Shown here: one piece after another, positions 1 to 64,000 of the stretch | Position numbering within the stretch: the stretch's first letter is position 1 | How the letters are laid out: each line of letters starts with the position of its first letter | DNA from: Elusimicrobiota bacterium | Lineage (GTDB): Bacteria; Elusimicrobiota; Elusimicrobia; Elusimicrobiales; UBA9959 | Assembly (NCBI GenBank): GCA_026388155.1 | Contig: JAPLKI010000013.1 | Location: forward strand, 62,001-126,000 | Direction of reading: 5' to 3' | DNA: 64,000 nt | Made by a program: the position numbers and the translations under genes | Notes under the pieces: model-generated | Told to the model about the DNA's origin: nothing | Databases searched by the model: none | What the model saw: only the letters and a program-made list of their open reading frames with translations

Positions 1-50
1 AGTTAATAGGCATTTCTACGGGTATGCCCGCGCCGTTGCTGTTCAACTAG

Positions 51-1037
51 GCTATCTCGCCTGATACCCTGTCCGAGCTGCACGTTTCCCGAATAAGCGA
101 CCGCACCGGGCAAAACCCGAACGAAAATGTTGCGTTTTCAACGACCTCTTTTGACTGGATAAACAACCGGCTGGATATCCTGCCGTCCACCGGTTCCTGG
201 GAGTATAACTCAATATACAGCGTAATTCTGGGTACGGGCGTGTTGAGCGAAGACGGCGTTCCGGTGAATTCGCTTGATTTTAATTTTGAGACCCAGTTCA
301 AATACGACCAGGGCAATGTGGTCAGGCCGATACAGGGCAACGACACCTCGGTTGAGATAGTGCAGAACGTGTTTTCGAAGGACGGCTACATCAGGGTGGA
401 CACCGCCCCGGTCTACGCGCTTTTGGCCTCGGCCAACTCGGATTTTCAAAGCGAGTATTCAGGCGGCCAGACCGGAAGCCCCACCGAGATAGACTATTGC
501 AACAACACCAGTTCCCCTGATAAGTGCATCCCGGAGACCATTGTGTTTCCCTACGGCACAATGCTTATAACGCTGCCGTATAACCCGGCCGTTATCACGA
601 ACCCGAGAATTTATGTATTAAACGAGACCACGGCCAAATGGGAGCCGCTGCCCACTGCCGAAAAGACCGCTAACACCATATCGGCATATGCCCCGCATTT
701 CAGTTTCTTTGTGGTTGGCGGGGCGGTAATAACAAGCCTGAGCCAGGCGAAGGTATATCCGTCGCCATTCCGTCCGAACGGCCCGAACGCAGGCACAGGC
801 GCCGGTAAAACCGGCACCGACGCGGGCGGTATAACGTTCGTGGTCCCGAACGGGAGCAGTGTTAAGATCTATACCGCGCGAGGGGAGCTTGTAGCCGAAG
901 CCTCAAACCCGTCCGGCGGCTCAATAAACTGGGATACGCGCACCAAGAGCGGCAACAAAGCGGCCAGCGGCGTGTATCTATATATTATAAACAGCCCGGT
1001 GGGCAGGCAGACCGGTAAGCTGGCGATAATCAGGTAA
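51..1037 (+). CDS. Secreted Ig-like protein with FlgD-like C-terminal domain (5' partial)
   Basis: This is the 3' end of a larger surface or secreted protein. The first part reads like a bacterial Ig-like fold (DTLSELHV, then alternating hydrophobic strands), followed by a beta-rich middle. The last ~95 residues contain VYPSPFRPNG, VKIYTARGELV, GVYLYII and a terminal KLAIIR. That pattern is typical of FlgD-Ig-like or type-A sorting domains at the C-terminus of exported proteins. No ATG, GTG or TTG occurs in frame between position 51 and the GTG at 240, yet the translation is already Ig-like there, so the true start lies upstream. An in-frame TAG sits at 48-50 with an open frame on its 5' side, so the gene is either interrupted by a nonsense or frameshift change or affected by a sequence error. 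The next gene is a PorV-type barrel. Family call fairly sure; function unknown. Confidence 0.72.
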   Translation, partial: AISPDTLSELHVSRISDRTGQNPNENVAFSTTSFDWINNRLDILPSTGSWEYNSIYSVILGTGVLSEDGVPVNSLDFNFETQFKYDQGNVVRPIQGNDTSVEIVQNVFSKDGYIRVDTAPVYALLASANSDFQSEYSGGQTGSPTEIDYCNNTSSPDKCIPETIVFPYGTMLITLPYNPAVITNPRIYVLNETTAKWEPLPTAEKTANTISAYAPHFSFFVVGGAVITSLSQAKVYPSPFRPNGPNAGTGAGKTGTDAGGITFVVPNGSSVKIYTARGELVAEASNPSGGSINWDTRTKSGNKAASGVYLYIINSPVGRQTGKLAIIR

Positions 1038-1039
1038 GG

Positions 1040-1090
1040 GAACAGGGAGGGTAACCGGTAATCAGTGGCCGGTAACCGGTGGAAAATGGA
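1040..1090. repeat. Intergenic word repeat, TAACCGG type
   Basis: Reiterated GGTAACCGG/CCGGTAA words fill the gap between the sorting-domain protein and the PorV-type gene. The same words recur in inverted arrangement at 12785-12868. Here only one arm is recognisable. Confidence 0.5.
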
Positions 1091-1124
1091 AGGGAGAAAA
1101 ATGCAGCGCCCCCCTTTTTAGGAT

Positions 1125-2642
1125 ATGAGTATTAAGAAGACCAAAAGACACACACTGCTTTTAAGCGTATCAGCGGCATTGTGCCTTGCTTCAGGCGCCT
1201 TGGCTGCCGATGTGGCGGGGAACGCTTTTGATTTTTTACGCATGGACGCGGGCGCGGCCGGTATAGCGGCGGGCGGGGCGGGCGCGGCCAAGCCGACCGA
1301 CGCTTATTCGGTGTTTTACAATCCGGCCCTGAATTACGCTTCCGGCAGAGAAGGCTTTATATCCGCGGGTTTGTCGTATTCGGCGTGGGTTGAAGGGATA
1401 AACTATCAGGACGCGGCGATCGGCAGACGATCGGGGAAAAATGCGTACGGCATTAATTACCGCAGGGTGGATTACGGCGACATAAACGGCTGGGACGCAG
1501 CCGGCACCCGGACAGCCGATTACACGGCCGGGGCGTATGTGCTGGGTCTTGATTTTTCCCGTAAGCTTAGCCGGGAGCTTGTTGCGGGTGTGGCGGCAAA
1601 AACCGCCGGCGAGACAATAAGCGGCGCTACCAGCCGCGCGTTCTTATTTGATCTGGGGCTGTTTTACAAACCTTCCCACCCTTCACTTGATAAATTCACG
1701 TTCGGCCTGGCATTAAAGAACGCCGGCGGTTCCGTCAGATTTGACGCGGCCAACGAGATACTGCCGATGATCTTGGAAGCCGGAGCGTCCTATAAGCCGT
1801 TTGCGGACAAAGAGCTGGCATTGATGATTGACTGCGGCATTCCTAATACCGGAAAGCCCGAACCGCGTGTCGGAGTGGAATATTCGCCGATGAAAGGGCT
1901 GTTTTTAAGGGCCGGCTATTCCGGCAGCGACGCCGGCAGCGGACTCAGGGCGGGGGCTGGTGTCGCGTTGGGTGATATAAGCCTGGATTACGCGCTTCTG
2001 CCGATGGGTGACTTTGGGATAACGCAGCACCTGGGAATAAATTTTAAATTTGACACGGGGAGGAAACCGGCGGCTCCGCCCGCGCCGGTCATTGAAACCC
2101 AGCCTGTTGTTGAGCCCAAGCCGATTGAACCGAAACCCGTGGAACAGCCCGCCGCCCCGCAGCCCGTGGTTGAATCGACTCAGCCTGTGACAGTACCCGT
2201 GCCGGTTGTTGAACCGAAACCTGCGGAACAGCCTGCCGCCCCGCAGCCAGTAATTGAATCGACCCAGCCTGTAGCCGCGCCCGCGCCGGTCGTTGAGCCT
2301 AAACCCGCTGTGGAACTTAAAGTGACCGGCATAAAAATAGGCAAAGGCATAAGCGGGCGCGAGCCGCTGGAAACGGGGAATAAATTTGATTTAAAAGTCG
2401 GCCGGGTATACTGCTGGACCGCAGTGAAAGCCTCACCCGCGCCGGTGACCATAAAACACGTCTGGTACGACTCGGAAGGTAAGAAAGTAATAACGGTTAA
2501 ACTGCCGGTGGAGTCGGCTGGGAACGGGTCCTGGCGGACGTGGAGCACTACCAAGGTATATTGGGGCAAATGGAAAGTTGAAGTAACCGATGAAAACGGG
2601 AATGTTTTGGATACTATAACGTTTAGAGTTGGAAAACCGTAG
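1125..2642 (+). CDS. PorV/PorQ-type outer-membrane barrel with C-terminal DUF2914-like domain
   Basis: 505 residues. A signal peptide ends near residue 27 (ASGALAAD). Residues ~28-312 resemble the PorV/PorQ (UPF0164) barrel family: the start has FDFLRMDAGAAGIAAGGAGAA and the YNPAL element, followed by alternating beta strands. A proline-rich linker (~315-392) repeats EPKPxEQPAAPQPVxEST. The last ~110 residues match the DUF2914 pattern (VYCWTAVK, HVWYDSEGK, WRTWSTTK, WKVEVTDENGNVL). It probably sits in the outer membrane with the C-terminal domain in the periplasm. PorV proteins shuttle type-9-secretion substrates in Bacteroidota, and the upstream gene carries a sorting-like tail, so a functional link is possible but unproven. 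An in-frame TAG just upstream excludes the ATG at 1101, so ATG 1125 is used. Confidence 0.78.
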   Translation: MSIKKTKRHTLLLSVSAALCLASGALAADVAGNAFDFLRMDAGAAGIAAGGAGAAKPTDAYSVFYNPALNYASGREGFISAGLSYSAWVEGINYQDAAIGRRSGKNAYGINYRRVDYGDINGWDAAGTRTADYTAGAYVLGLDFSRKLSRELVAGVAAKTAGETISGATSRAFLFDLGLFYKPSHPSLDKFTFGLALKNAGGSVRFDAANEILPMILEAGASYKPFADKELALMIDCGIPNTGKPEPRVGVEYSPMKGLFLRAGYSGSDAGSGLRAGAGVALGDISLDYALLPMGDFGITQHLGINFKFDTGRKPAAPPAPVIETQPVVEPKPIEPKPVEQPAAPQPVVESTQPVTVPVPVVEPKPAEQPAAPQPVIESTQPVAAPAPVVEPKPAVELKVTGIKIGKGISGREPLETGNKFDLKVGRVYCWTAVKASPAPVTIKHVWYDSEGKKVITVKLPVESAGNGSWRTWSTTKVYWGKWKVEVTDENGNVLDTITFRVGKP

Positions 2643-2663
2643 TTTTATAATTCCGGAGGCAAC

Positions 2664-5600
2664 ATGAATTTCTGCAAACATGGTTTAAAAATTCTGGCGG
2701 CGCTTATTGTGTTCCAGTGCGCGGCTTATGCGGTTCCGGCGGGAGCCCCGCAGGAAATAAATTATCAGGGCTATTACCGTGAAAACGGCAGGCCCGTGAC
2801 CGGGAACAGGACGATGAAGTTCCGTGTTACCAACATTGACGGACAAACGGAGTATTGGCCCGGCGCAGACATGACCGTGGCTGTATCAACCGGGCTGTTC
2901 AATGTGACTATAACTCCGACCGGTGTGGACTGGGGAACGGTCACTCCTTATATTGAAGTAACCGTGGCTGGCGACCTTCTAGGGCGCGAGAAAATAGCTA
3001 CCTCCATCTATGCTTTACACGCCTCAACCGCGGCTTATGCCGAAAACATAAGCGGAATAAACTCGGCCAAACTGGTACAGCTTGACGGCAACGGCTATCT
3101 GCCGGCGCTGAATGGCTCGAATTTAACCGGCCTGAGCAGCGGAGATGCCTATCTTGCGGCCAACCAGACCTTCACCGGGTTCAATACTTTTTCGAAAGCA
3201 GTGAATACCGGCGCGGCGTACCAGATTAACGGCAGCACGGTTGTTGCGGTATTGCCCGGAAACAGTTTGGGTGTGGGAGTTGGTGCGGGGAGGGTGAATA
3301 CCGGCAGTAATAACTCTTTCCTGGGCTATCAGGCGGGCTACACCAACACCACGGGCGGCAACAACTCTTTCCTGGGCTATCAGGCGGGCTACTCCAACAT
3401 CACGGGCGGCAACAACTCTTTCCTGGGCTATCAGGCGGGCTACAATAACATCACGGGCGGCAACAACTCTTTCCTGGGCTATGCTGCGGGCATCAGCAAC
3501 ACCACGGGCGCCGACAACTCTTTTCTGGGCGATTACGCGGGCTACCTCAACACCACGGGTGGTCAAAACTCCTTCCTGGGCTATCAGGCGGGCTACAACA
3601 ACCAGACTGGTTCGGGTGACACGGTGCTGGGGTATATGGCCGGCTTAGGCACTCCGGGCGGAAATTCTTTCTCCAGCTCAACGATTGTCGGCTATCATGC
3701 CGGATATTACCTGACCACCGGCAGCAACAACACCCTGTTAGGCTGGCAGGCGGGCGACAGCCTGACCATGGGCCACGACAATATTATTATCGGCTACAAC
3801 GTGGACGCTCCGGCGAACAACTCCGCCAACCGCCTCAATATAGGCAACGCCATTTATGGCGACCTGTCAACCGGCAATATTGGCATCGGGACGACGGCGC
3901 CGACCTCCACCTTTACCGTTGTCGGAACATTCAAACTTGTGGACGGTACGCAGTCTAACGGTTATGTGCTTACCTCCAACGCGGCCGGCCTGGCTTCCTG
4001 GGCAACTCCCGCAGCAGGCGGGGATGTGTATCTCGCCTCCACGCAGACCTTTACCGGCCAAAACACCTTTACTGGCACCATCTTTATCGGTTCAGCGATA
4101 CAGTCTACCCCCAGCGGCGGCAACCCGCGCGGCGACCAGGCTGTTGATCTGCAGACAAGCCGCGGGTCGGATACTCAGGTAGCATCCGGCTATCATTCCG
4201 TTATAGGCGGGGGCGGCGCCAACACGGCGAGTGGCTGGCATGCCACCGTTTCCGGCGGTGTGATGAACGCGGCCGGCGGTTCTTTTGCCAATGTAGCCGG
4301 AGGTAATGGCAATACGGCGAGCGGTCTATACTCCGGCGTGGCCGGCGGAACGCTCAACACGGCTAGCGCGAGCATGGCCACCGTAGCCGGAGGCTGGGGG
4401 AATGCTGCCGGCGGTATGTACTCAACCATCGCGGGCGGCCGTGATAACACCACGAAAGGCGACTATTCCTTTGCAGCCGGGTATCAATCCAGTTCCACGG
4501 CAAACGGCTCGTTCACATGGGCCGATTCCGCGGGCGTAATTGTTGAAAATAACGTAACCGACCGCACCTGGTTCAAGAACAGCGGCGGTTTCCTTGTCAC
4601 CGGCAGCACCCAGCCGATAAGCGACGGCGGCTTTTTTGTGAGTGGCGCCGGCAATGTCGGCATCGGGACTACTAGCCCGGGCGTGGCGTTGGAGGTTGCA
4701 GGGCAAGTGAAAATAACGGGCGGCAGCCCCGCAGCGGGTTATGTACTGACTTCTGACGCGGACGGCCTGGCAAGTTGGGAGGCCGGGGGCGGCGGGCTGG
4801 CTGTAATACTCTCCGGAGACGGCAGTTTGGGCGTGGGTGTTGATGTGGGTATATTTAGCACAGGGGATTCCGACACCTTTGTTGGGTATCAGGCGGGTTC
4901 TGCCAACACCGATGGGTGGGGGAACTCCTTTTTTGGACGTTATACGGGCCTTGCCAACACCACGGGGAACTACAACTCTTTTTTGGGCTCTCAGGCGGGA
5001 CAGTCCAATGAAACGGGCGGGAATAACGTCTTTGTGGGCGCTTCTGCGGGCGTATACAACACCGCGGGAAATGACAATTCCTTTGTGGGCTTTAATGCAG
5101 GTTTCAGCAACATCACAGGCAATGACAATTCCTTTTTGGGCTATCAGGCGGGCTATAACACCACGGCGAACAATAACTCCTTTGTGGGTAGTCAAGCGGG
5201 CCAGTCCAACACCACTGGGGGGGAGAACACCTTTATGGGCGCAACCGCGGGCTACCGCAACACCACGGGAGGACAGAACGTCTTTGTGGGTGTTGCTGCG
5301 GGACAGTTCAACGACACGGGAGGGAATAACTCTTTTTTGGGCGATGGGACGGGCTTATACAACACCACGGGGAGTAATAATACCCTGTTAGGCTACTCGG
5401 CGGGGCAGACCCTTGAAACGGGAGATGAGAACATTCTCATCGGCTCCGGCGTGGACGTTCCCGCTAGCGATTCTTCCTATCTCCTCAACATCGGTAATGT
5501 CATTTACGGCGACCTGAGTAATCAGTATATCGGCATTAACACCGATGCGCCGGACGCCACGCTGCATATCAATGGGACGTTCAAGCTGGTGGACAGCACT

Positions 5601-7592
5601 CAGCAAGACGGCTATGTGCTGACCTCCGACGCGGACGGTCTGGCAAGCTGGAAGGCCGGGGGCGGCGGGCTGGCTGTAATACTCGGCGGAACCGGCAGCC
5701 TGGGGGTAGGCACTGATGCGGGCACAGGCAATACCGGAGATCGCAATGTTTTTGTGGGCCAAAGCGCGGGCTACTCCAACACCACGAAGGGGGGTAACTC
5801 CTTTGTGGGCTATCAGGCGGGTTACAGCAACATCACGGGGGAGGGGAACTCTTTTGTGGGCTCTAATGCGGGCTACACCAACACCGTTGGCAGCTACAAC
5901 GCCTTTGTGGGCAATTCTGCGGGCTACTACAACACGGCTGGCGGCAACTCCTTTTTTGGCGCTGAGTCGGGCCAGGAGAACACCGTGGGGGATGAGAACT
6001 CCTTTGTGGGCTATCAGGCGGGCATGAACAACACCACGGGGGTGCAGAACTCTTTTGTGGGCGCTTATGCGGGCCGGCTCAATGTCACTGGCTCGGCCAA
6101 TGCGATATTCGGCACTAGGGCCGGTGGTTACTACAGCGGTGGTTCTTTCTCCAATTCCACGATTATGGGGTACCAAGCGGGTTCTGCTTTGACCACCGGC
6201 AGTAATAATATTCTGATCGGTTGGCAGGCGGGCGACAGCCTGACCACGGGCACCGACAATATTATTATCGGCTATGATGCGGACGTTCCGGCTGTGCCGG
6301 GGGGTGCCACTTACAAATTCCTCAACATCGGCAACGTGATTTATGGTGATCTGTTCAACGGCCAAATCGGCATCGGAACGACGAACCCGGGCGCGGCACT
6401 GGAAGTCGCCGGGCAGGTAAAAATCACCGGCGGAACGCCGGGGGACGGCAAAGTGCTGACTTCCAATGCGGACGGTCTGGCAAGTTGGAAGGCCGGCGGC
6501 GGTGGGGATGTCGTAAAGGCGGCTACGCAGACATTTACCGGGGAAAATACCTTTACGAAAGGCATCTTTTTCGATTCCATAATACAGTCCACCGGCGGCG
6601 CCACCGCCGGCAACTCCCGCGGCGCCAATGCTGTTGATTTACAGACAATCAGAGCCGCAGCTACCCAGGTCGCATCCGGCCAGTATTCCGTAATAGGCGG
6701 CGGCCAGAGGAATACGGCTTCAGGCCCTGACGCTGTGGTGTCCGGCGGCTACGGGAATAGTGTGGTCGGCAACGATTCGTTTATCGGCAGCGGTTACGGC
6801 AATACGGTGACGATCAACGGCTATCGCGCTGTGGTGCCCGGCGGCGAGAATAACACCGCGGCGGGCCAGTATTCTTTTGCCGCAGGTAAAAAGTCAAGTT
6901 CGACCGCGAATGGCACGTTTACATGGTCGGACAGCGGCAATATTAATAATGATGTGGTCACTGAGAATAACGTGGCGGACCGGACCTGGTTCAAGAACCG
7001 GGGCGGCTTCCTTGTTACCGGCAGCACCCAGCCGATAAGCGACGGCGGTCTTTTTGTGAGCGGCGCCGGCAATGTCGGCATCGGGACGACCAATCCGAGT
7101 GAAAAGCTGGAAATAGTTGGCAGCGATCTCATTAGCAATAGTGCTAATATAAACATTGGACGATATAACAATTTAGGGACCGGTTCCCCGGAATTAATAT
7201 TAGGCAATAATATACGGAATTTATCTGACGGCGCGGTGGTTCACGAAACACAGGCTTCATATGGGTATAGAGCCATCAGTCTGGGTAATAATATATCGTC
7301 TGCTGGTATTGTGTTTTATGCGAAGGTTGGTAGCGTCACGGCTGGAGACGTTTTAGCTAATGAGCGAATGCGGATAACAAATGCCGGCAATGTCGGCATC
7401 GGGACGACGGACCCGAAGGGGGTGTTGGATGTCACCTCTACTACCGGGGCATTTATTGTCCCAAGGATGACAACGGCTCAGCGGGATGCTCTCACTCCTG
7501 TGAATGGTATGATCATTTATAACACAACCATCAATAAATTTAATTTCTACGAGAATGGGGCTTGGGTTACCAAAGAATATATAGCGGGCTGA
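2664..7592 (+). CDS. Giant repetitive fibre/adhesin-like surface protein
   Basis: 1642 residues with a signal peptide (cleavage near AAYAVPAG). An N-terminal ~100-residue domain has QEINYQGYYREN and ends ATSIYALHAS. The body is modular. Three blocks (residues ~213-405, 729-946 and 1009-1236) are tandem 17-residue repeats of consensus TGGNNSFLGYQAGYxN. Two blocks (~506-605 and ~1333-1408) carry ~14-residue NTASGxxxxVxGG repeats like YadA/Hep-Hag heads. VGIGTTxPxxxLxV linkers join them. The end (VPRMTTAQRDALxPVNGMIIYNT, NxFNFYENGAWV) is a common terminus of such proteins. SD GGAGG lies before ATG 2664, 21 bp after the PorV-type gene, so the two are probably co-transcribed. It is probably a surface fibre; no membrane anchor is visible. 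It resembles phage fibres only through shared repeat folds. Confidence 0.8.
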   Translation: MNFCKHGLKILAALIVFQCAAYAVPAGAPQEINYQGYYRENGRPVTGNRTMKFRVTNIDGQTEYWPGADMTVAVSTGLFNVTITPTGVDWGTVTPYIEVTVAGDLLGREKIATSIYALHASTAAYAENISGINSAKLVQLDGNGYLPALNGSNLTGLSSGDAYLAANQTFTGFNTFSKAVNTGAAYQINGSTVVAVLPGNSLGVGVGAGRVNTGSNNSFLGYQAGYTNTTGGNNSFLGYQAGYSNITGGNNSFLGYQAGYNNITGGNNSFLGYAAGISNTTGADNSFLGDYAGYLNTTGGQNSFLGYQAGYNNQTGSGDTVLGYMAGLGTPGGNSFSSSTIVGYHAGYYLTTGSNNTLLGWQAGDSLTMGHDNIIIGYNVDAPANNSANRLNIGNAIYGDLSTGNIGIGTTAPTSTFTVVGTFKLVDGTQSNGYVLTSNAAGLASWATPAAGGDVYLASTQTFTGQNTFTGTIFIGSAIQSTPSGGNPRGDQAVDLQTSRGSDTQVASGYHSVIGGGGANTASGWHATVSGGVMNAAGGSFANVAGGNGNTASGLYSGVAGGTLNTASASMATVAGGWGNAAGGMYSTIAGGRDNTTKGDYSFAAGYQSSSTANGSFTWADSAGVIVENNVTDRTWFKNSGGFLVTGSTQPISDGGFFVSGAGNVGIGTTSPGVALEVAGQVKITGGSPAAGYVLTSDADGLASWEAGGGGLAVILSGDGSLGVGVDVGIFSTGDSDTFVGYQAGSANTDGWGNSFFGRYTGLANTTGNYNSFLGSQAGQSNETGGNNVFVGASAGVYNTAGNDNSFVGFNAGFSNITGNDNSFLGYQAGYNTTANNNSFVGSQAGQSNTTGGENTFMGATAGYRNTTGGQNVFVGVAAGQFNDTGGNNSFLGDGTGLYNTTGSNNTLLGYSAGQTLETGDENILIGSGVDVPASDSSYLLNIGNVIYGDLSNQYIGINTDAPDATLHINGTFKLVDSTQQDGYVLTSDADGLASWKAGGGGLAVILGGTGSLGVGTDAGTGNTGDRNVFVGQSAGYSNTTKGGNSFVGYQAGYSNITGEGNSFVGSNAGYTNTVGSYNAFVGNSAGYYNTAGGNSFFGAESGQENTVGDENSFVGYQAGMNNTTGVQNSFVGAYAGRLNVTGSANAIFGTRAGGYYSGGSFSNSTIMGYQAGSALTTGSNNILIGWQAGDSLTTGTDNIIIGYDADVPAVPGGATYKFLNIGNVIYGDLFNGQIGIGTTNPGAALEVAGQVKITGGTPGDGKVLTSNADGLASWKAGGGGDVVKAATQTFTGENTFTKGIFFDSIIQSTGGATAGNSRGANAVDLQTIRAAATQVASGQYSVIGGGQRNTASGPDAVVSGGYGNSVVGNDSFIGSGYGNTVTINGYRAVVPGGENNTAAGQYSFAAGKKSSSTANGTFTWSDSGNINNDVVTENNVADRTWFKNRGGFLVTGSTQPISDGGLFVSGAGNVGIGTTNPSEKLEIVGSDLISNSANINIGRYNNLGTGSPELILGNNIRNLSDGAVVHETQASYGYRAISLGNNISSAGIVFYAKVGSVTAGDVLANERMRITNAGNVGIGTTDPKGVLDVTSTTGAFIVPRMTTAQRDALTPVNGMIIYNTTINKFNFYENGAWVTKEYIAG
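3301..3600 (+). repeat. 51-bp tandem repeats inside the fibre gene (block 1)
   Basis: About five near-identical 51-bp units encode the 17-residue NNSFLGYQAGY repeat; adjacent copies differ by a few bases. Related, more diverged arrays lie at about 4900-5400 and 5740-6090 in the same gene. High local identity makes copy-number change by recombination likely. Confidence 0.85.
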
Positions 7593-7765
7593 TTAATTTT
7601 ATTTCTGCGAGAATGGATATTAAGTTATAGGGGATGTAAGGCTGTCCCAAAATGGCCAATTTTTCGCAAAACATAAAAATCGCAAAAATTTGCGCCGAAA
7701 AATTAAGGTAGATTTTTTTGGCGGAAAAAGGCGGCAGGAGCCTTAATCTAAGGAGTATTCCTGAT

Positions 7766-8512
7766 ATGCTGTTAAAAATGATTAAAACCGCTCTGTTTCC
7801 GCTGATTTTATTTGCCTGCTTCGCCGGAACCGCTCATGCCGGTACAAAACATGTTCCCGGCGTGAAAACGCAGACGCTTGCTTCCTCCACCGATACTGTG
7901 AAGGCGGGTTATTACGCGGCCACAACGCTGCACGATGTTGACACTAACCTTGCGCCGGAGAATATAAAGGACGGAGTGACGATATTCGGTATACTGGGGA
8001 CTCATACGGGGTTCTGTACCGCAAAGGGCGGTAAAAATGTTTACTCTGCCATAAACGGAGATGGTGTTTATTGTGATAACAGTTTCAGATTGTGGACGCC
8101 AACTTTTATTCTTGGCGGTATAGCGACAATAATAACCTGGGGGCCGAATCAGGATGAACCCAGTGATTCTTGTGTCGGATTAGGGGCGGCTTATCCGGCC
8201 TGTAATTACTGCGATAGCTTAATTTATGCCGGTCATGATGACTGGGTATTGCCTTCCTGTGCCGGCGGCGCACAAGGAACTGGCTGCCAATTATATGTAT
8301 TCGGCATGGATGCTTGTGGATGGACCGGCAGCGGGAATCAAAAATCTTGTGCTCCAAGTTGGGATGCCAACGCTACAGCCGGATTTTATTGGTCGTCGTC
8401 TGAGTTGGTATCCTATACTCCCGAAGCGTATAGCCTGAACTTCGGCGATGGCTATATTGGCGCCAGCCTTAAGTCTAACTACCACTATATCCGTTGCGTC
8501 CGCGGCCCGTGA
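7766..8512 (+). CDS. Secreted Lcl/DUF1566-like protein
   Basis: 248 residues from ATG 7766, which has AAGGAG 11 bases upstream; an in-frame TTG at 7718 would put extra residues before the signal peptide and is not used. The signal peptide is MIKTALFPLILFACFAGTAHA. A short segment (VKAGYYAATTL, DTNLAPENIKDGVTIFGILGT) matches the pattern often seen in front of DUF1566 domains. The C-terminal ~150 residues contain WVLPSC, FYWSSSE and YIRCVRGP, the hallmark of DUF1566/Lcl C-terminal domains. Cysteines are frequent, suggesting disulphides outside the cytoplasm. Function unknown; such domains occur in surface and adhesion-related proteins. Confidence 0.72.
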   Translation: MLLKMIKTALFPLILFACFAGTAHAGTKHVPGVKTQTLASSTDTVKAGYYAATTLHDVDTNLAPENIKDGVTIFGILGTHTGFCTAKGGKNVYSAINGDGVYCDNSFRLWTPTFILGGIATIITWGPNQDEPSDSCVGLGAAYPACNYCDSLIYAGHDDWVLPSCAGGAQGTGCQLYVFGMDACGWTGSGNQKSCAPSWDANATAGFYWSSSELVSYTPEAYSLNFGDGYIGASLKSNYHYIRCVRGP

Positions 8513-8584
8513 CGGATCAGTCGGCAATTTTCGGGAATGAAGACGGGCTGAAAGAATGAAATCGTCCCCTGTAAGGAGACTGGC

Positions 8585-8902
8585 ATGAATGACAAGGATA
8601 AGCGGCGCGCGCCGCGCGACAGGCACGATTCGGTAATTGAAATATTTGACGCGGAGGGTAAGGTCGCCGCAACCGGCAGGCTTGTGGATTTTTCAAAGGT
8701 GGGAGCTTCTTTTTCGGTGGGGAACACTGTTGTAATACCGGCTAAGTTCCGCGCGCGGCTGAGGTTCCTGAGCGAGGGCGTGCTGGATGTTGAGGCGCGG
8801 GTGGTGCGGACCCGCAGGGAAAGGAACGCCACGCACTACGGCATAAAGTTCGACTCGCTGACGCGCGTGCATCCCAACGGCGAGTTCAAAGGCCCCCGGT
8901 AA
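8585..8902 (+). CDS. PilZ domain protein
   Basis: 105 residues, essentially one PilZ domain. The N-terminal RRAPRDRHD supplies the RxxxR c-di-GMP-binding arginines and DFSKVG supplies the D/NxSxxG motif, with an expected beta-barrel pattern after it (ARLRFLSEG, VVRTRRE, HYGIKFDSL). It probably senses c-di-GMP by binding an unidentified partner. SD AAGGAGA precedes ATG 8585. It follows the secreted Lcl-like gene by 72 bp and may be its own unit. Both binding motifs are intact. Confidence 0.85.
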   Translation: MNDKDKRRAPRDRHDSVIEIFDAEGKVAATGRLVDFSKVGASFSVGNTVVIPAKFRARLRFLSEGVLDVEARVVRTRRERNATHYGIKFDSLTRVHPNGEFKGPR

Positions 8903-8929
8903 GAAACAGACACATTGGGTTATGATTTT

Positions 8930-9013
8930 ACACGAGTGAGAGAAAAACTGGAAGATACAGAGAGATAAGGAACTCCTGCCCTAAACCCCCATCCCCTTTA
9001 CCCTATCCCCTAA
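8930..9013. repeat. Intergenic repeat with AAGGAACTCC core
   Basis: Lies between the convergent PilZ and response-regulator genes. Core AAGGAACTCC is at 8967-8976, followed by reiterated CCCTA/ATCCCC words. The left arm is weak, so this is probably a decayed copy. Confidence 0.5.
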
Positions 9014-9016
9014 AAT

Positions 9017-9385
9017 TTAAAGCTTTACCATCGTTACGAGTTTGAGTATATTGGCCAGGCGTTCAAGGCCGGGAGGTTTTATGACAAAATCCAAAGCTCC
9101 CTCTTTGAGGGCCTTCGAGGCTAAATCCGTGTTCTCTATGCCGGTTATCAGTATTACGCAGGCGTCTTTGTTGGCCTTTTTGGCCATGTAAAGCAGTTCC
9201 AACCCGGAAATCCCCCTCAGGTAAATATCAGTTATTATAATATCAAAAGCCCCTGTTTCAAGGTGGATGCTGGCGTCTCTGGCTTTGTCGGTCCTTGTTA
9301 CTTCAAACTGCGGGAAGTTTTTAAGTATCTCATCAACCCGGGCTATCACATAGCTTTCGTCTTCAATAAATAAAAGTTTCTTCAT
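9017..9385 (-). CDS. Single-domain response regulator
   Basis: 122-residue receiver domain with nothing attached. The acidic pair is E8-D9 (FIEDES), the phospho-acceptor is D53 (IITDIYL), the switch Thr lies in LITGIEN and the conserved Lys in VIKPPG. No histidine kinase or output gene is adjacent, so it is an orphan, CheY/Spo0F-like relay or a diguanylate-network component. It is the last gene of the minus-strand run. No good SD is visible before ATG 9385. Confidence 0.88.
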   Translation of the reverse strand: MKKLLFIEDESYVIARVDEILKNFPQFEVTRTDKARDASIHLETGAFDIIITDIYLRGISGLELLYMAKKANKDACVILITGIENTDLASKALKEGALDFVIKPPGLERLANILKLVTMVKL

Positions 9386-9414
9386 ATCGTTAGTATTTGA
9401 GATTGGGATTTATT

Positions 9415-9546
9415 GTCATAAGCCGTAAGGGCGCCCGTGCACGCCATAAGCCATATGCTAGAGGCTATAAGCTATAAGGAAACTCCTAAAAAAGCATATG
9501 GCATACGGCGTAAAGCTTATGGCAGCCTTTACGGCCTATGGCGCGG
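9415..9546. repeat. Intergenic inverted repeat, ATAAGCC type
   Basis: The left arm reiterates CATAAGCC, GGCTATAAGC and ATATGC; the right arm carries the complements (GCATATGGC, AAGCTTATGGC, GGCCTATGGC). The centre is AAGGAAACTCC at 9476-9486. It ends at the 3' end of the alpha-oxoamine synthase gene. The same type recurs at 32978-33060 and 62390-62515. Confidence 0.75.
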
Positions 9547-9558
9547 CTGGAACAGCCG

Positions 9559-10767
9559 CTAATGTACCAGAGTGGGGCGTTTGTGCTTAAGCACCTTTTT
9601 GGCGCAATCTTCGAAAATATTAAGGGCGCGGTCAAGGTGAGCGCGCGTGTGGGTGGCCGTGACGGCCACGCGGATAAGCGCGCGCTTTGGCGGTACGGCC
9701 GGGGTTATCACCGGATTGGTGAAGAGACCCTTTTCGTATAAAGCTCTCCAAAGCGAGAAGGTCTTTATATTGTCGCCTATGATTATGGGAATGATCGGTG
9801 TTTTTGTCTCGCCGGTGTTAAAGCCCATGGCCTTAAAGCGCTCAAGCAGATACTTGGAATTGTCCCAAAGGTGCTGCCTGCGCTCCGGCTCGGTTTCTAT
9901 TATGTCTATGGCCTTGATAATTGAAGCCGTGGATGACGGCGGCAGGGCCGCGGAGAACATCATGGAGCGGGAAAAGTGCTGGATATAGTGCAGAATGTCC
10001 TTGTCCCCCACCACAAAACCGCCAATTGAAGCGAAGGATTTTGAGCAGGTCCCTACCACCAGGTCCACTTCGCCGTGCTCAAGGCCGAAATATTCGCAGG
10101 TGCCCCTGCCTGTTTTACCTAGAACGCCGGTGGCGTGGGCGTCGTCCACCATAAAGCGGGCCCCGTATTTTTTGCAGACCTTGGCTATTTCGGGTATCGG
10201 GGCGATATCGCCTTCCATGGAAAAAACGCCGTCCACTATAACAAGTCTTCCGCGCTTGGGGCCTACGTCCTTAAGCACCCGTTCCAGGTCCTGTACATTA
10301 TTGTGCCTGAAGCGGCGTATCTCTCCGTTTGAAAGTTTGCAGCCGTCAAAAATGCTGGCGTGGTCAAGCTTGTCCACCACAACCACGTCTCCCTTCCCCA
10401 CCAAAGCCGAAACTACGCCTAAATTCATCTGATAGCCGGTGGAAAAAATGAGGGCCGCTTCCCGGCCCTTGAAAGCGGCAAGGCGCCTTTCAAGTTCGGT
10501 GTGCAGGACCGTATTGCCGTTCAGGAACCGCGAGCCTGCCATTCCGGTGCCGAATTTTTTCACGGCGTCTATGGCGGCCTGCTTCATTCTGGGATCGTTC
10601 GCGAGCCCAAGGTAGTTATTTGAGCCGAACATTATGAATTTCTTTCCGTCTATTACGACTTCGGGGGCCTGTTCGGAGGCCATTTCTTTGAAATAGGGGT
10701 AGATACCGGCTTCTATCAGCTCGTGGGCATGGGTGAACTCGCGGCATTTTTTAAATAAGTCGTTCAT
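9559..10767 (-). CDS. Alpha-oxoamine synthase, serine palmitoyltransferase-like
   Basis: 402-residue fold-type I PLP enzyme that condenses an amino acid with an acyl-CoA. GSNNYLGL, the GTGMAGSRFLNG loop, DDAHATGVLG and the PLP lysine in TCSKSFASIGG (~K242) all fit the BioF/Kbl/SPT family. The N-terminal AGIYPYFKEM, SEQAPEVVIDGKK and DKLDHASIFDGC resemble the bacterial serine-palmitoyltransferase subgroup more than BioF. No other biotin gene is nearby, and the neighbour is rfaE2, so a lipid or envelope role is preferred. Substrate is inference; alternatives are 8-amino-7-oxononanoate synthase or 2-amino-3-ketobutyrate CoA ligase. SD GAGGA precedes ATG 10767. Confidence 0.82.
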   Translation of the reverse strand: MNDLFKKCREFTHAHELIEAGIYPYFKEMASEQAPEVVIDGKKFIMFGSNNYLGLANDPRMKQAAIDAVKKFGTGMAGSRFLNGNTVLHTELERRLAAFKGREAALIFSTGYQMNLGVVSALVGKGDVVVVDKLDHASIFDGCKLSNGEIRRFRHNNVQDLERVLKDVGPKRGRLVIVDGVFSMEGDIAPIPEIAKVCKKYGARFMVDDAHATGVLGKTGRGTCEYFGLEHGEVDLVVGTCSKSFASIGGFVVGDKDILHYIQHFSRSMMFSAALPPSSTASIIKAIDIIETEPERRQHLWDNSKYLLERFKAMGFNTGETKTPIIPIIIGDNIKTFSLWRALYEKGLFTNPVITPAVPPKRALIRVAVTATHTRAHLDRALNIFEDCAKKVLKHKRPTLVH

Positions 10768-10809
10768 AGATTCCTCATGCTACTATTGTAGTAAATTGAC
10801 TGCTGTTCT

Positions 10810-11295
10810 TCAATGCGGTTTGGAAAGCCGGCTTTTGGCCAACTTTCGTATCAGGGCTGTGGTGGAGCGGCCTTTTACGAGCGGGATTCTTACCGTTCTT
10901 CCGGCGAATTTGGCGCCGACTATTTCGCAGGCCGTATAGTCGGCGCCTTTAACCAGAATATCCGGTTTAAGAGTTTTGATCAGCTCAAGGGGGGTATCGG
11001 AGCTGAAAATAACCACGGCGTCCACGGCGGAAAGTGCCGCAAGCACCCTTGCGCGGTCTTTTTGGCGATTTACCGGGCGGCCGGCGCCTTTCAGACGCTT
11101 AACGGAAGCATCGGAGTTAAGGCCAAGGAACAAAAAATCGCCAAGGGAGCGGGTTTTTTCAAGCAGGGTTACATGTCCGGCATGCAGTATATCAAAACAG
11201 CCGTTGGTGAAAACGGCCGTTTTGCCTTTTTTGGCGAGAGCGCGGCGCAGCGCCAGGGCCTTTTTAAGCGAAACCAGCTTGGAGCGGGTGTTCAT
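10810..11295 (-). CDS. rfaE2: D-glycero-beta-D-manno-heptose 1-phosphate adenylyltransferase
   Basis: 161-residue stand-alone nucleotidyltransferase equivalent to the C-terminal half of HldE. It has FTNGCFDILHAGHV (the HxGH motif), GLNSDASVKRLKG, GRPVN and DILVKGADY, all characteristic of RfaE domain II. It activates heptose-1-phosphate for lipopolysaccharide core synthesis. The kinase half is not adjacent; a different kinase fused to a related nucleotidyltransferase lies at 39124-40647. Its stop is 42 bp from the next start on the minus strand, so it is likely co-transcribed with the alpha-oxoamine synthase. Confidence 0.85.
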   Translation of the reverse strand: MNTRSKLVSLKKALALRRALAKKGKTAVFTNGCFDILHAGHVTLLEKTRSLGDFLFLGLNSDASVKRLKGAGRPVNRQKDRARVLAALSAVDAVVIFSSDTPLELIKTLKPDILVKGADYTACEIVGAKFAGRTVRIPLVKGRSTTALIRKLAKSRLSKPH

Positions 11296-11316
11296 TATGT
11301 TTAGGCTGAAGGCTGT

Positions 11317-11425
11317 ATAGCGAATAGTAAGATAGCGAATAGCGCATAGTGAAGAACAGTGAAGAAGACAACAGTAAAATTCTTTCGGTTACTACTATTT
11401 TCCATCTTACTATTCGCTATTTGCT
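11317..11425. repeat. Intergenic inverted repeat, GCGAATAG type
   Basis: GCGAATAG words on the left (TAGCGAATAG, GATAGCGAATAGCG) face CTATTCGCTATTTGC on the right. The spacer contains TTTCGGTTACTACTATT, shared in part with the copy at 58031-58136. The right arm overlaps the end of accC: the codons for its final Ser-Lys and its TAG stop are repeat sequence. Confidence 0.8.
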
Positions 11426-12775
11426 AACCAATTCCGCAGGCGCAAGCAGTCTTTCCATAAAGCCGGTATCTGTGCGGCCCGCGCGGAAATCTTCGTTGGC
11501 CACTATCAGCCTGTGCGCGTCCAGAGTGGTTTTTATGCCGCTGACGCGGAATTCATCCAGCGCCCTCGCGGAGCGGGCTACGGCGGCGTTCCTGTCCCGG
11601 CCCCAGACTATAAGTTTCGCAAGCATGCTGTCGTAATAAACAGGCAGGCTGTAGCCCTGATAAACATGAGTGTCCACCCTTACCCCCGGGCCGCCCGGCA
11701 GCAGCCATTCCTCAACGCGGCCGACCGAGGGGGCGAAATTGCGGGTGAAGTCCTCGGCGTTCACGCGGTGCTCTATGGCATGGCCGGTGAAGGGTACGCT
11801 GCGTCCGTGGATAAAAGAAATTGTCTCGCCTGCCGCCGCGAGCAGCTGCTCCCGCACCAGATCGGCGCCGGTAATAAATTCCGTCACCGGGTGCTCCACC
11901 TGCAGGCGGGTGTTTACTTCCATGAAATAAAAATTGCCTTCTTTATCCAGCAGGAACTCCACCGTGCCTACGCCCACATAATCGGCGGCCTTGGCCAGGG
12001 TCAGCGCGGCTTCTTCCAGCTTTTTCCTTAAAGCCTGGGTTACCGCCGGAGAAGGGGATTCCTCCACCAGCTTCTGGTGGCGGCGCTGTATGCTGCAGTC
12101 GCGCTCGGGGAAAGCCGCCGCGGTCCCGTGCGAATCGCGCACGAACTGCACTTCTATATGGCGCGGGTTTTCTATGTATTTTTCAAGGTAAACTTCGTCA
12201 TTGCCGAATGCCGCTTTAGCTTCCGACTGGGCCATCTGCAATTCGTGGGTCAGTTGCGACTTTTCGCGCACTATCCTTATGCCTTTTCCTCCGCCGCCGG
12301 CGGCCGCCTTTATCATAACAGGGTAGCCTATTTTTTCAGCTTCGGGCCCGCAGTTTTTTGAAACGCAGTCTTTTGTGCCCGGCGTTATCGGGATGCCGGC
12401 TTTAACGGCCATTTTCCGGGCGGCCGCTTTGTGGCCCAGGAGGCGTATGGATTTAGGCGACGGGCCGATAAAAACCAGGCCGTTTTCAGCGCAGGCTTCG
12501 GAAAAATCCGCGTTTTCTGCCAGAAAACCGTAGCCCGGGTGGACGGCTTCGGCCCCGGTCAATTTGGCCGCTGCAATGACCGCCGGGATATTAAGATAGC
12601 TCTCGCGGGCCATGGCGGGGCCTATACAGACCGCCGAGTCCGCCGCGCGCACATGCAGGCAGGAACGGTCGGCCTCGGAATAAACGGCCGCTGACTGCAC
12701 TCCCATTTCTTTAAGAGTGCGTATAACGCGCACGGCTATTTCGCCGCGGTTGGCAATAAGGACTTTAGTAAACAT
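11417..12775 (-). CDS. accC: Acetyl-CoA carboxylase, biotin carboxylase subunit
   Basis: 452 residues, normal family length. It makes carboxybiotin on the carrier protein for malonyl-CoA synthesis. The N-terminal fold has KVLIANRGEIAVRVIRT, the ATP-grasp has the AAAGGGGKGIR loop, HIEVQ and MEVNTRLQVEHPVTE, and the C-terminal domain has FTGHAIEHRVNAED. SD GGAGG lies 6 bases before ATG 12775. accB is separated from it by the zinc-ribbon membrane protein gene. The last codons (AGC AAA TAG) lie in the adjacent GCGAATAG repeat, so the C-terminus seems trimmed or extended by that element. Confidence 0.95.
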   Translation of the reverse strand: MFTKVLIANRGEIAVRVIRTLKEMGVQSAAVYSEADRSCLHVRAADSAVCIGPAMARESYLNIPAVIAAAKLTGAEAVHPGYGFLAENADFSEACAENGLVFIGPSPKSIRLLGHKAAARKMAVKAGIPITPGTKDCVSKNCGPEAEKIGYPVMIKAAAGGGGKGIRIVREKSQLTHELQMAQSEAKAAFGNDEVYLEKYIENPRHIEVQFVRDSHGTAAAFPERDCSIQRRHQKLVEESPSPAVTQALRKKLEEAALTLAKAADYVGVGTVEFLLDKEGNFYFMEVNTRLQVEHPVTEFITGADLVREQLLAAAGETISFIHGRSVPFTGHAIEHRVNAEDFTRNFAPSVGRVEEWLLPGGPGVRVDTHVYQGYSLPVYYDSMLAKLIVWGRDRNAAVARSARALDEFRVSGIKTTLDAHRLIVANEDFRAGRTDTGFMERLLAPAELVSK

Positions 12776-12784
12776 TAAACCTCC

Positions 12785-12868
12785 AATAAATCAGTGATCG
12801 GTTAACCGCCGTATCCGGTTACCGGTATTCAGCTGCTTTACCGGCCACTTTACCGATTACCGCTGCAC
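12785..12868. repeat. Intergenic inverted repeat, CGGTTACCGG type
   Basis: TCAGTGATCGGTTAACCG and TCCGGTTACCGGT face TACCGGCCACTTTACCGATTACCG. It lies between accC and the zinc-ribbon gene, whose CAC TAG end abuts or overlaps it. The word type is shared with 1040-1090. Confidence 0.65.
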
Positions 12869-14553
12869 TAGTGGCCGCCCGGGGCGGGGGTAATATCTTT
12901 TTCAATTTTTGCCCGCGCGGTCCAAAGATTAACGTTTAAAACCATTATATCCCTGATCCCCGCGGTTTCGGCCCCCGGTTTAAGAACTTCTTCCCTTAAA
13001 GTTACCCGATACTCCGGGCCGGATATGTGCGCGGCGAGCCAGGTATCCTTCGGCAGAAATCTCGCTTTTCTCGGCCCAAGTTTTGCGGCCAGATCCGACA
13101 GCTCGCGCTTGCGCGCTTCAAGAAGCGGCGGCTGGTCGGGAGACCGGCGGGAGCGCTGCGCAAAAGCTATAGCTTCCGGCTTCGCGTCGCCGTTTAAAAA
13201 GCGCAGGCGCGCCGCGGTCTCTTTTTTGTTTAACTCTCCCTCGCAAACTGCTCCCGCTTTCATGGTGTCGTCCAGGGCACTTTCGTATTTCTTCAGTCTT
13301 ACAAAGGCGTCGGCGCGGCTTATGTAGAGGGGGCATTGCTCTTTCGGCGAAAGCCGGGTGTCGTCGAGCATGGAGTTGTATTCCTTTATGGCCGGTTCAA
13401 ATTTCTCAAGGAAGCGCAGGCTTTCGGCGTAATATAGCCTGTACCCGAAAATCACCTCCGGCGAAAAACCAACCGGGTAAATTTTGGCCGCGGTTAAAGT
13501 CTCTCCGCAGGATTCCTCCGATTTGTCATAAATTTTCATAAAAAACTCGGAAACGCATAAATAACCCGAGGTTCTGGGGTCAATTGGGTCAGTCAGGTAA
13601 AGTTTTTGCGCCAAAAACAGCGCTTGGGGGAAATCATGCCTGTCAAGGGCGGCGTCTATGGGCTCAAAAAGCGTCCAGATATACGGCCTGGCCCACTTTC
13701 CATTTTCCCGCACAAAGGAAATGTAATCAGGCTGCCAGGGGTTATCGCTTACCTGCAGCTGGTATTTTATCATGGCGGCGGTTTTGCCCATCGTGAAAAT
13801 TTCTATGTCTTTAAACTTCCAGTTCGGGAATTTAGAATAATAATCCTTGCTGCGCTTTACATAGTCTTCGGCCGAACAGACCGATTTGGAATTTGTGGAC
13901 AGCAAGTCGTAGGCCTCGCGGTAGCTGCCGCTTGAGAGTTTTGCAAGGTAGCCGGCGGCCGCGCGCTTAAGCATGAAACCCGGGAGGCTGGGTTCCAGCA
14001 GCAAATAGGCCGCCACAAGCGCGGCTGCGGCGACGGTGAGCCCGAACAAGACGGGTTGATATTTTTTAAAAGATGAAAATGTTCCGGCGGCTGTACCGGC
14101 TGTGCGGGTGGATTTGGCCGCGGGAGGAATGGGGGCGGCCGCGGGCGGGGCGGGCTTGGAGCCGGCCGTTTTTGGGGGTTCGGGTTTTCGAAGAGATCTG
14201 TAGGATATTTCCCTTTCGTTTACAGTGTCCTGTATGGGCTGCATTTCCAGATGCGGGCGGGCGGGGGGGGGCGGTTTATTTTGCGCTCTGCGAGTTGAAA
14301 TAGTCCCCTGCTCCGTGAAAAAAAGTCTTCCCGCTTCGGGTGCAACGCTGCCTTTGGGGTCGTGCGCCGCCGCCGGTTTCAGGGTAAGAAGACCGCCGCA
14401 CTGGTCGCAGTAATTCTTTTCCACCGCGTTGGAAAAACCGCAGGTCCCACAAAGCTTTTCAAGCTTCGCGTTGCAGCGTATGCAGATATCGGTAAGTATA
14501 TTGGGCTCGTACCCGCATTTAGGGCAGCGTATTAGAGAGGGTTTTTGCGGCAT
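12868..14553 (-). CDS. Zinc-ribbon, single-pass membrane protein with TPR-like region
   Basis: 561 residues. The N-terminus carries two four-cysteine zinc ribbons (C10-C13-C24-C27 and C35-C38-C49-C52). A low-complexity Pro/Ala linker follows, then one transmembrane segment (~165-188, LFGLTVAAAALVAAYLLL). After that come a ~100-residue NTF2/DUF4878-like segment (YREAYDLLSTNSKS, MIKYQLQV) and helical repeats that look like TPRs (~290-450: ALFLAQKLYL, YYAESLRFLEKFEPAIKEY, ADAFVRLKKYESALDD). The ribbons are probably cytoplasmic and the rest periplasmic. It sits between accB and accC, but nothing in it suggests a carboxylase role. No SD is visible at ATG 14553; its leader is repeat sequence. Function unknown. 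Confidence 0.75.
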   Translation of the reverse strand: MPQKPSLIRCPKCGYEPNILTDICIRCNAKLEKLCGTCGFSNAVEKNYCDQCGGLLTLKPAAAHDPKGSVAPEAGRLFFTEQGTISTRRAQNKPPPPARPHLEMQPIQDTVNEREISYRSLRKPEPPKTAGSKPAPPAAAPIPPAAKSTRTAGTAAGTFSSFKKYQPVLFGLTVAAAALVAAYLLLEPSLPGFMLKRAAAGYLAKLSSGSYREAYDLLSTNSKSVCSAEDYVKRSKDYYSKFPNWKFKDIEIFTMGKTAAMIKYQLQVSDNPWQPDYISFVRENGKWARPYIWTLFEPIDAALDRHDFPQALFLAQKLYLTDPIDPRTSGYLCVSEFFMKIYDKSEESCGETLTAAKIYPVGFSPEVIFGYRLYYAESLRFLEKFEPAIKEYNSMLDDTRLSPKEQCPLYISRADAFVRLKKYESALDDTMKAGAVCEGELNKKETAARLRFLNGDAKPEAIAFAQRSRRSPDQPPLLEARKRELSDLAAKLGPRKARFLPKDTWLAAHISGPEYRVTLREEVLKPGAETAGIRDIMVLNVNLWTARAKIEKDITPAPGGH

Positions 14554-14565
14554 ATATTTACGAAG

Positions 14566-14677
14566 AGATTACAGCGATGGGATTTAAGGATTACAGCGAT
14601 AAGATAGGGGATTATAAAAAGAATGTTCCGATGAAAAATCACCGTAATCCCTGCCCAATCGCTGTAATCTCCCCTTA
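14566..14677. repeat. Intergenic inverted repeat, GATTACAGCGAT type
   Basis: GAGATTACAGCGAT and GGATTACAGCGATAAG on the left face CACCGTAATCC and CAATCGCTGTAATCTCC on the right, around a spacer with GAATGTTCC. The right end supplies the last codon and TAA stop of accB (CGA TAA). Confidence 0.75.
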
Positions 14678-15052
14678 TCGCGGTTCTATGAAAAACAGGG
14701 GCTGACCGTATTCCACGGGTTTGCCTTCTTCCACGGAAACTATCTTTAAAAATCCGTCCGAGGGTGCGGACACCGGTTTGTGATCCTTACCCACTTCTAC
14801 TACACCCAGTTCCTGCCCCTTTTTAACGGAGGAACCTTCTTTAAGCGTGTTGGTTTTGCCGGGGCCGGCGAAGCGGAAAATACCTATGGAAGGCGAGGAT
14901 ACCGGCACGAGCGTGGAGGACAGGGAGGCGTGATGCTCCGGCTGGTTATTTAGTTTTAGACTTATTTTTTCCTCCCCGTCTTTCCAGGTAATTTCCTCTA
15001 GGTCGGTGGTTTCCATCCATTTGGTAAGTTTACTGAGTGTTTTCATATCCAT
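14675..15052 (-). CDS. accB: Biotin carboxyl carrier protein of acetyl-CoA carboxylase, with atypical biotin motif
   Basis: 125 residues: short N-terminal region (LTKWMETTDLEEITWKDGEEKISLKL, typical of AccB), linker, and an 80-residue biotinyl/lipoyl-like hammerhead starting SPSIGIFRFAGPG. It carries CO2 between biotin carboxylase and carboxyltransferase. The usual EAMKM biotin site reads E-V-G-K-D: the lysine is kept but the flanking Ala-Met and Met are lost. It may still be biotinylated by a tolerant ligase, be weakly modified, or have lost the carrier role. SD GGAGG precedes ATG 15052. It lies between cdd and the zinc-ribbon gene, with accC one gene further on. Confidence 0.85.
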   Translation of the reverse strand: MDMKTLSKLTKWMETTDLEEITWKDGEEKISLKLNNQPEHHASLSSTLVPVSSPSIGIFRFAGPGKTNTLKEGSSVKKGQELGVVEVGKDHKPVSAPSDGFLKIVSVEEGKPVEYGQPLFFIEPR

Positions 15053-15061
15053 TAGTCCTCC

Positions 15062-15162
15062 GTAAATCAGCGTATAGGGGCTGGCGTATAGGGGTTAGGG
15101 AAGGAGTTCCTTGGTTCTGTCTCCAACCCTCTACCCTCTCCTCTAGCCCCTAGCCCCTGCCG
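15062..15162. repeat. Intergenic inverted repeat, TAGGGG type
   Basis: GTATAGGGGCTGGCGTATAGGGG on the left faces TAGCCCCTAGCCCCTG on the right. The core is in the opposite orientation here: GGAGTTCCTT at 15103-15112. It separates cdd from accB. Confidence 0.7.
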
Positions 15163-15615
15163 TTACAGCCCCGCTTCCGAGGGGTTAAAGGGTTTGGGCA
15201 GCAGTTTGGCGGCCCGGGTATAGGTTATCTTCTCTTTCTTTTCCAGCGGCTGCCAATCCACAAAAATTATTTCCGCGTCCTTGCCGGCAAATTCAATTAT
15301 CACCTGGCGGCAGGCGCCGCAGGGTCTGGCCGACTTGGCCACCAGGGCGAGCGCCCGGATCTTCTTTTCTCCGTGGCTGACCGCGTTGAAAATAGCGGTA
15401 CGCTCAGCGCAGCAGGCCAGGCCGAAAGAAGCGTTTTCCACATTGCAGCCGGTGTAAGTGCGTCCCGATTCCATGAGCACCGCGGCACCGACCGGGTAGC
15501 GGGAATACGGGCAATAGGCGTTTTTTTGCGCGGTCTTGGCGGAGGCTATCAATTTTTTCCTCACGGCGATCAGCCAATTTTTTCGGGCCGGCTTTTTGTG
15601 CGTTCTCTTTTTCAT
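15163..15615 (-). CDS. cdd: Cytidine deaminase
   Basis: 150 residues from ATG 15615; the longer frame begins with a TTG inside mtnP and is less likely. It deaminates cytidine and deoxycytidine in pyrimidine salvage. Conserved signatures are YCPYSRYPVGAA, the GCNVENASFGL loop, the zinc and catalytic CCAERTA (Cys plus Glu) and PCGACRQ (two zinc cysteines). The N-terminus is very basic (KKRTHKKPARKNW). It starts 4 bp after the mtnP stop, so the two are almost surely one transcript and form a nucleoside-salvage pair. Confidence 0.93.
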   Translation of the reverse strand: MKKRTHKKPARKNWLIAVRKKLIASAKTAQKNAYCPYSRYPVGAAVLMESGRTYTGCNVENASFGLACCAERTAIFNAVSHGEKKIRALALVAKSARPCGACRQVIIEFAGKDAEIIFVDWQPLEKKEKITYTRAAKLLPKPFNPSEAGL

Positions 15616-15619
15616 AAAT

Positions 15620-16480
15620 CTATCCAAGAATAAGGCTTAGGCGCTTGTGCGCCGCGGCTGTGATGTTCTCTCTGGCGGTCAAAAGCGAGGTTTTAGTGAA
15701 ATCGGGGCAATGGGTGCGGCATTTTACACCGGACACAAGCGGAATGGCTTTAACCAGCAGGCGGCGGATATTTTCAATATTCCTGTGAAGAGTATCGCTT
15801 ACCTTGTTCTGGTCCACTTCCTCTCCCTCTTTCCAGCAGTCGTAATCCGTTACCAGCGACACCGGGGCATAGTGAAAGCCGGCTTCGCGGGCGAGTTTCG
15901 CTTCTGTTGCCACGGTCATGCCTATTATATCATAGCCCATTTTGCGGTGGGAGAAGGATTCGGCCTTAGTGGAAAATGCGGGGCCTTCCATGCAGACGTA
16001 AATGCCGCCGCGGTGGGATTTTATACCCAGTTTTTTCGCCGCGCCGCACAGCATGGCCGAAACGGCTCCGCAAAAGGGTTCCGCCATGGGCACATGGCCT
16101 ACCGCTCCGGCGCAGAAAAATGTTGAAACCCTGCCCTTGGTCTCATCCACGAACTGGTCAGGGAAAACAAAATGGGTGGGGGAGAGTCCGGCTTTCAGCG
16201 AACCCACGGCGCTTGCCGAGATGATGGTTTTCACTCCCAGGGACTTTAGCGCCCACATATTGGCCCTTTGCGGTATGTCGCCAGGCAGTATGGTGTGTTT
16301 GCGTCCGTGGCGGGGCAGGAAGGCTACGGGTATGCCGGAAATCTTGCCGGCGAGTATGATGTCCGAGGGATCGCCGAAGGGGGTTTTTATCTTTAGTTCC
16401 TTTTTGTCCTTCAACTCATCCATCCGGTAAAGCCCGCTGCCGCCTATAACGGCTATTTCAAGCTTATGCTTAATCGCCAT
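15620..16480 (-). CDS. mtnP: S-methyl-5'-thioadenosine phosphorylase
   Basis: 286 residues of the PNP/MTAP phosphorylase family, which cleaves methylthioadenosine to adenine and methylthioribose-1-phosphate. Motifs: AVIGGSGLYRM, the phosphate site around LPRHGRKHTILP, SASAVGSLK, CMEGPAFSTKAES and DIIGMTVATEAKLAREA, with YAPVSLVTDYDCW. The substrate call (MTA rather than inosine or guanosine) rests on the SASAVGSL and VTDYDCW stretches. SD AAGGAG lies 7 bases before ATG 16480. cdd follows at once. Confidence 0.9.
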   Translation of the reverse strand: MAIKHKLEIAVIGGSGLYRMDELKDKKELKIKTPFGDPSDIILAGKISGIPVAFLPRHGRKHTILPGDIPQRANMWALKSLGVKTIISASAVGSLKAGLSPTHFVFPDQFVDETKGRVSTFFCAGAVGHVPMAEPFCGAVSAMLCGAAKKLGIKSHRGGIYVCMEGPAFSTKAESFSHRKMGYDIIGMTVATEAKLAREAGFHYAPVSLVTDYDCWKEGEEVDQNKVSDTLHRNIENIRRLLVKAIPLVSGVKCRTHCPDFTKTSLLTARENITAAAHKRLSLILG

Positions 16481-16599
16481 TCAAATCTCCTTGCTGACAG
16501 GCCCCCGCCCGGTCAAGACCATCCGCTGGCCGACACGGCCTTTTTGGGCGGCACATATTATTTAAAAGATTTTATAATAATTTAAGGTCTTTAAGACAC

Positions 16600-17850
16600 C
16601 TAAATTTTAAAATCCGGGTATATCGGAAACTTGTCGCACAGCTCTTTTACCTTTTCAGCTATGCCTTTCAGGGCCTTGTCGGAGCCTTTGTTCGTTATGG
16701 CTTCGTCTATATATCCCGCGACAACAGCCATGTCCCGGTCTTTCATCCCCCTGGTGGTGATGGCGGGGGTACCGATCCTTATACCGCTGGTTACCATGGG
16801 CGGCTGAGGATCGTACGGTATAGTGTTCTTATTTACCGTGATGCCGGCCTTATCCAGGGCTATTTCGGCGTCTTTGCCGGTGATATCCTTGGCCCTCAGG
16901 TCAACGCTCAGCAGGTGGCAATCCGTGCCTCCGGACACTATGCGGTAACCCCTGGCCTGCAGTTCGCGGGCCAGTTTTCGCGCGTTCTTCAGCACTTGTT
17001 TCTGGTATTCCGTAAACGAGGGGGAAAGCGCTTCTTTGAAGCAGACGGCCTTGGCGGCTATGGCGTGCATAAGCGGGCCGCCCTGGTTGCCGGGGAAGTT
17101 GGTGCGGTCTATGGTTTTAGCGTACACGGCCTTTGAAAGGATAAGGCCGCCGCGCGGGCCGCGCAGGGTTTTATGGGTGGTGGAGGTGACTATATCGGCG
17201 TATTCCACCGGCGAGGGATATATTCCCGCGGCTATAAGGCCCGCATAATGGGCCACATCGGTTACCAGGTAGGCCTTCCAGGCATCGGCCATTTTCTTAA
17301 GGCGGGCCCAGTTCCATACGCGGGAATAGTTGGAGGCGCCGGCCATAATAAGGCGGGGACGTTCTTTCTCTATGGTTTTTTCCGCTTCCTCGTAGTCTAA
17401 AAGCTCGGTTTCCTTGTTTACATTCATGGTGACTATTTTGAAATAGCGTCCGGAAAAATTAAGGGGGTGTCCGTGGGAAAGGTGCCCGCCGTGGGAAAGG
17501 TTCAGCCCTAAAACGGTGTCGCCCGGCTTTATGAGCGAGAGATAGGCTGTAATATTCGCCTGGGTGCCGGAATGGGGCTGAACATTGGCGTGCTGGGCGC
17601 CGAACAGTTTTTTTGCGCGGTCAATGGCCAGTTTTTCGGCCACATCCACGAATTCGCAGCCGCCGTAATAGCGTTTTCCCGGGTAGCCCTCGGCGTATTT
17701 GTTGGTAAGCACCGAGCCCAGGGCTTCAAGCACGGCTTTTGAAGTGTAGTTCTCCGAGGCGATCAGCTCCAGTTTATTCTGCTGGCGGGCGAGTTCCCCT
17801 ATGACGGCTTTATACACCTGCGGGTCGGTTTTTTTTATCTCTTCGTACAT
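16600..17850 (-). CDS. glyA: Serine hydroxymethyltransferase
   Basis: 416 residues, full length. It interconverts serine and glycine with tetrahydrofolate. Signatures: [50 protein letters not shown] and the PLP lysine in [23 protein letters not shown] precedes ATG 17850 by 8 bases. It is followed on the minus strand by mtnP after 119 bp. That gap holds an AT-rich stretch (about 16555-16580) that could be a promoter for mtnP, but no clear -35 can be named. Confidence 0.97.
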
Positions 17851-17867
17851 TTGTGGTCTCCTTAGAT

Positions 17868-17977
17868 ATGTGGGCGGAGTTTATAGCAGATAGTTGTAGA
17901 ACGGATAGTTTAGAAAGAGCTTTAATCAATCTCTACACTCCGCACACTACATTATCCACTTTGTATACTACACTTTA
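17868..17977. repeat. Intergenic inverted repeat, GTGTAG/GGATAG type
   Basis: ATAGTTGTAGAACGGATAGTTTAG on one side faces CTACACTCCGCACACTACATTATCC on the other. The last codons and TAA stop of the phosphatase gene (GTG TAA) are its outer edge. Related words occur at 35358-35452. Confidence 0.65.
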
Positions 17978-18427
17978 CACTTCTTTTTTCAGCTTTTCAA
18001 GCGCGGCTTTCACGGCGGCCTTTATCAGTTCGAAAGTTTTAAAATAAAAAAGATCATCCCTGCCGTATGGGTCGGAGATGTCTTCGGCGCCGAAACCGGC
18101 GTATTCCAGCAGCGTCATGGTTTTTGCGGCTGCTTCGGGAAAAAGTCCGGTCAGTCCCGCCTTTTGCGCGCCGGTCATTGTAAGTATAAGGTCGGCGCTT
18201 TCGACTATTTTGACGGTAAGCCGCGTCGGCTGATGGTTGAACTTCGTCACGCCCTCTTTTTTAAGAAGTTCAGGCACGATGTGGGGTTGTACAGTATCCT
18301 TTTCGGCCGCAAGGCCCGCCGATGAGAATTCGAGCGGCAGCGATCCCTCCCCTGCCAGTTTTGCCGCGTAGTAGCGGGCCAAAACGCTGCGGCAGGTGTT
18401 GCCGGTGCAGATAAAAAGGATTTTCAT
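17975..18427 (-). CDS. Low-molecular-weight protein tyrosine phosphatase
   Basis: 150 residues from ATG 18427. Nine extra in-frame residues upstream come from the GCGAATAG repeat and are rejected. The P-loop C7-T-G-N-T-C-R13-S sits at the N-terminus as in LMW-PTP and arsenate-reductase-like enzymes, and the general-acid Asp lies in ISDPYGRD. It dephosphorylates tyrosine on proteins, often in capsule regulation, or acts on arginine phosphate; the partner is unknown. No tyrosine autokinase gene is adjacent. Confidence 0.9.
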   Translation of the reverse strand: MKILFICTGNTCRSVLARYYAAKLAGEGSLPLEFSSAGLAAEKDTVQPHIVPELLKKEGVTKFNHQPTRLTVKIVESADLILTMTGAQKAGLTGLFPEAAAKTMTLLEYAGFGAEDISDPYGRDDLFYFKTFELIKAAVKAALEKLKKEV

Positions 18428-18429
18428 TA

Positions 18430-18474
18430 TAAAACAGCGAATAGCGAATGGCAAACAGCGAATAGCGCGAATAA
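18430..18474. repeat. Half-size GCGAATAG repeat
   Basis: CAGCGAATAGCGAATGGC and CAGCGAATAGCGCG form one arm only, with no facing arm. It lies between rsmI and the phosphatase and creates a spurious N-terminal extension of the latter. Confidence 0.7.
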
Positions 18475-18488
18475 ATCAAACTTGTGAC

Positions 18489-19214
18489 TTATTTTCCATA
18501 GCCTTCGGGCTCGTCCATTCGCGCCTCTTCTTCTGGGTCCTCTTCCACATCCGGCGGACGCAGTAATACCACGAATTCGCCTTTAAGGGCGGTTTTTTTC
18601 TCCAGCTCGCCCAGAACGCTTTGCGCCGTTCCGGAGAGCCATTCTTCGTAAACCTTGGTGAGCTCACGGGCCAGTACGGTTTTGGTTTGCGCGCCGAACT
18701 CCGAAATCACCAGGGCCAGGAATTTCTTGATCCTGTAAGGGGATTCGTAAAGGATTACGGTTTTACCGGTTTGAAAGGCGGCGTGAAGGGATTTCCTGAT
18801 TTTACCGCCCGAACGGGGCAAAAAGCCCAAAAAAACAAAAGAATCCACAGGCAGGCCCGAACCGGCCGCCGCCGTTATCAGGGCTGAGGGACCGGGCAAA
18901 ACCTCAACTTTTATGGCATTTTCCCGGGCGAGCGTAACCAGCTTCCTGCCGGGATCGGAAATGCAGGGCGTTCCGCCGTCGGTCACCAGCGCGATTTTTT
19001 TACCCAGCGTGAGCCAATTCATGGCTTCGGCAAGCGAGCGTTCGCTGTGTTCGTTGTAGCGAAAAAGTTTTTTTGTCACGCCGTAATGGTTCAGCAGAGC
19101 GAGCGTGCGGCGGGTGTCCTCGCAAAATATTGCGTCAGCTTCCTTAAGCGCGTCAAGCGCCCTGAAAGTAAGGTCTTTAAGGTTGCCTATGGGGGTTGGA
19201 ACAATGTATAGCAC
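18489..19214 (-). CDS. rsmI: 16S rRNA (cytidine(1402)-2'-O)-methyltransferase
   Basis: 241 residues, SAM-dependent tetrapyrrole-methylase fold. LYIVPTPIGNLKDLTFRAL, CEDTRRT, LVTDGGTPCISDPG and LPGPSALITAAAGSGLP are RsmI signatures. It modifies C1402 in the ribosomal decoding centre. The C-terminus is acidic (DVEEDPEEEARMDEPEG). The upstream region on its coding side is another GCGAATAG repeat. Confidence 0.95.
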   Translation of the reverse strand: MLYIVPTPIGNLKDLTFRALDALKEADAIFCEDTRRTLALLNHYGVTKKLFRYNEHSERSLAEAMNWLTLGKKIALVTDGGTPCISDPGRKLVTLARENAIKVEVLPGPSALITAAAGSGLPVDSFVFLGFLPRSGGKIRKSLHAAFQTGKTVILYESPYRIKKFLALVISEFGAQTKTVLARELTKVYEEWLSGTAQSVLGELEKKTALKGEFVVLLRPPDVEEDPEEEARMDEPEGYGK

Positions 19215-19226
19215 GGGGGTATTTTT

Positions 19227-19360
19227 AGCGAAGTGGCGAATAGCGAGTAGTAAAATATATAAGGAACTCCAGACTATGGCAGCACCGCATCAGGCGCTAT
19301 GCGTATCAAGCGGCCTGCCGCTATTCGCTATTTGCTTTTCTCTATTCGCTATCCTTAGTC
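19227..19360. repeat. Intergenic inverted repeat, GCGAATAG type with AAGGAACTCC core
   Basis: GCGAAGTGGCGAATAGCG faces CTATTCGCTATTTGC and CTATTCGCTATCC. The core AAGGAACTCC is at 19261-19270. The right arm supplies the final Asp-Ser-Glu and TAG stop of the GAF/HD-GYP gene. Confidence 0.8.
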
Positions 19361-20574
19361 TGCCATTGGCCGTTTTCAAGGAGCAGAAAGGCCTGTACCA
19401 CCTGCGGGTCAAACTGGCGGCCCGCGCCCTTTGTGAGCTCTCTTTCGGCCTGTTCGCGTGAAAGGGCCTTGCGGTAGGGGCGGTCGCTCATCATGGCGTC
19501 CCAGGCGTCTATGGTGGCAACTATCCTCGCGCCCAGCGGTATTTCTTCGCCTTTCAGGCCCTCCGGGTAGCCCATGCCGTTGTACCACTCCTGGTGATAC
19601 AGCACCATCTGGGCCACCGGCCCCAGAAAATGTATGGGGGAGAGTATCTGGTAGCCGATGGCGGGGTGCTTCTTTATCTCGTTATATTCCTCGGTCGTCA
19701 GATGCCCGGGCTTCGCAAGAATTGAGCCGTCTATGCCTATTTTACCTATGTCGTGCAGGAGAGCCGCATATTCCACATAACGGATCATCTGCTCCGGCAT
19801 ATTAAGCGTTTCGGCGAGCTTTCTGGCTTTCTGGCGGGCGCGGCCCGCGTGGTCGCCTGTGTAGGCGTCTTTAGCGTCTATCACCCGGGCCAGTGTCTGT
19901 ACCATCTCCAGATAAAAATTCTCAATACTCTCGTAAAGCTTTATATTTTCAAGCGTCACCGCCGACTCCCCGGCAAGCAATGTGAGGAATTTCAGGTCGT
20001 AATCCGTGAACGACTCTTTTTCGCGGGAAAGGTGCAGGTTCAGCACGCCGAAGGGCTTGTCTTTAACTTTCAGCGGTATGGCTATAAAGGGTTCTTTTTG
20101 TTCTTCTTTGCCTAGAAAATTCTTGTACTGCGTGTTTTGCTCGGGGTCGGTGACAAAAATGGTTTCTCCCGTCTGGAAGGCGCGGCCCGCTATGCCTTCC
20201 CCGGGTTTTATGCTGGTGGTTTCGATCACTTCGCGGGAGATGTTTTTTGAGGCCACTATTTTAAGGTCTCCCGCGGCCTGGTCAAAAACCATCAGCGAGC
20301 CGCGGGGTGAGTGTATGAGGTCGCCGGCGCATTCAAGCACGGTCTGGTAAAATTCCTCTTTTTTTATGTTGCCGGCGTTTACCGTGCCGATTTCGTGTAT
20401 AGTGAGGAGGCTTGTAAGCAATTCATCAAATTTAGACCAGGTGGTTTTCAGCGCGGCGCCGCTGTCGCCGCTTTCTTTTGCCGGGGTTTCCAGACGCGCG
20501 GCGTAGAGTTTCTTAAGAAGCAGCGCTATGGCGGCAAGCAAAATCGCTATCACAGCCGACAGAATATAGGTCAT
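19342..20574 (-). CDS. GAF plus HD-GYP domain membrane phosphodiesterase
   Basis: 410 residues: one N-terminal transmembrane helix (ILSAVIAILLAAIALLL), a GAF domain (~75-215; SRGSLMVFD-like core, IKPGEGIAGRAFQTGE), then an HD-GYP domain (~220-400). The latter shows TGDHAGR, LLHDIGKIGIDG, HPAIGYQIL, YHQEWYNGMGYPEGL and the D-A-W-D-A-M helix. HD-GYP proteins hydrolyse c-di-GMP; the HD and GYP motifs are intact. The GAF ligand is unknown. It pairs thematically with the PilZ protein and receivers in the window. Its last residues (DSE-stop) come from the GCGAATAG repeat. Confidence 0.88.
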   Translation of the reverse strand: MTYILSAVIAILLAAIALLLKKLYAARLETPAKESGDSGAALKTTWSKFDELLTSLLTIHEIGTVNAGNIKKEEFYQTVLECAGDLIHSPRGSLMVFDQAAGDLKIVASKNISREVIETTSIKPGEGIAGRAFQTGETIFVTDPEQNTQYKNFLGKEEQKEPFIAIPLKVKDKPFGVLNLHLSREKESFTDYDLKFLTLLAGESAVTLENIKLYESIENFYLEMVQTLARVIDAKDAYTGDHAGRARQKARKLAETLNMPEQMIRYVEYAALLHDIGKIGIDGSILAKPGHLTTEEYNEIKKHPAIGYQILSPIHFLGPVAQMVLYHQEWYNGMGYPEGLKGEEIPLGARIVATIDAWDAMMSDRPYRKALSREQAERELTKGAGRQFDPQVVQAFLLLENGQWQTKDSE

Positions 20575-20952
20575 TTTTCAAGGATAGCAAAAACACTCCA
20601 AGAAGGGCAACCCCATGCCGGCTGATTCCGCCGGCCTGCAGGCAATATCAGCGCCTGCCGGCGGCCGCCTGTTCAGAATCCCGCATGAAGATTCCTTTTC
20701 CGCTTCTATTTTTTTGTATTATAGTTCTTCCTGAACAATTTGCCGGTGCGAAAAATACAGGTGCGGGATTTAGGCTGGGTTTACCGGGCCAAAAGGCCGT
20801 CCTTGTCGTTGGCTCCTTTTCCCGGCGGTTTGGCGGAGGCGGGCTGCGTTAGATTTCAGGCTAAAGAAATGCCCTTATAGTTCCCACAGGGAAACTGTGA
20901 TCGAACTGGAGTGAGTAAGGAATAGGCGTTAATCGATAATCAAGGGGGTTTT
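20575..20952. other. 378-bp divergent intergenic region with a hairpin leader
   Basis: Separates the divergent GAF/HD-GYP and cheY-like genes. No ORF or tRNA is visible. It holds a GC-rich inverted repeat (GCCGGC words near 20617-20672) and a hairpin at 20879-20907: AGTTC and CACAG pair with CTGTG and GAACT, located 46 bp before the cheY-like start. TAAAGAAATG at 20862-20871 recurs at 21982-21991 upstream of dapB. Probably promoter plus structured leader; no known riboswitch class was recognised. Confidence 0.45.
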
Positions 20953-21306
20953 ATGAAAGTGCTTATAGTAGATGACAACGGCATGACAAGGGGCATGATA
21001 AAAGATCTTTTGAAAGAAATAGGCCATGAAGTGCTGGGCGAGGCTGAAGACGGCTGCAGCGCGATCAAGGCTTTCGCGGACCTGCGGCCGGATGTGGTGT
21101 TGCTGGATCTCCTCATGCCGAAAAAATCAGGCATGGAGGTTTTGGAAAATATCAGGAAAATAGACCCCGCGGTCAAAGTAATCATCGTAACAGCCGTTGG
21201 GCAGGACATTATAAATAAAAAGCTTTTGGATAAGGGCGCGAACGCGATACTTCGTAAGCCATTCTCATACGAGGAGTTAAAGGATGTCCTCAAGCAGATA
21301 GTATAA
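20953..21306 (+). CDS. CheY-like response regulator
   Basis: 117-residue receiver domain. D7-D8, phospho-acceptor D52 (VVLLDLLMPKKSG), T80 and K102 are all in the expected places. SD GGGGG precedes ATG 20953. The next gene, 13 bp downstream, is a CheC/CheX-type protein that could dephosphorylate it. No flagellar or chemoreceptor gene is in the window, so the output (motility, twitching or another pathway) is unknown. Confidence 0.92.
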   Translation: MKVLIVDDNGMTRGMIKDLLKEIGHEVLGEAEDGCSAIKAFADLRPDVVLLDLLMPKKSGMEVLENIRKIDPAVKVIIVTAVGQDIINKKLLDKGANAILRKPFSYEELKDVLKQIV

Positions 21307-21319
21307 CGCAGGAAAACTT

Positions 21320-21907
21320 ATGAATGCCAAGGAGAACGGGATACTGGAGCGGTTAGCGGTTTCAAGCCTTGAAAAGTGTCTGGCTAAACTTTCAAAGGTT
21401 TATGCCGGGGCTTGGCAAATAACCGATACCAGGGTCTCCAAGGGGACGCTTGACGAGGCCGTCAGACAGCACGATTTTAAAAATCCGGCCGCCGCCGCTG
21501 TTTATTGTAATGTCCAAGGCGAGTTTCCGTTCACCTCAATGATGTTCTTTGACCCGAACGATATGGAATACATATCCAAATGCTTCATGGGGTGTTCGTT
21601 CCCTGCCGCCCGGGGCCTCCTCCAGTTCAAAGAGGAGATGCTCCTGGAACTAGGCAATATACTGCTCAATTCGCTGTTCAATTCCGTGCTGAACGCGTTA
21701 AAAAGAAGTGTTATGCCTTCGGTGCCCAAATACATAGCGGGAGACTTCCATCACATTGTTGAGGTATTGGGGACCGGCATAGACGCAACGCAAAATTTCC
21801 GGATAATAACGGCCACACTGACCATTAAACGCGACAAGCGCTCCATTAAGAGCGAAATGTTCGCCATGATCCCCGATGAACTGGCGATAGAAATGGCCCG
21901 AATGTAA
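21320..21907 (+). CDS. CheX/CheC-like chemotaxis phosphatase
   Basis: 195 residues. The central helix carries E110-L-G-N113-I-L-L-N117, the ExxNxxxN active-site pattern of CheC/CheX phosphatases that strip phosphate from CheY. Around it is an alpha/beta pattern (PFTSMMFFDPNDMEYI, RIITATLTIKRD) compatible with that fold. It is translationally close to the CheY-like gene (13-bp gap), so the two should form a signalling pair. Only one ExxN motif is evident, as in CheX. Family confidence is moderate because the rest is divergent. Confidence 0.72.
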   Translation: MNAKENGILERLAVSSLEKCLAKLSKVYAGAWQITDTRVSKGTLDEAVRQHDFKNPAAAAVYCNVQGEFPFTSMMFFDPNDMEYISKCFMGCSFPAARGLLQFKEEMLLELGNILLNSLFNSVLNALKRSVMPSVPKYIAGDFHHIVEVLGTGIDATQNFRIITATLTIKRDKRSIKSEMFAMIPDELAIEMARM

Positions 21908-22057
21908 ATATCGGTCCCTCACCGGCTTACGCCTTTTCCCGTATAACCCGAAAAATTCACTTCTAACTGAATCTGTCCGCTTAAAGAAATGTCCTTAATG
22001 GTTTTTACGGATTTATCCCGTTTGTCAGAAAGGCGTTATAATGAATATAATTGAACA

Positions 22058-22780
22058 ATGATTAAAAGTCCTCTAAAAGTCGTGGTGCTTGGCGCCGACG
22101 GCCGCATGGGCGCGGAGGTGCGCGCCCAGCTCGCGCTTTCAAAAACTTTTTCCTTTTTTGCAGGGGTGGACGCTAAAACGGGGCCCGGCGTAAAACCGCC
22201 TTCGGAATTTCCGGCTTTAATAAAGCGCGCGGACCTGGCGATGGATTTTTCCGCTCCGGCGGCTTCGCTTGAATTCGCGCGGGCCTGCGCAAGCGCGCGA
22301 AAACCGGTGGTAATAGGCGTGACCGGCTTCAGCGCCGCGCAGGCGGCCGAAATAAAGGTCCTTTCCAAAGCCACAGCCGTTTTTCTCTCTCCGAACATGA
22401 GTCCCGCTGTAAACCTTACCTTCGCTGTCGCGGCTTTGATGGCCAAAAAACTTCCGGATTTTGACCGCTGCATCATTGAAACCCACCACGCGGCAAAAAA
22501 AGACGCCCCGAGCGGCACCGCGCTTAAATACTCGGAGCGTATGGAAAAGGCCTGCGGTTCCAAAACACCGATTTCAAGCGTTCGCGCTGGCGACATAGTG
22601 GGCGAGCATACCGTGCTGTACGCGGGCCCGCACGAGCGGGTGGAGCTTACTCACAGGGCACATTCCCGCGCGGTGTTCGCGGCGGGGGCCCTTCGCGCCG
22701 CGCTTTGGCTTTACGGAAAAAAGCCCGGTTTGTATGATTTTTTAGACCTGCTGGAATTAAAGGAGCTTGAGCAACTATGA
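22058..22780 (+). CDS. dapB: 4-hydroxy-tetrahydrodipicolinate reductase
   Basis: 240 residues. It reduces the DapA product in lysine/diaminopimelate synthesis. The N-terminal dinucleotide fold has VVLGADGRMGAEV, followed by AMDFSAP, VIGVTGFS, LSPNMSPAVN and the catalytic EthHaaKkDAPSGTA signature (ETHHAAKKDAPSGTALK). The C-terminal VELTHRAHSRAVFAAGA is typical. No SD is obvious. A TATAAT-like box lies at 22037-22042 without a well-spaced -35. It overlaps the downstream aminotransferase by 4 bp (ATGA). Confidence 0.95.
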   Translation: MIKSPLKVVVLGADGRMGAEVRAQLALSKTFSFFAGVDAKTGPGVKPPSEFPALIKRADLAMDFSAPAASLEFARACASARKPVVIGVTGFSAAQAAEIKVLSKATAVFLSPNMSPAVNLTFAVAALMAKKLPDFDRCIIETHHAAKKDAPSGTALKYSERMEKACGSKTPISSVRAGDIVGEHTVLYAGPHERVELTHRAHSRAVFAAGALRAALWLYGKKPGLYDFLDLLELKELEQL

Positions 22781-23943
22781 AAGGCCCGTCTTTAAGCGCC
22801 AATATGGACGCTTTCCCGCCGTATCTTTTCAGGGAACTGGACAGGAAAAAACAGGAGGAGCTGAAAAAAGGAAGGGATGTCATTTCGCTCGCGGTGGGCG
22901 ACCCCGACCTGCCCACTCCCGGGCCTATAGCGGATTTCGCCGCGCTTGAAGTTAAAAAATCCTCCAATCACAGGTACCCTTACGGTGCCGGCTCGGCGCG
23001 CCTGCGCAAGGCTATAGTGGCCTGGCATTACAAAAGACACGGCCTTAAGCTTGACCCTGAAACGGAGATAACAGTTTTAATCGGTTCAAAGGAGGGGCTC
23101 GCGCACCTGCCTTTCGCCCTTCTTGACAGGGGCGATACTGCCCTGATACCGGACCCCGCTTACCCGGCCTACAAAACAGGGGTTTTGCTTTCAGGCGCGC
23201 GCGTAGAGCGCCTGCCGCTGAAAGAGGAGAACAGTTTCCTTCCGGATTTTGGATCGGTAAGCCGCACCGTCATGCGCCGCGCCAAAATGCTTTTCCTTAA
23301 TTATCCGAATAATCCCACGGGAGCAACGGCCGCCGCGTCCTTTTATAAGGAAGCCGTGGCGTTCGCCAAAAAAAACGATCTCTGGGTGGCGCATGACGCG
23401 GCATACAGCGAAATTTACTTTAACAAACCCTCGCCAAGTATACTCTCGGTCACGGGCTCGCGGGATGTGGCCGTGGAATTTTATTCTCTTTCAAAAACCT
23501 ACTGCATGACCGGCTGGCGCCTCGGATGGCTTATAGGCAATGCGCGGGCCGTGCAGGCGCTCGGCAAGCTGAAAGAACACATAGACTCGGGGCAATTTAA
23601 CGCCATACAGGAAACCGCAGTCTTCTGCCTTGAGCACCACGCGGGCCTGGTAAAACCCATAAGAGAAACTTTTAAAAGGCGCACCGAATTTTTCGCGGGC
23701 GAACTTAAAAAAGCCGGCTGGCGCCTTATTGAACCGGAAGCGGCCTTCTTTGTGTGGGCGCGGCCGCCGGTCTTGCGGGGCTCGCTGGCCGCTGTTTATG
23801 AAATTCTGGAAAAAACCGCGGTGCTTGCCACTCCCGGGAGCGGTTTCGGCGATTCCGGGGAGGGTTTCGTGCGGTTCTCGCTCTGCGCCCCGGACGCCCG
23901 CATTAAAGAGGCGGCGCGGCGCATTTCAGGAATAAAATGGTGA
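22777..23943 (+). CDS. dapL: LL-diaminopimelate aminotransferase
   Basis: 388-residue class I/II aminotransferase. It should convert tetrahydrodipicolinate directly to LL-diaminopimelate, bypassing the succinylase and acetylase branches. Motifs: AVGDPDLPTPG, the YPYGAGSARLRKAI stretch, YPNNPTGAT, HDAAYSEIYF and the PLP lysine in SLSKTYCMTGWRLGW. The four-base overlap with dapB supports translational coupling and the DapL assignment over a generic aspartate aminotransferase. Enzyme specificity is still inferred from context. Confidence 0.9.
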   Translation: MKGPSLSANMDAFPPYLFRELDRKKQEELKKGRDVISLAVGDPDLPTPGPIADFAALEVKKSSNHRYPYGAGSARLRKAIVAWHYKRHGLKLDPETEITVLIGSKEGLAHLPFALLDRGDTALIPDPAYPAYKTGVLLSGARVERLPLKEENSFLPDFGSVSRTVMRRAKMLFLNYPNNPTGATAAASFYKEAVAFAKKNDLWVAHDAAYSEIYFNKPSPSILSVTGSRDVAVEFYSLSKTYCMTGWRLGWLIGNARAVQALGKLKEHIDSGQFNAIQETAVFCLEHHAGLVKPIRETFKRRTEFFAGELKKAGWRLIEPEAAFFVWARPPVLRGSLAAVYEILEKTAVLATPGSGFGDSGEGFVRFSLCAPDARIKEAARRISGIKW

Positions 23944-23944
23944 T

Positions 23945-24088
23945 AGGGACAGCGAATAGCAAGAGAGCGAATAGCGAATAGCAAGAAAGCGAATGGCGAA
24001 TAGGGAGTAGCGAATAACGAAATAGTAAAGTCTTGAAACAAATAAGAACCTCAACCACTATTCGCTATTTGCTATTCGCTTTTCGCTG
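23945..24088. repeat. Intergenic inverted repeat, GCGAATAG type (long)
   Basis: The left arm has about seven GCGAATAG-like words, the right arm ACTATTCGCTATTTGCTATTCGC. The spacer is AATAAGAACCTCAACC. It starts two bases after the dapL stop and ends 30 bp before the hydrolase start. Confidence 0.85.
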
Positions 24089-24117
24089 ATAATATTGCTG
24101 TACCTTCTTTAAAAACT

Positions 24118-25038
24118 ATGACTAAAATAGAAATTATCAACTGGCTGATATTCGCCCTGGCGCTTCTTTCGGCGGCGGCGGTGTTGGCTGCTTATTTTAA
24201 GAGTAATTCCATATTACGGCCGGTCAGGCGGCGCACTCCGGAGATTTTCTCACCCGACCAGTTCGGGCTGTCTTTCGAGACCATTGATTTTTCCACCGTT
24301 GACGGCCTGACGCTGAAAGGCTGGTTTATCCCGGCTGTCGGCGGCGAAACTGAGAAAACCGTTATCCTCTGCCATGGCTGGGGCTCAAACCGCGGCGAGC
24401 TGATGCGTGACACGCATTTCCTTGCCGAAAAAGGGTTCAACCTGTTTTATTTTGATTTCAGGGCTTCCGGCGAAAGCAAAGGCGTGCTCTCAAGCGTGGG
24501 ATACCTCGAAACCAGGGATTTTGACGCCGCCTACGCGTTCCTTAAAACCAACCGGCCCATGGCTTCCGGGGAAACCGGGGTTTTCGGCACTTCCATGGGA
24601 GGGTCGGTCGCCATTTACGCGGCCGCAAAGTACCCCGAAATAAACTGCCTCCTGGCTGAAAACACTTTCCTTTCTTATAACGGGGTAATAGCCAACTGGA
24701 GCTGGATGCGCATGAAAGTGCCCTATTGGCCGATACTCGCCATGACGCTTTTTTTTGTACGCGTAAAGCTTGGCGTTGACCCGGAGCCGTACAGCCCCAT
24801 TCACAACATAGGCCGGGTCAAGCTGCCGGTGCTGTTTATAAACGGCGACCATGACGACCTGGTGCCGCTGGCCGACGCGGAAAAACTTTACGGCTTGTGT
24901 CCGTCCGAAACAAAGCGGATGTGGGTGATAGCCGGGGCCTCGCACGGCAGGTGCGCCGAAGTCGGCGGAGAAATTTACAAGGGCAAGGTCAGTTCGTTCT
25001 TTGAGGAAAATCTGGCTGCCGCCGCGCCCAAAATGTGA
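24118..25038 (+). CDS. Membrane-anchored alpha/beta hydrolase
   Basis: 306 residues. One N-terminal transmembrane helix (WLIFALALLSAAAVLAAYF), then an alpha/beta-hydrolase domain: VILCHGWGSNRGE (oxyanion region), the nucleophile elbow G-T-S-M-G-G, INGDHDDLVPLADA for the acid and GASHGRCAE for the histidine. This is the YqkD/BEM46-like serine hydrolase group. Substrate unknown; an esterase or acyl-hydrolase role at the envelope is plausible. Full triad present. Confidence 0.85.
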   Translation: MTKIEIINWLIFALALLSAAAVLAAYFKSNSILRPVRRRTPEIFSPDQFGLSFETIDFSTVDGLTLKGWFIPAVGGETEKTVILCHGWGSNRGELMRDTHFLAEKGFNLFYFDFRASGESKGVLSSVGYLETRDFDAAYAFLKTNRPMASGETGVFGTSMGGSVAIYAAAKYPEINCLLAENTFLSYNGVIANWSWMRMKVPYWPILAMTLFFVRVKLGVDPEPYSPIHNIGRVKLPVLFINGDHDDLVPLADAEKLYGLCPSETKRMWVIAGASHGRCAEVGGEIYKGKVSSFFEENLAAAAPKM

Positions 25039-25069
25039 TTTTTTGGCTTGGAAAGTAACAAAAGTAACA

Positions 25070-25098
25070 TTGACATACTCGTTTGGACATTGTAGGAT
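25070..25098 (+). promoter_or_regulatory. Sigma-70-type promoter of the outer-membrane protein gene
   Basis: TTGACA at 25070-25075, a 17-bp spacer and TAGGAT at 25093-25098. The -35 is a full match and the -10 keeps the key first two and last two bases. A ~55-nt leader with SD GGAGG leads to ATG 25160. Confidence 0.65.
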
Positions 25099-25159
25099 AT
25101 ATGCCATAAGTTGCCCGGCAGTAGCTTTTTCAGCGGCAACTGACTATTAAGGAGGCAAA

Positions 25160-26416
25160 ATGAAAAAGTTACTAGGAGCAATTGCTTTATTGGGAGGCCT
25201 TTCTTTAACGGCCAGCCCGATATTCGCATGGGATTACGTTTATACAGGCCCGGTGGCGGGCTCATATACCGGAGGTGGCGGGTACCACGGCACATTTACG
25301 GGGACAACCCATGTAAATATTGACGCCTATCTGCCGTGGAATTCCGGCGGCTCGGCTAAAGCCATGGGCATGGGCGGCGCTTTTACGGCCGTCGCTGATG
25401 ATCTGGGCGGAGCGGTGGAATACAACCCGGCCGGCCTGACCCAGTTGGGCCATCTTAATGTAGGGGCCTTGGCTATTGCCAACCGCGCTACTACCCTTAA
25501 TGCCGCGGGTGCCAAAACCAGCAAGTGGACTTTTACCCCCACTTATGCCGGAGCATCCCTGAAGCTCGGACCTCTTGCGGTCGCTATCAGCAAAAAACAG
25601 CCCCAGGAAAACCCCGGCTCTTACATTAAGTATTCACGGATGCAGTGGGGTGGCATATACGCTCCGGACGGCTTCCCGATGGCTTACGATCAAGTAAGCA
25701 ATAAAATGGACACTACCGGGCTTAATACTTATGCTCTGACCGCGGCTATGAAGCTGGGCAGGTTATCCGTGGGCGCCAATTACAACAGCATCAAGGGCGA
25801 CATTACGCGTGTATTCAGCGGCGGGAACAGTTTCTATACTCCTTATGGCTGCTGCGACCGTTTCATTAACACAGAGAAAGTGAACTTTGACGGCTACACA
25901 GTGGATGCCGGCGCATTGCTGGATATGGGAGTACTGCGCCTTGGCGCCGTCGCCAAAAACTTCAAGGGCAGCGTGGATATAAAGCGCAATCAGATCTGGC
26001 AGGACACCTTTGTGCCCCCGGGCTCTACTTGGAATTGGATTTCACCGATCCGCAAAGAAACCATGACCAAGTTCGCGCCAACCTACGCCGCGGGCGCCGC
26101 GCTGATTCTCGGAAAACTCGTGACGGTTGACCTGGATTATGTCACCTCTAACCTGCAGGATTCCAAGAAGGCTTTGGGCCGGCTTGGCGCCCAGGTTGCG
26201 GTTATTCCCGGCTTCCTGTTCGCGCGCGGCGGCGTGAAATCCGACTTCAAGAACCTCGTTCAGGGGGTGAACCAGAAGACCAATGAATACTTCCTTGGAG
26301 CGGGGCTCAAGCTTGCGGTTCTGACCGTTGACGCTTCCGCTTCGCTGGTTCAGGCGAAGGCCGGCAACGCCGGCGGCGATATGGCGGGCTCCGTAAGCGC
26401 CATGCTGAAGTTCTAG
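25160..26416 (+). CDS. PorV/FadL-like outer-membrane beta-barrel protein
   Basis: 418 residues. Signal peptide to ...SPIFAWDY. The element GSAKAMGMGGAFTAVADDLGG with EYNPAGL is shared by FadL/OMPP1 and PorV/PorQ proteins, and the remainder is a regular beta-strand pattern ending in a hydrophobic strand with terminal Phe (VSAMLKF), as expected for BAM-inserted barrels. Its own strong promoter and strong terminator suggest an abundant porin-like protein. Transported substrate unknown. Confidence 0.82.
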   Translation: MKKLLGAIALLGGLSLTASPIFAWDYVYTGPVAGSYTGGGGYHGTFTGTTHVNIDAYLPWNSGGSAKAMGMGGAFTAVADDLGGAVEYNPAGLTQLGHLNVGALAIANRATTLNAAGAKTSKWTFTPTYAGASLKLGPLAVAISKKQPQENPGSYIKYSRMQWGGIYAPDGFPMAYDQVSNKMDTTGLNTYALTAAMKLGRLSVGANYNSIKGDITRVFSGGNSFYTPYGCCDRFINTEKVNFDGYTVDAGALLDMGVLRLGAVAKNFKGSVDIKRNQIWQDTFVPPGSTWNWISPIRKETMTKFAPTYAAGAALILGKLVTVDLDYVTSNLQDSKKALGRLGAQVAVIPGFLFARGGVKSDFKNLVQGVNQKTNEYFLGAGLKLAVLTVDASASLVQAKAGNAGGDMAGSVSAMLKF

Positions 26417-26450
26417 CCTAAATCAGTCTCGCGGGCCTTTATGGCCCGGA

Positions 26451-26492
26451 ATGCCACGGCGCGGAATAATTTCCCGCCGTGGCATGTTTTTT
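26451..26492 (+). terminator. Rho-independent terminator of the outer-membrane protein gene
   Basis: ATGCCACGGCG pairs with CGCCGTGGCAT around a 13-nt loop, followed by a run of six T. It lies 35 bp after the stop codon at 26416. Confidence 0.9.
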
Positions 26493-26571
26493 ATATCGCA
26501 TATTTTTGTTGCATTTCCCGACGAGATAATGTAAACTTTCCCTATAGTAACTATTTCAGGAGGGACACACT

Positions 26572-26817
26572 ATGGGTGAAAAAGTACAGAAAGTCGGAGT
26601 AAAAAGAGAGGAAGGCTTCCTCTATTTCATAGACAAAGCCGGTGACGTGTCACGCGCCAAAATGGCCCGCGGCGGCAAAAAGGGCGGCAAGCCCCAGAAA
26701 GTGACCAAGGTCGGCATTAAAAAAGAAGACGGCTTCCTTTATTATGTTGACAAGGGCGGCGATGTTGCCCGCGCCAAAATGGTCAATGCCGGCAAAAAAG
26801 CCAAAAAGAGAAAATAA
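26572..26817 (+). CDS. Small basic protein made of two tandem repeats
   Basis: 81 residues, very lysine-rich. It is an internal duplication: each ~35-residue half reads KVGxKxExGFLYxxDKxGDVxRAKM followed by a GGKK/AGKK tail. Each half predicts a short beta hairpin with a basic tail. SD AGGAGG sits before ATG 26572 and a clean terminator follows, so this is a free-standing, probably well expressed gene. It could bind nucleic acid or ribosomes by charge, but there is no direct evidence. Family and function not recognised. Confidence 0.8.
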   Translation: MGEKVQKVGVKREEGFLYFIDKAGDVSRAKMARGGKKGGKPQKVTKVGIKKEDGFLYYVDKGGDVARAKMVNAGKKAKKRK

Positions 26818-26838
26818 TAAATTTCTCTTTTATTGACA

Positions 26839-26873
26839 GACCGCCTCCCAAGTTTTGGGGGGCGGTTTTTGTT
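26839..26873 (+). terminator. Rho-independent terminator after the small basic protein gene
   Basis: ACCGCCTCCC pairs with GGGGGGCGGT around AAGTTTT and is followed by a T run. It lies 22 bp after the stop codon. Confidence 0.88.
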
Positions 26874-26953
26874 TATTACGCTTGGAAATAAAGTGATATA
26901 ATTTTTGAAAGGCTGAGGGCTTAAGCCTTATGCCTAAATTCAGGAGTTCCACA

Positions 26954-27697
26954 ATGAAATATATATTTTTAATTTTAGCGCTTGCGGTTCCATTTAATGC
27001 GGCCGCTTTTAACTTTGATTCTTTTTCCAAAGAAAATCTGGAATTCTCGAGCCGCGTCAAAGAAAATCCTGTTGTGGTACTGCAACGAATTCCGCTGCTG
27101 GAAATTTTGGCCGGTCGCGCGGCCTCCTTCAAGGCCCTGGACATCGAGGGAAACACTTTTCTTGCCGCCGTGTCCTTTGACGATAACTGGGAGGTTTATT
27201 TCGAGGTTTCGCTTAAAGGCTCGGCCGCCATGCCTTCGGCCTGGAATGAAACCATGCTTAAAGACGGCGTAACATTCAAATACGCCGGCGGCGAGCTTAA
27301 GATAAAAGAGGAGAACGGGACCATTATTTTGACCGGACCCGGCGGCGGTTCGGCGCAGACCTCAAGTAGTGAGCTGTTCGATCTGCTTTACGCCAATTCA
27401 ACGCAGGTTACGTTCGGCGATGCGGTTACTTATGCGGTTGCGCGCAATATGGCGCCGCTTTCCATGAACGATGGCATACTTACCCTGCGCCAGGGTTCCG
27501 ACGGGCTTTATTACTATTCCCTCACGCCGGACGCGCAGATAACCGGACAGCCCCGCTGGGTGCTTGCCATAAATGGAGTGCTTTACGGCCTGAGGCTGGA
27601 TGGGCCGGAACTGGCTTTCGTTTCAAAGGCGATAGAAGACGGCAAAAGCGTGCCGCTCATTAAAGCCGTGGAAAAAGTATTTCATCCGGGGAAATAA
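26954..27697 (+). CDS. Secreted hypothetical protein
   Basis: 247 residues from ATG 26954, which has AGGAG 7 bases upstream; eight further in-frame residues upstream are leader. The signal peptide is MKYIFLILALAVPFNAAAF. The mature protein is mixed alpha/beta (VSFDDNWEVYFEVSL, TFKYAGGELKIKEENG, VTFGDAVTYAVARN, PRWVLAINGVLYGLRLDG) with no recognised domain. A TATAAT box at 26897-26902 may be its -10. It ends at a strong hairpin terminator shared with the convergent Cys-rich gene. Function unknown. Confidence 0.72.
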   Translation: MKYIFLILALAVPFNAAAFNFDSFSKENLEFSSRVKENPVVVLQRIPLLEILAGRAASFKALDIEGNTFLAAVSFDDNWEVYFEVSLKGSAAMPSAWNETMLKDGVTFKYAGGELKIKEENGTIILTGPGGGSAQTSSSELFDLLYANSTQVTFGDAVTYAVARNMAPLSMNDGILTLRQGSDGLYYYSLTPDAQITGQPRWVLAINGVLYGLRLDGPELAFVSKAIEDGKSVPLIKAVEKVFHPGK

Positions 27698-27713
27698 AAA
27701 ACACATCAAATGA

Positions 27714-27749
27714 AAGCGGCGTCCGTTGTAAGCGGACGCCGCTTTTTTT
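27714..27749 (+). terminator. Terminator between convergent genes
   Basis: AAGCGGCGTCCG pairs with CGGACGCCGCTT around TTGTAAG, then a T run. It starts 16 bp after the plus-strand stop and 10 bp before the end of the minus-strand Cys-rich gene. Confidence 0.9.
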
Positions 27750-27759
27750 ACTGGCGAAG

Positions 27760-28635
27760 TTATTTTGGTTCCGCAAGTTTGGGTTCTTCTTTCTTTTCCT
27801 CTCTTTTCTCCTGCCTTTTCCCCTTCATTTCAGCCTGTTTCTCTTTGCAGGCCTGGGAAAGGTCCGCTTCGTGCTCTTTAAGGCATTTAGCCTTTTCGCC
27901 GCGGCCGCCCTTCACATCTTTGCAGAATTTCTCCATGTCGGCCATGCAGGGATAACGCTTTAACGCCTCTTCTTTTCCTTTGGCCATCTTCTCTTTGCAT
28001 TCAGCCGACAATTCTGCCTCATGCTCTTTCAAACAGTTCAAGAACTTGCCGTCGCCCGGCTTCATGCCCTGGCAAAATTTCTGCGCGTCCGCCATGCAGG
28101 GGTGGTCTTTCCGGGATTCCGTGCGTTTTTCCGCCAGTTTGTCTTTACAGGCCTGGGAAAGGTCCGCTTCGTGCTCTTTAAGGCATCTGGCCTTTTCGCC
28201 GCGTTCGCCTTTCACATCCTTGCAGAGCTTTTCCATATCGGCCATGCAGGGATTCTTCTTCATCATCTCTTCCTTGCCCTTTGCGAGTGCGTCCTTGCAG
28301 CCCGCTGAAAGTTCGGCCTCGTGCTCCCTGATGCAATTGATTATTCTGCCTTCTCCCGGCTTCACATCCTTGCATAACTTTTCCAGGTCGGCTTTGCATG
28401 CCTCGCGCAGGCCGGAGAGCTTTTCTTTTACCTCTCCGCCCCTGGCCTTGCAGCCGGCTGAAAGCTCGGCCTCATGGGCTTTCAGACAGGCCATAAGACG
28501 CCCTCCGCCCGGTTTAATGCCCTGGCAGAATTTCTCCATGTCAGCTTTGCATGGGCCGTCTTCGGCTACAGCTTTAAGCGCGAAAGCGAAGGCAAAAGCG
28601 AAGGCCGCCGCCATTAACATAATCTTTGATTTCAT
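27760..28635 (-). CDS. Exported protein with five Cys-rich (GLG1-type) repeats
   Basis: 291 residues from ATG 28635, which follows GGAGA; the longer frame adds 18 residues before the signal peptide. After the signal peptide come five ~45-residue repeats of pattern CxADxxKxC...C(L/I)xxHEAxLSxxC, four cysteines each, as in the Golgi-apparatus-protein-1/cysteine-rich repeat family. Repeats alternate between a KPGxG type (1, 2, 4) and a KGxRGEKA type (3, 5); repeats 3 and 5 are almost identical. The C-terminal tail is highly charged (KRQEKREEKKEEPK). Probably periplasmic, with disulphides or metal binding. Function unknown. Confidence 0.82.
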   Translation of the reverse strand: MKSKIMLMAAAFAFAFAFALKAVAEDGPCKADMEKFCQGIKPGGGRLMACLKAHEAELSAGCKARGGEVKEKLSGLREACKADLEKLCKDVKPGEGRIINCIREHEAELSAGCKDALAKGKEEMMKKNPCMADMEKLCKDVKGERGEKARCLKEHEADLSQACKDKLAEKRTESRKDHPCMADAQKFCQGMKPGDGKFLNCLKEHEAELSAECKEKMAKGKEEALKRYPCMADMEKFCKDVKGGRGEKAKCLKEHEADLSQACKEKQAEMKGKRQEKREEKKEEPKLAEPK

Positions 28636-28788
28636 ATTTATCTCCTTTGGAAACGGTCCGAGTGCCGTTATTGTCTGCACTCCATACACTTATAACGCCA
28701 ACTGCCGGCTTTTTATTGCCTGATAAGGGCCGAACCCTAAAGCGATTCTACAATAATTTGTATAATTGGTTTTGAAATAAAGGAACCT

Positions 28789-29277
28789 ATGGCAAAAAAA
28801 ACAGCCGTGTATCCCGGAAGCTTTGATCCTGTAACCTTCGGGCACCTGGACATCATAGACCGTGCCTCAAAAATTTTTGATCACCTGGTGGTAAGCGTTT
28901 TCGTGCACAGTACGAAAAAACCGCTTTTCACCGTGCCTGAACGGGTTGTAATGCTTAAAAAGGCGCTCAAAAACAATAAAAAAGTGAGTATTGAATGTTT
29001 TGAGGGGCTGCTTGTGGATTATCTGAAAAAAAAGAAGCTGCAGGTTGTTATCAGGGGGCTGCGCGCCATTTCGGACCTGGAATACGAATTTCAGGTGGCC
29101 GCTATCAACCGCACTCTGTACAGCAAGGTGGAAACGGTTTTTTTTATGCCCAGCCAGCGTTATGCTTACCTGTCTTCCAGCGTGGTGCGGGACATCGCCC
29201 ATTTCGGCGGGGACGTGTCAAAGCTGGTTCCGCAGTTCGTGGCTAAACAGATAGCCGTCCATAAGAAAACAGTTTAA
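28789..29277 (+). CDS. coaD: Phosphopantetheine adenylyltransferase
   Basis: 162 residues, family length. It adenylylates 4'-phosphopantetheine in coenzyme A synthesis. AVYPGSFDPVTFGHLDII (T/HxGH motif), VVIRGLRAISDLEYEFQ and YLSSSVVRDIAHFGGDVS are diagnostic. SD AAGGA precedes ATG 28789, and a TATAAT box at 28761-28766 lies just upstream. It is monocistronic, ending in a bidirectional terminator. Confidence 0.96.
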   Translation: MAKKTAVYPGSFDPVTFGHLDIIDRASKIFDHLVVSVFVHSTKKPLFTVPERVVMLKKALKNNKKVSIECFEGLLVDYLKKKKLQVVIRGLRAISDLEYEFQVAAINRTLYSKVETVFFMPSQRYAYLSSSVVRDIAHFGGDVSKLVPQFVAKQIAVHKKTV

Positions 29278-29298
29278 AATAATATTGCGTCGGACAGT

Positions 29299-29336
29299 AA
29301 AAAAAGTCCGGGGTGTAAATACCCGGACTTTTTTGT
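29299..29336. terminator. Bidirectional terminator between coaD and clostripain-like gene
   Basis: AAAAAGTCCGGG pairs with CCCGGACTTTTT around TGTAAATA. A runs on one side and T runs on the other serve both convergent genes. Confidence 0.92.
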
Positions 29337-29351
29337 TCGTGCCCTGGAAAT

Positions 29352-30776
29352 TTATTTTCTCCACACGCCGTCGGTCCACGCAACAAACTCATCCCAATCA
29401 GAGGCCTTGGAGAGGGCGAGTTCGCCGTACTTGGTTTCAAAGACGGCGTCCAGCTGCGGGGGAACGGTTTTTATTTTCATGGTCATGTTTATGGCCACTC
29501 CGCCCACCCGGGTATAATCATAACCGTTTTCCGCGTCGCTGTTAAGCCCGATGCTGCGCATTACCAGCTTGGACTTTATGAAGGTCATCAGGTTTTCGGC
29601 CGCCTGGCGCGTTTCCTGGGTCTTTGAATTCTGGCCGAGTAGAAGGGCGAAGTCGTAGAGGTCCACATAAGGCGCTATCGTTTTCTTTTTGTCGTTCTTG
29701 GGGTCCAGGCTTGAGAACCTTACGGCCTTGTCTATGGCGGTTTTTACGGCCTCGGTCTCGTTGTTCCGCATGGCCGCTCCGGCCAGCGCGTTGAGGTAGG
29801 GGGGCAGGTCGTTCAGGGCCTGGGGACGCACAGTGGAAATGGTGCCCGTGATGGAACTGAGCGGTATGTTAACGGGGCCGATGAGGCTGGCTCCGTTGGC
29901 GTAAAAATCCTTTTCCCAATTAATGAAGAAGTCGCTGATCTGTTCGTTTGTGGCGGCGGTGTTGGCGTTTATGAAATTGAGAAGTTTCTGATAATCAAAC
30001 CCGTAGGCCAGCATGGTCTCTTCCGAAGCCACTATCAGACCGACATTGTCTTTGACCTCGTAATCAATTTCCGCCATCTGCATCAGGCAGGCGTTCATGG
30101 CGAACACGTCCACATAGCCGGTCTGGCGCAGGATCTCCCCAAGCTGGCGGGTGCGCACATAGTTCTTGGTCTCATCGTCAAACAGGATGCCCCTGGAAGC
30201 GCCCTTGCCTGCCGGGTGGTCTTTCATTACAGGGTCTATCCAGCCAAGGCCGTGGTTCCAGAGGATGAACATATAGTGTCTGGCGGGGAAAGTGGTCTTG
30301 GCCCATTTAGCGAATTCTATGACGCGTTTATAGTCGCCCATGTCGGCGGCTGGATACTGGTTGTAAATGGTTTCGCCGGAGGAAAAGAGCCCGCTTTTAC
30401 CCACCAGCATGCGCTTTGAGCCTTTGCCGGTGGTGCCGTATTCCACCACCACATTGACCTTATCCGTGGTGCCCACCTTTTTCATCTCGTTCAAGTCTTT
30501 CTCGGCCCATTTGCCGGAGAGGCCTAAAAGCTGGCTCTGGCTCAGGTCGTTCTTTGAGTTCATGAACACCATTACGGTCCATTCTTTCAGTGCCTCGGGT
30601 TTGCCGTCTGGTTTGCCCGGCTTGATGAAATCAAAAATGCCTTTACCGGTTTCCATGGCGCGGATATCGCCCGCGCTTATACCATTGAGCTCAAAGTTGT
30701 CCTGCGCCTTCAGAGCAGACGCTCCCAGGAAAAGAGAGGAGAGTGCCACAGATAGCAGTTTAAAGGTCTTGTTCAT
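29352..30776 (-). CDS. Clostripain-family (C11) secreted cysteine protease
   Basis: 474 residues. Signal peptide to ...GASALKAQD. The C11 core has EWTVMVFMNSKNDL, the catalytic His in LWNHGLGW (~173) and the catalytic Cys in FAMNACLMQM (~227), plus a VASEETMLAYGFDY substrate-site region. Such proteases usually cut after Arg or Lys and self-process. This is the most divergent of three paralogues in the window: it has an extra ~25-residue insertion near DLSQSQLLGLSGKW and lacks the GSDACLMQM form of the motif. SD GGAGG lies before ATG 30776. Confidence 0.88.
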   Translation of the reverse strand: MNKTFKLLSVALSSLFLGASALKAQDNFELNGISAGDIRAMETGKGIFDFIKPGKPDGKPEALKEWTVMVFMNSKNDLSQSQLLGLSGKWAEKDLNEMKKVGTTDKVNVVVEYGTTGKGSKRMLVGKSGLFSSGETIYNQYPAADMGDYKRVIEFAKWAKTTFPARHYMFILWNHGLGWIDPVMKDHPAGKGASRGILFDDETKNYVRTRQLGEILRQTGYVDVFAMNACLMQMAEIDYEVKDNVGLIVASEETMLAYGFDYQKLLNFINANTAATNEQISDFFINWEKDFYANGASLIGPVNIPLSSITGTISTVRPQALNDLPPYLNALAGAAMRNNETEAVKTAIDKAVRFSSLDPKNDKKKTIAPYVDLYDFALLLGQNSKTQETRQAAENLMTFIKSKLVMRSIGLNSDAENGYDYTRVGGVAINMTMKIKTVPPQLDAVFETKYGELALSKASDWDEFVAWTDGVWRK

Positions 30777-30981
30777 TTCAACCTCCGGGTAGATTTGCGG
30801 CTCAGATATATAGTGTAAGGGTAAAAGAGCTGCTCAAATAGGGCGGAAGACCCTGAAACCAGGGTTTTAAGGCCTGTTTAAAAGTAGGTCTTTGGTCCCG
30901 GAAGAAGCTGCGAGTAGCCACGGGTAGCAGGGGGTATGGAAGCGGCAAATAAGGCTTTCAGTCGCTCTCCATGGCTTTTGA

Positions 30982-30987
30982 TATAAT
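30982..30987 (+). promoter_or_regulatory. Probable -10 box of the M3 peptidase gene
   Basis: A perfect TATAAT lies 28 bp before ATG 31015. The best -35 (TTCAGT at 30958-30963) is weak. Its position argues against the in-frame ATG at 30988 as the start. Confidence 0.4.
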
Positions 30988-31014
30988 ATGAATAAACAGC
31001 TCTACGGAGGTTCT

Positions 31015-32961
31015 ATGTCAAAAGCGCCGGAATTTTTATACACTCCCGAACAGGTCAAAACCCTTTCTGAAACCGCAATTAAACAACTTGAAGAGAAACT
31101 TAAGGCTCTGGTGAATATTCCCGGTCCGCAGCGCAACTTTAAAAATACAATTTTGGCTTTTGAGCGCGCAACCGATGAATTTGGTTCGGCCGTGCAAACT
31201 CCCATAATGCTGGCCTATGTCTCCGATAACGCCGAACTTCGCAAAGAGGCGCAGGAGCTTGAGCTCAAGATAAGCCGGTATTCCGTGGACCTTTTGACGC
31301 GCGAGGATGTTTTTAGCGCGCTTAACGAATACGCCGCCGCCGGAGAGAAACTTGAACCGGTGGAGGCCCGCCTTCTTGAGAAAACGCTGCTGGATTTCAG
31401 GCGCAACGGCCTGGGCCTTGAGCCCCGCAGGAAAAACAGGGTTAAGAAAATGATGAAGGAACTGATAGGCCTGGAACTTCAGTTCTCCAGTAACTTGCGC
31501 GAAGTGACCGATACGCTTGAAGTGAGCGAGGAAGAGTTTAAGGGTATGCCGCAGGACTATGCCGCGCGCCTGAAAAGGACCGAGGCGGGAAAATATCTGA
31601 TAACCATGAATTATCCAGACTATGTGCCTTTCATGGACTGCGCGGAAAACGGCGAAACCCGCAGGAGGCTGGAGTTCCTGTTCAATAACCGCTGCTCGGA
31701 CAAGAATATAAAGCTGATGGAAGACGCTATATTCCTGCGGAGAAAGATAGGAAAATTGCTGGGGTACGCCTCTTTCGCCGACTATATGCTGGACGACCGC
31801 ATGGCGAAGAACAGCGCGGCCGTAATGGATTTTTTGGAGCGGACATGGGCAAAACTTAAAAGGAAAGGCCGCAAAGAACTGCGCGCCCGGGTGAAGCTTA
31901 AGGGCGGCCAGGAAAAGACGCTGCATTCCTGGGAATGGCGCTATTACAATAATCTCCTTAAAAAAACCAAATATTCCATCGATCACGAGAAAATAAAGGA
32001 GTATTTCCCGCTGGAAACCGTCATAAACGGAATGTTCGATGTGTTCGGGGAGGTCTTCGGCGCGCGGTTCGCTCCGGCCGCCCTGCCGGCCTGGCACAAA
32101 GACGTGCGCGCCTACGAGGTCAAAAACTCCGACGGCTCCACGGCCGCTTATTTTTATTTTGACCTGTTCCCGCGCGAGGGCAAGTATAAACACGCGGCCT
32201 GTTTCGGCGTGCGGCACGGCCACGAACTGGAAGACGGTTCCTACGAGCTGCCGGCGGCGGCTATAGTGTCCAATTTTCCGTCCCCGGCCGGAGATACCCC
32301 CGCGCTGTTGAAGTTTGACGATGTGGTCACCCTGTTCCACGAATTCGGGCATGTGACGCACAATATTTTCACCAGGGCCAAATACGGCAAATTCTCAGGC
32401 ACCAGCGTGTCGCGGGATTTTGTCGAGGTGCCTTCAAAAATGCTTGAAAACTGGGCCTACTGCCCCGCCGTGCTTGGCAGGATTTCGGGGCATTACAGAC
32501 ATCCGGAGGAGAAACTGCCCGAGGCGCTGATAAAAAAACTTATAGCCGCCAAAAACATGGATTCCGGGCTTGTTTACCTGCGCCAGCTGTTTTTCAGCAT
32601 CCTTGACATGCGGTATCACACCGCCAAGGGGAAAGTTGACACCACCAAGCTATACGATAAGCTGATGAAGAAAATTTCCCTTATCCCGATGAGCCCCGAG
32701 ACCCATCCGCAGGCGAGTTTCGGCCACCTTATGGGCGGTTATGAGGCCGGCTATTACGGTTACCTGTGGGCCGAAGTCATAGCGGCGGACCTGTTCTCCG
32801 TTTTTGAGGAAAAGGGCGTTATGAACCCTGAGCTTGGAGCCATGTACCGGGAGCTCATACTGGCCCCCGGACGCAGTTACGACGAAGCCGGCCAGGTAGA
32901 AAAATTCCTCGGCCGCCCGTCCGCTGAAGAGGCTTTCCTTAAAAGCATAGACGCGGTGTAA
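31015..32961 (+). CDS. M3-family zinc metallopeptidase (oligopeptidase)
   Basis: 648 residues from ATG 31015 (SD GGAGG 5 bases upstream). The N-terminal helical half leads to the thermolysin-like catalytic core with LFHEFGHVTHNIF (~440; two zinc His and catalytic Glu) and the third zinc ligand Glu in PSKMLENWAY (~477), plus HPQASFGHLMGGYEAGYYGYLW. This resembles thimet oligopeptidase/Dcp rather than PepF. No signal peptide, so a cytoplasmic peptide-degrading role is likely. All metal ligands are present. Confidence 0.92.
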   Translation: MSKAPEFLYTPEQVKTLSETAIKQLEEKLKALVNIPGPQRNFKNTILAFERATDEFGSAVQTPIMLAYVSDNAELRKEAQELELKISRYSVDLLTREDVFSALNEYAAAGEKLEPVEARLLEKTLLDFRRNGLGLEPRRKNRVKKMMKELIGLELQFSSNLREVTDTLEVSEEEFKGMPQDYAARLKRTEAGKYLITMNYPDYVPFMDCAENGETRRRLEFLFNNRCSDKNIKLMEDAIFLRRKIGKLLGYASFADYMLDDRMAKNSAAVMDFLERTWAKLKRKGRKELRARVKLKGGQEKTLHSWEWRYYNNLLKKTKYSIDHEKIKEYFPLETVINGMFDVFGEVFGARFAPAALPAWHKDVRAYEVKNSDGSTAAYFYFDLFPREGKYKHAACFGVRHGHELEDGSYELPAAAIVSNFPSPAGDTPALLKFDDVVTLFHEFGHVTHNIFTRAKYGKFSGTSVSRDFVEVPSKMLENWAYCPAVLGRISGHYRHPEEKLPEALIKKLIAAKNMDSGLVYLRQLFFSILDMRYHTAKGKVDTTKLYDKLMKKISLIPMSPETHPQASFGHLMGGYEAGYYGYLWAEVIAADLFSVFEEKGVMNPELGAMYRELILAPGRSYDEAGQVEKFLGRPSAEEAFLKSIDAV

Positions 32962-32977
32962 AGCGGCTGTTGCAGCC

Positions 32978-33060
32978 GCGCTATAAGCCGTATGCTTTAG
33001 GCTATAAGCTTTTAGGGAATTCCTTATAGCCTATGGCGTATTGCTTAAAGCATATGGCAA
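32978..33060. repeat. Intergenic inverted repeat, ATAAGCC type
   Basis: CTATAAGCCGTATGC and GGCTATAAGC face TTATAGCCTATGGCG and AAAGCATATGGC. The core GGAATTCCTT is at 33016-33025. A small hairpin GCGGCTG/CAGCCGC precedes it at 32963-32979. Confidence 0.75.
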
Positions 33061-33082
33061 AAAAAACGCAGTTTTTTTTATC

Positions 33083-34096
33083 ATGAAAACGAAAATTTCA
33101 ATTATCGCCGGTTTTCTGGTGGGCGCCGTGCTGCTGTTCTTTGCTTTTAGAAGCGTGGATTTCGCAAGCCTGCCTGCTATTTACTCAAGGGTCAACGTCC
33201 TGTTTTTAATTCCGTTCGTTTTCACCATTTTTCTTGAACTGGTTCTTCGCGCGGCGCGCTGGCGCCTGCTGCTCAATCCCTCAAAGCCGGTGCGCCTGTG
33301 GGACGCTTTCCGGCTTGAAACGTCGGGGCTGGCGCTCAGTAATATCCTGCCTTTACGGCTGGGAGAAATAGCCAGGGGAACCTTCGGCGCGAAAATATTC
33401 GATATCCCGGTGCTGACGGTTTTCGCCACCATTTTGGTGGAACGGGCGCTGGACATTATTGTGCTGTTTATCATGTTCGCGGCAGCGGCCCGCTTCGGCG
33501 GCATTACCGGGGGATTAATGAATTACGGGAAATGGCTGTGGGTCATGCTTGCGGGGCTGCTGGCCGCCATGTCGGCGCTGGTGTTCGCCGATGAGTTGGT
33601 GGCGCACAGGTGGTTCTACGGATTTTTCGGCCGTTTCCCCTGGATCCGGCGACTATTTGAACGCGTGGCTATGGGTGTCAAGGGATTCCATTCTTTCAGG
33701 AGCGGCGCGCTTATTTTAGTTTTAGCCTTTCTGCAATGGTTCCTGGACGCCCTCAACTGTTACTGGATGGGCCGGGCTTTCGGTCTTGGAGGCGTCCTGG
33801 ATATATTCAAGAGCATTGCATTGTTGTTCACGGGCGCGGCGGCGGCGTCCATGCCCGGCATGCCCGGCTATTTCGGCAATTTTGAGTTTACCATGGTCAA
33901 AGTAATGTTAACCTGGGGCATACAGAAGGATGTCGGTTTCGCCTACGCGTCTTGCGTGCATATGCTGGGCTACATCATTGTCACCCTGCTGGGCGTGTTT
34001 TTTGTTTACCAGATGGGCCACTCGCTCGGCAAGGTTTGGGGCGAATTCTCAGGTAAGGAAGCGAACCAGATTCAAGATTCAAGATTTAAGATTTAA
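33083..34096 (+). CDS. Flippase-like integral membrane protein (YbhN/LPG-synthase TM family)
   Basis: 337 residues from ATG 33083; the longer frame runs into the upstream repeat. It is an eight-or-so-helix membrane protein of the UPF0104/lysylphosphatidylglycerol-synthase transmembrane group: LRAARWRLLL, LPLRLGEIARG (the conserved PxRxGE element), ERALDI and the MPGMPGYFGNFE element. Members are proposed to flip or transfer lipid-linked compounds. It opens the envelope-sugar region. The C-terminal IQDSRFKI and TAA stop come from the downstream GATTCAAG repeat. Confidence 0.82.
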   Translation: MKTKISIIAGFLVGAVLLFFAFRSVDFASLPAIYSRVNVLFLIPFVFTIFLELVLRAARWRLLLNPSKPVRLWDAFRLETSGLALSNILPLRLGEIARGTFGAKIFDIPVLTVFATILVERALDIIVLFIMFAAAARFGGITGGLMNYGKWLWVMLAGLLAAMSALVFADELVAHRWFYGFFGRFPWIRRLFERVAMGVKGFHSFRSGALILVLAFLQWFLDALNCYWMGRAFGLGGVLDIFKSIALLFTGAAAASMPGMPGYFGNFEFTMVKVMLTWGIQKDVGFAYASCVHMLGYIIVTLLGVFFVYQMGHSLGKVWGEFSGKEANQIQDSRFKI

Positions 34097-34187
34097 GATT
34101 CAAGGAAACTGAAGATTTAGGATTTAAAATTCAATATTCTTTTTTCGTCTTTCAATCTTAAATCTTGAATCTGGAATTTTAAATCAA
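34066..34187. repeat. Intergenic inverted repeat, GATTCAAG type
   Basis: CAGATTCAAGATTCAAG and GATTTAAGATTCAAGG face CAATCTTAAATCTTGAATC. AAGGAAACT at 34102-34110 resembles the common core. The left arm is translated as the tail of the preceding flippase-like gene. Confidence 0.85.
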
Positions 34188-34199
34188 AAGACTGTTCAT

Positions 34200-35360
34200 A
34201 TGGAAAACAAGATTAATTCCGTGCTGATGATAAGCCAGACCTTTTATCCGGTGCTTGGCGGAGCAGAGAAACAGGCCTTTGAGCTTTCAAAGGCGCTGGT
34301 GGAAAAAGGTGTTAATGTTACCGTCATTACGCGCCGGACGGGAGCTTTGGCCGCGCGGGAAATCATTGACGGAGTAAAAATAAAGCGGTTCAAAACATTC
34401 GGTTCCGGCGCTTTGGACTCTTGCGTTTTCATGACGAGAGTGTTTTTTTACATGCTCTTGAATCGCGCCGCTTACGGCGCGGCGCATGTGCACCTGGCGT
34501 CTTCACCGGCCGTGGCCGCCGTGCTCGCGGGCCGCCTTACCGGCAAAAAGACCGTGGTCAAACTTGGCGGAGGCAGGGGGGTGGACGAAATAACGCTGTC
34601 CCGGAAAACTTTTTTGGGGCGGCTGAAGCTCAGGTTCTTTTCACTGGCCAGACCGGAATTGCTTGTGATGAACGGCGGGGTTTACGAATGGCTTAAAAAC
34701 AGCCGGGAGTTCCGCGGCTTAAAACTGCGGCAATTCCGCAACGGAGTCGATACCGGTAAATACACGCCGCCCCTGTATCACGAAAAAATAAGCGCCAAAG
34801 CCGCCGTGGGCTTTGAGAACGATGTCATGTTTTTGTTTGTCGGGCGGCTTTCGCCGGAAAAACGTGTGAAGGAATTTATTGAAGTCTGGGCTGAATTGTT
34901 CGCGGAGGAACTGGCAAGACCCAAAATACGCCTTGTGATAGTCGGCAGCGGGCCGGAGGAAGAAAACCTGAAGACGGCGATCTCAAAGCTTGAGGTGGGG
35001 CAAAGCGTTACGCTCACCGGCCCAAAAGACGACCTGCTGCCCTATTACAGGGCGGCGGATGTTTTTGTTCTGCCGTCCATTTCAGAGGGCTTGTCAAATT
35101 CCATGCTCGAGGCCATGTCCTGCGGCGCGGCCATAATGGCAAGCCGGGTCGGCGGGGCCATAGACGCGGTGGTTGACGGGGAAAGCGGCTGTCTTTTTGA
35201 TCCGCTCAACCGCCAGGAAATAAAGCAATGCCTGCGCCGCCATATCGCCGACCGCAGCCTGTCGGTAAAAATGGGCGGGCGGGCAAGGCTTACGGCCGTG
35301 GAAAAATATTCCATGGCAAGAGTAGCCGATGAGCTGATAGAAATATACGGAGGAGGTTGA
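34200..35360 (+). CDS. GT4-family glycosyltransferase
   Basis: 386 residues, GT-B fold. N-terminal MISQTFYPVLGGAEKQAFELSKAL is the acceptor-domain glycine-rich motif; the C-terminal domain has FVGRLSPEKRVKEFIE, LVIVGSGPEEENL, YYRAADVFVLPSISEGLSNSMLEAMSCG (EX7E region). It should move a sugar from a nucleotide donor onto a polysaccharide or lipid intermediate. Sugar unknown. It lies between the flippase-like gene and asnB, each separated by a repeat. Confidence 0.9.
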   Translation: MENKINSVLMISQTFYPVLGGAEKQAFELSKALVEKGVNVTVITRRTGALAAREIIDGVKIKRFKTFGSGALDSCVFMTRVFFYMLLNRAAYGAAHVHLASSPAVAAVLAGRLTGKKTVVKLGGGRGVDEITLSRKTFLGRLKLRFFSLARPELLVMNGGVYEWLKNSREFRGLKLRQFRNGVDTGKYTPPLYHEKISAKAAVGFENDVMFLFVGRLSPEKRVKEFIEVWAELFAEELARPKIRLVIVGSGPEEENLKTAISKLEVGQSVTLTGPKDDLLPYYRAADVFVLPSISEGLSNSMLEAMSCGAAIMASRVGGAIDAVVDGESGCLFDPLNRQEIKQCLRRHIADRSLSVKMGGRARLTAVEKYSMARVADELIEIYGGG

Positions 35361-35452
35361 GAGTCGATAGTGGATAGTGTAGGGTAATAAAGCAGAGCCT
35401 TCAAAAATATTTACTGGTTTCTATCCACTCTACACTCTCAACTCTACACTAA
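35358..35452. repeat. Intergenic inverted repeat, GATAGTGTAG type
   Basis: GAGTCGATAGTGGATAGTGTAG faces CTATCCACTCTACACTC and CTCTACACTAAC. It starts at the glycosyltransferase stop codon and ends just before the asnB ATG. Confidence 0.75.
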
Positions 35453-35454
35453 CT

Positions 35455-37365
35455 ATGTGCGGAATTTGCGGAAAATATAATTACGGTACGCTTGAGCCGG
35501 TGTCAAAAGAAGAGCTCAAAAAAATGAACGACCTTCTGGTCCACAGGGGGCCGGATGACGAGGGCTATTACGCCTCCGGGGGGATGGGGCTCGCAATGCG
35601 GAGGCTCTCCATAATAGACCTGTCCACCGGCCATCAGCCCATCTCGAACGAGGACGGCTCCGCCTGGATAGTGTTTAACGGGGAGATCTATAATTTTCAG
35701 GAGCTGAGGAGCGAACTGCTTGCCAGGGGCCACAAATTTAGTACAAAATCGGACACCGAAACCATAGTCCATCTCTACGAAGAAAAAGGGCTGGAGTTCC
35801 CCAAATACCTGCGGGGAATGTTCGCCATAGCCATCTGGGACACTAAAAGAAAGCGGCTGGTTTTAGCGCGCGACCGGGTGGGCAAGAAGCCGCTGTTTTA
35901 TTCGCTCACTCCTTCGTTCCTGGCGTTTGCCTCGGAAGTGCGCGCGCTGCTGGCCGTTAAAGAATTACCCAGGGAGATAAATCCCGCGGCCATAGACGCG
36001 TATCTTACCCTGCAGTATATTCCAAGCCCGCTCAGCGTGTTTAAAGGCATACACAAACTTGAGCCGGCCTCCGTACTTGTTTTTGAAAACGGCCGCGCGC
36101 GGACGGAAAAATACTGGGACCTGCCGCTTGAAGGGAAAAAACTCTCCTCCGTGCCCCTTGGCGAGCTTAAAGAGAGGCTTTATTCGGAGCTGGCCGAGGC
36201 GGTTAAAATAAGGCTTATTTCAGAGGTTCCTCTGGGCGCTTTTTTGTCGGGCGGGATAGATTCCTCCGTTGTCACCGCCCTCATGGCCAGGTATTCGCCC
36301 TCCCCGGTAAAGACTTTCGCCATAGGGTTTAAAGAGGAAAAATTTTCGGAGCTCGGCTACGCGCGCCAGGTGGCGCAAATGTACGGCACCAGGCACACCG
36401 AATTTGTGGTGGAAGCTAAAATGGCGGATCTGCTTGAAAAAATCGTCTGGCACTACGGCGAGCCTTACGCCGACTCCAGCGCCCTGCCTTCCTATTTAGT
36501 CTCACGCGAAACCAGGAAAGAAGTTACGGTGGCCTTGAACGGCGACGGCGGCGACGAGGCCTTCGGCGGCTATCTGCGCTATGTGGCTTTTAAACTTGCC
36601 TCCTATTTCAGGGCCCTGCCCGCTCCTTTAAGGAAAGCGGCGCTGGCCCTTACCGGGCCCTTCCCGGAAAAAACCGCGCCGTTCAATGTGGTATGGCGCG
36701 GCCGCAAATTCTTGCAGGCCGCCGCGCAGAGCGATATGGCGCATACCTATCTTTCCACGGTGTCAATGTTCAAGCTTGAAGAGAAAAACGCCCTGCTCTC
36801 GAACGAGTTTAAAAATCTGGCGGGCCCGGATCTGGATTACGCGGGCCGCTATATCGGCGCGCTTTACAACAAGGCCGAGGGGCATGACCTGGCCAACCGC
36901 CTGATGTACACCGACCTGCATTCTTACCTGCCGGAGTGCCTGATGACCAAAATGGACATCGCCTCCATGGCAAATTCGCTTGAGACGCGCTCGCCTTTTT
37001 TGGATCACAAGGTGCTGGAATTCGCTTTCACTCTGCCCGGGAACATGAAGCTGAGGGGCCTCGGGAAGACCAAGTGGCTGCTGAAAGAGACTTTCAGAGA
37101 CATGCTGCCCCCGGCCATTTATAAGCGCGGTAAAATGGGCTTCGGCATTCCGGTGGGGCCCTGGTTCCGGGGCGAACTTAAAGATTACTGGGCCGGCGCG
37201 TGCCTTTCGCAAAAGGCCCTGGGGCGCGGCTATTTCAAAAAAGAAGAATTGTTCCGCCTGTGGGACGAGCACCAGCGCGGAGTGCGCGACCACGGCTACC
37301 GGCTGTGGACCCTGCTGATGCTTGAACTCTGGCACAAGCAGTTCGCGGACGACTTCAAAATATAG
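35455..37365 (+). CDS. asnB: Asparagine synthase, glutamine-hydrolysing
   Basis: 636 residues. The N-terminal class II glutaminase starts at the nucleophile Cys2 (MCGICGKYNYG) with LVHRGPDDEG, MRRLSIIDLSTG and FNGEIYNF. The synthetase has the PPi loop LSGGIDSSVV (~264) and ALNGDGGDEAFGGY. Copies in polysaccharide loci often amidate sugar acids, so an envelope-modification role instead of asparagine supply is possible. ATG follows the repeat directly with no SD. Confidence 0.92.
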   Translation: MCGICGKYNYGTLEPVSKEELKKMNDLLVHRGPDDEGYYASGGMGLAMRRLSIIDLSTGHQPISNEDGSAWIVFNGEIYNFQELRSELLARGHKFSTKSDTETIVHLYEEKGLEFPKYLRGMFAIAIWDTKRKRLVLARDRVGKKPLFYSLTPSFLAFASEVRALLAVKELPREINPAAIDAYLTLQYIPSPLSVFKGIHKLEPASVLVFENGRARTEKYWDLPLEGKKLSSVPLGELKERLYSELAEAVKIRLISEVPLGAFLSGGIDSSVVTALMARYSPSPVKTFAIGFKEEKFSELGYARQVAQMYGTRHTEFVVEAKMADLLEKIVWHYGEPYADSSALPSYLVSRETRKEVTVALNGDGGDEAFGGYLRYVAFKLASYFRALPAPLRKAALALTGPFPEKTAPFNVVWRGRKFLQAAAQSDMAHTYLSTVSMFKLEEKNALLSNEFKNLAGPDLDYAGRYIGALYNKAEGHDLANRLMYTDLHSYLPECLMTKMDIASMANSLETRSPFLDHKVLEFAFTLPGNMKLRGLGKTKWLLKETFRDMLPPAIYKRGKMGFGIPVGPWFRGELKDYWAGACLSQKALGRGYFKKEELFRLWDEHQRGVRDHGYRLWTLLMLELWHKQFADDFKI

Positions 37366-37458
37366 TTGTTGGTTGTTTGTTGATAGTTGTTCGTGGTAAA
37401 AGTATCCCGTTCCTAATCGACCGACAATTAACAACCAGCAACTAACGACAGCCCACGC
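37364..37458. repeat. Intergenic inverted repeat, GTTGTTGGTTG type
   Basis: TTGTTGGTTGTTTGTTGATAG faces CAATTAACAACCAGCAAC. It overlaps the TAG stop of asnB and precedes trmL by a few bases. Confidence 0.7.
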
Positions 37459-37464
37459 TTTTTT

Positions 37465-37947
37465 ATGAAAATCGTCCTTATCAACCCCGACATACCTTGG
37501 AATGCCGGCAATATCGGCCGCACCTGCGTGGCCACCGGCACGGAACTTGTTTTCGTGGGCAAGCTCGGCTTTAAAATAAATTCGAAAGAAATAAGGCGCT
37601 CCGGGCTGGATTACTGGCAGTACCTGAAGTATTCGGTGCATCCCTCTTTTGAGGATTTCATAAAAACCCTCCGCGATAACCCATCCTTGCTTTTTTTTTC
37701 CACAAAAGGGGAAAAAACTTACTGGCAGGCGCCCTACCGCGAAGATTCCTGCCTGGTTTTCGGCAGCGAGGGCGCCGGCCTGCCGCTTGAGTATTATGAA
37801 AAATACAAAAACAGCCTCTACCGGATACCCATGGTTTCAGAGCATACCCGCTCCCTTAATCTTTCCACGTCCGCCGGCGTGGCCCTGTATGAGGGGCTGC
37901 GCCGCTTGTCCCGCAAAACCGGCCCGGGTTCCGCAGTAATGCCCTGA
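37465..37947 (+). CDS. trmL: tRNA (cytidine/uridine-34-2'-O)-methyltransferase
   Basis: 160-residue SPOUT methyltransferase of the TrmL group. NPDIPWNAGNIGRTC near the N-terminus, LVFGSEGAGLP and the trefoil-knot RIPMVSEHTRSLNLSTSAGVALYE are signatures. It methylates the wobble ribose of tRNA-Leu. It is a housekeeping gene lodged between sugar genes, just after a repeat, and is probably expressed separately. Confidence 0.92.
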   Translation: MKIVLINPDIPWNAGNIGRTCVATGTELVFVGKLGFKINSKEIRRSGLDYWQYLKYSVHPSFEDFIKTLRDNPSLLFFSTKGEKTYWQAPYREDSCLVFGSEGAGLPLEYYEKYKNSLYRIPMVSEHTRSLNLSTSAGVALYEGLRRLSRKTGPGSAVMP

Positions 37948-38089
37948 CTTCAGTAATTTTTACCTGTAAAAGCCTTTTGGCGCATCCCTCTCATTGGCGA
38001 AGTTATTTCCGCTCCCTGCAAAAAGGCAATGCTGTGTTACCTTCTACCCGCCAAATAAAATATTATTGATATAATATCGGGGGAGTTAT

Positions 38090-39103
38090 ATGAGAATACG
38101 CAGCATTGTAACCGGCGGCGCCGGGTTTATAGGCAGCCACGTAACCGACAGGCTCTTGAAAGCGGGCCATAAGGTCACTGTAATTGATAATTTTTCCACC
38201 GGCCGGCCGGACAACCTTGAACACCACAGGGGCAACCCTGATCTGGAAGTTATACAGCAGGACATAAACGACCTGCAGGCGCTCAAGGCCATTTTTGCCG
38301 GGGCGGACAGAGTTTTCCATTTGGCGGCTCTGGCCGACATAGTGCCTTCCATAGTGAACCCGGTGGAATACTACCGCTCCAACGTGAACGGGACCATGTG
38401 CGTGATGGAAGCTGCGCGACTTTGCGGTGTTAAAAAGGTGGTTTACACGGCGTCCTCTTCCTGCTACGGCATACCGGACGAGTATCCCACAAAGGAAACC
38501 GCCGGGATACGCCCCCAGTATCCCTACGCACTTACCAAGTTCCTGGGCGAACAGACCGCGCTGCACTGGGGCCAGGTGTATAAAATACCGGTGATCTCGC
38601 TCAGGCTTTTTAACGTATACGGCACGCGCTCCCGGACGTCCGGGACCTACGGGGCGGTATTCGGAGTTTTCCTTGCGCAAAAGCTTAACAATAAGCCTTT
38701 TACGGTGGTGGGGGACGGGAGCCAGACCAGGGATTTTACTTATGTCACCGATGTAGCTGACGCTTTCTTTACGGCTTCCGAGTCCCCGGTTTACAACGAG
38801 GTTTTCAATGTGGGCTCCGGCGGCACTTACAGCGTGAACGAACTTGTGAAGCTGCTGGGCGGCGAGGTTACCCATATTCCCAAGCGCCCGGGCGAGCCGG
38901 ACCGCACCTTTGCCGACACCGGGAAGATCGCCGGGGCTCTGAACTGGCGCGCGAAGGTGTCATTTCAGGATGGAGTGAGGGAAATATTGAAGAACATCGA
39001 TTACTGGCGGTCTGCGCCCCTGTGGACGCCCGAAAACATAGCCGAAGCGACCAGAGACTGGTTTAAATATCTGGCGCCGGGCAAGCAGCGGCAACTACGC
39101 TAA
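38090..39103 (+). CDS. NAD-dependent sugar epimerase/dehydratase
   Basis: 337-residue extended SDR. TGGAGFIGSH binds NAD; the catalytic set is Ser/Thr in TASSSCYG plus Tyr and Lys in YPYALTKF. Substrate-domain motifs GDGSQTRDFTYVTDVADA and FNVGSGG are typical of UDP-glucose/UDP-GlcNAc 4-epimerases and relatives. The tail DYWRSAPLWTPENIAEAT has a family-specific look. SD GGGGGAG precedes ATG 38090. It is the first gene of an apparently continuous run to 48669. Exact sugar unknown. Confidence 0.85.
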   Translation: MRIRSIVTGGAGFIGSHVTDRLLKAGHKVTVIDNFSTGRPDNLEHHRGNPDLEVIQQDINDLQALKAIFAGADRVFHLAALADIVPSIVNPVEYYRSNVNGTMCVMEAARLCGVKKVVYTASSSCYGIPDEYPTKETAGIRPQYPYALTKFLGEQTALHWGQVYKIPVISLRLFNVYGTRSRTSGTYGAVFGVFLAQKLNNKPFTVVGDGSQTRDFTYVTDVADAFFTASESPVYNEVFNVGSGGTYSVNELVKLLGGEVTHIPKRPGEPDRTFADTGKIAGALNWRAKVSFQDGVREILKNIDYWRSAPLWTPENIAEATRDWFKYLAPGKQRQLR

Positions 39104-39123
39104 ACCGGGAGCGACAAAACAAA

Positions 39124-40647
39124 ATGTCCAACAATTTCAAGATACTGTCGGTGGCCGAACTGACCTGTAAGGCGGCTGAACTGAGGAAAAAAGGTAAAAC
39201 CATGGTGCTCTGCCACGGAGTGTTCGACCTGATGCATCCCGGGCACATAAAGCACCTTGAGGCCGCCAAAAAAGAGGGCGATTTCCTTGCGGTAACTATC
39301 ACCCCGGACAAATACGTCAACAAAGGCCCCGGCCGCCCGGTTTTTAACGAGGTGCTGCGCGCCGAAACGCTGGCTTCTCTCACGGTCGTGGACTATGTCG
39401 CTATCAATAAATGGAAAACCGCGGCTGAAACCATAAAGGCCATACGCCCCGGCGTGTACGTGAAAGGTTCCGACTACGCCGCGCCGGAGGATGACCTTAC
39501 GGGAGGCATCCTGCACGAGAAAGACGCCATTGAGTCCGTGGGCGGCAGACTGCACTTTACCGACGAGATAACCTTCAGCTCTACCGAGCTGCTGAATAAG
39601 TTCTTCGGCGTTTTTTCCGACGAGACCAAGGAGTTCCTGGCGGGCTTCAAGAAAAAATATTCGGCCGGGGACGTGATCGAGAGCCTTAAGCGGCTTAAAA
39701 AGATGAAGGTGCTGGTTATAGGCGACACGATAATAGACGAATACCACTACTGCAAGGGAATGAGCAAGCCGCCCAAGGACAACATAATCTCCACCAAGTT
39801 CGTCAGCGAAGAGCGCTTTGCCGGCGGGGTGCTGGCCTGCGCCAACCATATAGCCGGATTCTGCGAAAAGGTCGATCTGGTTACCTGTCTGGGCAGCGTG
39901 GACTCCAAGGAAGACTACATACTGGAGCATCTCAAGCCCAACATAAAGCATAAGTTCTTTTACCGCAGCGACACCTGCACCGTGGTGAAACGCCGCTTCG
40001 TGGACCCGGTGTTCCTTACAAAGCTCTTCGAGGTTTCCTTCCTTGAGGACTACAACCTGCCGGATAAAACCATAAGCCGGATCTGCCGCCACCTGGAGGC
40101 GTCCGTCGGGAAGTACGACCTGGTGCTGGTAAGCGATTTCGGACACGGCTTCATAAGCGGCCCCATAGCAGCCGCGCTGTCAAAGGCGAAGTTCCTGGCT
40201 ATTAACGCGCAGTCCAACAGCGCCAACATGGGATATAACCTGATAACCAAGTACGGCAGGGCCGATTATCTTTGCATAGACGAGCCGGAAGTGCGGCTGG
40301 CCGCCCACAACAAGTACGGTGAGATCAAGGGCATAATAAAAAAACTGGCCGAACATCTTAAGAGCGGGCGCGCCTCCATCACGCGCGGCCATATGGGCTC
40401 GGTCAATTATGACAAGCGGCGGGGCTACTCCGAATGCCCGATTTTCAGCAGCAAGATAGTGGACCGCGTGGGCGCCGGTGACGCGTACCTGTCTCTCACA
40501 GCACCGCTGGCGGCTTCGGGCTGCGAGATGGATCTGGTCGGCTTCGTGGGCAACGCCGTGGCCGCCATAAAGGTGGGCATCGTCTGCAACCGCTCCTCCA
40601 TTGAGCCGGTGGAGCTTTATAAATTTATTACCACGCTGCTGAAGTGA
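39124..40647 (+). CDS. Bifunctional sugar nucleotidyltransferase-PfkB kinase (HldE-like, inverted order)
   Basis: 507 residues. Residues ~1-150 form an RfaE2/TagD-like nucleotidyltransferase (LCHGVFDLMHPGHIKHL, VNKGPGRPVFNE, VYVKGSDYAAPEDD). Residues ~190-507 form a PfkB-type carbohydrate kinase (VLVIGDTIIDEYHYC, LVLVSDFGHGFI, VDRVGAGDAYL with the catalytic GAGD near 449). Escherichia coli HldE has kinase first and nucleotidyltransferase second; here the order is reversed. It probably phosphorylates a sugar phosphate and activates it as a nucleotide sugar, paired with the SIS isomerase at 45657. It starts 20 bp after the epimerase. Confidence 0.85.
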   Translation: MSNNFKILSVAELTCKAAELRKKGKTMVLCHGVFDLMHPGHIKHLEAAKKEGDFLAVTITPDKYVNKGPGRPVFNEVLRAETLASLTVVDYVAINKWKTAAETIKAIRPGVYVKGSDYAAPEDDLTGGILHEKDAIESVGGRLHFTDEITFSSTELLNKFFGVFSDETKEFLAGFKKKYSAGDVIESLKRLKKMKVLVIGDTIIDEYHYCKGMSKPPKDNIISTKFVSEERFAGGVLACANHIAGFCEKVDLVTCLGSVDSKEDYILEHLKPNIKHKFFYRSDTCTVVKRRFVDPVFLTKLFEVSFLEDYNLPDKTISRICRHLEASVGKYDLVLVSDFGHGFISGPIAAALSKAKFLAINAQSNSANMGYNLITKYGRADYLCIDEPEVRLAAHNKYGEIKGIIKKLAEHLKSGRASITRGHMGSVNYDKRRGYSECPIFSSKIVDRVGAGDAYLSLTAPLAASGCEMDLVGFVGNAVAAIKVGIVCNRSSIEPVELYKFITTLLK

Positions 40648-40659
40648 TATGGCTGTCTG

Positions 40660-41760
40660 ATGGGCATAGCCCTTGATACGGCGCCAACACAGGTTATGGA
40701 TAAATACCGCATAGACACGCACAAGCTTATTTTCCACCCGGAACGCGTAAGCGACTGGCTGAAACATAAGGACATCTACCCCATTTACTCCGAGATCTCC
40801 CCGTCCGGCGCCTGCAACCACCGCTGCACCTACTGCGCTTTGGACTTTATGGAGTACAGACCGCGCTTCCTGGATACCAAGATACTGAAAACCCGCCTGA
40901 AAGAAATGGCGGGCCTGGGTCTGAAGAGCGTGATGTTCGCCGGGGAGGGGGAACCTTTCCTGCACCCGGACATGGCCGAGATCTCCGTGCACGCCAACAA
41001 GTGCGGCATAGACACCTCTTTTACCACCAACGCGACGCTGATGAAGCCCGCCATAATCGACAGGGTGCTGCCGACCACCTCCTGGATAAAGGTGAGCATA
41101 AACGGCGGAAACCCGGTGACCTACGCGCAGATACACCGGTGCAGCCCGGCGGACTTCAGGACAGTTTTCGCCAACATGGGCTACGCGGCCGCGCTGAAAA
41201 AAAAGAAGGGCTATGCCTGCGCGCTGGGTATGCAAATGGTGCTGCTGCCCGAGAACGCCCACGAGGCCGGGGAGTTGGCCCGGAAGGCCAGGGACGCCGG
41301 CATGAATTACCTGGTAATAAAGCCCTATTCCCAGCACCCGCAGAGCATAACGGATAAGTACAGGAAGATCCGCTACGCCGATTACGAGAGGCTGGCGGCT
41401 GACCTGGAAAAAGTTAACCGCCCGGGCTTCTCCGTGATCTTCAGGCTGAACACCATGCGGAAATGGGACGAGGGTTGCCGGCCCTACAACCGCTGCCTGG
41501 CGCTGCCTTTCTGGTCATACATAGACGCAGGCGGCAATGTCTGGGGCTGCAGCATGTTCCTGGGCAACGAGAAATTCCGCTACGGCAACATAAACGAAAA
41601 GACCTTCAAACAGATATGGGAAGGCGGGAAGCGCCGAAAGTCCCTGGAGTACGTGCGCAGGATGGACGCAACGGTCTGCCGCGTGAACTGCCGCATGGAC
41701 GAGATTAACCGCTACCTGTGGCAGCTGAAAAACCCCGTGGAGCATGCCAGCTTTATATGA
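40660..41760 (+). CDS. Radical SAM protein with SPASM-like C-terminus (first of pair)
   Basis: 366 residues. The cluster motif C52-N-H-R-C56-T-Y-C59 binds the SAM [4Fe-4S] cluster, followed by AGEGEPFLHPDM. The C-terminal part has further cysteines (CRPYNRC, VWGCSMF, VCRVNCRMDE) and the GNINEKTFKQIWEGG element common in SPASM/Twitch proteins, so auxiliary clusters are likely. It starts 12 bp after the fusion gene. A second ATG at 40696 (MDKYRIDTHKL) is also possible. Its paralogue follows directly. Reaction unknown; a sugar-modifying or carbon-rearranging step is inferred from context only. Confidence 0.85.
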   Translation: MGIALDTAPTQVMDKYRIDTHKLIFHPERVSDWLKHKDIYPIYSEISPSGACNHRCTYCALDFMEYRPRFLDTKILKTRLKEMAGLGLKSVMFAGEGEPFLHPDMAEISVHANKCGIDTSFTTNATLMKPAIIDRVLPTTSWIKVSINGGNPVTYAQIHRCSPADFRTVFANMGYAAALKKKKGYACALGMQMVLLPENAHEAGELARKARDAGMNYLVIKPYSQHPQSITDKYRKIRYADYERLAADLEKVNRPGFSVIFRLNTMRKWDEGCRPYNRCLALPFWSYIDAGGNVWGCSMFLGNEKFRYGNINEKTFKQIWEGGKRRKSLEYVRRMDATVCRVNCRMDEINRYLWQLKNPVEHASFI

Positions 41761-41837
41761 CGGCTGCCGCGTGCCGGATAGTTTTGGGTTTTCCGGCCAT
41801 ATGAGAAGGGTAAGCGGTATTTAAGGATATCCCCGTT

Positions 41838-42950
41838 ATGGACGCTAAAGGGAAACTTATACTGGATGGGTCAAAGATACTATGGCATCAGGACAGGCTG
41901 GAGGCATGGAGAAACGGTAAACGGTTTGCGCCGATCACCATAGATATGGCCCTGACCAGGAGTTGTAATTATAAATGTGAATATTGTTTTAGCCAGTTGC
42001 AGGAAAATAAGCGGTATCCTATAACAATGAATGTAATGCGGAATTTTCTGGACGATTGCAGTAAAATGGGCGTGAGGGGTATCAGTCTCGTCAGTGACGG
42101 TGAGAGCACAATGAATCCGATTTGCTCCGACAGCATCATTTATGGCCGTCAAAAGGGGATATCGATGGCCATGGGGTCAAATGGGTATCTTCTGCGAAAG
42201 AATATTCTTAAAAAAATTCTCCCCGCGCTAACCTATTTGCGTTTTAATATTACAGCGGCCGAGCCAGAACGCTATGCGCAGATACATGGTGTGCCCGAGG
42301 CGTGGTATCACCAGGTGATACAGAATATCCGGGACGCGATGGAAATAAAAAAAGCGGAAAAGCTTGATGTTACAATTGGCATGCAGATGGTTCTGATGCC
42401 GGAATATGAAGATCAGATAGTGCCGCTTGCCAAACTGGGAGAACAATTGCAACCGGACTACCTGGTTATAAAACATTGTTCGGATGATGAGGCCGGTTCA
42501 TTCGGGATAGATTATGGTGGTTATAAGAAAATGTATGCTAACCTTAAGGAAGCTGAAAAATTCTCAAATGAAGAATACTTAGTCCAAGTGAAATGGTCAA
42601 AGATAGAAGCGGAAGGAAAAAGAGATTATTCCCGCTGCTACGGTCCCCCTTTCCATTTGCAGATATCCGGTTCCGGCCTTGTCGCGCCCTGCGGCGGTCT
42701 GTTTAATGAAAAATACAAAAAATATCACATAGGGAATTTTGTTGAATCACGGTTTAAAGACATAGTTTTCAGTGATCGCTATTGGGAAGTTATGGCGGAA
42801 TTGGCCTCGGAGAGGTTTGACGCAAAAAGTATGTGCGCGTGCCTCTGCCTCCAGCATAAAAGCAATGAGGTCCTGGATAGTTATAAAAAAGGGCTGATTG
42901 AATTGAAAAAGCCGGAGGGCGCCGTCCCGCAGCATGTGAATTTTATATAA
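41838..42950 (+). CDS. Radical SAM protein with SPASM-like C-terminus (second of pair)
   Basis: 370 residues. C43-N-Y-K-C47-E-Y-C50 is the radical SAM motif; SLVSDGESTMNP follows. It aligns along its length with the preceding gene (YAQIHG, IGMQMVLMPE, DYLVIKH, terminal PQHVNFI versus PVEHASFI). C-terminal cysteines differ (RCYGP, APCGG, MCACLC). Its DNA is visibly more AT-rich than that of its paralogue, suggesting separate arrival. Possibly it acts with the thiamine enzyme that follows 14 bp downstream. Confidence 0.85.
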   Translation: MDAKGKLILDGSKILWHQDRLEAWRNGKRFAPITIDMALTRSCNYKCEYCFSQLQENKRYPITMNVMRNFLDDCSKMGVRGISLVSDGESTMNPICSDSIIYGRQKGISMAMGSNGYLLRKNILKKILPALTYLRFNITAAEPERYAQIHGVPEAWYHQVIQNIRDAMEIKKAEKLDVTIGMQMVLMPEYEDQIVPLAKLGEQLQPDYLVIKHCSDDEAGSFGIDYGGYKKMYANLKEAEKFSNEEYLVQVKWSKIEAEGKRDYSRCYGPPFHLQISGSGLVAPCGGLFNEKYKKYHIGNFVESRFKDIVFSDRYWEVMAELASERFDAKSMCACLCLQHKSNEVLDSYKKGLIELKKPEGAVPQHVNFI

Positions 42951-42964
42951 AAGCAGGAGCCCCA

Positions 42965-44704
42965 GTGAAATTAACAGATTACGTCGCAGAATTTTTATCG
43001 AAAGAAGTAAAGCATGTGTTCGTAGGCAACGGCGGGGTAGTTGTGCATCTGCTCGACAGCATCGACAGGCATCCCGGGGTAAAAATAATTCCGTGCGAAA
43101 ATGAGCAGGGCGCCGCAATAGCCGCCGAAGCGTATTCGCGCGTAAGCGGAAACCTGGGAGTAGCAATAGCCACAAGCGGCCCAGGCGTGATCAACCTGCT
43201 GCAGGGGATAGCCTGCGCTTATTATAATTCTATCCCGGTGCTTTTTATAGCCGGAGCACCCCCGGTGGATCATTTGAGGGGGAACCGCAGCGTCAGGCAG
43301 CTTGGTTTCCAGGAGATGGATGTGGTAAAAATAACGGAAACGTTCACTAAGTATGCGGTGCTTGTGATTGACGCAAAACGGATCCGCTATGAGCTTGAAA
43401 AACTTGTTTATATGGCGAAAGAAGGGCGGCCCGGGCCGGTTATCCTTGATCTGCCTGACGACCTGCAAAGAGTGGATATCGACCCGGACAAACTGGAATC
43501 GTTTGTTCCGGAAAAAACACTGGACAATACCGATTACTGGAAAGCGATCGGCCGGCTGCGGGAAATGATCAAGGCCGCCGAGCGTCCGTTAATTATTGTA
43601 GGCGGTGGGGTAAAAATAAGTAAAACAGAAGTCCTGATGAAGTCGCTGCTGCGCAAGTGGGGAATACCGTTTGCGGCTACCTGGGCGGCAAAGGACATAT
43701 TCCTTGAAGACGATCCGGACCTTGTGGGAAATTTCGGTATATCGTCAAGCAGGTATGGCAACTTCGCGGTACAGACGGCGGATCTTATTGTTAGTTTTGG
43801 CTCACGGATGGATACCCATGAAACAGGGGGTAAACCTTCCACATTTGCCCCAAAAGCAAAAAAAATAATGATTGACATTGATGCCGGTGAGCTCGACAAA
43901 AATAACGGGGTAGACCTTGACCTTGCGGTGCATGCCGATCTTAGGATGTTTTTAAAGAAACTGGAATCAGCCGCTATAGAAACCGGGGACATCTCAAAAT
44001 GGAAGGCCAGGATACAGCAATGGAGAAAACGCTATCCCGTATGCGACCCTGAATACTACAAACGGGAAGAAAGCGTAAATCCGTATGTTTTCATGACCGA
44101 GTTGTCAAAGGTGACCGGAACTGGCGATATTATTATTACGGACGCGGGCGGGACGTTAATCTGGACAATGCAGGCATATCAGATCCTGCGACCGCAATTG
44201 CTGTTCAGCGCCTTCAATCACTCTCCTATGGGTTATGCGTTGCCCGCAAGTATCGGCGCTCAATTCGCCGCGCCTGATAAACAGGTGGTATGCATTACCG
44301 GAGACGGTGGGTTGAATATGAATATTCAGGAGCTGGAAACCGTGCTTTTCAATAAGCTCCCCATAAAAATATTCGTCATTAACAACGGGGAATACGGCAT
44401 CATGAAGCAAACCCAGGCCACCTGGCTGGAGTCGCGTTTTGTGGCTTCGGACAGTAGTTCGCTGGGTTTCCCCGATCTCGTTAAGATTGCGCAGGCATAC
44501 GGTTATGAAACCGTTGAAATTAAAGATCACAGGAAAATGGCCGGGAAAATACGGCGTGTTTTAGCGTCGAAAAAACCGGTGTTTTGCTCTATCAAATTGA
44601 AAAACAATGAGCCGCTCCTGCCCAAGCTGGTGTTTGGAAAACCCCTGGAAGATCTGGCGCCGCTTCTGGACAGGGAAGAATTGAAACGGAATCTGAAATT
44701 TTAG
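42965..44704 (+). CDS. Thiamine-diphosphate-dependent enzyme, acetolactate-synthase-like
   Basis: 579 residues in the three-domain layout of AHAS-type enzymes. The catalytic-Glu region is ENEQGAAIAAEAYSRVSG, the middle domain has PLIIVGGGVKIS and SFGSRMDTHETGG, and the ThDP/metal motif is GDGGLNMNIQELET...NNGEYG. It should decarboxylate a 2-keto acid and transfer or release the aldehyde unit. In sugar loci such enzymes (YerE type) add a two-carbon branch to a keto sugar, which fits here but is inference; true acetolactate synthase is less likely without a regulatory subunit. The start is GTG 42965 with SD GGAG. Confidence 0.87.
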   Translation: MKLTDYVAEFLSKEVKHVFVGNGGVVVHLLDSIDRHPGVKIIPCENEQGAAIAAEAYSRVSGNLGVAIATSGPGVINLLQGIACAYYNSIPVLFIAGAPPVDHLRGNRSVRQLGFQEMDVVKITETFTKYAVLVIDAKRIRYELEKLVYMAKEGRPGPVILDLPDDLQRVDIDPDKLESFVPEKTLDNTDYWKAIGRLREMIKAAERPLIIVGGGVKISKTEVLMKSLLRKWGIPFAATWAAKDIFLEDDPDLVGNFGISSSRYGNFAVQTADLIVSFGSRMDTHETGGKPSTFAPKAKKIMIDIDAGELDKNNGVDLDLAVHADLRMFLKKLESAAIETGDISKWKARIQQWRKRYPVCDPEYYKREESVNPYVFMTELSKVTGTGDIIITDAGGTLIWTMQAYQILRPQLLFSAFNHSPMGYALPASIGAQFAAPDKQVVCITGDGGLNMNIQELETVLFNKLPIKIFVINNGEYGIMKQTQATWLESRFVASDSSSLGFPDLVKIAQAYGYETVEIKDHRKMAGKIRRVLASKKPVFCSIKLKNNEPLLPKLVFGKPLEDLAPLLDREELKRNLKF

Positions 44705-44851
44705 AACGTCTCTGTCGGTTTTTATGTGGTGATTTTGCGGACATGGTTCAGCTGGGATATCCCACGGCCAGCCCCGTTACTGCGGATGAAAGGATTATTG
44801 TGGTTTTATTCAAAGAAGCCGGTTCTGATGCCATAAACTGCGAGGGGGGCG

Positions 44852-45616
44852 ATGATGGTAGATAAAGGTATGAAAATTTCGGTGTTGATGCCGGCTCTTA
44901 ACGAGGCCAAAAATATAGAGGCGGCGATCACAAACACCCTTGCCGCATTTGACAGCACGGGGATAAACGGAGAGTTGATAGTTATAAACGATGGCAGTAC
45001 CGATGATACCCCGGCGTTTATGTGTAAGGCTGCAGCCGCGAACAAGCGGGTGCTCCTGCTGGACCACAAGACGCCGCAGGGCATAGGGGCTTCTTTCTGG
45101 GACGGTGTGGACAAAGCCTCTGGTGATGTGGTAGTTCTGCTTCCGGGAGACAACGAGAACGACCCCTGGGAGATTTTCCGCTATTACCGCCTGTTGGAGC
45201 ACGTGGACGTGGTCATCCCTTTCCTCTACAACAAAGAGGTGCGCTCGCTGTTCCGTAACGCCCTTTCCCTCGCCTACCGCTTTATCATCAACACCACCTT
45301 CCTGGTGTATTTCAATTATACCAACGGCACTGTGCTTTACCGGAAATCCATACTTAAGGAACTTCCGTGCAGGAGCACCGGCTTCTTTTTCCAGACGGAT
45401 ATTCTTATACGCCTGGTTAAAGGCGGCTACCTTTTTGCCGAGGTTCCGTATCGCCTGGGCCTGAGGAAGAGTGGTGTTTCTAAGGCAGTGAGTTTTCCAT
45501 CTTTGCTGCAGGTGATAAAGGGATACTCGCGGCTTGTGAAAGACCAGTATTTAAAAAAGCACGCCGCTGTTTCCTATACCGAGGATTCCCAAACCCTTAA
45601 GCGGCGGGGGGCCTGA
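44852..45616 (+). CDS. GT2-family glycosyltransferase
   Basis: 254-residue GT-A fold enzyme: VLMPALNEAKNIEAAI, VINDGSTDDTP, ASFWDGVDKASGDVVVLLPGD (DxD-equivalent region) and FFFQTDILIRLVKGGYLFAEVPY. This is the dolichyl-phosphate-mannose synthase/undecaprenyl-phosphate glycosyltransferase type but lacks C-terminal membrane helices. It may load a sugar onto a lipid carrier. Several ATGs (44852, 44855, 44870) are possible; GAGGGGGG sits just before the first. The 147 bp upstream hold no other gene. Confidence 0.87.
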   Translation: MMVDKGMKISVLMPALNEAKNIEAAITNTLAAFDSTGINGELIVINDGSTDDTPAFMCKAAAANKRVLLLDHKTPQGIGASFWDGVDKASGDVVVLLPGDNENDPWEIFRYYRLLEHVDVVIPFLYNKEVRSLFRNALSLAYRFIINTTFLVYFNYTNGTVLYRKSILKELPCRSTGFFFQTDILIRLVKGGYLFAEVPYRLGLRKSGVSKAVSFPSLLQVIKGYSRLVKDQYLKKHAAVSYTEDSQTLKRRGA

Positions 45617-45656
45617 ATTTGAATTTTATATGAGGCGGTAGGCAAACGGGGAGAAT

Positions 45657-46238
45657 ATGAAAAACTTTGCGGACGTGTTTCTTGATTCAATCTGGGATGG
45701 GCTGAAAAACGGCCAGTGCACGGAGGGAGGGGAAAAAATGCCGCTGGGAGAAGGGATATCCTGTTTTTACGAAGAGGTCGTTAAATGTGCAGCCAATTCC
45801 GGGAAGGTCATCTATATAGGCAACGGCGGCAGCGCCTCCATCGCGGGGCATATGGCTGCCGACCTGTGGAAAAACGGCGGGGTGAAAACGCTCTGTTTCA
45901 ACGAGCCTTCCCTGCTGACCTGTCTTTCCAACGACCTTGGATACGAGAGCGTCTTCTCGGCGCCCACGGAGAGTTACGCCGAAAAGGGAGACGTGTTCGT
46001 CGCGATAAGCAGCTCCGGCAGATCCCCCAACATCCTAAAGGCCTGCGGGGCCGCGCTTAAGAAGGGCTGCGTGCTGGTGACTTTTTCCGGCTTCGCGCCG
46101 GACAATCCGCTGCGCTCAATGGGAAGACTGAATTTCTACGTCGCATCCTCGGTTTACGGGGTGGTGGAGACCGCCCATTCGGCATTCTGCCACTCGGTGG
46201 TGGACTATGTGATAAAAAAGCGTTGCCCTAAAATATAA
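45657..46238 (+). CDS. SIS-domain sugar-phosphate isomerase (GmhA-like)
   Basis: 193 residues, a single SIS domain: YIGNGGSASIAGHMAADLWKNGG (phosphosugar-binding loop as in GmhA), CLSNDLGYESVFS, FVAISSSGRSPNILKA and a C-terminal VVETAHSAFCHSVVD helix. GmhA makes heptose-7-phosphate from sedoheptulose-7-phosphate, and with the kinase-nucleotidyltransferase fusion the pair would match the start and middle of a heptose pathway. The C-terminal HSAFCH replaces the usual HxxxHxI metal region, so the substrate may differ. Confidence 0.87.
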   Translation: MKNFADVFLDSIWDGLKNGQCTEGGEKMPLGEGISCFYEEVVKCAANSGKVIYIGNGGSASIAGHMAADLWKNGGVKTLCFNEPSLLTCLSNDLGYESVFSAPTESYAEKGDVFVAISSSGRSPNILKACGAALKKGCVLVTFSGFAPDNPLRSMGRLNFYVASSVYGVVETAHSAFCHSVVDYVIKKRCPKI

Positions 46239-46241
46239 ATA

Positions 46242-46760
46242 ATGAAAACTCTTTTATGGGGGAACCTGATATTCTTTTCCTTTTTCCTGCTTCATTTTCT
46301 GGCATGGAAAGTAAAATTGCCTGCTCGCCAGACCAAGACTATTCTTATTATTATGTTTTCCGGGCTTGCGGCATCACTTGCGGTTTTTGTTATTTTCCCC
46401 TTCCTGACTATTTTGGGCGTTAAGGCGCCTGATACTCCCGCTGAATATATCTCCGTGGCTTTATATGTAGCCTCTTTTGTTTTGGCCTACATGATAACCT
46501 ACTCCGGCATAGAGGCTGATAGCCCCACTCTGGTTATGATGAAAATAATAGCTGATGCCAGAGAAAAAGGCATACAAACAGAAGAATTTTTTAATATGCT
46601 TAACAACGATATCCTTGTAAAACCGCGCCTTAGGGACTTAATAATCGACAAAATGGTATTTATAAGAGAAGAAAGATATATTTTAACCGCAAAAGGAAAA
46701 ATATTTGCTGAAATTTTTATACTCTACCGCAAAATCCTTGGGCTGGGGAAGGGCGGCTAA
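46242..46760 (+). CDS. Small membrane protein with soluble C-terminal domain (A of pair)
   Basis: 172 residues. Three hydrophobic segments (about 4-22, 33-58, 68-92) occupy the first half. The second half is soluble, helix-rich and looks like a winged helix (MMKIIADAREKGIQTEEFFNML, LRDLIIDKMVFIREERYILTAKGK), ending FAEIFILYRKIL. No known family recognised. It starts 3 bp after the SIS gene and its stop abuts the start of the next gene, which has the same plan. AT-richer than the upstream sugar genes. It could be a membrane-tethered regulator or an assembly factor. Confidence 0.7.
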   Translation: MKTLLWGNLIFFSFFLLHFLAWKVKLPARQTKTILIIMFSGLAASLAVFVIFPFLTILGVKAPDTPAEYISVALYVASFVLAYMITYSGIEADSPTLVMMKIIADAREKGIQTEEFFNMLNNDILVKPRLRDLIIDKMVFIREERYILTAKGKIFAEIFILYRKILGLGKGG

Positions 46761-47243
46761 ATGACAATGCTGCAGGCACTTTCACCCGTTCTGGCGCTTG
46801 CTGCTAACTGCATAACGCAGATATTAATATGCCGCATCAGCAAATCCCTGCTTAAATCGGTTTATGTGGGGTTTTTAGCGGGATTGGGTGTCTATACGTT
46901 GCGAAATGGTTTATCAGCGGAAATGTTGACGGGGGTTATTACCTACGGCGTTTTAAGTTACTGCTATTTCCATTTCATAAACCTTGGTGAAACAGCGCGA
47001 AGAATAAGGATACTGCGTGAAATCAATGACGCAATGCCGCAGGGGCTTTCCGAAAAGGAGCTGCTTTCAAAATACAACGCAAAAACCATTTTAGCCGTAC
47101 GGTTTCGCCGGCTGATAAACAACTCACAGGTAATTAACCGGGGGGACCGCTATTATCTCGGAAAACCCACCGTCTTATATATGGCGCAGATACTTATATT
47201 TATGAAAAAGCTGCTGCTGGGAAGAACCGGCGAGATATTATGA
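46761..47243 (+). CDS. Small membrane protein with soluble C-terminal domain (B of pair)
   Basis: 160 residues. Hydrophobic segments at about 5-25, 32-47 and 53-76 are followed by a soluble tail (ILREINDAMPQGLSEKELLSKY, LAVRFRRLINNSQVINRGDRYYLGKP) whose spacing mirrors that of the preceding protein, including a final MAQILIFMKKLL amphipathic segment. It begins at the base after the preceding stop. No family recognised. The shared plan suggests a heterodimeric or successive pair. Confidence 0.7.
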   Translation: MTMLQALSPVLALAANCITQILICRISKSLLKSVYVGFLAGLGVYTLRNGLSAEMLTGVITYGVLSYCYFHFINLGETARRIRILREINDAMPQGLSEKELLSKYNAKTILAVRFRRLINNSQVINRGDRYYLGKPTVLYMAQILIFMKKLLLGRTGEIL

Positions 47244-47292
47244 AATAAGTGCTTACATCGCGGTTATCTGACCGGGGGGAAAGGAGCGTACA

Positions 47293-48669
47293 ATGGGAAA
47301 ATATCGCTATGTGATTTTGGCCTCTGTCCCTTTTATAGTCCTGTGCGTTTTTCTTATATCCACCACTTCGAATTTGCCGGTTTCGGACCAATGGGCGCTG
47401 GTTCCGTTGCTGGAAAAATGGTATGCCGGCAGTTTAACATTGCGGGATTTTATTACTCAGTACGCTGACCATCGGGTTTTCTTTCCTAGGCTGATTGTGG
47501 TGCTCATGGCGGCAATCACCCATTGGAATCTTTACTGTGAAGTCGCAGCCAATTTGTTCATGGGCATTCTTGTCTGCACGATTCTTTTCTACCAGATAAG
47601 AAAAATGGAAATATTCTTCAAGGTGCAAGCCAGCGCAATATATTTTTTTGTGTCGGTCTTTGTTTTCTCTGTGGCGCAGAGCGATAATTGGTTCTGCGCG
47701 CAAATAGGCCCGTTTTTATGCATTTTATCTTCTATCGCAGGAGTTATTTTTCTTTCCTCGCCGACATTCGACTTGAAAAAGTTTTTATTCGCCATAGCGG
47801 CCGGCATAATTGCGACCTACTCGTATGCCAACGGCCTGCTTTTTTGGATCATCGGATTCCTGATTTTGTGTGTGCGCCCGCTTAGCAGGAAAAAGGCCGC
47901 CCTTACAGCATGGTGCGCAATTTCCGGCCTGGTAGCGGCAAGTTATCTATGGAACTTTCAAAAGCCACCCCAGCGCCCTTCGCTTCTGTTAGCCGTGCAT
48001 CATCCGTTGCAGGCCGCCGGATATTTCTTTGTTTTTTTAGGCAGTCCTCTTTTGCCCTTTGAGAGATTTGCCGCACTTATCGGCTTTTTTGGTTTATTTT
48101 GCCTCACGGCTTCCATTTTTGTGGCGTATCATGCATACATGGCGACGCAAAAAAATCCGGTGGCTTTATTGCAGCTCTTTCCCTGGTTCGCATTGGCTTT
48201 TTTTAGCATTGCCAGCGCGATTCTTGTAACTATTGGAAGGGTGGGGTTTGGCATTGCCCAGGCAACGGCGCCACGCTATGTCACACAGTCAAATCTTTTA
48301 TGGATTGCTCTAATTGTGTTGACTCCGATCGCTGCGCAATCATTTATGCAGGTGTATTCCGGACTTTTGTCAAATATTGCGCGAAACAAAGTCCTGCAAT
48401 ATGTTTGCTTGATTGGTTTTTTTGCGCTGCAAATAAGCGTGACAAAGCAAAAGTGGTTTTGGGGAAAAGTGAGTAAGGATGAACTGACGAGCATCGGGAA
48501 TGCCTTGCTGGCCGGGGACTATAATGAAGAGCGGATTAAAGCTAGGATATATGCGCCTGGCAATATCCGTGACCGGGTTGCCTTTTTGAGGGAGCACCGG
48601 CTGGCCCTGTTTCGCGGCCGGGAACCAAACACTGGCGAAGCCGCGGCAAAGCCGCCGCCGCTAAAATAG
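47293..48669 (+). CDS. Polytopic membrane protein, possible GT-C glycosyltransferase or polymerase
   Basis: 458 residues with about ten transmembrane segments. The first periplasmic loop has SDQWALVPLLEKW, DFITQYADHRVFFPRL, an acidic/aromatic loop as in GT-C transferases and polymerases of bacterial polysaccharide loci. The C-terminal ~60 residues are soluble. SD GGGGGAAAGGAG lies before ATG 47293. Could be a Wzy-like polymerase or a lipid-linked sugar transferase; the sequence does not decide. It is the last gene of the plus-strand run, converging on the methyltransferase. Confidence 0.72.
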   Translation: MGKYRYVILASVPFIVLCVFLISTTSNLPVSDQWALVPLLEKWYAGSLTLRDFITQYADHRVFFPRLIVVLMAAITHWNLYCEVAANLFMGILVCTILFYQIRKMEIFFKVQASAIYFFVSVFVFSVAQSDNWFCAQIGPFLCILSSIAGVIFLSSPTFDLKKFLFAIAAGIIATYSYANGLLFWIIGFLILCVRPLSRKKAALTAWCAISGLVAASYLWNFQKPPQRPSLLLAVHHPLQAAGYFFVFLGSPLLPFERFAALIGFFGLFCLTASIFVAYHAYMATQKNPVALLQLFPWFALAFFSIASAILVTIGRVGFGIAQATAPRYVTQSNLLWIALIVLTPIAAQSFMQVYSGLLSNIARNKVLQYVCLIGFFALQISVTKQKWFWGKVSKDELTSIGNALLAGDYNEERIKARIYAPGNIRDRVAFLREHRLALFRGREPNTGEAAAKPPPLK

Positions 48670-48748
48670 CGCGAAAGCGGCGCTTCCTGCCGGTTGTATG
48701 CTCCCCTTTCAGATTACCTGACCGCGCCGCCGGCACGGCCAATGCTGT

Positions 48749-49594
48749 TCACGACTTCTTCACTATCAATAACATCTCATTAGTGGGGATTTTAAACCGC
48801 AGGCGTGGATGATTTTTTTTAAAAAAACCGGAACCGATCTGAAAAATATTCAGCGACGTGAATTCTTTTAACCGGTGGAATATGTCATAAAGAAAGTAAT
48901 TGCTGTAGTGGGCTGAGCTATATGTTTCTTTAAAGCCGTATTTGCCCAACATGAATAAAAGATTTTCTTTGTTGAAATAAAATAAATGCTCCGGCGGTTT
49001 TATCGAAAAAAGCGGCAACAACCCGCCGGTGTTTATTGTTGTGATGACTAATAAACCGTTTTTCTTGATAATCCTCTTGATTTTGTCAATTACCGCATCG
49101 GGGTCCCGCAAATGCTCTATGGTGCCCACCAAAAACACCACATCAAAATAGTCGGCCGCAAACAAGTCATAATTCAATTCAGAGTTAAACACGTTTAATT
49201 TTAATTTGTTTTTCGCATATTCATATGCGCATTTGCTCAATTCCACCCCGAAAACTTCGCATTCTCTCTTGCGCGCCTCATCGAGCAGGAAACCGTGCGC
49301 GCAGCCAACATCCAGGATTTTTAATCCTTTCAGTTTTATTGTTTTGCTTACGGTTTCCAGTAAATTAACCGCATTCGCCCTGTGATTGATTTCGTCCGCC
49401 AGATAATTCTGGTATCCAATTTTAGTGCTGTTGTTATAGTATTTCTCGTTATAAAAATTTTCCAATTTCTCTTTTTTCACGTCACCGATCCATATTAACC
49501 CGCAATTGCGGCATCTATAAGCGGCAAACACATCTACATTCTTAAGGAATCCGACTTTGTCGGAGCCGCAAACATAACAATTGAATTCTGCCAT
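48749..49594 (-). CDS. Class I SAM methyltransferase with N-terminal zinc-binding motif
   Basis: 281 residues from ATG 49594 with GGGAGA upstream; 31 further in-frame residues are rejected. The N-terminal C-Y-V-C-G...C-R-N-C-G is a zinc-binding knuckle often found on sugar-locus methyltransferases. The SAM fold has ILDVGCAHGFLLDEA (motif I), VFGVELS and YFDVVFLVGTIEHLRDPDAV. It is likely a C- or O-methyltransferase of a sugar or polysaccharide. Markedly AT-rich, unlike the flippase upstream of it on the minus strand, suggesting recent gain. Confidence 0.87.
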   Translation of the reverse strand: MAEFNCYVCGSDKVGFLKNVDVFAAYRCRNCGLIWIGDVKKEKLENFYNEKYYNNSTKIGYQNYLADEINHRANAVNLLETVSKTIKLKGLKILDVGCAHGFLLDEARKRECEVFGVELSKCAYEYAKNKLKLNVFNSELNYDLFAADYFDVVFLVGTIEHLRDPDAVIDKIKRIIKKNGLLVITTINTGGLLPLFSIKPPEHLFYFNKENLLFMLGKYGFKETYSSAHYSNYFLYDIFHRLKEFTSLNIFQIGSGFFKKNHPRLRFKIPTNEMLLIVKKS

Positions 49595-49827
49595 TACGTT
49601 CTCCCGCGATCTTACTCGGGTTCCGGTCTTTGCCGCCGAACTGCTTACCGCTGATGAAAAAATTACCGGCATTAACTCCTCAAACACTTATGCAACTTGC
49701 TTAGCGGCTTTTTTATTCCCGGCGCGTCACCATACAATTAAACACCCGGTCAAACACGATCGCTCCAGCCGGTTATGGGTACACCGTTCTTGCATTTTCC
49801 GCCGCCGGCTGAATTCAGCCGGGCAGA

Positions 49828-51177
49828 TCATTCCTTCTGCCATTTGGCGCGTTTTTTAAAGAAGATGTTGGCCGCCGGCAAAGCGGCGGCCAGCGATATC
49901 AGCGCCGACGAAGCGGCTACCGCGGAAAATCCGGAATACTTGGCCGTTAAGGGGACCAAAGCCGCGTAGGCCAAGCCTATACCCAAATTAAGATGCATGT
50001 AGGGTTCGTGACGGTACGCCCTGAGGTAACAGGCCATCGCGGCCACGGGAAGTTGGAACAATGCCGCCAACATAAACAGGCCCAGCGGAAGCGTCGCCGG
50101 TAGCCTTAGGACCCAGGGATGATGAATATAATGAAGCCCAGCCAGTAAAATTACCACAGGCAGCAGGAGCGTCAAAGCGACCAATGCCATTTGCCTGAAT
50201 GCTCTCCGGAATAACCCGTTTAACTCCGCGAATTGTCTTTTTGCTATAAGCCAGCTGAACTCGGGTATCCTGCACCGCACCCAATTAAGAGGAATATTGA
50301 TCAGGGCGGTCGTTATTGTGCCGGCCACGCCCATTTGTCCGGCCACAACAGGGCCGCAGAAATAAAACAATACCGGGGTGACAAACGACATCGTGAAATA
50401 GCCGGACGACACACTGACGGCGAGCCGCCACTGCAGCGGCCAGATCCTCGTTTTCCAGTCTATAAGCCCCCTGGTTTTCATTCGCAGGAGCGCGGCGAAA
50501 AATTTCCCGTACTTAGCGAGCAGAATTGAAACGATAAGCGCAAATGAGGCCGCTGAAGCGGCAGCCGGAGCCCATAGCCCGACGCCGCACAAAATAGCCG
50601 TCCAGGTAACCATGCTGCTTACCGCCGCCTGCATAAGCCGGTATTTGCTGGTGGCATGCAATTGGCCGCAGCCGTCAAGGATGTAAAGCGCCGGGGTCAC
50701 AAAAAAATTCAGGAACCCGGCAAGACAAAAAGCGAGCCAGGCTGAATTTACTCCGGCCGGGGTCAGGGCCTTGGAGTTGAAAAAAAATATCCCGCCTATC
50801 GCTACCGAAGAGAATGCCGCTGTCCCCGCCCAGAAGAACCATTTATACGCTATGCGCAATATCTCCGCCAGCTTGCATTTTTCATCGTCATCGCCGATAA
50901 TGCCGTTTTTATCGTCCAGGCCCAGTTTCGCCCAGATATGCCCCGCCATAAGCTGAAATACGGACCCGGCTCCAAGTTCCAGCATGTTCGCCAGAGCAAG
51001 AACGCCGTAAAACGTGTAATAATAGCCCTGTTCTGAAGGCGTCAGAAAGGTTATTATCAGGAAAACGCTTAGGGGACCGGCCAGGATGGACCAGCTGTAA
51101 GTAAACACCGCAAAAACTATGGCACGGTTCACCCCGGCTTTTATGGCTAGTTCCTTTACATTCTGTTTCAGGTTCAT
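49828..51177 (-). CDS. Oligosaccharide flippase (Wzx/MATE-like)
   Basis: 449 residues, about twelve hydrophobic helices. N-terminal GVNRAIVFAVFTYSWSILAGPLSVFLI and LTPSEQGYYYTFYGVLAL resemble polysaccharide-export flippases of the MOP superfamily. It would move undecaprenyl-linked repeat units across the inner membrane. Gap of 58 bp to the upstream glycosyltransferase on the same strand. The 233 bp between its stop and the methyltransferase start hold no recognised gene. Confidence 0.82.
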   Translation of the reverse strand: MNLKQNVKELAIKAGVNRAIVFAVFTYSWSILAGPLSVFLIITFLTPSEQGYYYTFYGVLALANMLELGAGSVFQLMAGHIWAKLGLDDKNGIIGDDDEKCKLAEILRIAYKWFFWAGTAAFSSVAIGGIFFFNSKALTPAGVNSAWLAFCLAGFLNFFVTPALYILDGCGQLHATSKYRLMQAAVSSMVTWTAILCGVGLWAPAAASAASFALIVSILLAKYGKFFAALLRMKTRGLIDWKTRIWPLQWRLAVSVSSGYFTMSFVTPVLFYFCGPVVAGQMGVAGTITTALINIPLNWVRCRIPEFSWLIAKRQFAELNGLFRRAFRQMALVALTLLLPVVILLAGLHYIHHPWVLRLPATLPLGLFMLAALFQLPVAAMACYLRAYRHEPYMHLNLGIGLAYAALVPLTAKYSGFSAVAASSALISLAAALPAANIFFKKRAKWQKE

Positions 51178-51235
51178 ATGAAAGCTCGGTCCTTGAACGC
51201 CTGGCTGGCCGGTCAGGGCCGGCGTATTGTAAAAG

Positions 51236-52267
51236 TCACAGGCTGTTAATAATTTTCAGATATCTGCTCGTAAATATTTTTTCCGAAAAATTCTCCTTAA
51301 CATAACGCGCCGCGTTCAGGCCCACGCTCTTCCTTAATTCGGCCGACGCGCCCAACTGCCTTATCGCCCGCACCCAGTCCAAGGGACTGCGTGCGATAAA
51401 GCCGGTCACTCCCTCCCGTATCGCCTCAACGTGGGACTCCACCGGGCCGGTCACTACCGGAAGCCCCATGCCCATCATCAGCAGGGCTCTTCCCGCCGGT
51501 TTTGCCATGATAAAGGGGCTGTCGCAGTCCACCGGCACTATCCCTATATGGCATTTCGCGGTTTCCGTCAGGAAGGCCGTGTAATCCCAATTGACCAGGC
51601 GGCATGAAATCCTCTGTCCGCGGATAAAATCTTTAGCGCTTCGCGGTTGCTTTCCAAGGTAGCGGCCCTGGGTGTAATCGGAGGTTATGAGGACGAGCTC
51701 GTATCCGCCTTCCTCCGCCAGCATGTCAAGCGTTCGGCCCATGGCCTTGAATCCATGGAGGCTGGCCACATTTCCGAACCACGCGATCCGGCACGGTTTT
51801 TCCTGTTCGCAGCCTGCCCGGAACGACAGGATGTCCTCCGTAATCGCATCGGTAATAATTGCGGAATTCTTGTTCAATTTCGTGAATTTGCGCTGCAGCG
51901 CGGAGCTTCCGACAACAATACGACTGCATTTTTCTATCATTTTGCCTAGGCGGCGGAACCGGCTTTCAATAATATCAAACTTGAGGCGATAGTAAACCCT
52001 GCCCGCCAGGAGATAGTTGGAATAGGGGAAGGAGAGAACATCGTCCACGCTGTCGCCTATAAGCGGAATCCCCGCGGCACAAAGGCTGTTGAACGTCCGT
52101 TCGTTGCGGAGGGTGATCGGGATTATCACGGCGTCATATTTTTTGTTTTCATTCCAATATTCCGCCGTATGCCCGAACTCCGGCAGATTTCTTGTTAAAA
52201 TGTCGTAGCGCCATTTGTGCATCACATGCGCCGGGTCGGAGTCAAAAGGTATGATCCCTATATTCAT
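51236..52267 (-). CDS. Glycosyltransferase, GT4-like
   Basis: 343 residues from ATG 52267. N-terminal MNIGIIPFDSDPAHVMHKWRYDIL is followed by a Rossmann-like half; the C-terminal half has RIAWFGNVASLHGFKAM, CHIGIVPVDCDSPFIMAKPAGRALLMMGMGLPVV and AREGVTGF-like EGVTGFIARSP, as in GT-B retaining transferases. It is more divergent than the GT4 at 34200. The start is 8 bp beyond the end of the upstream GT2 gene, consistent with tight coupling. Sugar unknown. Confidence 0.78.
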   Translation of the reverse strand: MNIGIIPFDSDPAHVMHKWRYDILTRNLPEFGHTAEYWNENKKYDAVIIPITLRNERTFNSLCAAGIPLIGDSVDDVLSFPYSNYLLAGRVYYRLKFDIIESRFRRLGKMIEKCSRIVVGSSALQRKFTKLNKNSAIITDAITEDILSFRAGCEQEKPCRIAWFGNVASLHGFKAMGRTLDMLAEEGGYELVLITSDYTQGRYLGKQPRSAKDFIRGQRISCRLVNWDYTAFLTETAKCHIGIVPVDCDSPFIMAKPAGRALLMMGMGLPVVTGPVESHVEAIREGVTGFIARSPLDWVRAIRQLGASAELRKSVGLNAARYVKENFSEKIFTSRYLKIINSL

Positions 52268-52274
52268 AAAAGTC

Positions 52275-53255
52275 TTATCCGCCAGCGCGCGCAAAGGGGG
52301 AACGGAGCATGGCGAACAGTTTCGACCGCCAATGCGACAGGATCGCGAGATTTATATGTGCGAACTCCGCCGGAGAAATACCGCTTTTTTTGATCAAGAT
52401 CCTCGTCAGCCGGAAAAAAGCGCTCTTGTGATAGATCAGAATGCGCTTATAGATGTTCCCGGCCTCGGTAAGAACCACTCTTTTCCGCCAGGCCGCCAGC
52501 TCCGGCGCCGTAAAAAAACCGCTTTCAGCGGCCATCTCATAGGGCCTGGCAAACCAGTCGGCATGATTAAGCAGGATATCGGGGTCCCGGCTGTAGTTGT
52601 AAATCAGATTGTTCTCGTGAGCCCTGTAGACGGAAACGGCTTTTTTTATGAAACCGACATCTCCGGTCAGGCACATCTTCAAAAAAAGCTCGGAATCGCA
52701 GGCGATATTGTGATCGTTGGAAAAAGCCTTCAGCTTCAAGGCAAGCGTCTTATTGAAAAGCACATTGCAAAGCATAAAGTCCTGCTGACCGAGATTGTTG
52801 CGCGTTAAAAATATCTTTTTTCCGCTTTGTACCCTGTCAAAAGGCAGATCCAGCGCGAAATCCCCGTCCGCCGTTTTTTTGTATCCATTGGCATACACCA
52901 GCACCACTTCGGGGAATTCGCGTATCAGCGCCACCGCGTCTTTTATGTAATCAGGGTCGATCAGAAAATCATCGTCGGAAAGTATTAAGAACCAGTCCCC
53001 GGAAGAATATTCCAACAGGGCCTTCCGCCAATTGGGCACCATGCCTATATTTGAATCGTTCCTGAAATACCTGAATCTGGGGTTATTGATATAGCCGGCC
53101 GCAACCGCCGGAGTGTTATCGGCGGAAGCGTTGTCGGCCACTATAACTTCAAGGCCGGGATATGTCTGGGCCAACGCCGAGTCCACAGCCTCTTTCAAAA
53201 AGCCCGCACGGTTAAGGGTCGGGATTATTATGCTTATTTTCAGTCCTGGGTCCAT
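52275..53255 (-). CDS. GT2-family glycosyltransferase
   Basis: 326 residues. ISIIIPTLNRAGFLKEAVDSAL, VIVADNASADNTPAV, GDWFLILSDDDFLI (DxD metal site) and CDSELFLKMCLTGDVGFI are the standard GT-A signatures. It transfers a sugar in cell-surface glycan assembly. The C-terminal ~90 residues are helical and basic. It lies between the B12-type radical SAM gene (29-bp gap) and the GT4-like gene. Confidence 0.9.
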   Translation of the reverse strand: MDPGLKISIIIPTLNRAGFLKEAVDSALAQTYPGLEVIVADNASADNTPAVAAGYINNPRFRYFRNDSNIGMVPNWRKALLEYSSGDWFLILSDDDFLIDPDYIKDAVALIREFPEVVLVYANGYKKTADGDFALDLPFDRVQSGKKIFLTRNNLGQQDFMLCNVLFNKTLALKLKAFSNDHNIACDSELFLKMCLTGDVGFIKKAVSVYRAHENNLIYNYSRDPDILLNHADWFARPYEMAAESGFFTAPELAAWRKRVVLTEAGNIYKRILIYHKSAFFRLTRILIKKSGISPAEFAHINLAILSHWRSKLFAMLRSPFARAGG

Positions 53256-53283
53256 AGCTCCGGAAAACCTCTCAATCCCGCGG

Positions 53284-54729
53284 TCAATACAGGCCGTATC
53301 TTAGATAAAGCCAGCGCCAGCGCAGATACTGAAAAACTTTTTTCGCGAACGCGCCGGTAGTTTGGGTCCTGAATTTTTTCCAGACTCTGCTGGCAAACCC
53401 GTGAGAGCCGGCGGCTCCGGCCGATTCGCCAGGGTACGAGGGATATAAAGACTTCCTGTCATAATCCTGCGCCCTTTCCGCCGCAGCTTTGAGAAAAGTA
53501 TAATCAATACCTTTCAGCTTGCCTTCCGCGCTGGAGGACCTGTTATAAAAAGCGCCCGCTTTTTTAAGCAACAGCCCGTTCTTCGCGCAGTAATCGCCCA
53601 GTTCGGTGCCCGGATACGGAGTGAAGAACGCCAGACTCGGGTAGGCGGGTCGTATTTCCCGTATAAGCCTGACCGTTTCTTTTACTTCTCCGGCCGTTTC
53701 CCCCGGTATGCCGAGCATGAAATTAGCGAAAATACTTACGCCGTATTTTTTACAGATCTCCGCAGCCGCAATGTTCTGGGCGACGGTTGTCCCCTTTTTC
53801 AGCAGGTCCAGTATCCTCTGGCTTCCGCTTTCGAAACCTATCAGAAAGCATTTAAGCCCGGTCTCAGCCATTTCTTTCACGGCAGCCTCGTTCTTCACTA
53901 TAAAATCGGCCCTGGCCTGGCAGGCAAAAGACTGTGGCAAGCCTTCCTCCCTGTAAGCCCTGCAGAACTCAAGGACATGATGGCTGTTCACCGTGAAAAG
54001 GTCGTCATGGATGAGCAGGCTGTTGAATTTATATCTTTCCCTTAAATATTCAAGTTCGCCGATAATATCGGGTACCGTCCTTATTTTCGCTCTTCCGCCG
54101 AATATCATGCGCTCGGCCGGCTGACAGAAAGAGCAGTTGAAGGGGCACCCTCTGCCCGCTATTATGGACACAAAAGGCTTTTCCATGAACGGCATCCAGG
54201 GGTTGGAGGCCTCTCCGTTCTCATAGTCAAAGATATCCCTGTCCGGATAAGGAATGGTCCCTATATCCGCCGGAATCCCTTCTATAACCTTTTCCCGCGG
54301 TTCTCCTTTTTCTATTTTAGACAAAAGCCGGGAAAAGCTTATTTCCCCCTCTCTTGTGATTATATGATCGATCTGCCGTAATTCGCGCACCTCCTCTAAC
54401 GCCACCGTGGGGTGAACGCCGCCGATAATGACTATAGAAGAACTGTCCACGGCCTTTATCCTTGAGGCGGCCTCAACGGCGGAGGGAAAATCGATGCTCA
54501 TTACGGAGATCCCGAAAACTCCGGGCGATCTTTTTTTCACCTCCGATTCGAAATTATCCCAGCCGCTGAGTTTGCGGAAATCCAGCAGGTCTATATCATG
54601 CCCTTCTTTTTTAGCGTAAGCGGAAATATAAGCCAGCCCGTACGGCACGAAATTTTCGCTTATCCCGCCTTGCCCAAAACTTCCCCAGCCGCTCAGAACG
54701 ATGCCGGGAAAGATCAAAGTAGCTCGCAT
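53284..54729 (-). CDS. B12-binding-domain radical SAM protein
   Basis: 481 residues. The N-terminal ~140 residues form a cobalamin-type Rossmann domain (PYGLAYISAYAKKEGHDIDLLDF, VIIGGVHPTVALEE, HIITREGE) without the DxHxxG ligand. The radical SAM core carries G-C-P-F-N-C-S-F-C (~195-202), LLIHDDLFTVNS, FLIGFESGSQRILDLLKKG and FMLGIPGET. Class B radical SAM methylases have this layout. In a polysaccharide or lipid locus it could methylate an unactivated carbon. Substrate unknown. Confidence 0.88.
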   Translation of the reverse strand: MRATLIFPGIVLSGWGSFGQGGISENFVPYGLAYISAYAKKEGHDIDLLDFRKLSGWDNFESEVKKRSPGVFGISVMSIDFPSAVEAASRIKAVDSSSIVIIGGVHPTVALEEVRELRQIDHIITREGEISFSRLLSKIEKGEPREKVIEGIPADIGTIPYPDRDIFDYENGEASNPWMPFMEKPFVSIIAGRGCPFNCSFCQPAERMIFGGRAKIRTVPDIIGELEYLRERYKFNSLLIHDDLFTVNSHHVLEFCRAYREEGLPQSFACQARADFIVKNEAAVKEMAETGLKCFLIGFESGSQRILDLLKKGTTVAQNIAAAEICKKYGVSIFANFMLGIPGETAGEVKETVRLIREIRPAYPSLAFFTPYPGTELGDYCAKNGLLLKKAGAFYNRSSSAEGKLKGIDYTFLKAAAERAQDYDRKSLYPSYPGESAGAAGSHGFASRVWKKFRTQTTGAFAKKVFQYLRWRWLYLRYGLY

Positions 54730-54755
54730 AAGGTTTACCTAAGCGGATTTATGAT

Positions 54756-55304
54756 TCAGAAAGGGGAGGCAAATCCGTCAAAAGCCGGGAAAGCCGCGTC
54801 ACGCGGGGAAAGCACCGGGTCTTTTATTCCCCAGTCAAAACCGAAAGAATCCCACCTGACGCCCGCGTCATGGTCGGGCGCGTGGGTGCTGGTCTGCATA
54901 TACACCACGCAGGAATGGTCTTCAAGAGAGAGGAAGCCATGCGCCAATCCTCTTGGCAGGTATATTATTTTGCTGTTGCGCCAAGTCAGCTCCAGGCTGA
55001 AATATTTGCCATAAGTGGGGCTTGAACGCCTTAAATCCAGAAGCACGTCCAGTATGGCCCCATGTGTGACATAAACCAGCTTGGTATAGGCGAAAGGCGG
55101 GGTTTGGAAATGCATCCCGCGGACGACATTTTTAGCGGAAACGGAAAAAAAACTTTCTTTAAACCCTGTTTCAAGTCCGTGAGCGGAGAAGTCATCATAA
55201 TTAAAAACTTTCATCAAAGACCCGCGCTGATCGGTGTGGATTTTGGGGTCCAGGATATAAACTCCCTCTATCGGGCATTTACTGCACTTTATATGCTTTT
55301 CCAT
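54756..55304 (-). CDS. dTDP-4-dehydrorhamnose 3,5-epimerase-like cupin
   Basis: 182 residues of the RfbC family. DPKIHTDQRGSLMKVF, ESFFSVSAKNVVRGMHFQ (catalytic His region), GAILDVLLDLRRSSPTYGKY and YLPRGLAHGFLSLED with the second His are diagnostic. It epimerises a nucleotide-linked 4-keto-6-deoxy sugar. rfbA, rfbB and rfbD are absent from the window, so the substrate may be another keto sugar made by this locus. It is the first gene of the minus-strand run. Upstream, back to secA, is a 117-bp divergent promoter region. Confidence 0.87.
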   Translation of the reverse strand: MEKHIKCSKCPIEGVYILDPKIHTDQRGSLMKVFNYDDFSAHGLETGFKESFFSVSAKNVVRGMHFQTPPFAYTKLVYVTHGAILDVLLDLRRSSPTYGKYFSLELTWRNSKIIYLPRGLAHGFLSLEDHSCVVYMQTSTHAPDHDAGVRWDSFGFDWGIKDPVLSPRDAAFPAFDGFASPF

Positions 55305-55344
55305 TTTCGCCTTTCCTACAGTGTATTATATAAAAACTATCGCC

Positions 55345-55350
55345 TATAAT
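55345..55350 (+). promoter_or_regulatory. Possible -10 box upstream of secA
   Basis: TATAAT 72 bp before ATG 55422, in the divergent AT-rich spacer between the RfbC-like gene and secA. The -35 (TGTATT) is poor. Confidence 0.3.
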
Positions 55351-55421
55351 TAACCGCGCATCGGAGTTTCAGGCAGCAGCGGCTTTATAAAGCCCCCATA
55401 AATTTGTTTAATAGTGATACT

Positions 55422-58030
<2,609 letters not shown>

Positions 58031-58031
<1 letters not shown>

Positions 58032-58136
58032 CTACAGCGAATAGCGAATAGCAAATGGCGAATAGCAAAGAAGCCAATAGTAATTTTTTTTCGGTTGCCA
58101 CTATTCGCTCTCTTGCTATTCGCTGTTCGCTCCCTT
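58031..58136. repeat. Intergenic inverted repeat, GCGAATAG type, overlapping the lnt start
   Basis: AGCGAATAGCGAATAGC and ATGGCGAATAGC face CACTATTCGCTC and GCTATTCGCTGTTCGC around a spacer with TTTCGGTTGCCACTATT. The reading frame of lnt passes through the element from ATG 58055. Confidence 0.85.
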
Positions 58137-59626
58137 TATCCACCTCCCTGCTTCTTATCCTGAGTTATCCTAAGTTTAACCAGGGCTGGTTGGCGTGGCT
58201 GGCGCTCGCTCCGCTGGTTTATTCGCTGCTGTCGGCCAAAACCCTGAAAGCGGCGCTTTTGCGCGGATTTTTTTCCGGCTTCTTTTTTTATCTCGGGCTG
58301 CTTTACTGGATATATCCCACTATGCGCGCGGGCCAGGTCGGGCCGGCGGTTTCGGCGCTGGGGCTGGCGCTGCTTGCCGCGCTGCTCTCGCTTGAATTCC
58401 TGCTGGTTTCCGGTTTTGGCTTTTATCTTAAAAAGGCCGGCCCCGGTGTTTTCCCTTATGTGTTCTCCGCCGCGTGGGCCGCGATGGAATGGGCCAAAAT
58501 TACCGTAAACTATAAGGCGGTGTGGTTCCCGTGGTTTACGCTTGCCTATACTCAGTGGCAATACACGAAAATTATACAGATAGTTTCCGTTACCGGGCTT
58601 TACGGGCTCAGCTTTGCCGTAGCTTTGAGCGGTGCGCTCGCGGGCGCGCTTATCCACAAAAAGGAAAAACCTATTAAAGCCATGATTCAATTTTCGCCGG
58701 CCCTTGCGCTACTGGCCGGTTTATGGTTTTACGGCGCCGGAGAACTTAAAAAAGCGGAGTCCATTGCCTTTAAAGCGCCGCTCAACGCCAGTCTGCTTCA
58801 ACCCGCCATAGATCTTTACGCCAAGTGGGACGCCAGCCAGGCGGCCGCAATTGAGGCTAAAATAAACGGCCTGATAAAAGGAATAGAAAAAACCGACCTT
58901 ATCGTATGGCCGGAAAACGCCCTGCCCGGCTGGATAGAAAATAAACACTACGGCGCCTGGGTGTCGGATATCGCTGTTGAAAAACAGACAGCCAATTTTG
59001 TGGGTTCGGTTTCGCGCGGCGACGGCAGCCGAGTGGCGGCTTTTCTGGTGGATTCATCGGGGACCATAACGGCGGAATATTACAAACGGGTGCTGGTGCC
59101 CTTCGGCGAATATGTGCCGTTCAGGGATTTTCTGGGCAGCTACATAAAACCGGTGGCCGCGCTTGGGGAATTTCTGCCGGGCAGCTTCTCGCAGCCGCTC
59201 ATGGAAGTCGGTCGGCAAAAAAGCAAAAGCGTGAAGATAGCCGGAGTTATCTGCTATGAATCCATTTTCCCTTTCCTTTTCAGGGAGGATGCCTCAAAGG
59301 GAGCTGAAATTTTTGTCAATATAACGAACGACGGCTGGTATCTGGACACCGCCGCCCCCTATCAGCATTTGCTTGTAAATATCTTCAGGGCGGTGGAAAC
59401 CCGCCGCCCGGTCATCCGGGCCGCGAACAACGGCATTTCGGCGTATATAGATCCATGGGGCAGGATCCAAAGCAGCCTTGGGCTTAACAGCGCGGGGGTA
59501 TTGGACGTCGAGGTGCGGCTTGCCGCCGTTCCGGTCGAAAGTTTTTATGTCCGACACGGCGACCTGTTCGCCTATGCGACCGCCTTGCTTTGCGCCGCCT
59601 TCCTGCTTCCTATGCTGTTCCTGTAA
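58055..59626 (+). CDS. lnt: Apolipoprotein N-acyltransferase
   Basis: 523 residues. It N-acylates lipoproteins in the inner membrane, implying an outer membrane. N-terminal helices (LLLILSYPKFNQGWLAWLALAPLVY) lead to a nitrilase-like domain with catalytic Glu in VWPENALPG (~286), Lys in YYKRVLVPFGEYVPF (~343) and Cys in GVICYESIFP (~402). The first ~27 residues (MANSKEANSNFFS...) are translated repeat, and no SD stands before ATG 58055. Either the repeat supplies the start or translation begins at a non-ATG codon nearer LLLILSYP. Confidence 0.93.
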   Translation: MANSKEANSNFFSVATIRSLAIRCSLPLSTSLLLILSYPKFNQGWLAWLALAPLVYSLLSAKTLKAALLRGFFSGFFFYLGLLYWIYPTMRAGQVGPAVSALGLALLAALLSLEFLLVSGFGFYLKKAGPGVFPYVFSAAWAAMEWAKITVNYKAVWFPWFTLAYTQWQYTKIIQIVSVTGLYGLSFAVALSGALAGALIHKKEKPIKAMIQFSPALALLAGLWFYGAGELKKAESIAFKAPLNASLLQPAIDLYAKWDASQAAAIEAKINGLIKGIEKTDLIVWPENALPGWIENKHYGAWVSDIAVEKQTANFVGSVSRGDGSRVAAFLVDSSGTITAEYYKRVLVPFGEYVPFRDFLGSYIKPVAALGEFLPGSFSQPLMEVGRQKSKSVKIAGVICYESIFPFLFREDASKGAEIFVNITNDGWYLDTAAPYQHLLVNIFRAVETRRPVIRAANNGISAYIDPWGRIQSSLGLNSAGVLDVEVRLAAVPVESFYVRHGDLFAYATALLCAAFLLPMLFL

Positions 59627-59632
59627 ATATGT

Positions 59633-60544
59633 ATGAAAATTGTTTTTTCAAAAAAATACACGGTAAATAATCATGATCATGTGTTCCGCGCGGATAAATT
59701 CGAGGGGGCGCTGAAAACGCTGCTCAGGGAAAAGATAATAAGCCGCGGGGATATTGTGGAAGCGCCGGAGCCTTCGCGGGAAGACCTTAGGCTCGCCCAC
59801 AGCGCGCCGTGGGTGGATAAAAATCTCAGTTTTAGTTTTACCGCGAAAGACAGCGCTCGCGCCGAACTTGAGATAACCCCTGAAGTGGTTCTGGCACATT
59901 TGATGAACGTGGGGGGCACCGTAAAAGCGGCGGAAATAGCCCTTTCGGACGGCCTTGGCGTTAATTGCGGCGGGGGCGCCCACCACGCGTTCGCGGATCA
60001 CGGAGAGGGCTTCTGTCTGCTGAACGATATCGCGGTGGCGGTTAAAAAACTGCTCAAAACAGAAAAAATCCGCCGCGCCGTAATTGTAGACCTGGACGCT
60101 CACCAGGGCAACGGCACGGCTTCCATCTTTGAAAAGGACAAAAGGGTCTTTACATTTTCAATGCATAACAGGGACATCTATCCGGAAAAAAAGGAAAAAA
60201 GTTCCCTGGACATCGAGCTCCGGCCCGGCACGGGTGACGGCGCTTACCTGGGCCTGTTAAAAAAGAACCTGCCGGCCGCGCTCAAAAAAGCCAGGGCCGA
60301 TCTGGCCTTCTACGTGGCGGGGGCCGATGTTTACGCCGGCGACCTGCTTGGCGGACTCAAACTTACCATGGAGGGGATCAAAAAAAGGGACGCTTTCGTT
60401 TTCAGGGAATGTTTAAGGCGCGGGCTGCCGGTGGCGGTGGTTTTAAGCGGCGGCTACGCTAAAAAATTCAAAGACACTGTCCGCATTCACGCAAATACTA
60501 TAAGGGCGGCGAATAGCGAATGGGGGCTAGCGAATAGGGGCTAG
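59633..60544 (+). CDS. Histone-deacetylase-family amidohydrolase
   Basis: 303 residues. GGGAHHAFADHGEGFC (~117; catalytic His pair), VIVDLDAHQGNGTASIF (zinc Asp/His), FSMHNRDIYP and YVAGADVYAGDLLGG place it in the AcuC/HDAC superfamily of zinc deacetylases acting on acetylated amines or lysine. It starts 6 bp after lnt, so is probably co-transcribed. The final residues (RAANSEWGLANRG) and the TAG stop are encoded by the tandem GCGAATAG repeat, so the original C-terminus was probably shorter. Confidence 0.9.
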   Translation: MKIVFSKKYTVNNHDHVFRADKFEGALKTLLREKIISRGDIVEAPEPSREDLRLAHSAPWVDKNLSFSFTAKDSARAELEITPEVVLAHLMNVGGTVKAAEIALSDGLGVNCGGGAHHAFADHGEGFCLLNDIAVAVKKLLKTEKIRRAVIVDLDAHQGNGTASIFEKDKRVFTFSMHNRDIYPEKKEKSSLDIELRPGTGDGAYLGLLKKNLPAALKKARADLAFYVAGADVYAGDLLGGLKLTMEGIKKRDAFVFRECLRRGLPVAVVLSGGYAKKFKDTVRIHANTIRAANSEWGLANRG

Positions 60545-60760
60545 CGAATAGGGGTGGAAAACTATCAAGGCGGCGAATAGCGAATGGGGGCTAGCGAATA
60601 GGGGTGGAAAACTATCAAGGCGGCGAATAGCGAATGGGGGCTAGCGAATAGGGGTGGAAAACTATCAAGGCGGCGAATAGCGAATGGGGGCTAGCGAACA
60701 GGGGCGGAAAACTATCAAGGCGGCGAATAGGGAATCGGGAATAGCGAATAGCGGCAGAAA
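60505..60760. repeat. 50-bp tandem repeat array of GCGAATAG words
   Basis: Four head-to-tail 50-bp units run from 60541 to 60740, each CTAGCGAATAGGGGTGGAAA, then ACTATCAAGGCGGCGAATAG, then CGAATGGGGG. The last unit is diverged; a partial unit precedes them from 60505. The first copy encodes the C-terminus of the deacetylase gene. It has no spacers, so it is not a CRISPR array. Confidence 0.95.
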
Positions 60761-60908
60761 ACGGCCTGCTTTGTTGAGTTCGCTCCCAATGGCCAATAGG
60801 CCCATGCAATGTGCCCTTTAGTCTAAAATTAAATCCTGCTATAAAATATATAAAAAGTCGTTTTGGCGGCGGCATGGGGCTTCTCCCAATGGGCTATTGA
60901 CATGTCTA

Positions 60909-60980
60909 TGGGCCTTTGGGCCCAAAAAGCAATAGGCCTGTCGGCCCAAACAGACATAGGCCTTTTGGCCTTGATTGCAA
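60909..60980. repeat. Three 24-bp tandem units with GGCC dyads
   Basis: Units at 60909-60932, 60933-60956 and 60957-60980, each starting T(G/A)GGCCT then (T/C)GGGCC or (C/T)GGCC. Each unit is itself a near-palindrome (GGCCTTTGGGCC, GGCCTGTCGGCC, GGCCTTTTGGCC). It lies 90-160 bp upstream of the clostripain-like gene. Confidence 0.8.
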
Positions 60981-60984
60981 TCAA
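60971..60984. promoter_or_regulatory. Perfect 14-bp palindrome, possible operator
   Basis: TTGATTGCAATCAA is an exact inverted repeat at the end of the 24-bp array, 85 bp before ATG 61070. AT-rich sequence with a weak TATGGT -10-like box follows. It would suit a dimeric repressor or activator of the protease gene. Confidence 0.45.
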
Positions 60985-61069
60985 TAATACTTTCAAACTA
61001 GTATGGTAAGCTTTCAAGCGCCTGCCAGCCTTAAAGGCTTCCACACTAAAAACCGCATGGGAGGTAGTA

Positions 61070-62326
61070 ATGTTTAAGAAATTAGTCGCAGTATTCGCCA
61101 TGATAGCCATAGTTTCACCCCTGGTGTCAGCCGAAATAAATTTCGACACCCCCAAGAAAACAACCCTTCAGCAGGAAATAGCCGATCTCGAGTTGAGCGT
61201 GCCTGTGGCCGCACCGGTGGATGTAAAAGCGCATTCCGGCAAAGTGGATAAAGAATGGACCATAATGGTCTTCATCAACGCCAAGAACAACCTGGAAAAA
61301 TACGGGTTGATGGACATGAACGAGATGGAGATGATAGGCTCCACCGACAAGGTGAACGTGGTGACCGAACTGGGCCGCATGAGCGGCTACGACAGCTCGG
61401 ACGGCAACTGGGTCGGTTCCCGCCGTTATCTAGTGGTGAAAGATGCCAACATGAGCAAAATCGCCTCTCCCGTGGTGCAGGACCTGGGCAAGGTGGATAT
61501 GGGTGACTACAAGCACCTGATAGACTTCGCCACCTGGGCCAAGAAGAACTACCCGGCCAAGCGCTACATGCTGGTAGTCTGGAACCACGGCGCTGGCTGG
61601 ATCAAGTCCCGCGGCCTGGAGGTCAAGGGTATTTCCTACGACGATGAGACCGGCAACCACATCAACACCCCCCAGCTGGGAATGGCTCTGAAGGGCATCG
61701 GCAAAATCGATGTGTACGGCTCGGATGCCTGCCTGATGCAGATGCCTGAAGTAAACTATGAAATAAAGGACTATGTGGATTATATAGTGGGTTCCGAAGA
61801 GACCGAACCCGGCGACGGTTATACCTATAACATGCTGCTCGGGCCCCTCGTCGCCAAACCCACCATGCTCGGTGCGGAACTCGGCAAGCTGGCCGTGGAC
61901 GCCTACAGCGATCATTACGGCACCCAGGACCACACTCAGAGCCTTGTGCTGGCTTCCGCCATGAACGGCCTTGTTCCCGTGATCAACGACTTCGTTGCCG
62001 CCGCCATCGCAGCCAACGAGAAACCCCTGATCAAGACCGCCATGGGCAGCGCGCAGTCTTACGCCTACGCGGAAAACAAGGACCTGTGGCACTTCCTGAG
62101 CCTCTACAGCGCTTCTTCCCAGAACGCGAATGTGAAGGCCGCGGCGAAGGCCCTTCAGGACTACCTGACAGGCAAGCTGATCCTTCACAACCGCGTGAAC
62201 AGCACATACGCCGACTCACACGGTTTAGCCATATACCTGCCCGACTCCCCGAATTCGGCCTACAACGATCTGGCATGGGCCAAGGCCTCGCAGTGGGACG
62301 AGTTCATCAACTGGTACACTAAATAA
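61070..62326 (+). CDS. Clostripain-family (C11) secreted cysteine protease
   Basis: 418 residues. Signal peptide to ...SPLVSAEI. EWTIMVFINAKNNLEKYGLMDMNEME, the catalytic His in VWNHGAGWI (~172) and Cys in GSDACLMQM (~220) are intact, as is the VGSEETEPGDGYTY region; C-terminal DSHGLAIYLPD is shared with paralogues. It probably cleaves after basic residues outside the cytoplasm. SD GGGAGG precedes ATG 61070. The next gene is a close paralogue in tandem. Repeat and palindrome elements upstream may regulate it. Confidence 0.9.
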   Translation: MFKKLVAVFAMIAIVSPLVSAEINFDTPKKTTLQQEIADLELSVPVAAPVDVKAHSGKVDKEWTIMVFINAKNNLEKYGLMDMNEMEMIGSTDKVNVVTELGRMSGYDSSDGNWVGSRRYLVVKDANMSKIASPVVQDLGKVDMGDYKHLIDFATWAKKNYPAKRYMLVVWNHGAGWIKSRGLEVKGISYDDETGNHINTPQLGMALKGIGKIDVYGSDACLMQMPEVNYEIKDYVDYIVGSEETEPGDGYTYNMLLGPLVAKPTMLGAELGKLAVDAYSDHYGTQDHTQSLVLASAMNGLVPVINDFVAAAIAANEKPLIKTAMGSAQSYAYAENKDLWHFLSLYSASSQNANVKAAAKALQDYLTGKLILHNRVNSTYADSHGLAIYLPDSPNSAYNDLAWAKASQWDEFINWYTK

Positions 62327-62345
62327 GCGCGCAGCACGCTGACGG

Positions 62346-62376
62346 AAGGGCCGGCTTAACAGCCGGCCCTTCTTTT
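62346..62376 (+). terminator. Terminator of the first tandem clostripain gene
   Basis: AAGGGCCGGCT pairs with AGCCGGCCCTT around TAAC, then CTTTT. Almost the same hairpin follows the second tandem gene at 63932. Confidence 0.9.
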
Positions 62377-62389
62377 GTTATAGCCGCAA

Positions 62390-62515
62390 ACTTTAGATAC
62401 GGCTATTGCCATAAGCCATAAGCAGAACCGCCATACGCTTTAAGCCATATGCCATAGGCTTGTAAGGAACTCCCTAAAAGCTTATGGCCTAAAGCATATG
62501 GCTTATGGCAGTCTA
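62390..62515. repeat. Intergenic inverted repeat, ATAAGCC type with AAGGAACTCC core
   Basis: TTGCCATAAGCCATAAGC and TTAAGCCATATGCCATAGGC face AAGCTTATGGCC and AAAGCATATGGCTTATGGC. The core AAGGAACTCC is at 62464-62473. It lies between the two tandem protease genes. Confidence 0.85.
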
Positions 62516-62624
62516 GGCCCTTTGGGTAACTCCGCTTCTGGGTCTTAGGTCCCTTGTTAAAGATCAATGGCAGGGTTAAACTATATACATGCGGAACAAA
62601 CTTAACACCACCACGGAGGAATCC

Positions 62625-63908
62625 ATGATACGCAAAATATCGCTGTCGGTGCTGGCCGTGTCACTGTTCGCTTCCCTAGTATCGGCGGAAGTCGATTTTG
62701 ACAAAGGCACGGGCATCAATATTAAGGAAGAACTGGCGAATACAGAGGTTACGCCTCCGAGTGCGCCGCAGGACAAAGGCGCAATATGGGACTGGTTTTT
62801 CGGAGCACCGGCGCCGAAGGGACCCGCTGAATGGACTATAATGGTTTTTGTGAACGGCAAAAACAATCTGGAGCCGTTCGCCCTCAAGGACATGAATGAA
62901 ATGGAGCAGGTCGGCTCTTCAGCCAAACTCAATATAGTGGTGGAAGCCGGCCGCATGGGCGAGTATACCACGGTAGGAAACTGGACCGGCACCAGACGCT
63001 ACCTTATAAAGAAAGATAAAGACACCAACAACGTGACCTCCCCGGTGGTACAGGATATGGGCAAGGTGGACATGGGTAATTACAACAGCGTGATAGATTT
63101 CGGCAATTGGGCCAAGAAGACCTATCCCGCCAATCACTACATGCTCATAATATGGAATCACGGCGCGGGCTGGATAAAATCCGTCAATACCAATAATAAA
63201 GGCATTTCTTACGATGACGAGACCGGCAATCACATCAATACCCCGCAGATGGCCGCCATACTCAAAGGCATAGGCGGAGTGGATATATATGGTTCGGATG
63301 CCTGCCTTATGCAGATGGCGGAAGTGGTCTACGAGATAAAGGATTACGCGCAGTACATTGTAGGTTCGGAAGAGACCGAGCCCGGCGATGGGTACACTTA
63401 TAATACCTTCCTCGGTCCCTTGGCGGCCAAGCCGGCCATGACCGCGGACGAACTTGCGAAGACCGCGGTGAACGCGTATGCGGACCATTACAAGGCCAGC
63501 GGCGAGGGTTCCACGCAGAGCTATATAAAATCCACCAGCATCCCCGGAATGCTTAACGCGGTGAACGCTTTCTCCTACGCCATAACCCAGGCGGGGGATA
63601 AGAGCGTTGTGAAAAGCGCCATGAGCTCGGCCCAGAGCTACGCTTATCCGGAGAACAAGGATCTCTATCACTTCGCCCAGCTCGTAGTGGCGGGAACCAA
63701 GTCAGCGGATGTTAAAGCCAAGGGCAACGCGCTCATGTCCTACATAACCGGCATGGTGCTGGCCAACAGGACAACCGGGAACTACTCCGATTCCCACGGT
63801 ATGGCCATTTACCTGCCGCCGTCCGCTCCCGAGGCCGGTTATACCGACCTTGCCTGGGCCAAGTATTCCAACTGGAGTCAGTTCATTGGCTGGTATCAGA
63901 AGCCGTAA
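62625..63908 (+). CDS. Clostripain-family (C11) secreted cysteine protease
   Basis: 427 residues from ATG 62625 (SD GGAGG); twelve upstream in-frame residues are rejected as they precede the signal peptide. Signal peptide ends VSAEVD. EWTIMVFVNGKNNLEPFALKDMNEME, the catalytic His in IWNHGAGWI (~178) and Cys in GSDACLMQM (~226) are present. It is closely similar to the preceding gene, with an insertion near ~45-65 (KGAIWDWFFGAPAPKG). The pair probably arose by tandem duplication. Same expected activity. Confidence 0.9.
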   Translation: MIRKISLSVLAVSLFASLVSAEVDFDKGTGINIKEELANTEVTPPSAPQDKGAIWDWFFGAPAPKGPAEWTIMVFVNGKNNLEPFALKDMNEMEQVGSSAKLNIVVEAGRMGEYTTVGNWTGTRRYLIKKDKDTNNVTSPVVQDMGKVDMGNYNSVIDFGNWAKKTYPANHYMLIIWNHGAGWIKSVNTNNKGISYDDETGNHINTPQMAAILKGIGGVDIYGSDACLMQMAEVVYEIKDYAQYIVGSEETEPGDGYTYNTFLGPLAAKPAMTADELAKTAVNAYADHYKASGEGSTQSYIKSTSIPGMLNAVNAFSYAITQAGDKSVVKSAMSSAQSYAYPENKDLYHFAQLVVAGTKSADVKAKGNALMSYITGMVLANRTTGNYSDSHGMAIYLPPSAPEAGYTDLAWAKYSNWSQFIGWYQKP

Positions 63909-63931
63909 AATAACGGGTTTGTGGAATTCAA

Positions 63932-63966
63932 AAGGGCCGGCTGGCGACAGCCGGCCCTTCTTTTTT
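63932..63966 (+). terminator. Terminator of the second tandem clostripain gene
   Basis: AAGGGCCGGCTG pairs with CAGCCGGCCCTT around GCGA, followed by a T run. The last ~35 bases of the window carry GCCGTAAG and CGCCGTACGC words, the start of another intergenic repeat. Confidence 0.9.
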
Positions 63967-64000
63967 GCCGTAAGAGTAAATGCATAAAACGCCGTACGCT

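What the first reader, a model, noticed from the sequence alone, without database searches (positions are those of the whole stretch)
14675..15052. AccB with a non-canonical biotin site (E-V-G-K-D)
The hammerhead domain is otherwise normal, but the nearly invariant A-M-K-M around the biotinyl lysine reads V-G-K-D. The methionines are widely conserved for biotin-ligase recognition and carboxyl transfer. Either this lineage's biotin ligase tolerates the site, or the protein is no longer the working carrier, in which case another AccB must exist. The gene is also split from accC by an unrelated membrane-protein gene.
Basis: partly seen in the sequence, partly recalled or inferred. Interest (0 to 1): 0.6.

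Follow-up and report, generated by a model that had tools for sequence, protein, structure and literature searches.

The report
Biotin-less twin of a carrier protein
Next to the only biotin carboxylase gene of this uncultured Elusimicrobiota bacterium sits a conserved look-alike of the biotin carrier protein whose family has repeatedly lost the spot where biotin is attached, while a separate normal carrier exists elsewhere in the genome, which makes it a probable bacterial counterpart of the plant BADC helper subunits of acetyl-CoA carboxylase.

Summary
In detail: the gene at 14675-15052(-) encodes an AccB/BCCP-like protein whose E-AMKM site reads E-VGKD. The genome has a second, canonical AccB (EAMKVFNE) on another contig, one accC (next door), one PccB-type carboxyltransferase and a biotin-ligase candidate. 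Across the phylum, 77 surveyed genomes carry both paralogues. The standalone copy ("A") keeps EAMK in 84 of 84. The accC-linked copy ("B", the window gene) does not: in one clade (families f1, f2, f7, f8, f10) the motif is gone and the Lys column holds K, S, R, A, N, G, C, V or P. Elsewhere, where the motif is recognisable, 7 of 38 have Arg or Gln for Lys, at least five losses on the tree. B stays in front of accC and is under strong purifying selection (dN/dS 0.04-0.18). Full motif loss coincides with replacement of AccA/AccD by a PccB-type CT. Best reading: B is a non-biotinylated structural or regulatory subunit of the biotin carboxylase complex that works like plant BADC but arose independently. 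Biochemistry is untested; Lys survives in 31 of 35 window-family sequences, so residual biotinylation there is not strictly excluded.

The parts
14675..15052 (-). Paralogue 'B' of AccB/BCCP, 125 aa, biotin site lost (BADC-like candidate)
   Evidence: ORF; Pfam Biotin_lipoyl; tree places it in an accC-linked AccB clade with 99% SH-aLRT; dN/dS about 0.045 against genus-mates
14948..15052 (-). N-terminal helix plus beta-hairpin (residues 1-35), homologous to the N-terminal part of BCCP
   Evidence: hhalign with the canonical paralogue covers it; E. coli BCCP aligned only weakly (5.3 bits); invariant K4, T10, W12, T16, D17, L18, E20; AF2 helix 3-15, strands 18-24 and 29-34 (pLDDT only 50-65)
14681..14902 (-). 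Biotinyl-like hammerhead barrel (residues 51-124)
   Evidence: Pfam; AF2 pLDDT about 74-90; matches 1bdo, 4hr7 and Arabidopsis BCCP1 9a87 at rmsd 1.5-1.8 A
14783..14797 (-). Former biotin-acceptor turn E86-V87-G88-K89-D90 in place of E-A-M-K-M
   Evidence: Lys column variable in relatives
12868..14553 (-). 561-aa zinc-ribbon / putative membrane protein between B and accC; ORFs of similar length at the same place in many family relatives
11417..12775 (-). accC, the only biotin carboxylase of the genome
   Evidence: TIGR00514 639.6 bits over cut-off 626.5; single PF02785 hit in the genome

Best explanation
The window gene encodes a non-biotinylated paralogue of the biotin carboxyl carrier protein. 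It keeps the N-terminal region and the hammerhead domain of BCCP, is encoded beside the sole biotin carboxylase (AccC), and most likely binds AccC, or the AccC-carrier subcomplex, as a structural or regulatory subunit. The carboxyl group is carried by the canonical AccB encoded elsewhere. In mechanism it would resemble plant BADC proteins, which help BC and biotinylated BCCP to assemble. In the window's clade it may also help the free-standing AccC to work with the PccB-type carboxyltransferase found in place of AccA/AccD. Shown here: two ancient paralogues, site loss in B, linkage to accC, purifying selection, one AccC per genome, the CT difference. Inferred: lack of biotin on the protein, binding to AccC, glue or regulatory role.
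For: Canonical second AccB in the same genome. Single AccC and a single-chain CT with no AccA/AccD. 77 surveyed genomes carry both paralogues; A keeps EAMK 84/84. B lost the motif in f1, f2, f7, f8, f10; outside that clade 7/38 B copies carry Arg or Gln for Lys, at least five events on the tree, while A never does (Fisher p 2e-4, not corrected for kinship). A and B are separate clades on trees built without the motif columns. B lies upstream of accC on the same strand wherever both are in view. dN/dS 0.04-0.18. Motif residues are variable while G57, G65, G83, G100 and VEYGQPLFFIE are near-invariant. All 23 motif-loss genomes that gave a CT hit have PccB-type CT without AccA/AccD; all 18 tested genomes with a motif-keeping B have AccA and AccD. 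Plant BADCs share the hallmarks: 25-30% identity to BCCP, no AMKL motif, glue for BC-BCCP (PMC11926652); window B is 34% identical over 89 columns to its own genome's A.
Against: Lys is still present in 31 of 35 window-family B sequences, so selection to keep it, or some modification, cannot be dismissed. No direct evidence of complex formation. The N-terminal half of the model is of low confidence. The clade-wide motif loss may be a single event, so its coincidence with the CT difference is one observation, not a correlation.
Confidence: 0.62

Rival explanations
1. B is still a biotinylated carrier in the window's lineage: the biotin ligase accepts V-G-K-D and the protein carries carboxybiotin with altered kinetics.
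For: Lys at the aligned position in 31/35 sequences of family f1; a ligase-family protein is present.
Against: Arg or Asn at the same position in other members of the same family (G212, L063, G121, G030, G176); Ser/Ala/Gly/Val/Pro in sister families; canonical carrier present; flanking Met lost throughout the clade.
Confidence: 0.1
2. B is an inhibitory decoy: it occupies carrier-binding positions on AccC and lowers acetyl-CoA carboxylase output, as the first papers proposed for plant BADC.
For: Homologous to the carrier over both parts, no acceptor motif, encoded with accC. The inhibitory model for BADC is cited in PMC11926652.
Against: No regulatory element was looked for or found; B is conserved in nearly all genomes, including small ones, which suits a constitutive subunit better. 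The cited NMR work argues against pure displacement in plants.
Confidence: 0.2
3. B is a decaying leftover: the accC-linked AccB is being lost since A took over, and only coupling to accC keeps the frame.
For: Repeated loss of the site; families f5 and f11 seem to lack B.
Against: dN/dS 0.04-0.18, near that of A in the window's own genus; near-invariant residues across sister families; intact full-length frames.
Confidence: 0.06

Closest known systems
Plant BADC proteins (biotin attachment domain-containing subunits of plastid heteromeric ACCase)
   Same: BCCP-like, 25-30% identical to BCCP, no biotinylation motif, coexist with true BCCP (PMC11926652)
   Different: Bacterial, derived inside Elusimicrobiota from an accC-linked AccB; Lys loss is variable and recurrent; the motif-loss clade pairs with a PccB-type CT, not AccA/AccD; interaction untested
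AccB/BCCP of bacterial acetyl-CoA carboxylase (TIGR00531)
   Same: N-terminal part and hammerhead fold, accB-accC gene order
   Different: Below the family cut-off; lacks A-M-K-M; a second canonical AccB is present to do the carrying
Actinobacterial AccE/epsilon subunit (e.g. T. fusca AcCCE)
   Same: Small non-catalytic subunit that assembles and activates an acyl-CoA carboxylase with single-chain CT (PMC7835884)
   Different: Not a BCCP homologue as far as known (not compared here); AccE binds the CT, and the actinobacterial A subunit has fused BC-BCCP

Membership tests
AccB/BCCP (working carrier) | E-A-M-K-M/V acceptor motif with invariant Lys | tested here: not met
   VGKD in window; Lys column variable in orthologues
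AccB/BCCP (working carrier) | Score above the TIGR00531 equivalog cut-off | tested here: not met
   56.2 of 115.2 bits; many true A copies in the phylum also fall short, so this feature alone is weak
AccB/BCCP (working carrier) | Hammerhead biotinyl fold | tested here: met
   AF2 model against 1bdo, rmsd 1.5 A over 76 columns
BADC (works like) | BCCP paralogue with N-terminal region and hammerhead but without the biotin motif, beside a true BCCP | tested here: met
BADC (works like) | Not biotinylated | not testable with these tools
   Implied where Lys is replaced; the window protein keeps K89
BADC (works like) | Physical interaction with BC and BCCP; assembly or regulation of ACCase | not testable with these tools
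   Only gene linkage to accC and conservation
BADC (member by descent) | Common ancestry with plant BADC to the exclusion of bacterial BCCP | not tested
   No BADC sequences were placed in the tree. Motif-keeping and motif-loss B copies form one clade within Elusimicrobiota, which points to independent origin

The most novel reading that the evidence does not exclude
Elusimicrobiota evolved, independently of plants, a biotin-less BCCP paralogue that is an obligate scaffold of biotin carboxylase; in one clade it couples a free-standing AccC and canonical AccB to a PccB-type carboxyltransferase, a new quaternary design of acetyl-CoA carboxylase.
Probability: 0.3. Interest if true: 0.75.

Novelty: new variant of a known kind. 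Interest (0 to 1): 0.6.

Why it matters
Non-biotinylated BCCP-like subunits are described as unique to the plant enzyme (PMC11926652). A phylum-wide bacterial counterpart with repeated loss of the acceptor lysine would show that a carrier protein can be turned into an assembly subunit more than once. It also gives a natural series (AMK, AMR, no motif) and a simpler system for the open dispute over whether BADC is glue or inhibitor. It warns that 'accB' next to accC in these genomes is probably not the functional carrier, which matters for annotation and metabolic models.

Tried and rejected
Sequencing or frame error at the site: rejected, relatives share it. Only AccB in the genome with an exotic site: rejected, a canonical AccB is on C19. 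Lipoyl-domain identity: rejected as unlikely, BCCP profiles score best and the Lys is not conserved. Pseudogene: rejected by dN/dS. A comparison survey of Verrucomicrobiota did not run because the centre must be a genome handle, so distribution outside the phylum is unknown; the genome-contig scan used close-relative peptide patterns and found only Elusimicrobiota B copies plus canonical Verrucomicrobiota AccB. Literature searches for a bacterial BADC or for Elusimicrobia ACC found none; the library lacks most subscription journals.

Full report
Observation. The ORF at 14675-15052(-) encodes 125 aa with a BCCP-like hammerhead and the sequence VVEVGKDHKPV where carriers have (I/V)EAMK(M/V). It scores 56 bits against the BCCP equivalog model, cut-off 115. 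Downstream lie a 561-aa zinc-ribbon/putative membrane protein and accC, the only biotin carboxylase of the genome. The genome belongs to Elusimicrobiota (closest matches).

A second AccB exists. The same genome encodes a canonical AccB with EAMKVFNEIKAE on contig C19, a single-chain carboxyltransferase of PccB type with no separate AccA/AccD, a biotin-ligase-family protein, and a lipoate-ligase-like protein. So the acyl-CoA carboxylase does not need the window protein as carrier.

Phylum-wide comparison. In 248 genomes of the phylum, 242 have a match to the window protein. TIGR00531 surveys of 54 and 35 chosen genomes and extraction of both copies show two paralogues. Copy A has no accC within the flanks fetched; copy B lies directly upstream of accC, or one gene away. 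On trees built after removing the motif columns, A and B are separate (99% SH-aLRT; A 96% and B 99% when rooted on four Verrucomicrobiota AccB). A keeps EAMK in 84 of 84 sequences. B in families f3, f4, f6, f9 and in the other classes keeps a recognisable motif, yet 7 of 38 have Arg or Gln in place of Lys (G033, G118, G002, G004, G043, G054, G032); by the tree these are at least five losses. B in f1 (window), f2, f7, f8, f10 has lost the motif altogether, and the Lys column holds K 40, S 5, R 4, A 3, N 3, G 2, C 1, V 1, P 1 of 60. In f7 a one-residue insertion makes the column assignment uncertain. In f1 itself Lys is kept in 31 of 35, with Arg or Asn in the others.

Constraint. Pairwise dN/dS of B is 0.04-0.18; in the window's genus it is 0.045 against 0.029 for A. 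In the motif-loss clade the former acceptor turn is variable (entropy 2.3-3.5 bits at residues 87-93), whereas glycines of the barrel and the C-terminal VEYGQPLFFIE strand are nearly fixed, and the N-terminal helix carries invariant T10, W12, T16, D17, L18, E20 in the f1 and f2 sequences. The protein is therefore functional, but its function does not need the biotin site.

Fold. AlphaFold2 on 33 orthologues gives mean pLDDT 74; the barrel is mostly 74-90, the N-terminal helix and hairpin 50-65; the five models disagree in confidence (74 against 49-57). Foldseek matches E. coli BCCP 1bdo and 4hr7 (rmsd 1.5 A) and Arabidopsis BCCP1 9a87. Profile comparison joins B and A over nearly the full length.

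Partners. 41 of 44 genomes tested have one AccC hit (exceptions G083, G026, G035), so A and B share one biotin carboxylase. Genomes with complete motif loss have PccB-type CT and no AccA/AccD (23 of 23 with a CT hit); genomes with a motif-keeping B have AccA plus AccD (18 of 18; f6 G169 and f17 G035 have a PccB-type CT as well). G207 has no CT hit, probably an assembly gap. Family f5 has PccB-type CTs and no B found; f11 has AccA/AccD and no B found. Because the motif-loss B copies form one clade, this coincidence may reflect one event.

Interpretation. The economical reading is that the accC-linked copy stopped being the carrier and persists as a subunit of the biotin carboxylase complex. Plant BADC proteins are the closest analogue: BCCP paralogues 25-30% identical to BCCP, without the AMKL motif, which bind BC and BCCP and act as glue, or in another view as inhibitors; they are described as unique to plants (PMC11926652). 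Replacing the acceptor Lys by Ala abolishes biotinylation of the Chloroflexus BCCP domain (PMC11077971), so Arg/Gln/Ser variants of B should not be carriers. A different small non-catalytic subunit assembles actinobacterial acyl-CoA carboxylases with single-chain CT (PMC7835884); B could play that part here, which is speculation. Membership in BADC by descent is not claimed.

Limits. No biochemical data; most of the genomes are metagenome-assembled; plant BADC and most other phyla were not placed in the trees; the residual Lys in the window's own family leaves a small chance of biotinylation.

Noticed in passing
12868-14553: A 561-aa protein with a weak double-zinc-ribbon match and a putative transmembrane segment sits between B and accC; ORFs of similar length occupy this place in many f1 relatives and some f2 (three tested, all with weak DZR matches, one also with TPR). 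Function unknown.
   Followed up: partly
L160, L161, L162, L163 (G059, G157, G174 of f5; G227 of f11): In these families no B copy was found; in the two f5 genomes tested the biotin carboxylase scores much lower than elsewhere (96-110 bits) and only PccB-type CTs are present, which suggests a replaced carboxylase.
   Followed up: no
L153 (G032), L149, L150, L200, L201, L215, L218: accC-linked AccB copies with an otherwise intact motif but Arg or Gln for the biotinyl lysine; those tested for CT (G032, G043) have AccA/AccD.
   Followed up: yes
9559-10767 and 10810-11295: Downstream of accC on the same strand: an aminotransferase class I/II protein resembling alpha-oxoamine synthases, and an ORF that reads like a HldE/RfaE-type nucleotidyltransferase.
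   Followed up: no

Follow-up and report, generated by a model that had tools for sequence, protein, structure and literature searches.

What do two small membrane proteins do that lie end to end in a glycan operon and resemble no named family? This question is raised by gene A (46242-46760, 172 amino acids) and gene B (46761-47243, 160 amino acids) on the forward strand of an Elusimicrobiota genome of 3.36 Mb, studied here within a window, i.e. the whole stretch of 64,000 nucleotides that was analysed. The start codon ATG of B begins at the first base after the stop codon of A, and the coordinates under which a preliminary description had listed the two genes as abutting and unrecognised proved exact. 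Pfam gave no family for A or B at E ≤ 1 and NCBIfam returned only noise below its cut-offs, in line with the remark in that description that its author knew of no family with this layout. Searches for solved relatives with the sequence profiles A5 and A6 found nothing of weight; the weak matches among solved structures were two designed proteins at E 0.01 and Sso10a at E 0.025 on the tail of A. In the literature no description of the pair was found, which is a weak negative, since open-licence papers only were covered. A and B form an unnamed family of uncultured bacteria from many phyla that is kept as a pair, and nearly all relatives are encoded in metagenome-assembled genomes.

As the preliminary description had indicated, the pair lies in a glycan locus, directly downstream of a SIS isomerase (PF13580, 45657-46238). 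The genes named here are all on the forward strand: an NAD-dependent epimerase/dehydratase (PF01370, 38090-39103) is followed by an HldE-like fusion of PfkB and cytidylyltransferase (39124-40647), two radical SAM/SPASM proteins (40660-41760 and 41838-42950), a single-chain TPP enzyme (42965-44704) and a glycosyltransferase of family GT2 (44852-45616, 254 amino acids) that belongs to the ArnC/DPMS family and has no membrane helix. Downstream of B, a polytopic protein with about 11 hydrophobic segments is encoded (47293-48669); it matched no Pfam family over cut-off, and its GT-C-like nature is guessed from its position. In 34 neighbourhoods (the window, L041 and L047-L078), the full form of the operon has the order HldE-like protein, SIS isomerase, radical SAM/SPASM protein, E1-alpha/beta-like TPP enzyme, GT2, radical SAM/SPASM protein, A, B and polytopic protein, while the window has its SIS gene between the GT2 and A. 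Of 33 neighbourhoods, all but L075, 23 encode a protein with at least seven hydrophobic segments no more than 6.5 kb away. Among the 29 polytopic neighbours scanned, seven matched YfhO, three DUF2079 and one PMT_2, and most others carried no GT-C family. Most related loci encode the TPP enzyme as an E1-alpha/beta-like pair; the single-chain enzymes of the window and of L078 (5285-7072), 48% identical to each other, occupy the same slot, which looks like an enzyme swap within the operon. That the TPP enzyme makes a branched sugar, as YerE does, is our guess.

AlphaFold2 models of A (mean pLDDT 89.5, alignment of 45 rows) and B (mean pLDDT 92.0, alignment of 41 rows) share one layout, in which three membrane helices are followed by a winged helix and then by a C-terminal helix. 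In A, the modelled membrane helices comprise residues 2-24, 30-51 and 66-92 (46245-46517), the winged helix residues 95-149 (46524-46688; helices 95-109, 113-124 and 126-135, strands 139-142 and 145-148), and the last part the helix 150-166 with a flexible GKGG end (46689-46757). In B, the membrane part is formed by residues 8-27, 30-49 and a long helix 55-90 that extends into the cytosol (46782-47030), followed by the winged helix of residues 91-135 (47031-47165; helices 98-104 and 108-120, strands 124-127 and 130-133) and the C-terminal helix 137-153 (47169-47219). In the model, the tail of B is clearly a MarR-like winged helix: together with the end of helix 3 it matched MarR-type folds in VIA (Z 10.6, 2.4 Å, 78 residues, 17% identity), and the VIA matches listed for it are winged helices nearly throughout, including MarR, PadR and CggR. 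Foldseek assigned probabilities near 1 to matches of the B model at E 0.05 or worse; at E ≤ 0.001 it found no match for either model. The tail of A is predicted to be a winged helix too, by its model and by homology, with weak matches to winged helices in the PDB (VIA Z < 5). Helical bundles ranked first in VIA for the A model, and this likeness of the membrane part (Z at most 6.2) was set aside as a common arrangement.

The models thus agree with the three hydrophobic segments, the membrane tethering and the matching soluble tails of winged-helix order with a final helix that had been read from the sequence alone. With membrane segments assigned from hydropathy in place of a topology predictor, the mean net charge of loop 1 was +2.82 in A (n = 45) and +2.66 in B (n = 41), that of loop 2 +0.07 and −0.85, respectively. 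Due to the basic loop 1 and the non-basic loop 2, the positive-inside rule places the N-terminus outside and the tail in the cytosol, so that an N-out/C-in topology is likely for both proteins. The last helix of each is basic and hydrophobic (mean Kyte-Doolittle hydropathy +0.51 in A, +1.78 in B), properties with which it could rest against the membrane.

The relation between A and B goes further than had been recognised. While the tails are 31% identical over 75 amino acids (BLASTP E 2e-7), the profiles A5 and A6 align over 155 columns with an hhalign probability of 97.9% (E 3.4e-13), membrane part included. Since the similarity extends through the membrane part, it points to homology and not to chance, and A and B are, judged from these alignments, full-length paralogues. 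In a maximum-likelihood tree all A proteins form one clade (support 96/90) and all B proteins another (100/100); this tree has some long branches, and its bootstrap had not converged completely. Two more distant pair types, C-D and S1-S2, fall apart from A and B, and S1 and S2 are sisters, which points to a separate duplication behind their pairing. According to this tree, pairs evolved more than once. C-D pairs have the same architecture and were found in L043 (8842-9900), L044 (1933-2990), L045 (9962-10995), L046 (260-1326) and L089. The one in L044 adjoins a NikR-like regulator and an Orn/DAP/Arg decarboxylase, away from glycan genes, and related genes are found in L045. S pairs occur in L119 (3375-4536), L126 (1331-2446) and L127 (888-2006).

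Tails of unrelated folds, or homologues that occur singly in unrelated contexts, would have spoken against the preliminary description. Instead, the two tails have a common fold, and we found homologues only as pairs: no lone A or B was seen among the loci printed out, every one of which had both members. For 39 of 41 A genes, B follows downstream at distances from a 4-nt overlap to 99 nt; in L052 a YfhO-like gene lies between A and B, and L084 has a second A with a second B after it. The working set of 41 A and 41 B rows comes from about ten phyla; it leaves out nine loci that repeat another locus and members with a best E to the first profiles above 1e-12 (the three S pairs and A of L088), whereas the second pair of L121 lay outside the search behind it. 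C-D loci were not included in these rows, and four D rows were added to alignment A5. Distances among A and among B correlate with r 0.90 (40 loci, 0 of 1000 permutations), which shows joint inheritance only. A covariation between the acidic E91/D93 of A and the basic R80/R81/R83 of B was considered and rejected, because inspection by eye showed that in f5 the arginines of B are retained although the acids are gone from the A rows.

A search of 101 relatives, with the own genome among them, gave strong hits to A and to B in an identical set of eight genomes, and the A profile had matches at E ≤ 0.001 in 24 of 340 Elusimicrobiota genomes. One pattern scan of GTDB contigs gave 44 stretches, 32 of which encode a relative, with the phylum labels Nitrospirota, Thermodesulfobacteriota, Myxococcota, Nitrospinota, Omnitrophota, Verrucomicrobiota, Lentisphaerota, Planctomycetota, Pseudomonadota and Elusimicrobiota. 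Single metagenome-assembled genomes labelled Woesearchaeota and Levybacteria also carry relatives and may be misbinned. The A and B proteins of L052 (Nitrospirae) and L061 (Levybacteria) are very similar, with branches of about 0.1, which suggests recent transfer or misbinning.

A feature beyond the preliminary description is the C-terminus of A. It is glycine in 41 of 41 A rows and Gly-Gly in 36 of them; when A of L088, the exception, which ends in -PL, and the second A of L121 are added, 42 of 43 A proteins end in glycine. D proteins end in glycine as well, and in the three S pairs both halves end in Pro-Gly-Gly. From these S and D endings we infer that the glycine end of A is probably ancestral and was lost in B. 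The last block of A was modelled with low confidence (mean 50), as for a flexible tail. The idea that the Gly-Gly end makes A a ubiquitin-like carrier is not supported: the own genome has two ThiF genes, neither within the window, and the one on the same contig as the pair is about 55 kb away and contains a stop codon. A bolder and improbable idea is that the winged helix now serves to dock enzymes at the membrane, in a family that repeatedly gave rise to obligate heteropairs by duplication, and that the flexible Gly-Gly of A would be a working element, either inserted in the active site of a partner or covalently activated, in a split lipid-linked sugar synthase of new design. The strictly kept glycine offers a handle for a direct test.

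Which gene of the locus could the pair serve? Among solved structures, the GT2 is closest to ArnC (E 1.1e-13) and to a dolichol monophosphate mannose synthase (E 9e-11), both of which are longer chains. ArnC and DPMS carry C-terminal membrane helices. Copies of the GT2 at 51-82% identity were found in 16 of the 33 other neighbourhoods, i.e. in 17 of 34 with the window, and the GT2 is better conserved than A or B. Four more neighbourhoods contain a distant GT2 (25-30% identical), and no membrane helix was predicted by the hydropathy threshold in any of these 21 proteins. In six loci checked in which the GT2 gene lies directly upstream of A, the two overlap by 4 nt in four and are within 7 nt in the other two. 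Among 334 Elusimicrobiota genomes (a phylum draw slightly different from the 340 above), the GT2 is encoded in 21 (E ≤ 1e-30), the pair in 22 and both in 13 (Fisher 1e-12, uncorrected for kinship). The count of 22 omits G006, with a match inside a 527-aa frame, and G256, with a match containing stops, and for four f5 genomes the GT2 count rests on a protein of only 28-33% identity that is encoded on a different contig from the pair. At an identity of at least 40%, the pair is present in 8 of 11 GT2 genomes (Fisher 1e-8, same genomes, likewise uncorrected).

Type-II DPM synthase (DPM1, DPM2, DPM3) likewise combines a helix-free GT2 of a normally membrane-anchored family with two small membrane proteins, and GacJ/WpsB and Rv3632 provide precedents; for these reasons we propose A-B as the membrane module of the GT2. 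Our favoured explanation, to which we assign a probability of roughly 45%, is a split polyprenyl-phosphate sugar synthase whose membrane half would be A-B, a pair with winged helices for docking that is similar in role to DPM2/DPM3 or GacJ and unrelated to them in sequence. Starting from the paralogy, fold, likely topology, pairing, conserved context and helix-free GT2, we infer that A and B would form a heterodimer with six membrane helices, N-termini outside and two winged-helix tails on the cytosolic face. These tails, as protein-docking domains and not DNA readers, would dock and probably activate the GT2. The HldE-like, SIS, radical SAM and TPP enzymes would supply an unusual sugar, the GT2 would load it onto polyprenyl phosphate, and the GT-C-type protein would use the lipid-linked sugar outside. 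Judged from context, the probable task of A and B is to keep a sugar-transferring enzyme at the membrane and to support it there, and not to control genes. The former proposal of chain-length or assembly factors is compatible with this in its second half, provided that an assembly factor is understood as an accessory protein of a synthase for lipid-linked sugars, while nothing supports a chain-length factor.

Several observations speak against a split synthase. The GT2 occurs without the pair in G015, G229 and G001, the last of the same genus and 94% complete, which has the whole operon and no A-B. A GT2 of at least 40% identity is absent from 14 of the 22 pair genomes, and the pairs of L055, L065 and L125 and the C-D pairs of L044 and L045 adjoin unrelated genes. 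Furthermore, the SIS gene separates the GT2 from A in the window. In G001 (L116, G001:C44), an Rrf2-like regulator (2726-3145) is among the next downstream genes.

One candidate parent family was DUF2304, to which we take Rv3632 to belong. GacJ-like genes are reported to bear DUF2304 (PMC8327497), and GacJ/WpsB is described as forming a complex with, and activating, the GT2 GacI/WpsA (PMC10821137). Rv3632 has been suggested to direct PpgS to the membrane and to stabilise it there (PMC6487176, PMC3485146). Like GacI/GacJ, WpsA/WpsB and Rv3631/Rv3632, the loci studied here combine a small membrane protein gene with a polyprenyl-phosphate GT2 and a GT-C, and the place of A-B beside the same ArnC/DPMS-type GT2 in half of the neighbourhoods corresponds to that of DUF2304 genes. 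In contrast to these systems with one small protein, A-B is a pair, and the DUF2304 profile has only 106 positions. DUF2304 (PF10066) had no match in A or B and reached a best E of 0.009 in 2 of 45 A/D rows; hhalign gave 1.1% and 0.14%, with only eight Elusimicrobiota DUF2304 rows as comparison set, and DUF2304 was rejected as parent family. Human DPM1 is described as lacking membrane helices and as using DPM2 and DPM3, proteins of 80-90 amino acids with two membrane helices each (PMC5526996). A and B have three membrane helices each, and from their size DPM2 and DPM3 lack a winged helix. At E ≤ 0.1, neither the DPM2/DPM3 families nor GtrA (PF04138) were matched by the 45 A/D and 41 B rows; as for EamA/SMR proteins of the ArnE-ArnF type, EamA matched 2 of 41 B rows at a best E of 0.035 and none of A. 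On this profile evidence, A and B are not members of the DUF2304, GtrA, EamA or DPM2/DPM3 families, a very distant link to DUF2304 being conceivable.

A different role in the same pathway would be that of a flippase for the polyprenyl-phosphate sugar: in a three-component glycosylation system, A-B would take the part of GtrA/GtcA or ArnE/ArnF, and its tails would link it to the GT2. The position of two small, paralogous membrane proteins between GT2 and YfhO/GT-C-like genes recalls CsbB-GtcA-YfhO as described in PMC7389260, and as in that system and GtrA-GtrB-Gtr, a GT2, small membrane protein(s) and a GT-C are found in one locus or genome. GtrA-type proteins hold this very place in CsbB-GtcA-YfhO; GtrA is encoded in only two of the eight A-B genomes among the 101 relatives, once on another contig and once 53 kb away, and none of the 94 other small ORFs of the neighbourhoods looked GtrA-like by hydropathy and by eye. 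For these reasons we retain the flippase as an alternative, an unlikely one. It would have to work with only three short helices per protein and shows no sequence relation to GtrA or EamA beyond the two B rows. A winged-helix pair in the GtrA-type place and a GT2 without membrane helices are both foreign to the known systems, and the flippase leaves the latter unexplained.

The fold of the tails invites another explanation, already raised in the preliminary description as a sensor/regulator pair: A and B would be transcription regulators tethered to the membrane, which together sense a glycan intermediate and use their winged helices to bind DNA. The tail of B shares its fold with MarR, PadR and CggR, its winged helix is basic (mean net charge +2.63, 41 rows), and an arginine in helix 3 is conserved. 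The winged helix of A, however, is slightly acidic (−0.47, 45 rows; no DNA-binding control set stood beside these values), the hydrophobic C-terminal helices may press the domain on the membrane, and, unlike those regulators, A and B are membrane-anchored, occur only as a pair and are mostly encoded mid-operon among enzymes, in some loci overlapping the GT2 stop codon. We therefore consider regulation less well supported, and improbable. Still more doubtful is the idea that the pair scaffolds other enzymes encoded nearby in the locus, e.g. the radical SAM/SPASM or B12-radical SAM proteins, and not specifically the GT2. In several loci the gene immediately before A encodes a radical SAM/SPASM protein, and roughly one neighbourhood in three has B12-radical SAM genes no more than three or four genes away, but radical SAM genes are absent near some A-B pairs, e.g. 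in L055 and L068.

If the split synthase is real, the membrane part of such enzymes would have been replaced repeatedly. To our knowledge, only few unrelated forms of small membrane partners of polyprenyl-phosphate glycosyltransferases are known (DPM2/DPM3, GacJ), and paired winged-helix proteins from about ten phyla would be a third form. Two genes now called hypothetical in many metagenome-assembled genomes could then be named, and they would clearly exemplify how a fold of the DNA-binding type can be recruited for docking on the membrane side.

Elsewhere in the window, a B12-binding radical SAM protein is encoded at 53284-54729 on the strand opposite to A-B, and three genes encode peptidases C11 of the clostripain family (29352-30776, 61070-62326 and 62589-63908).
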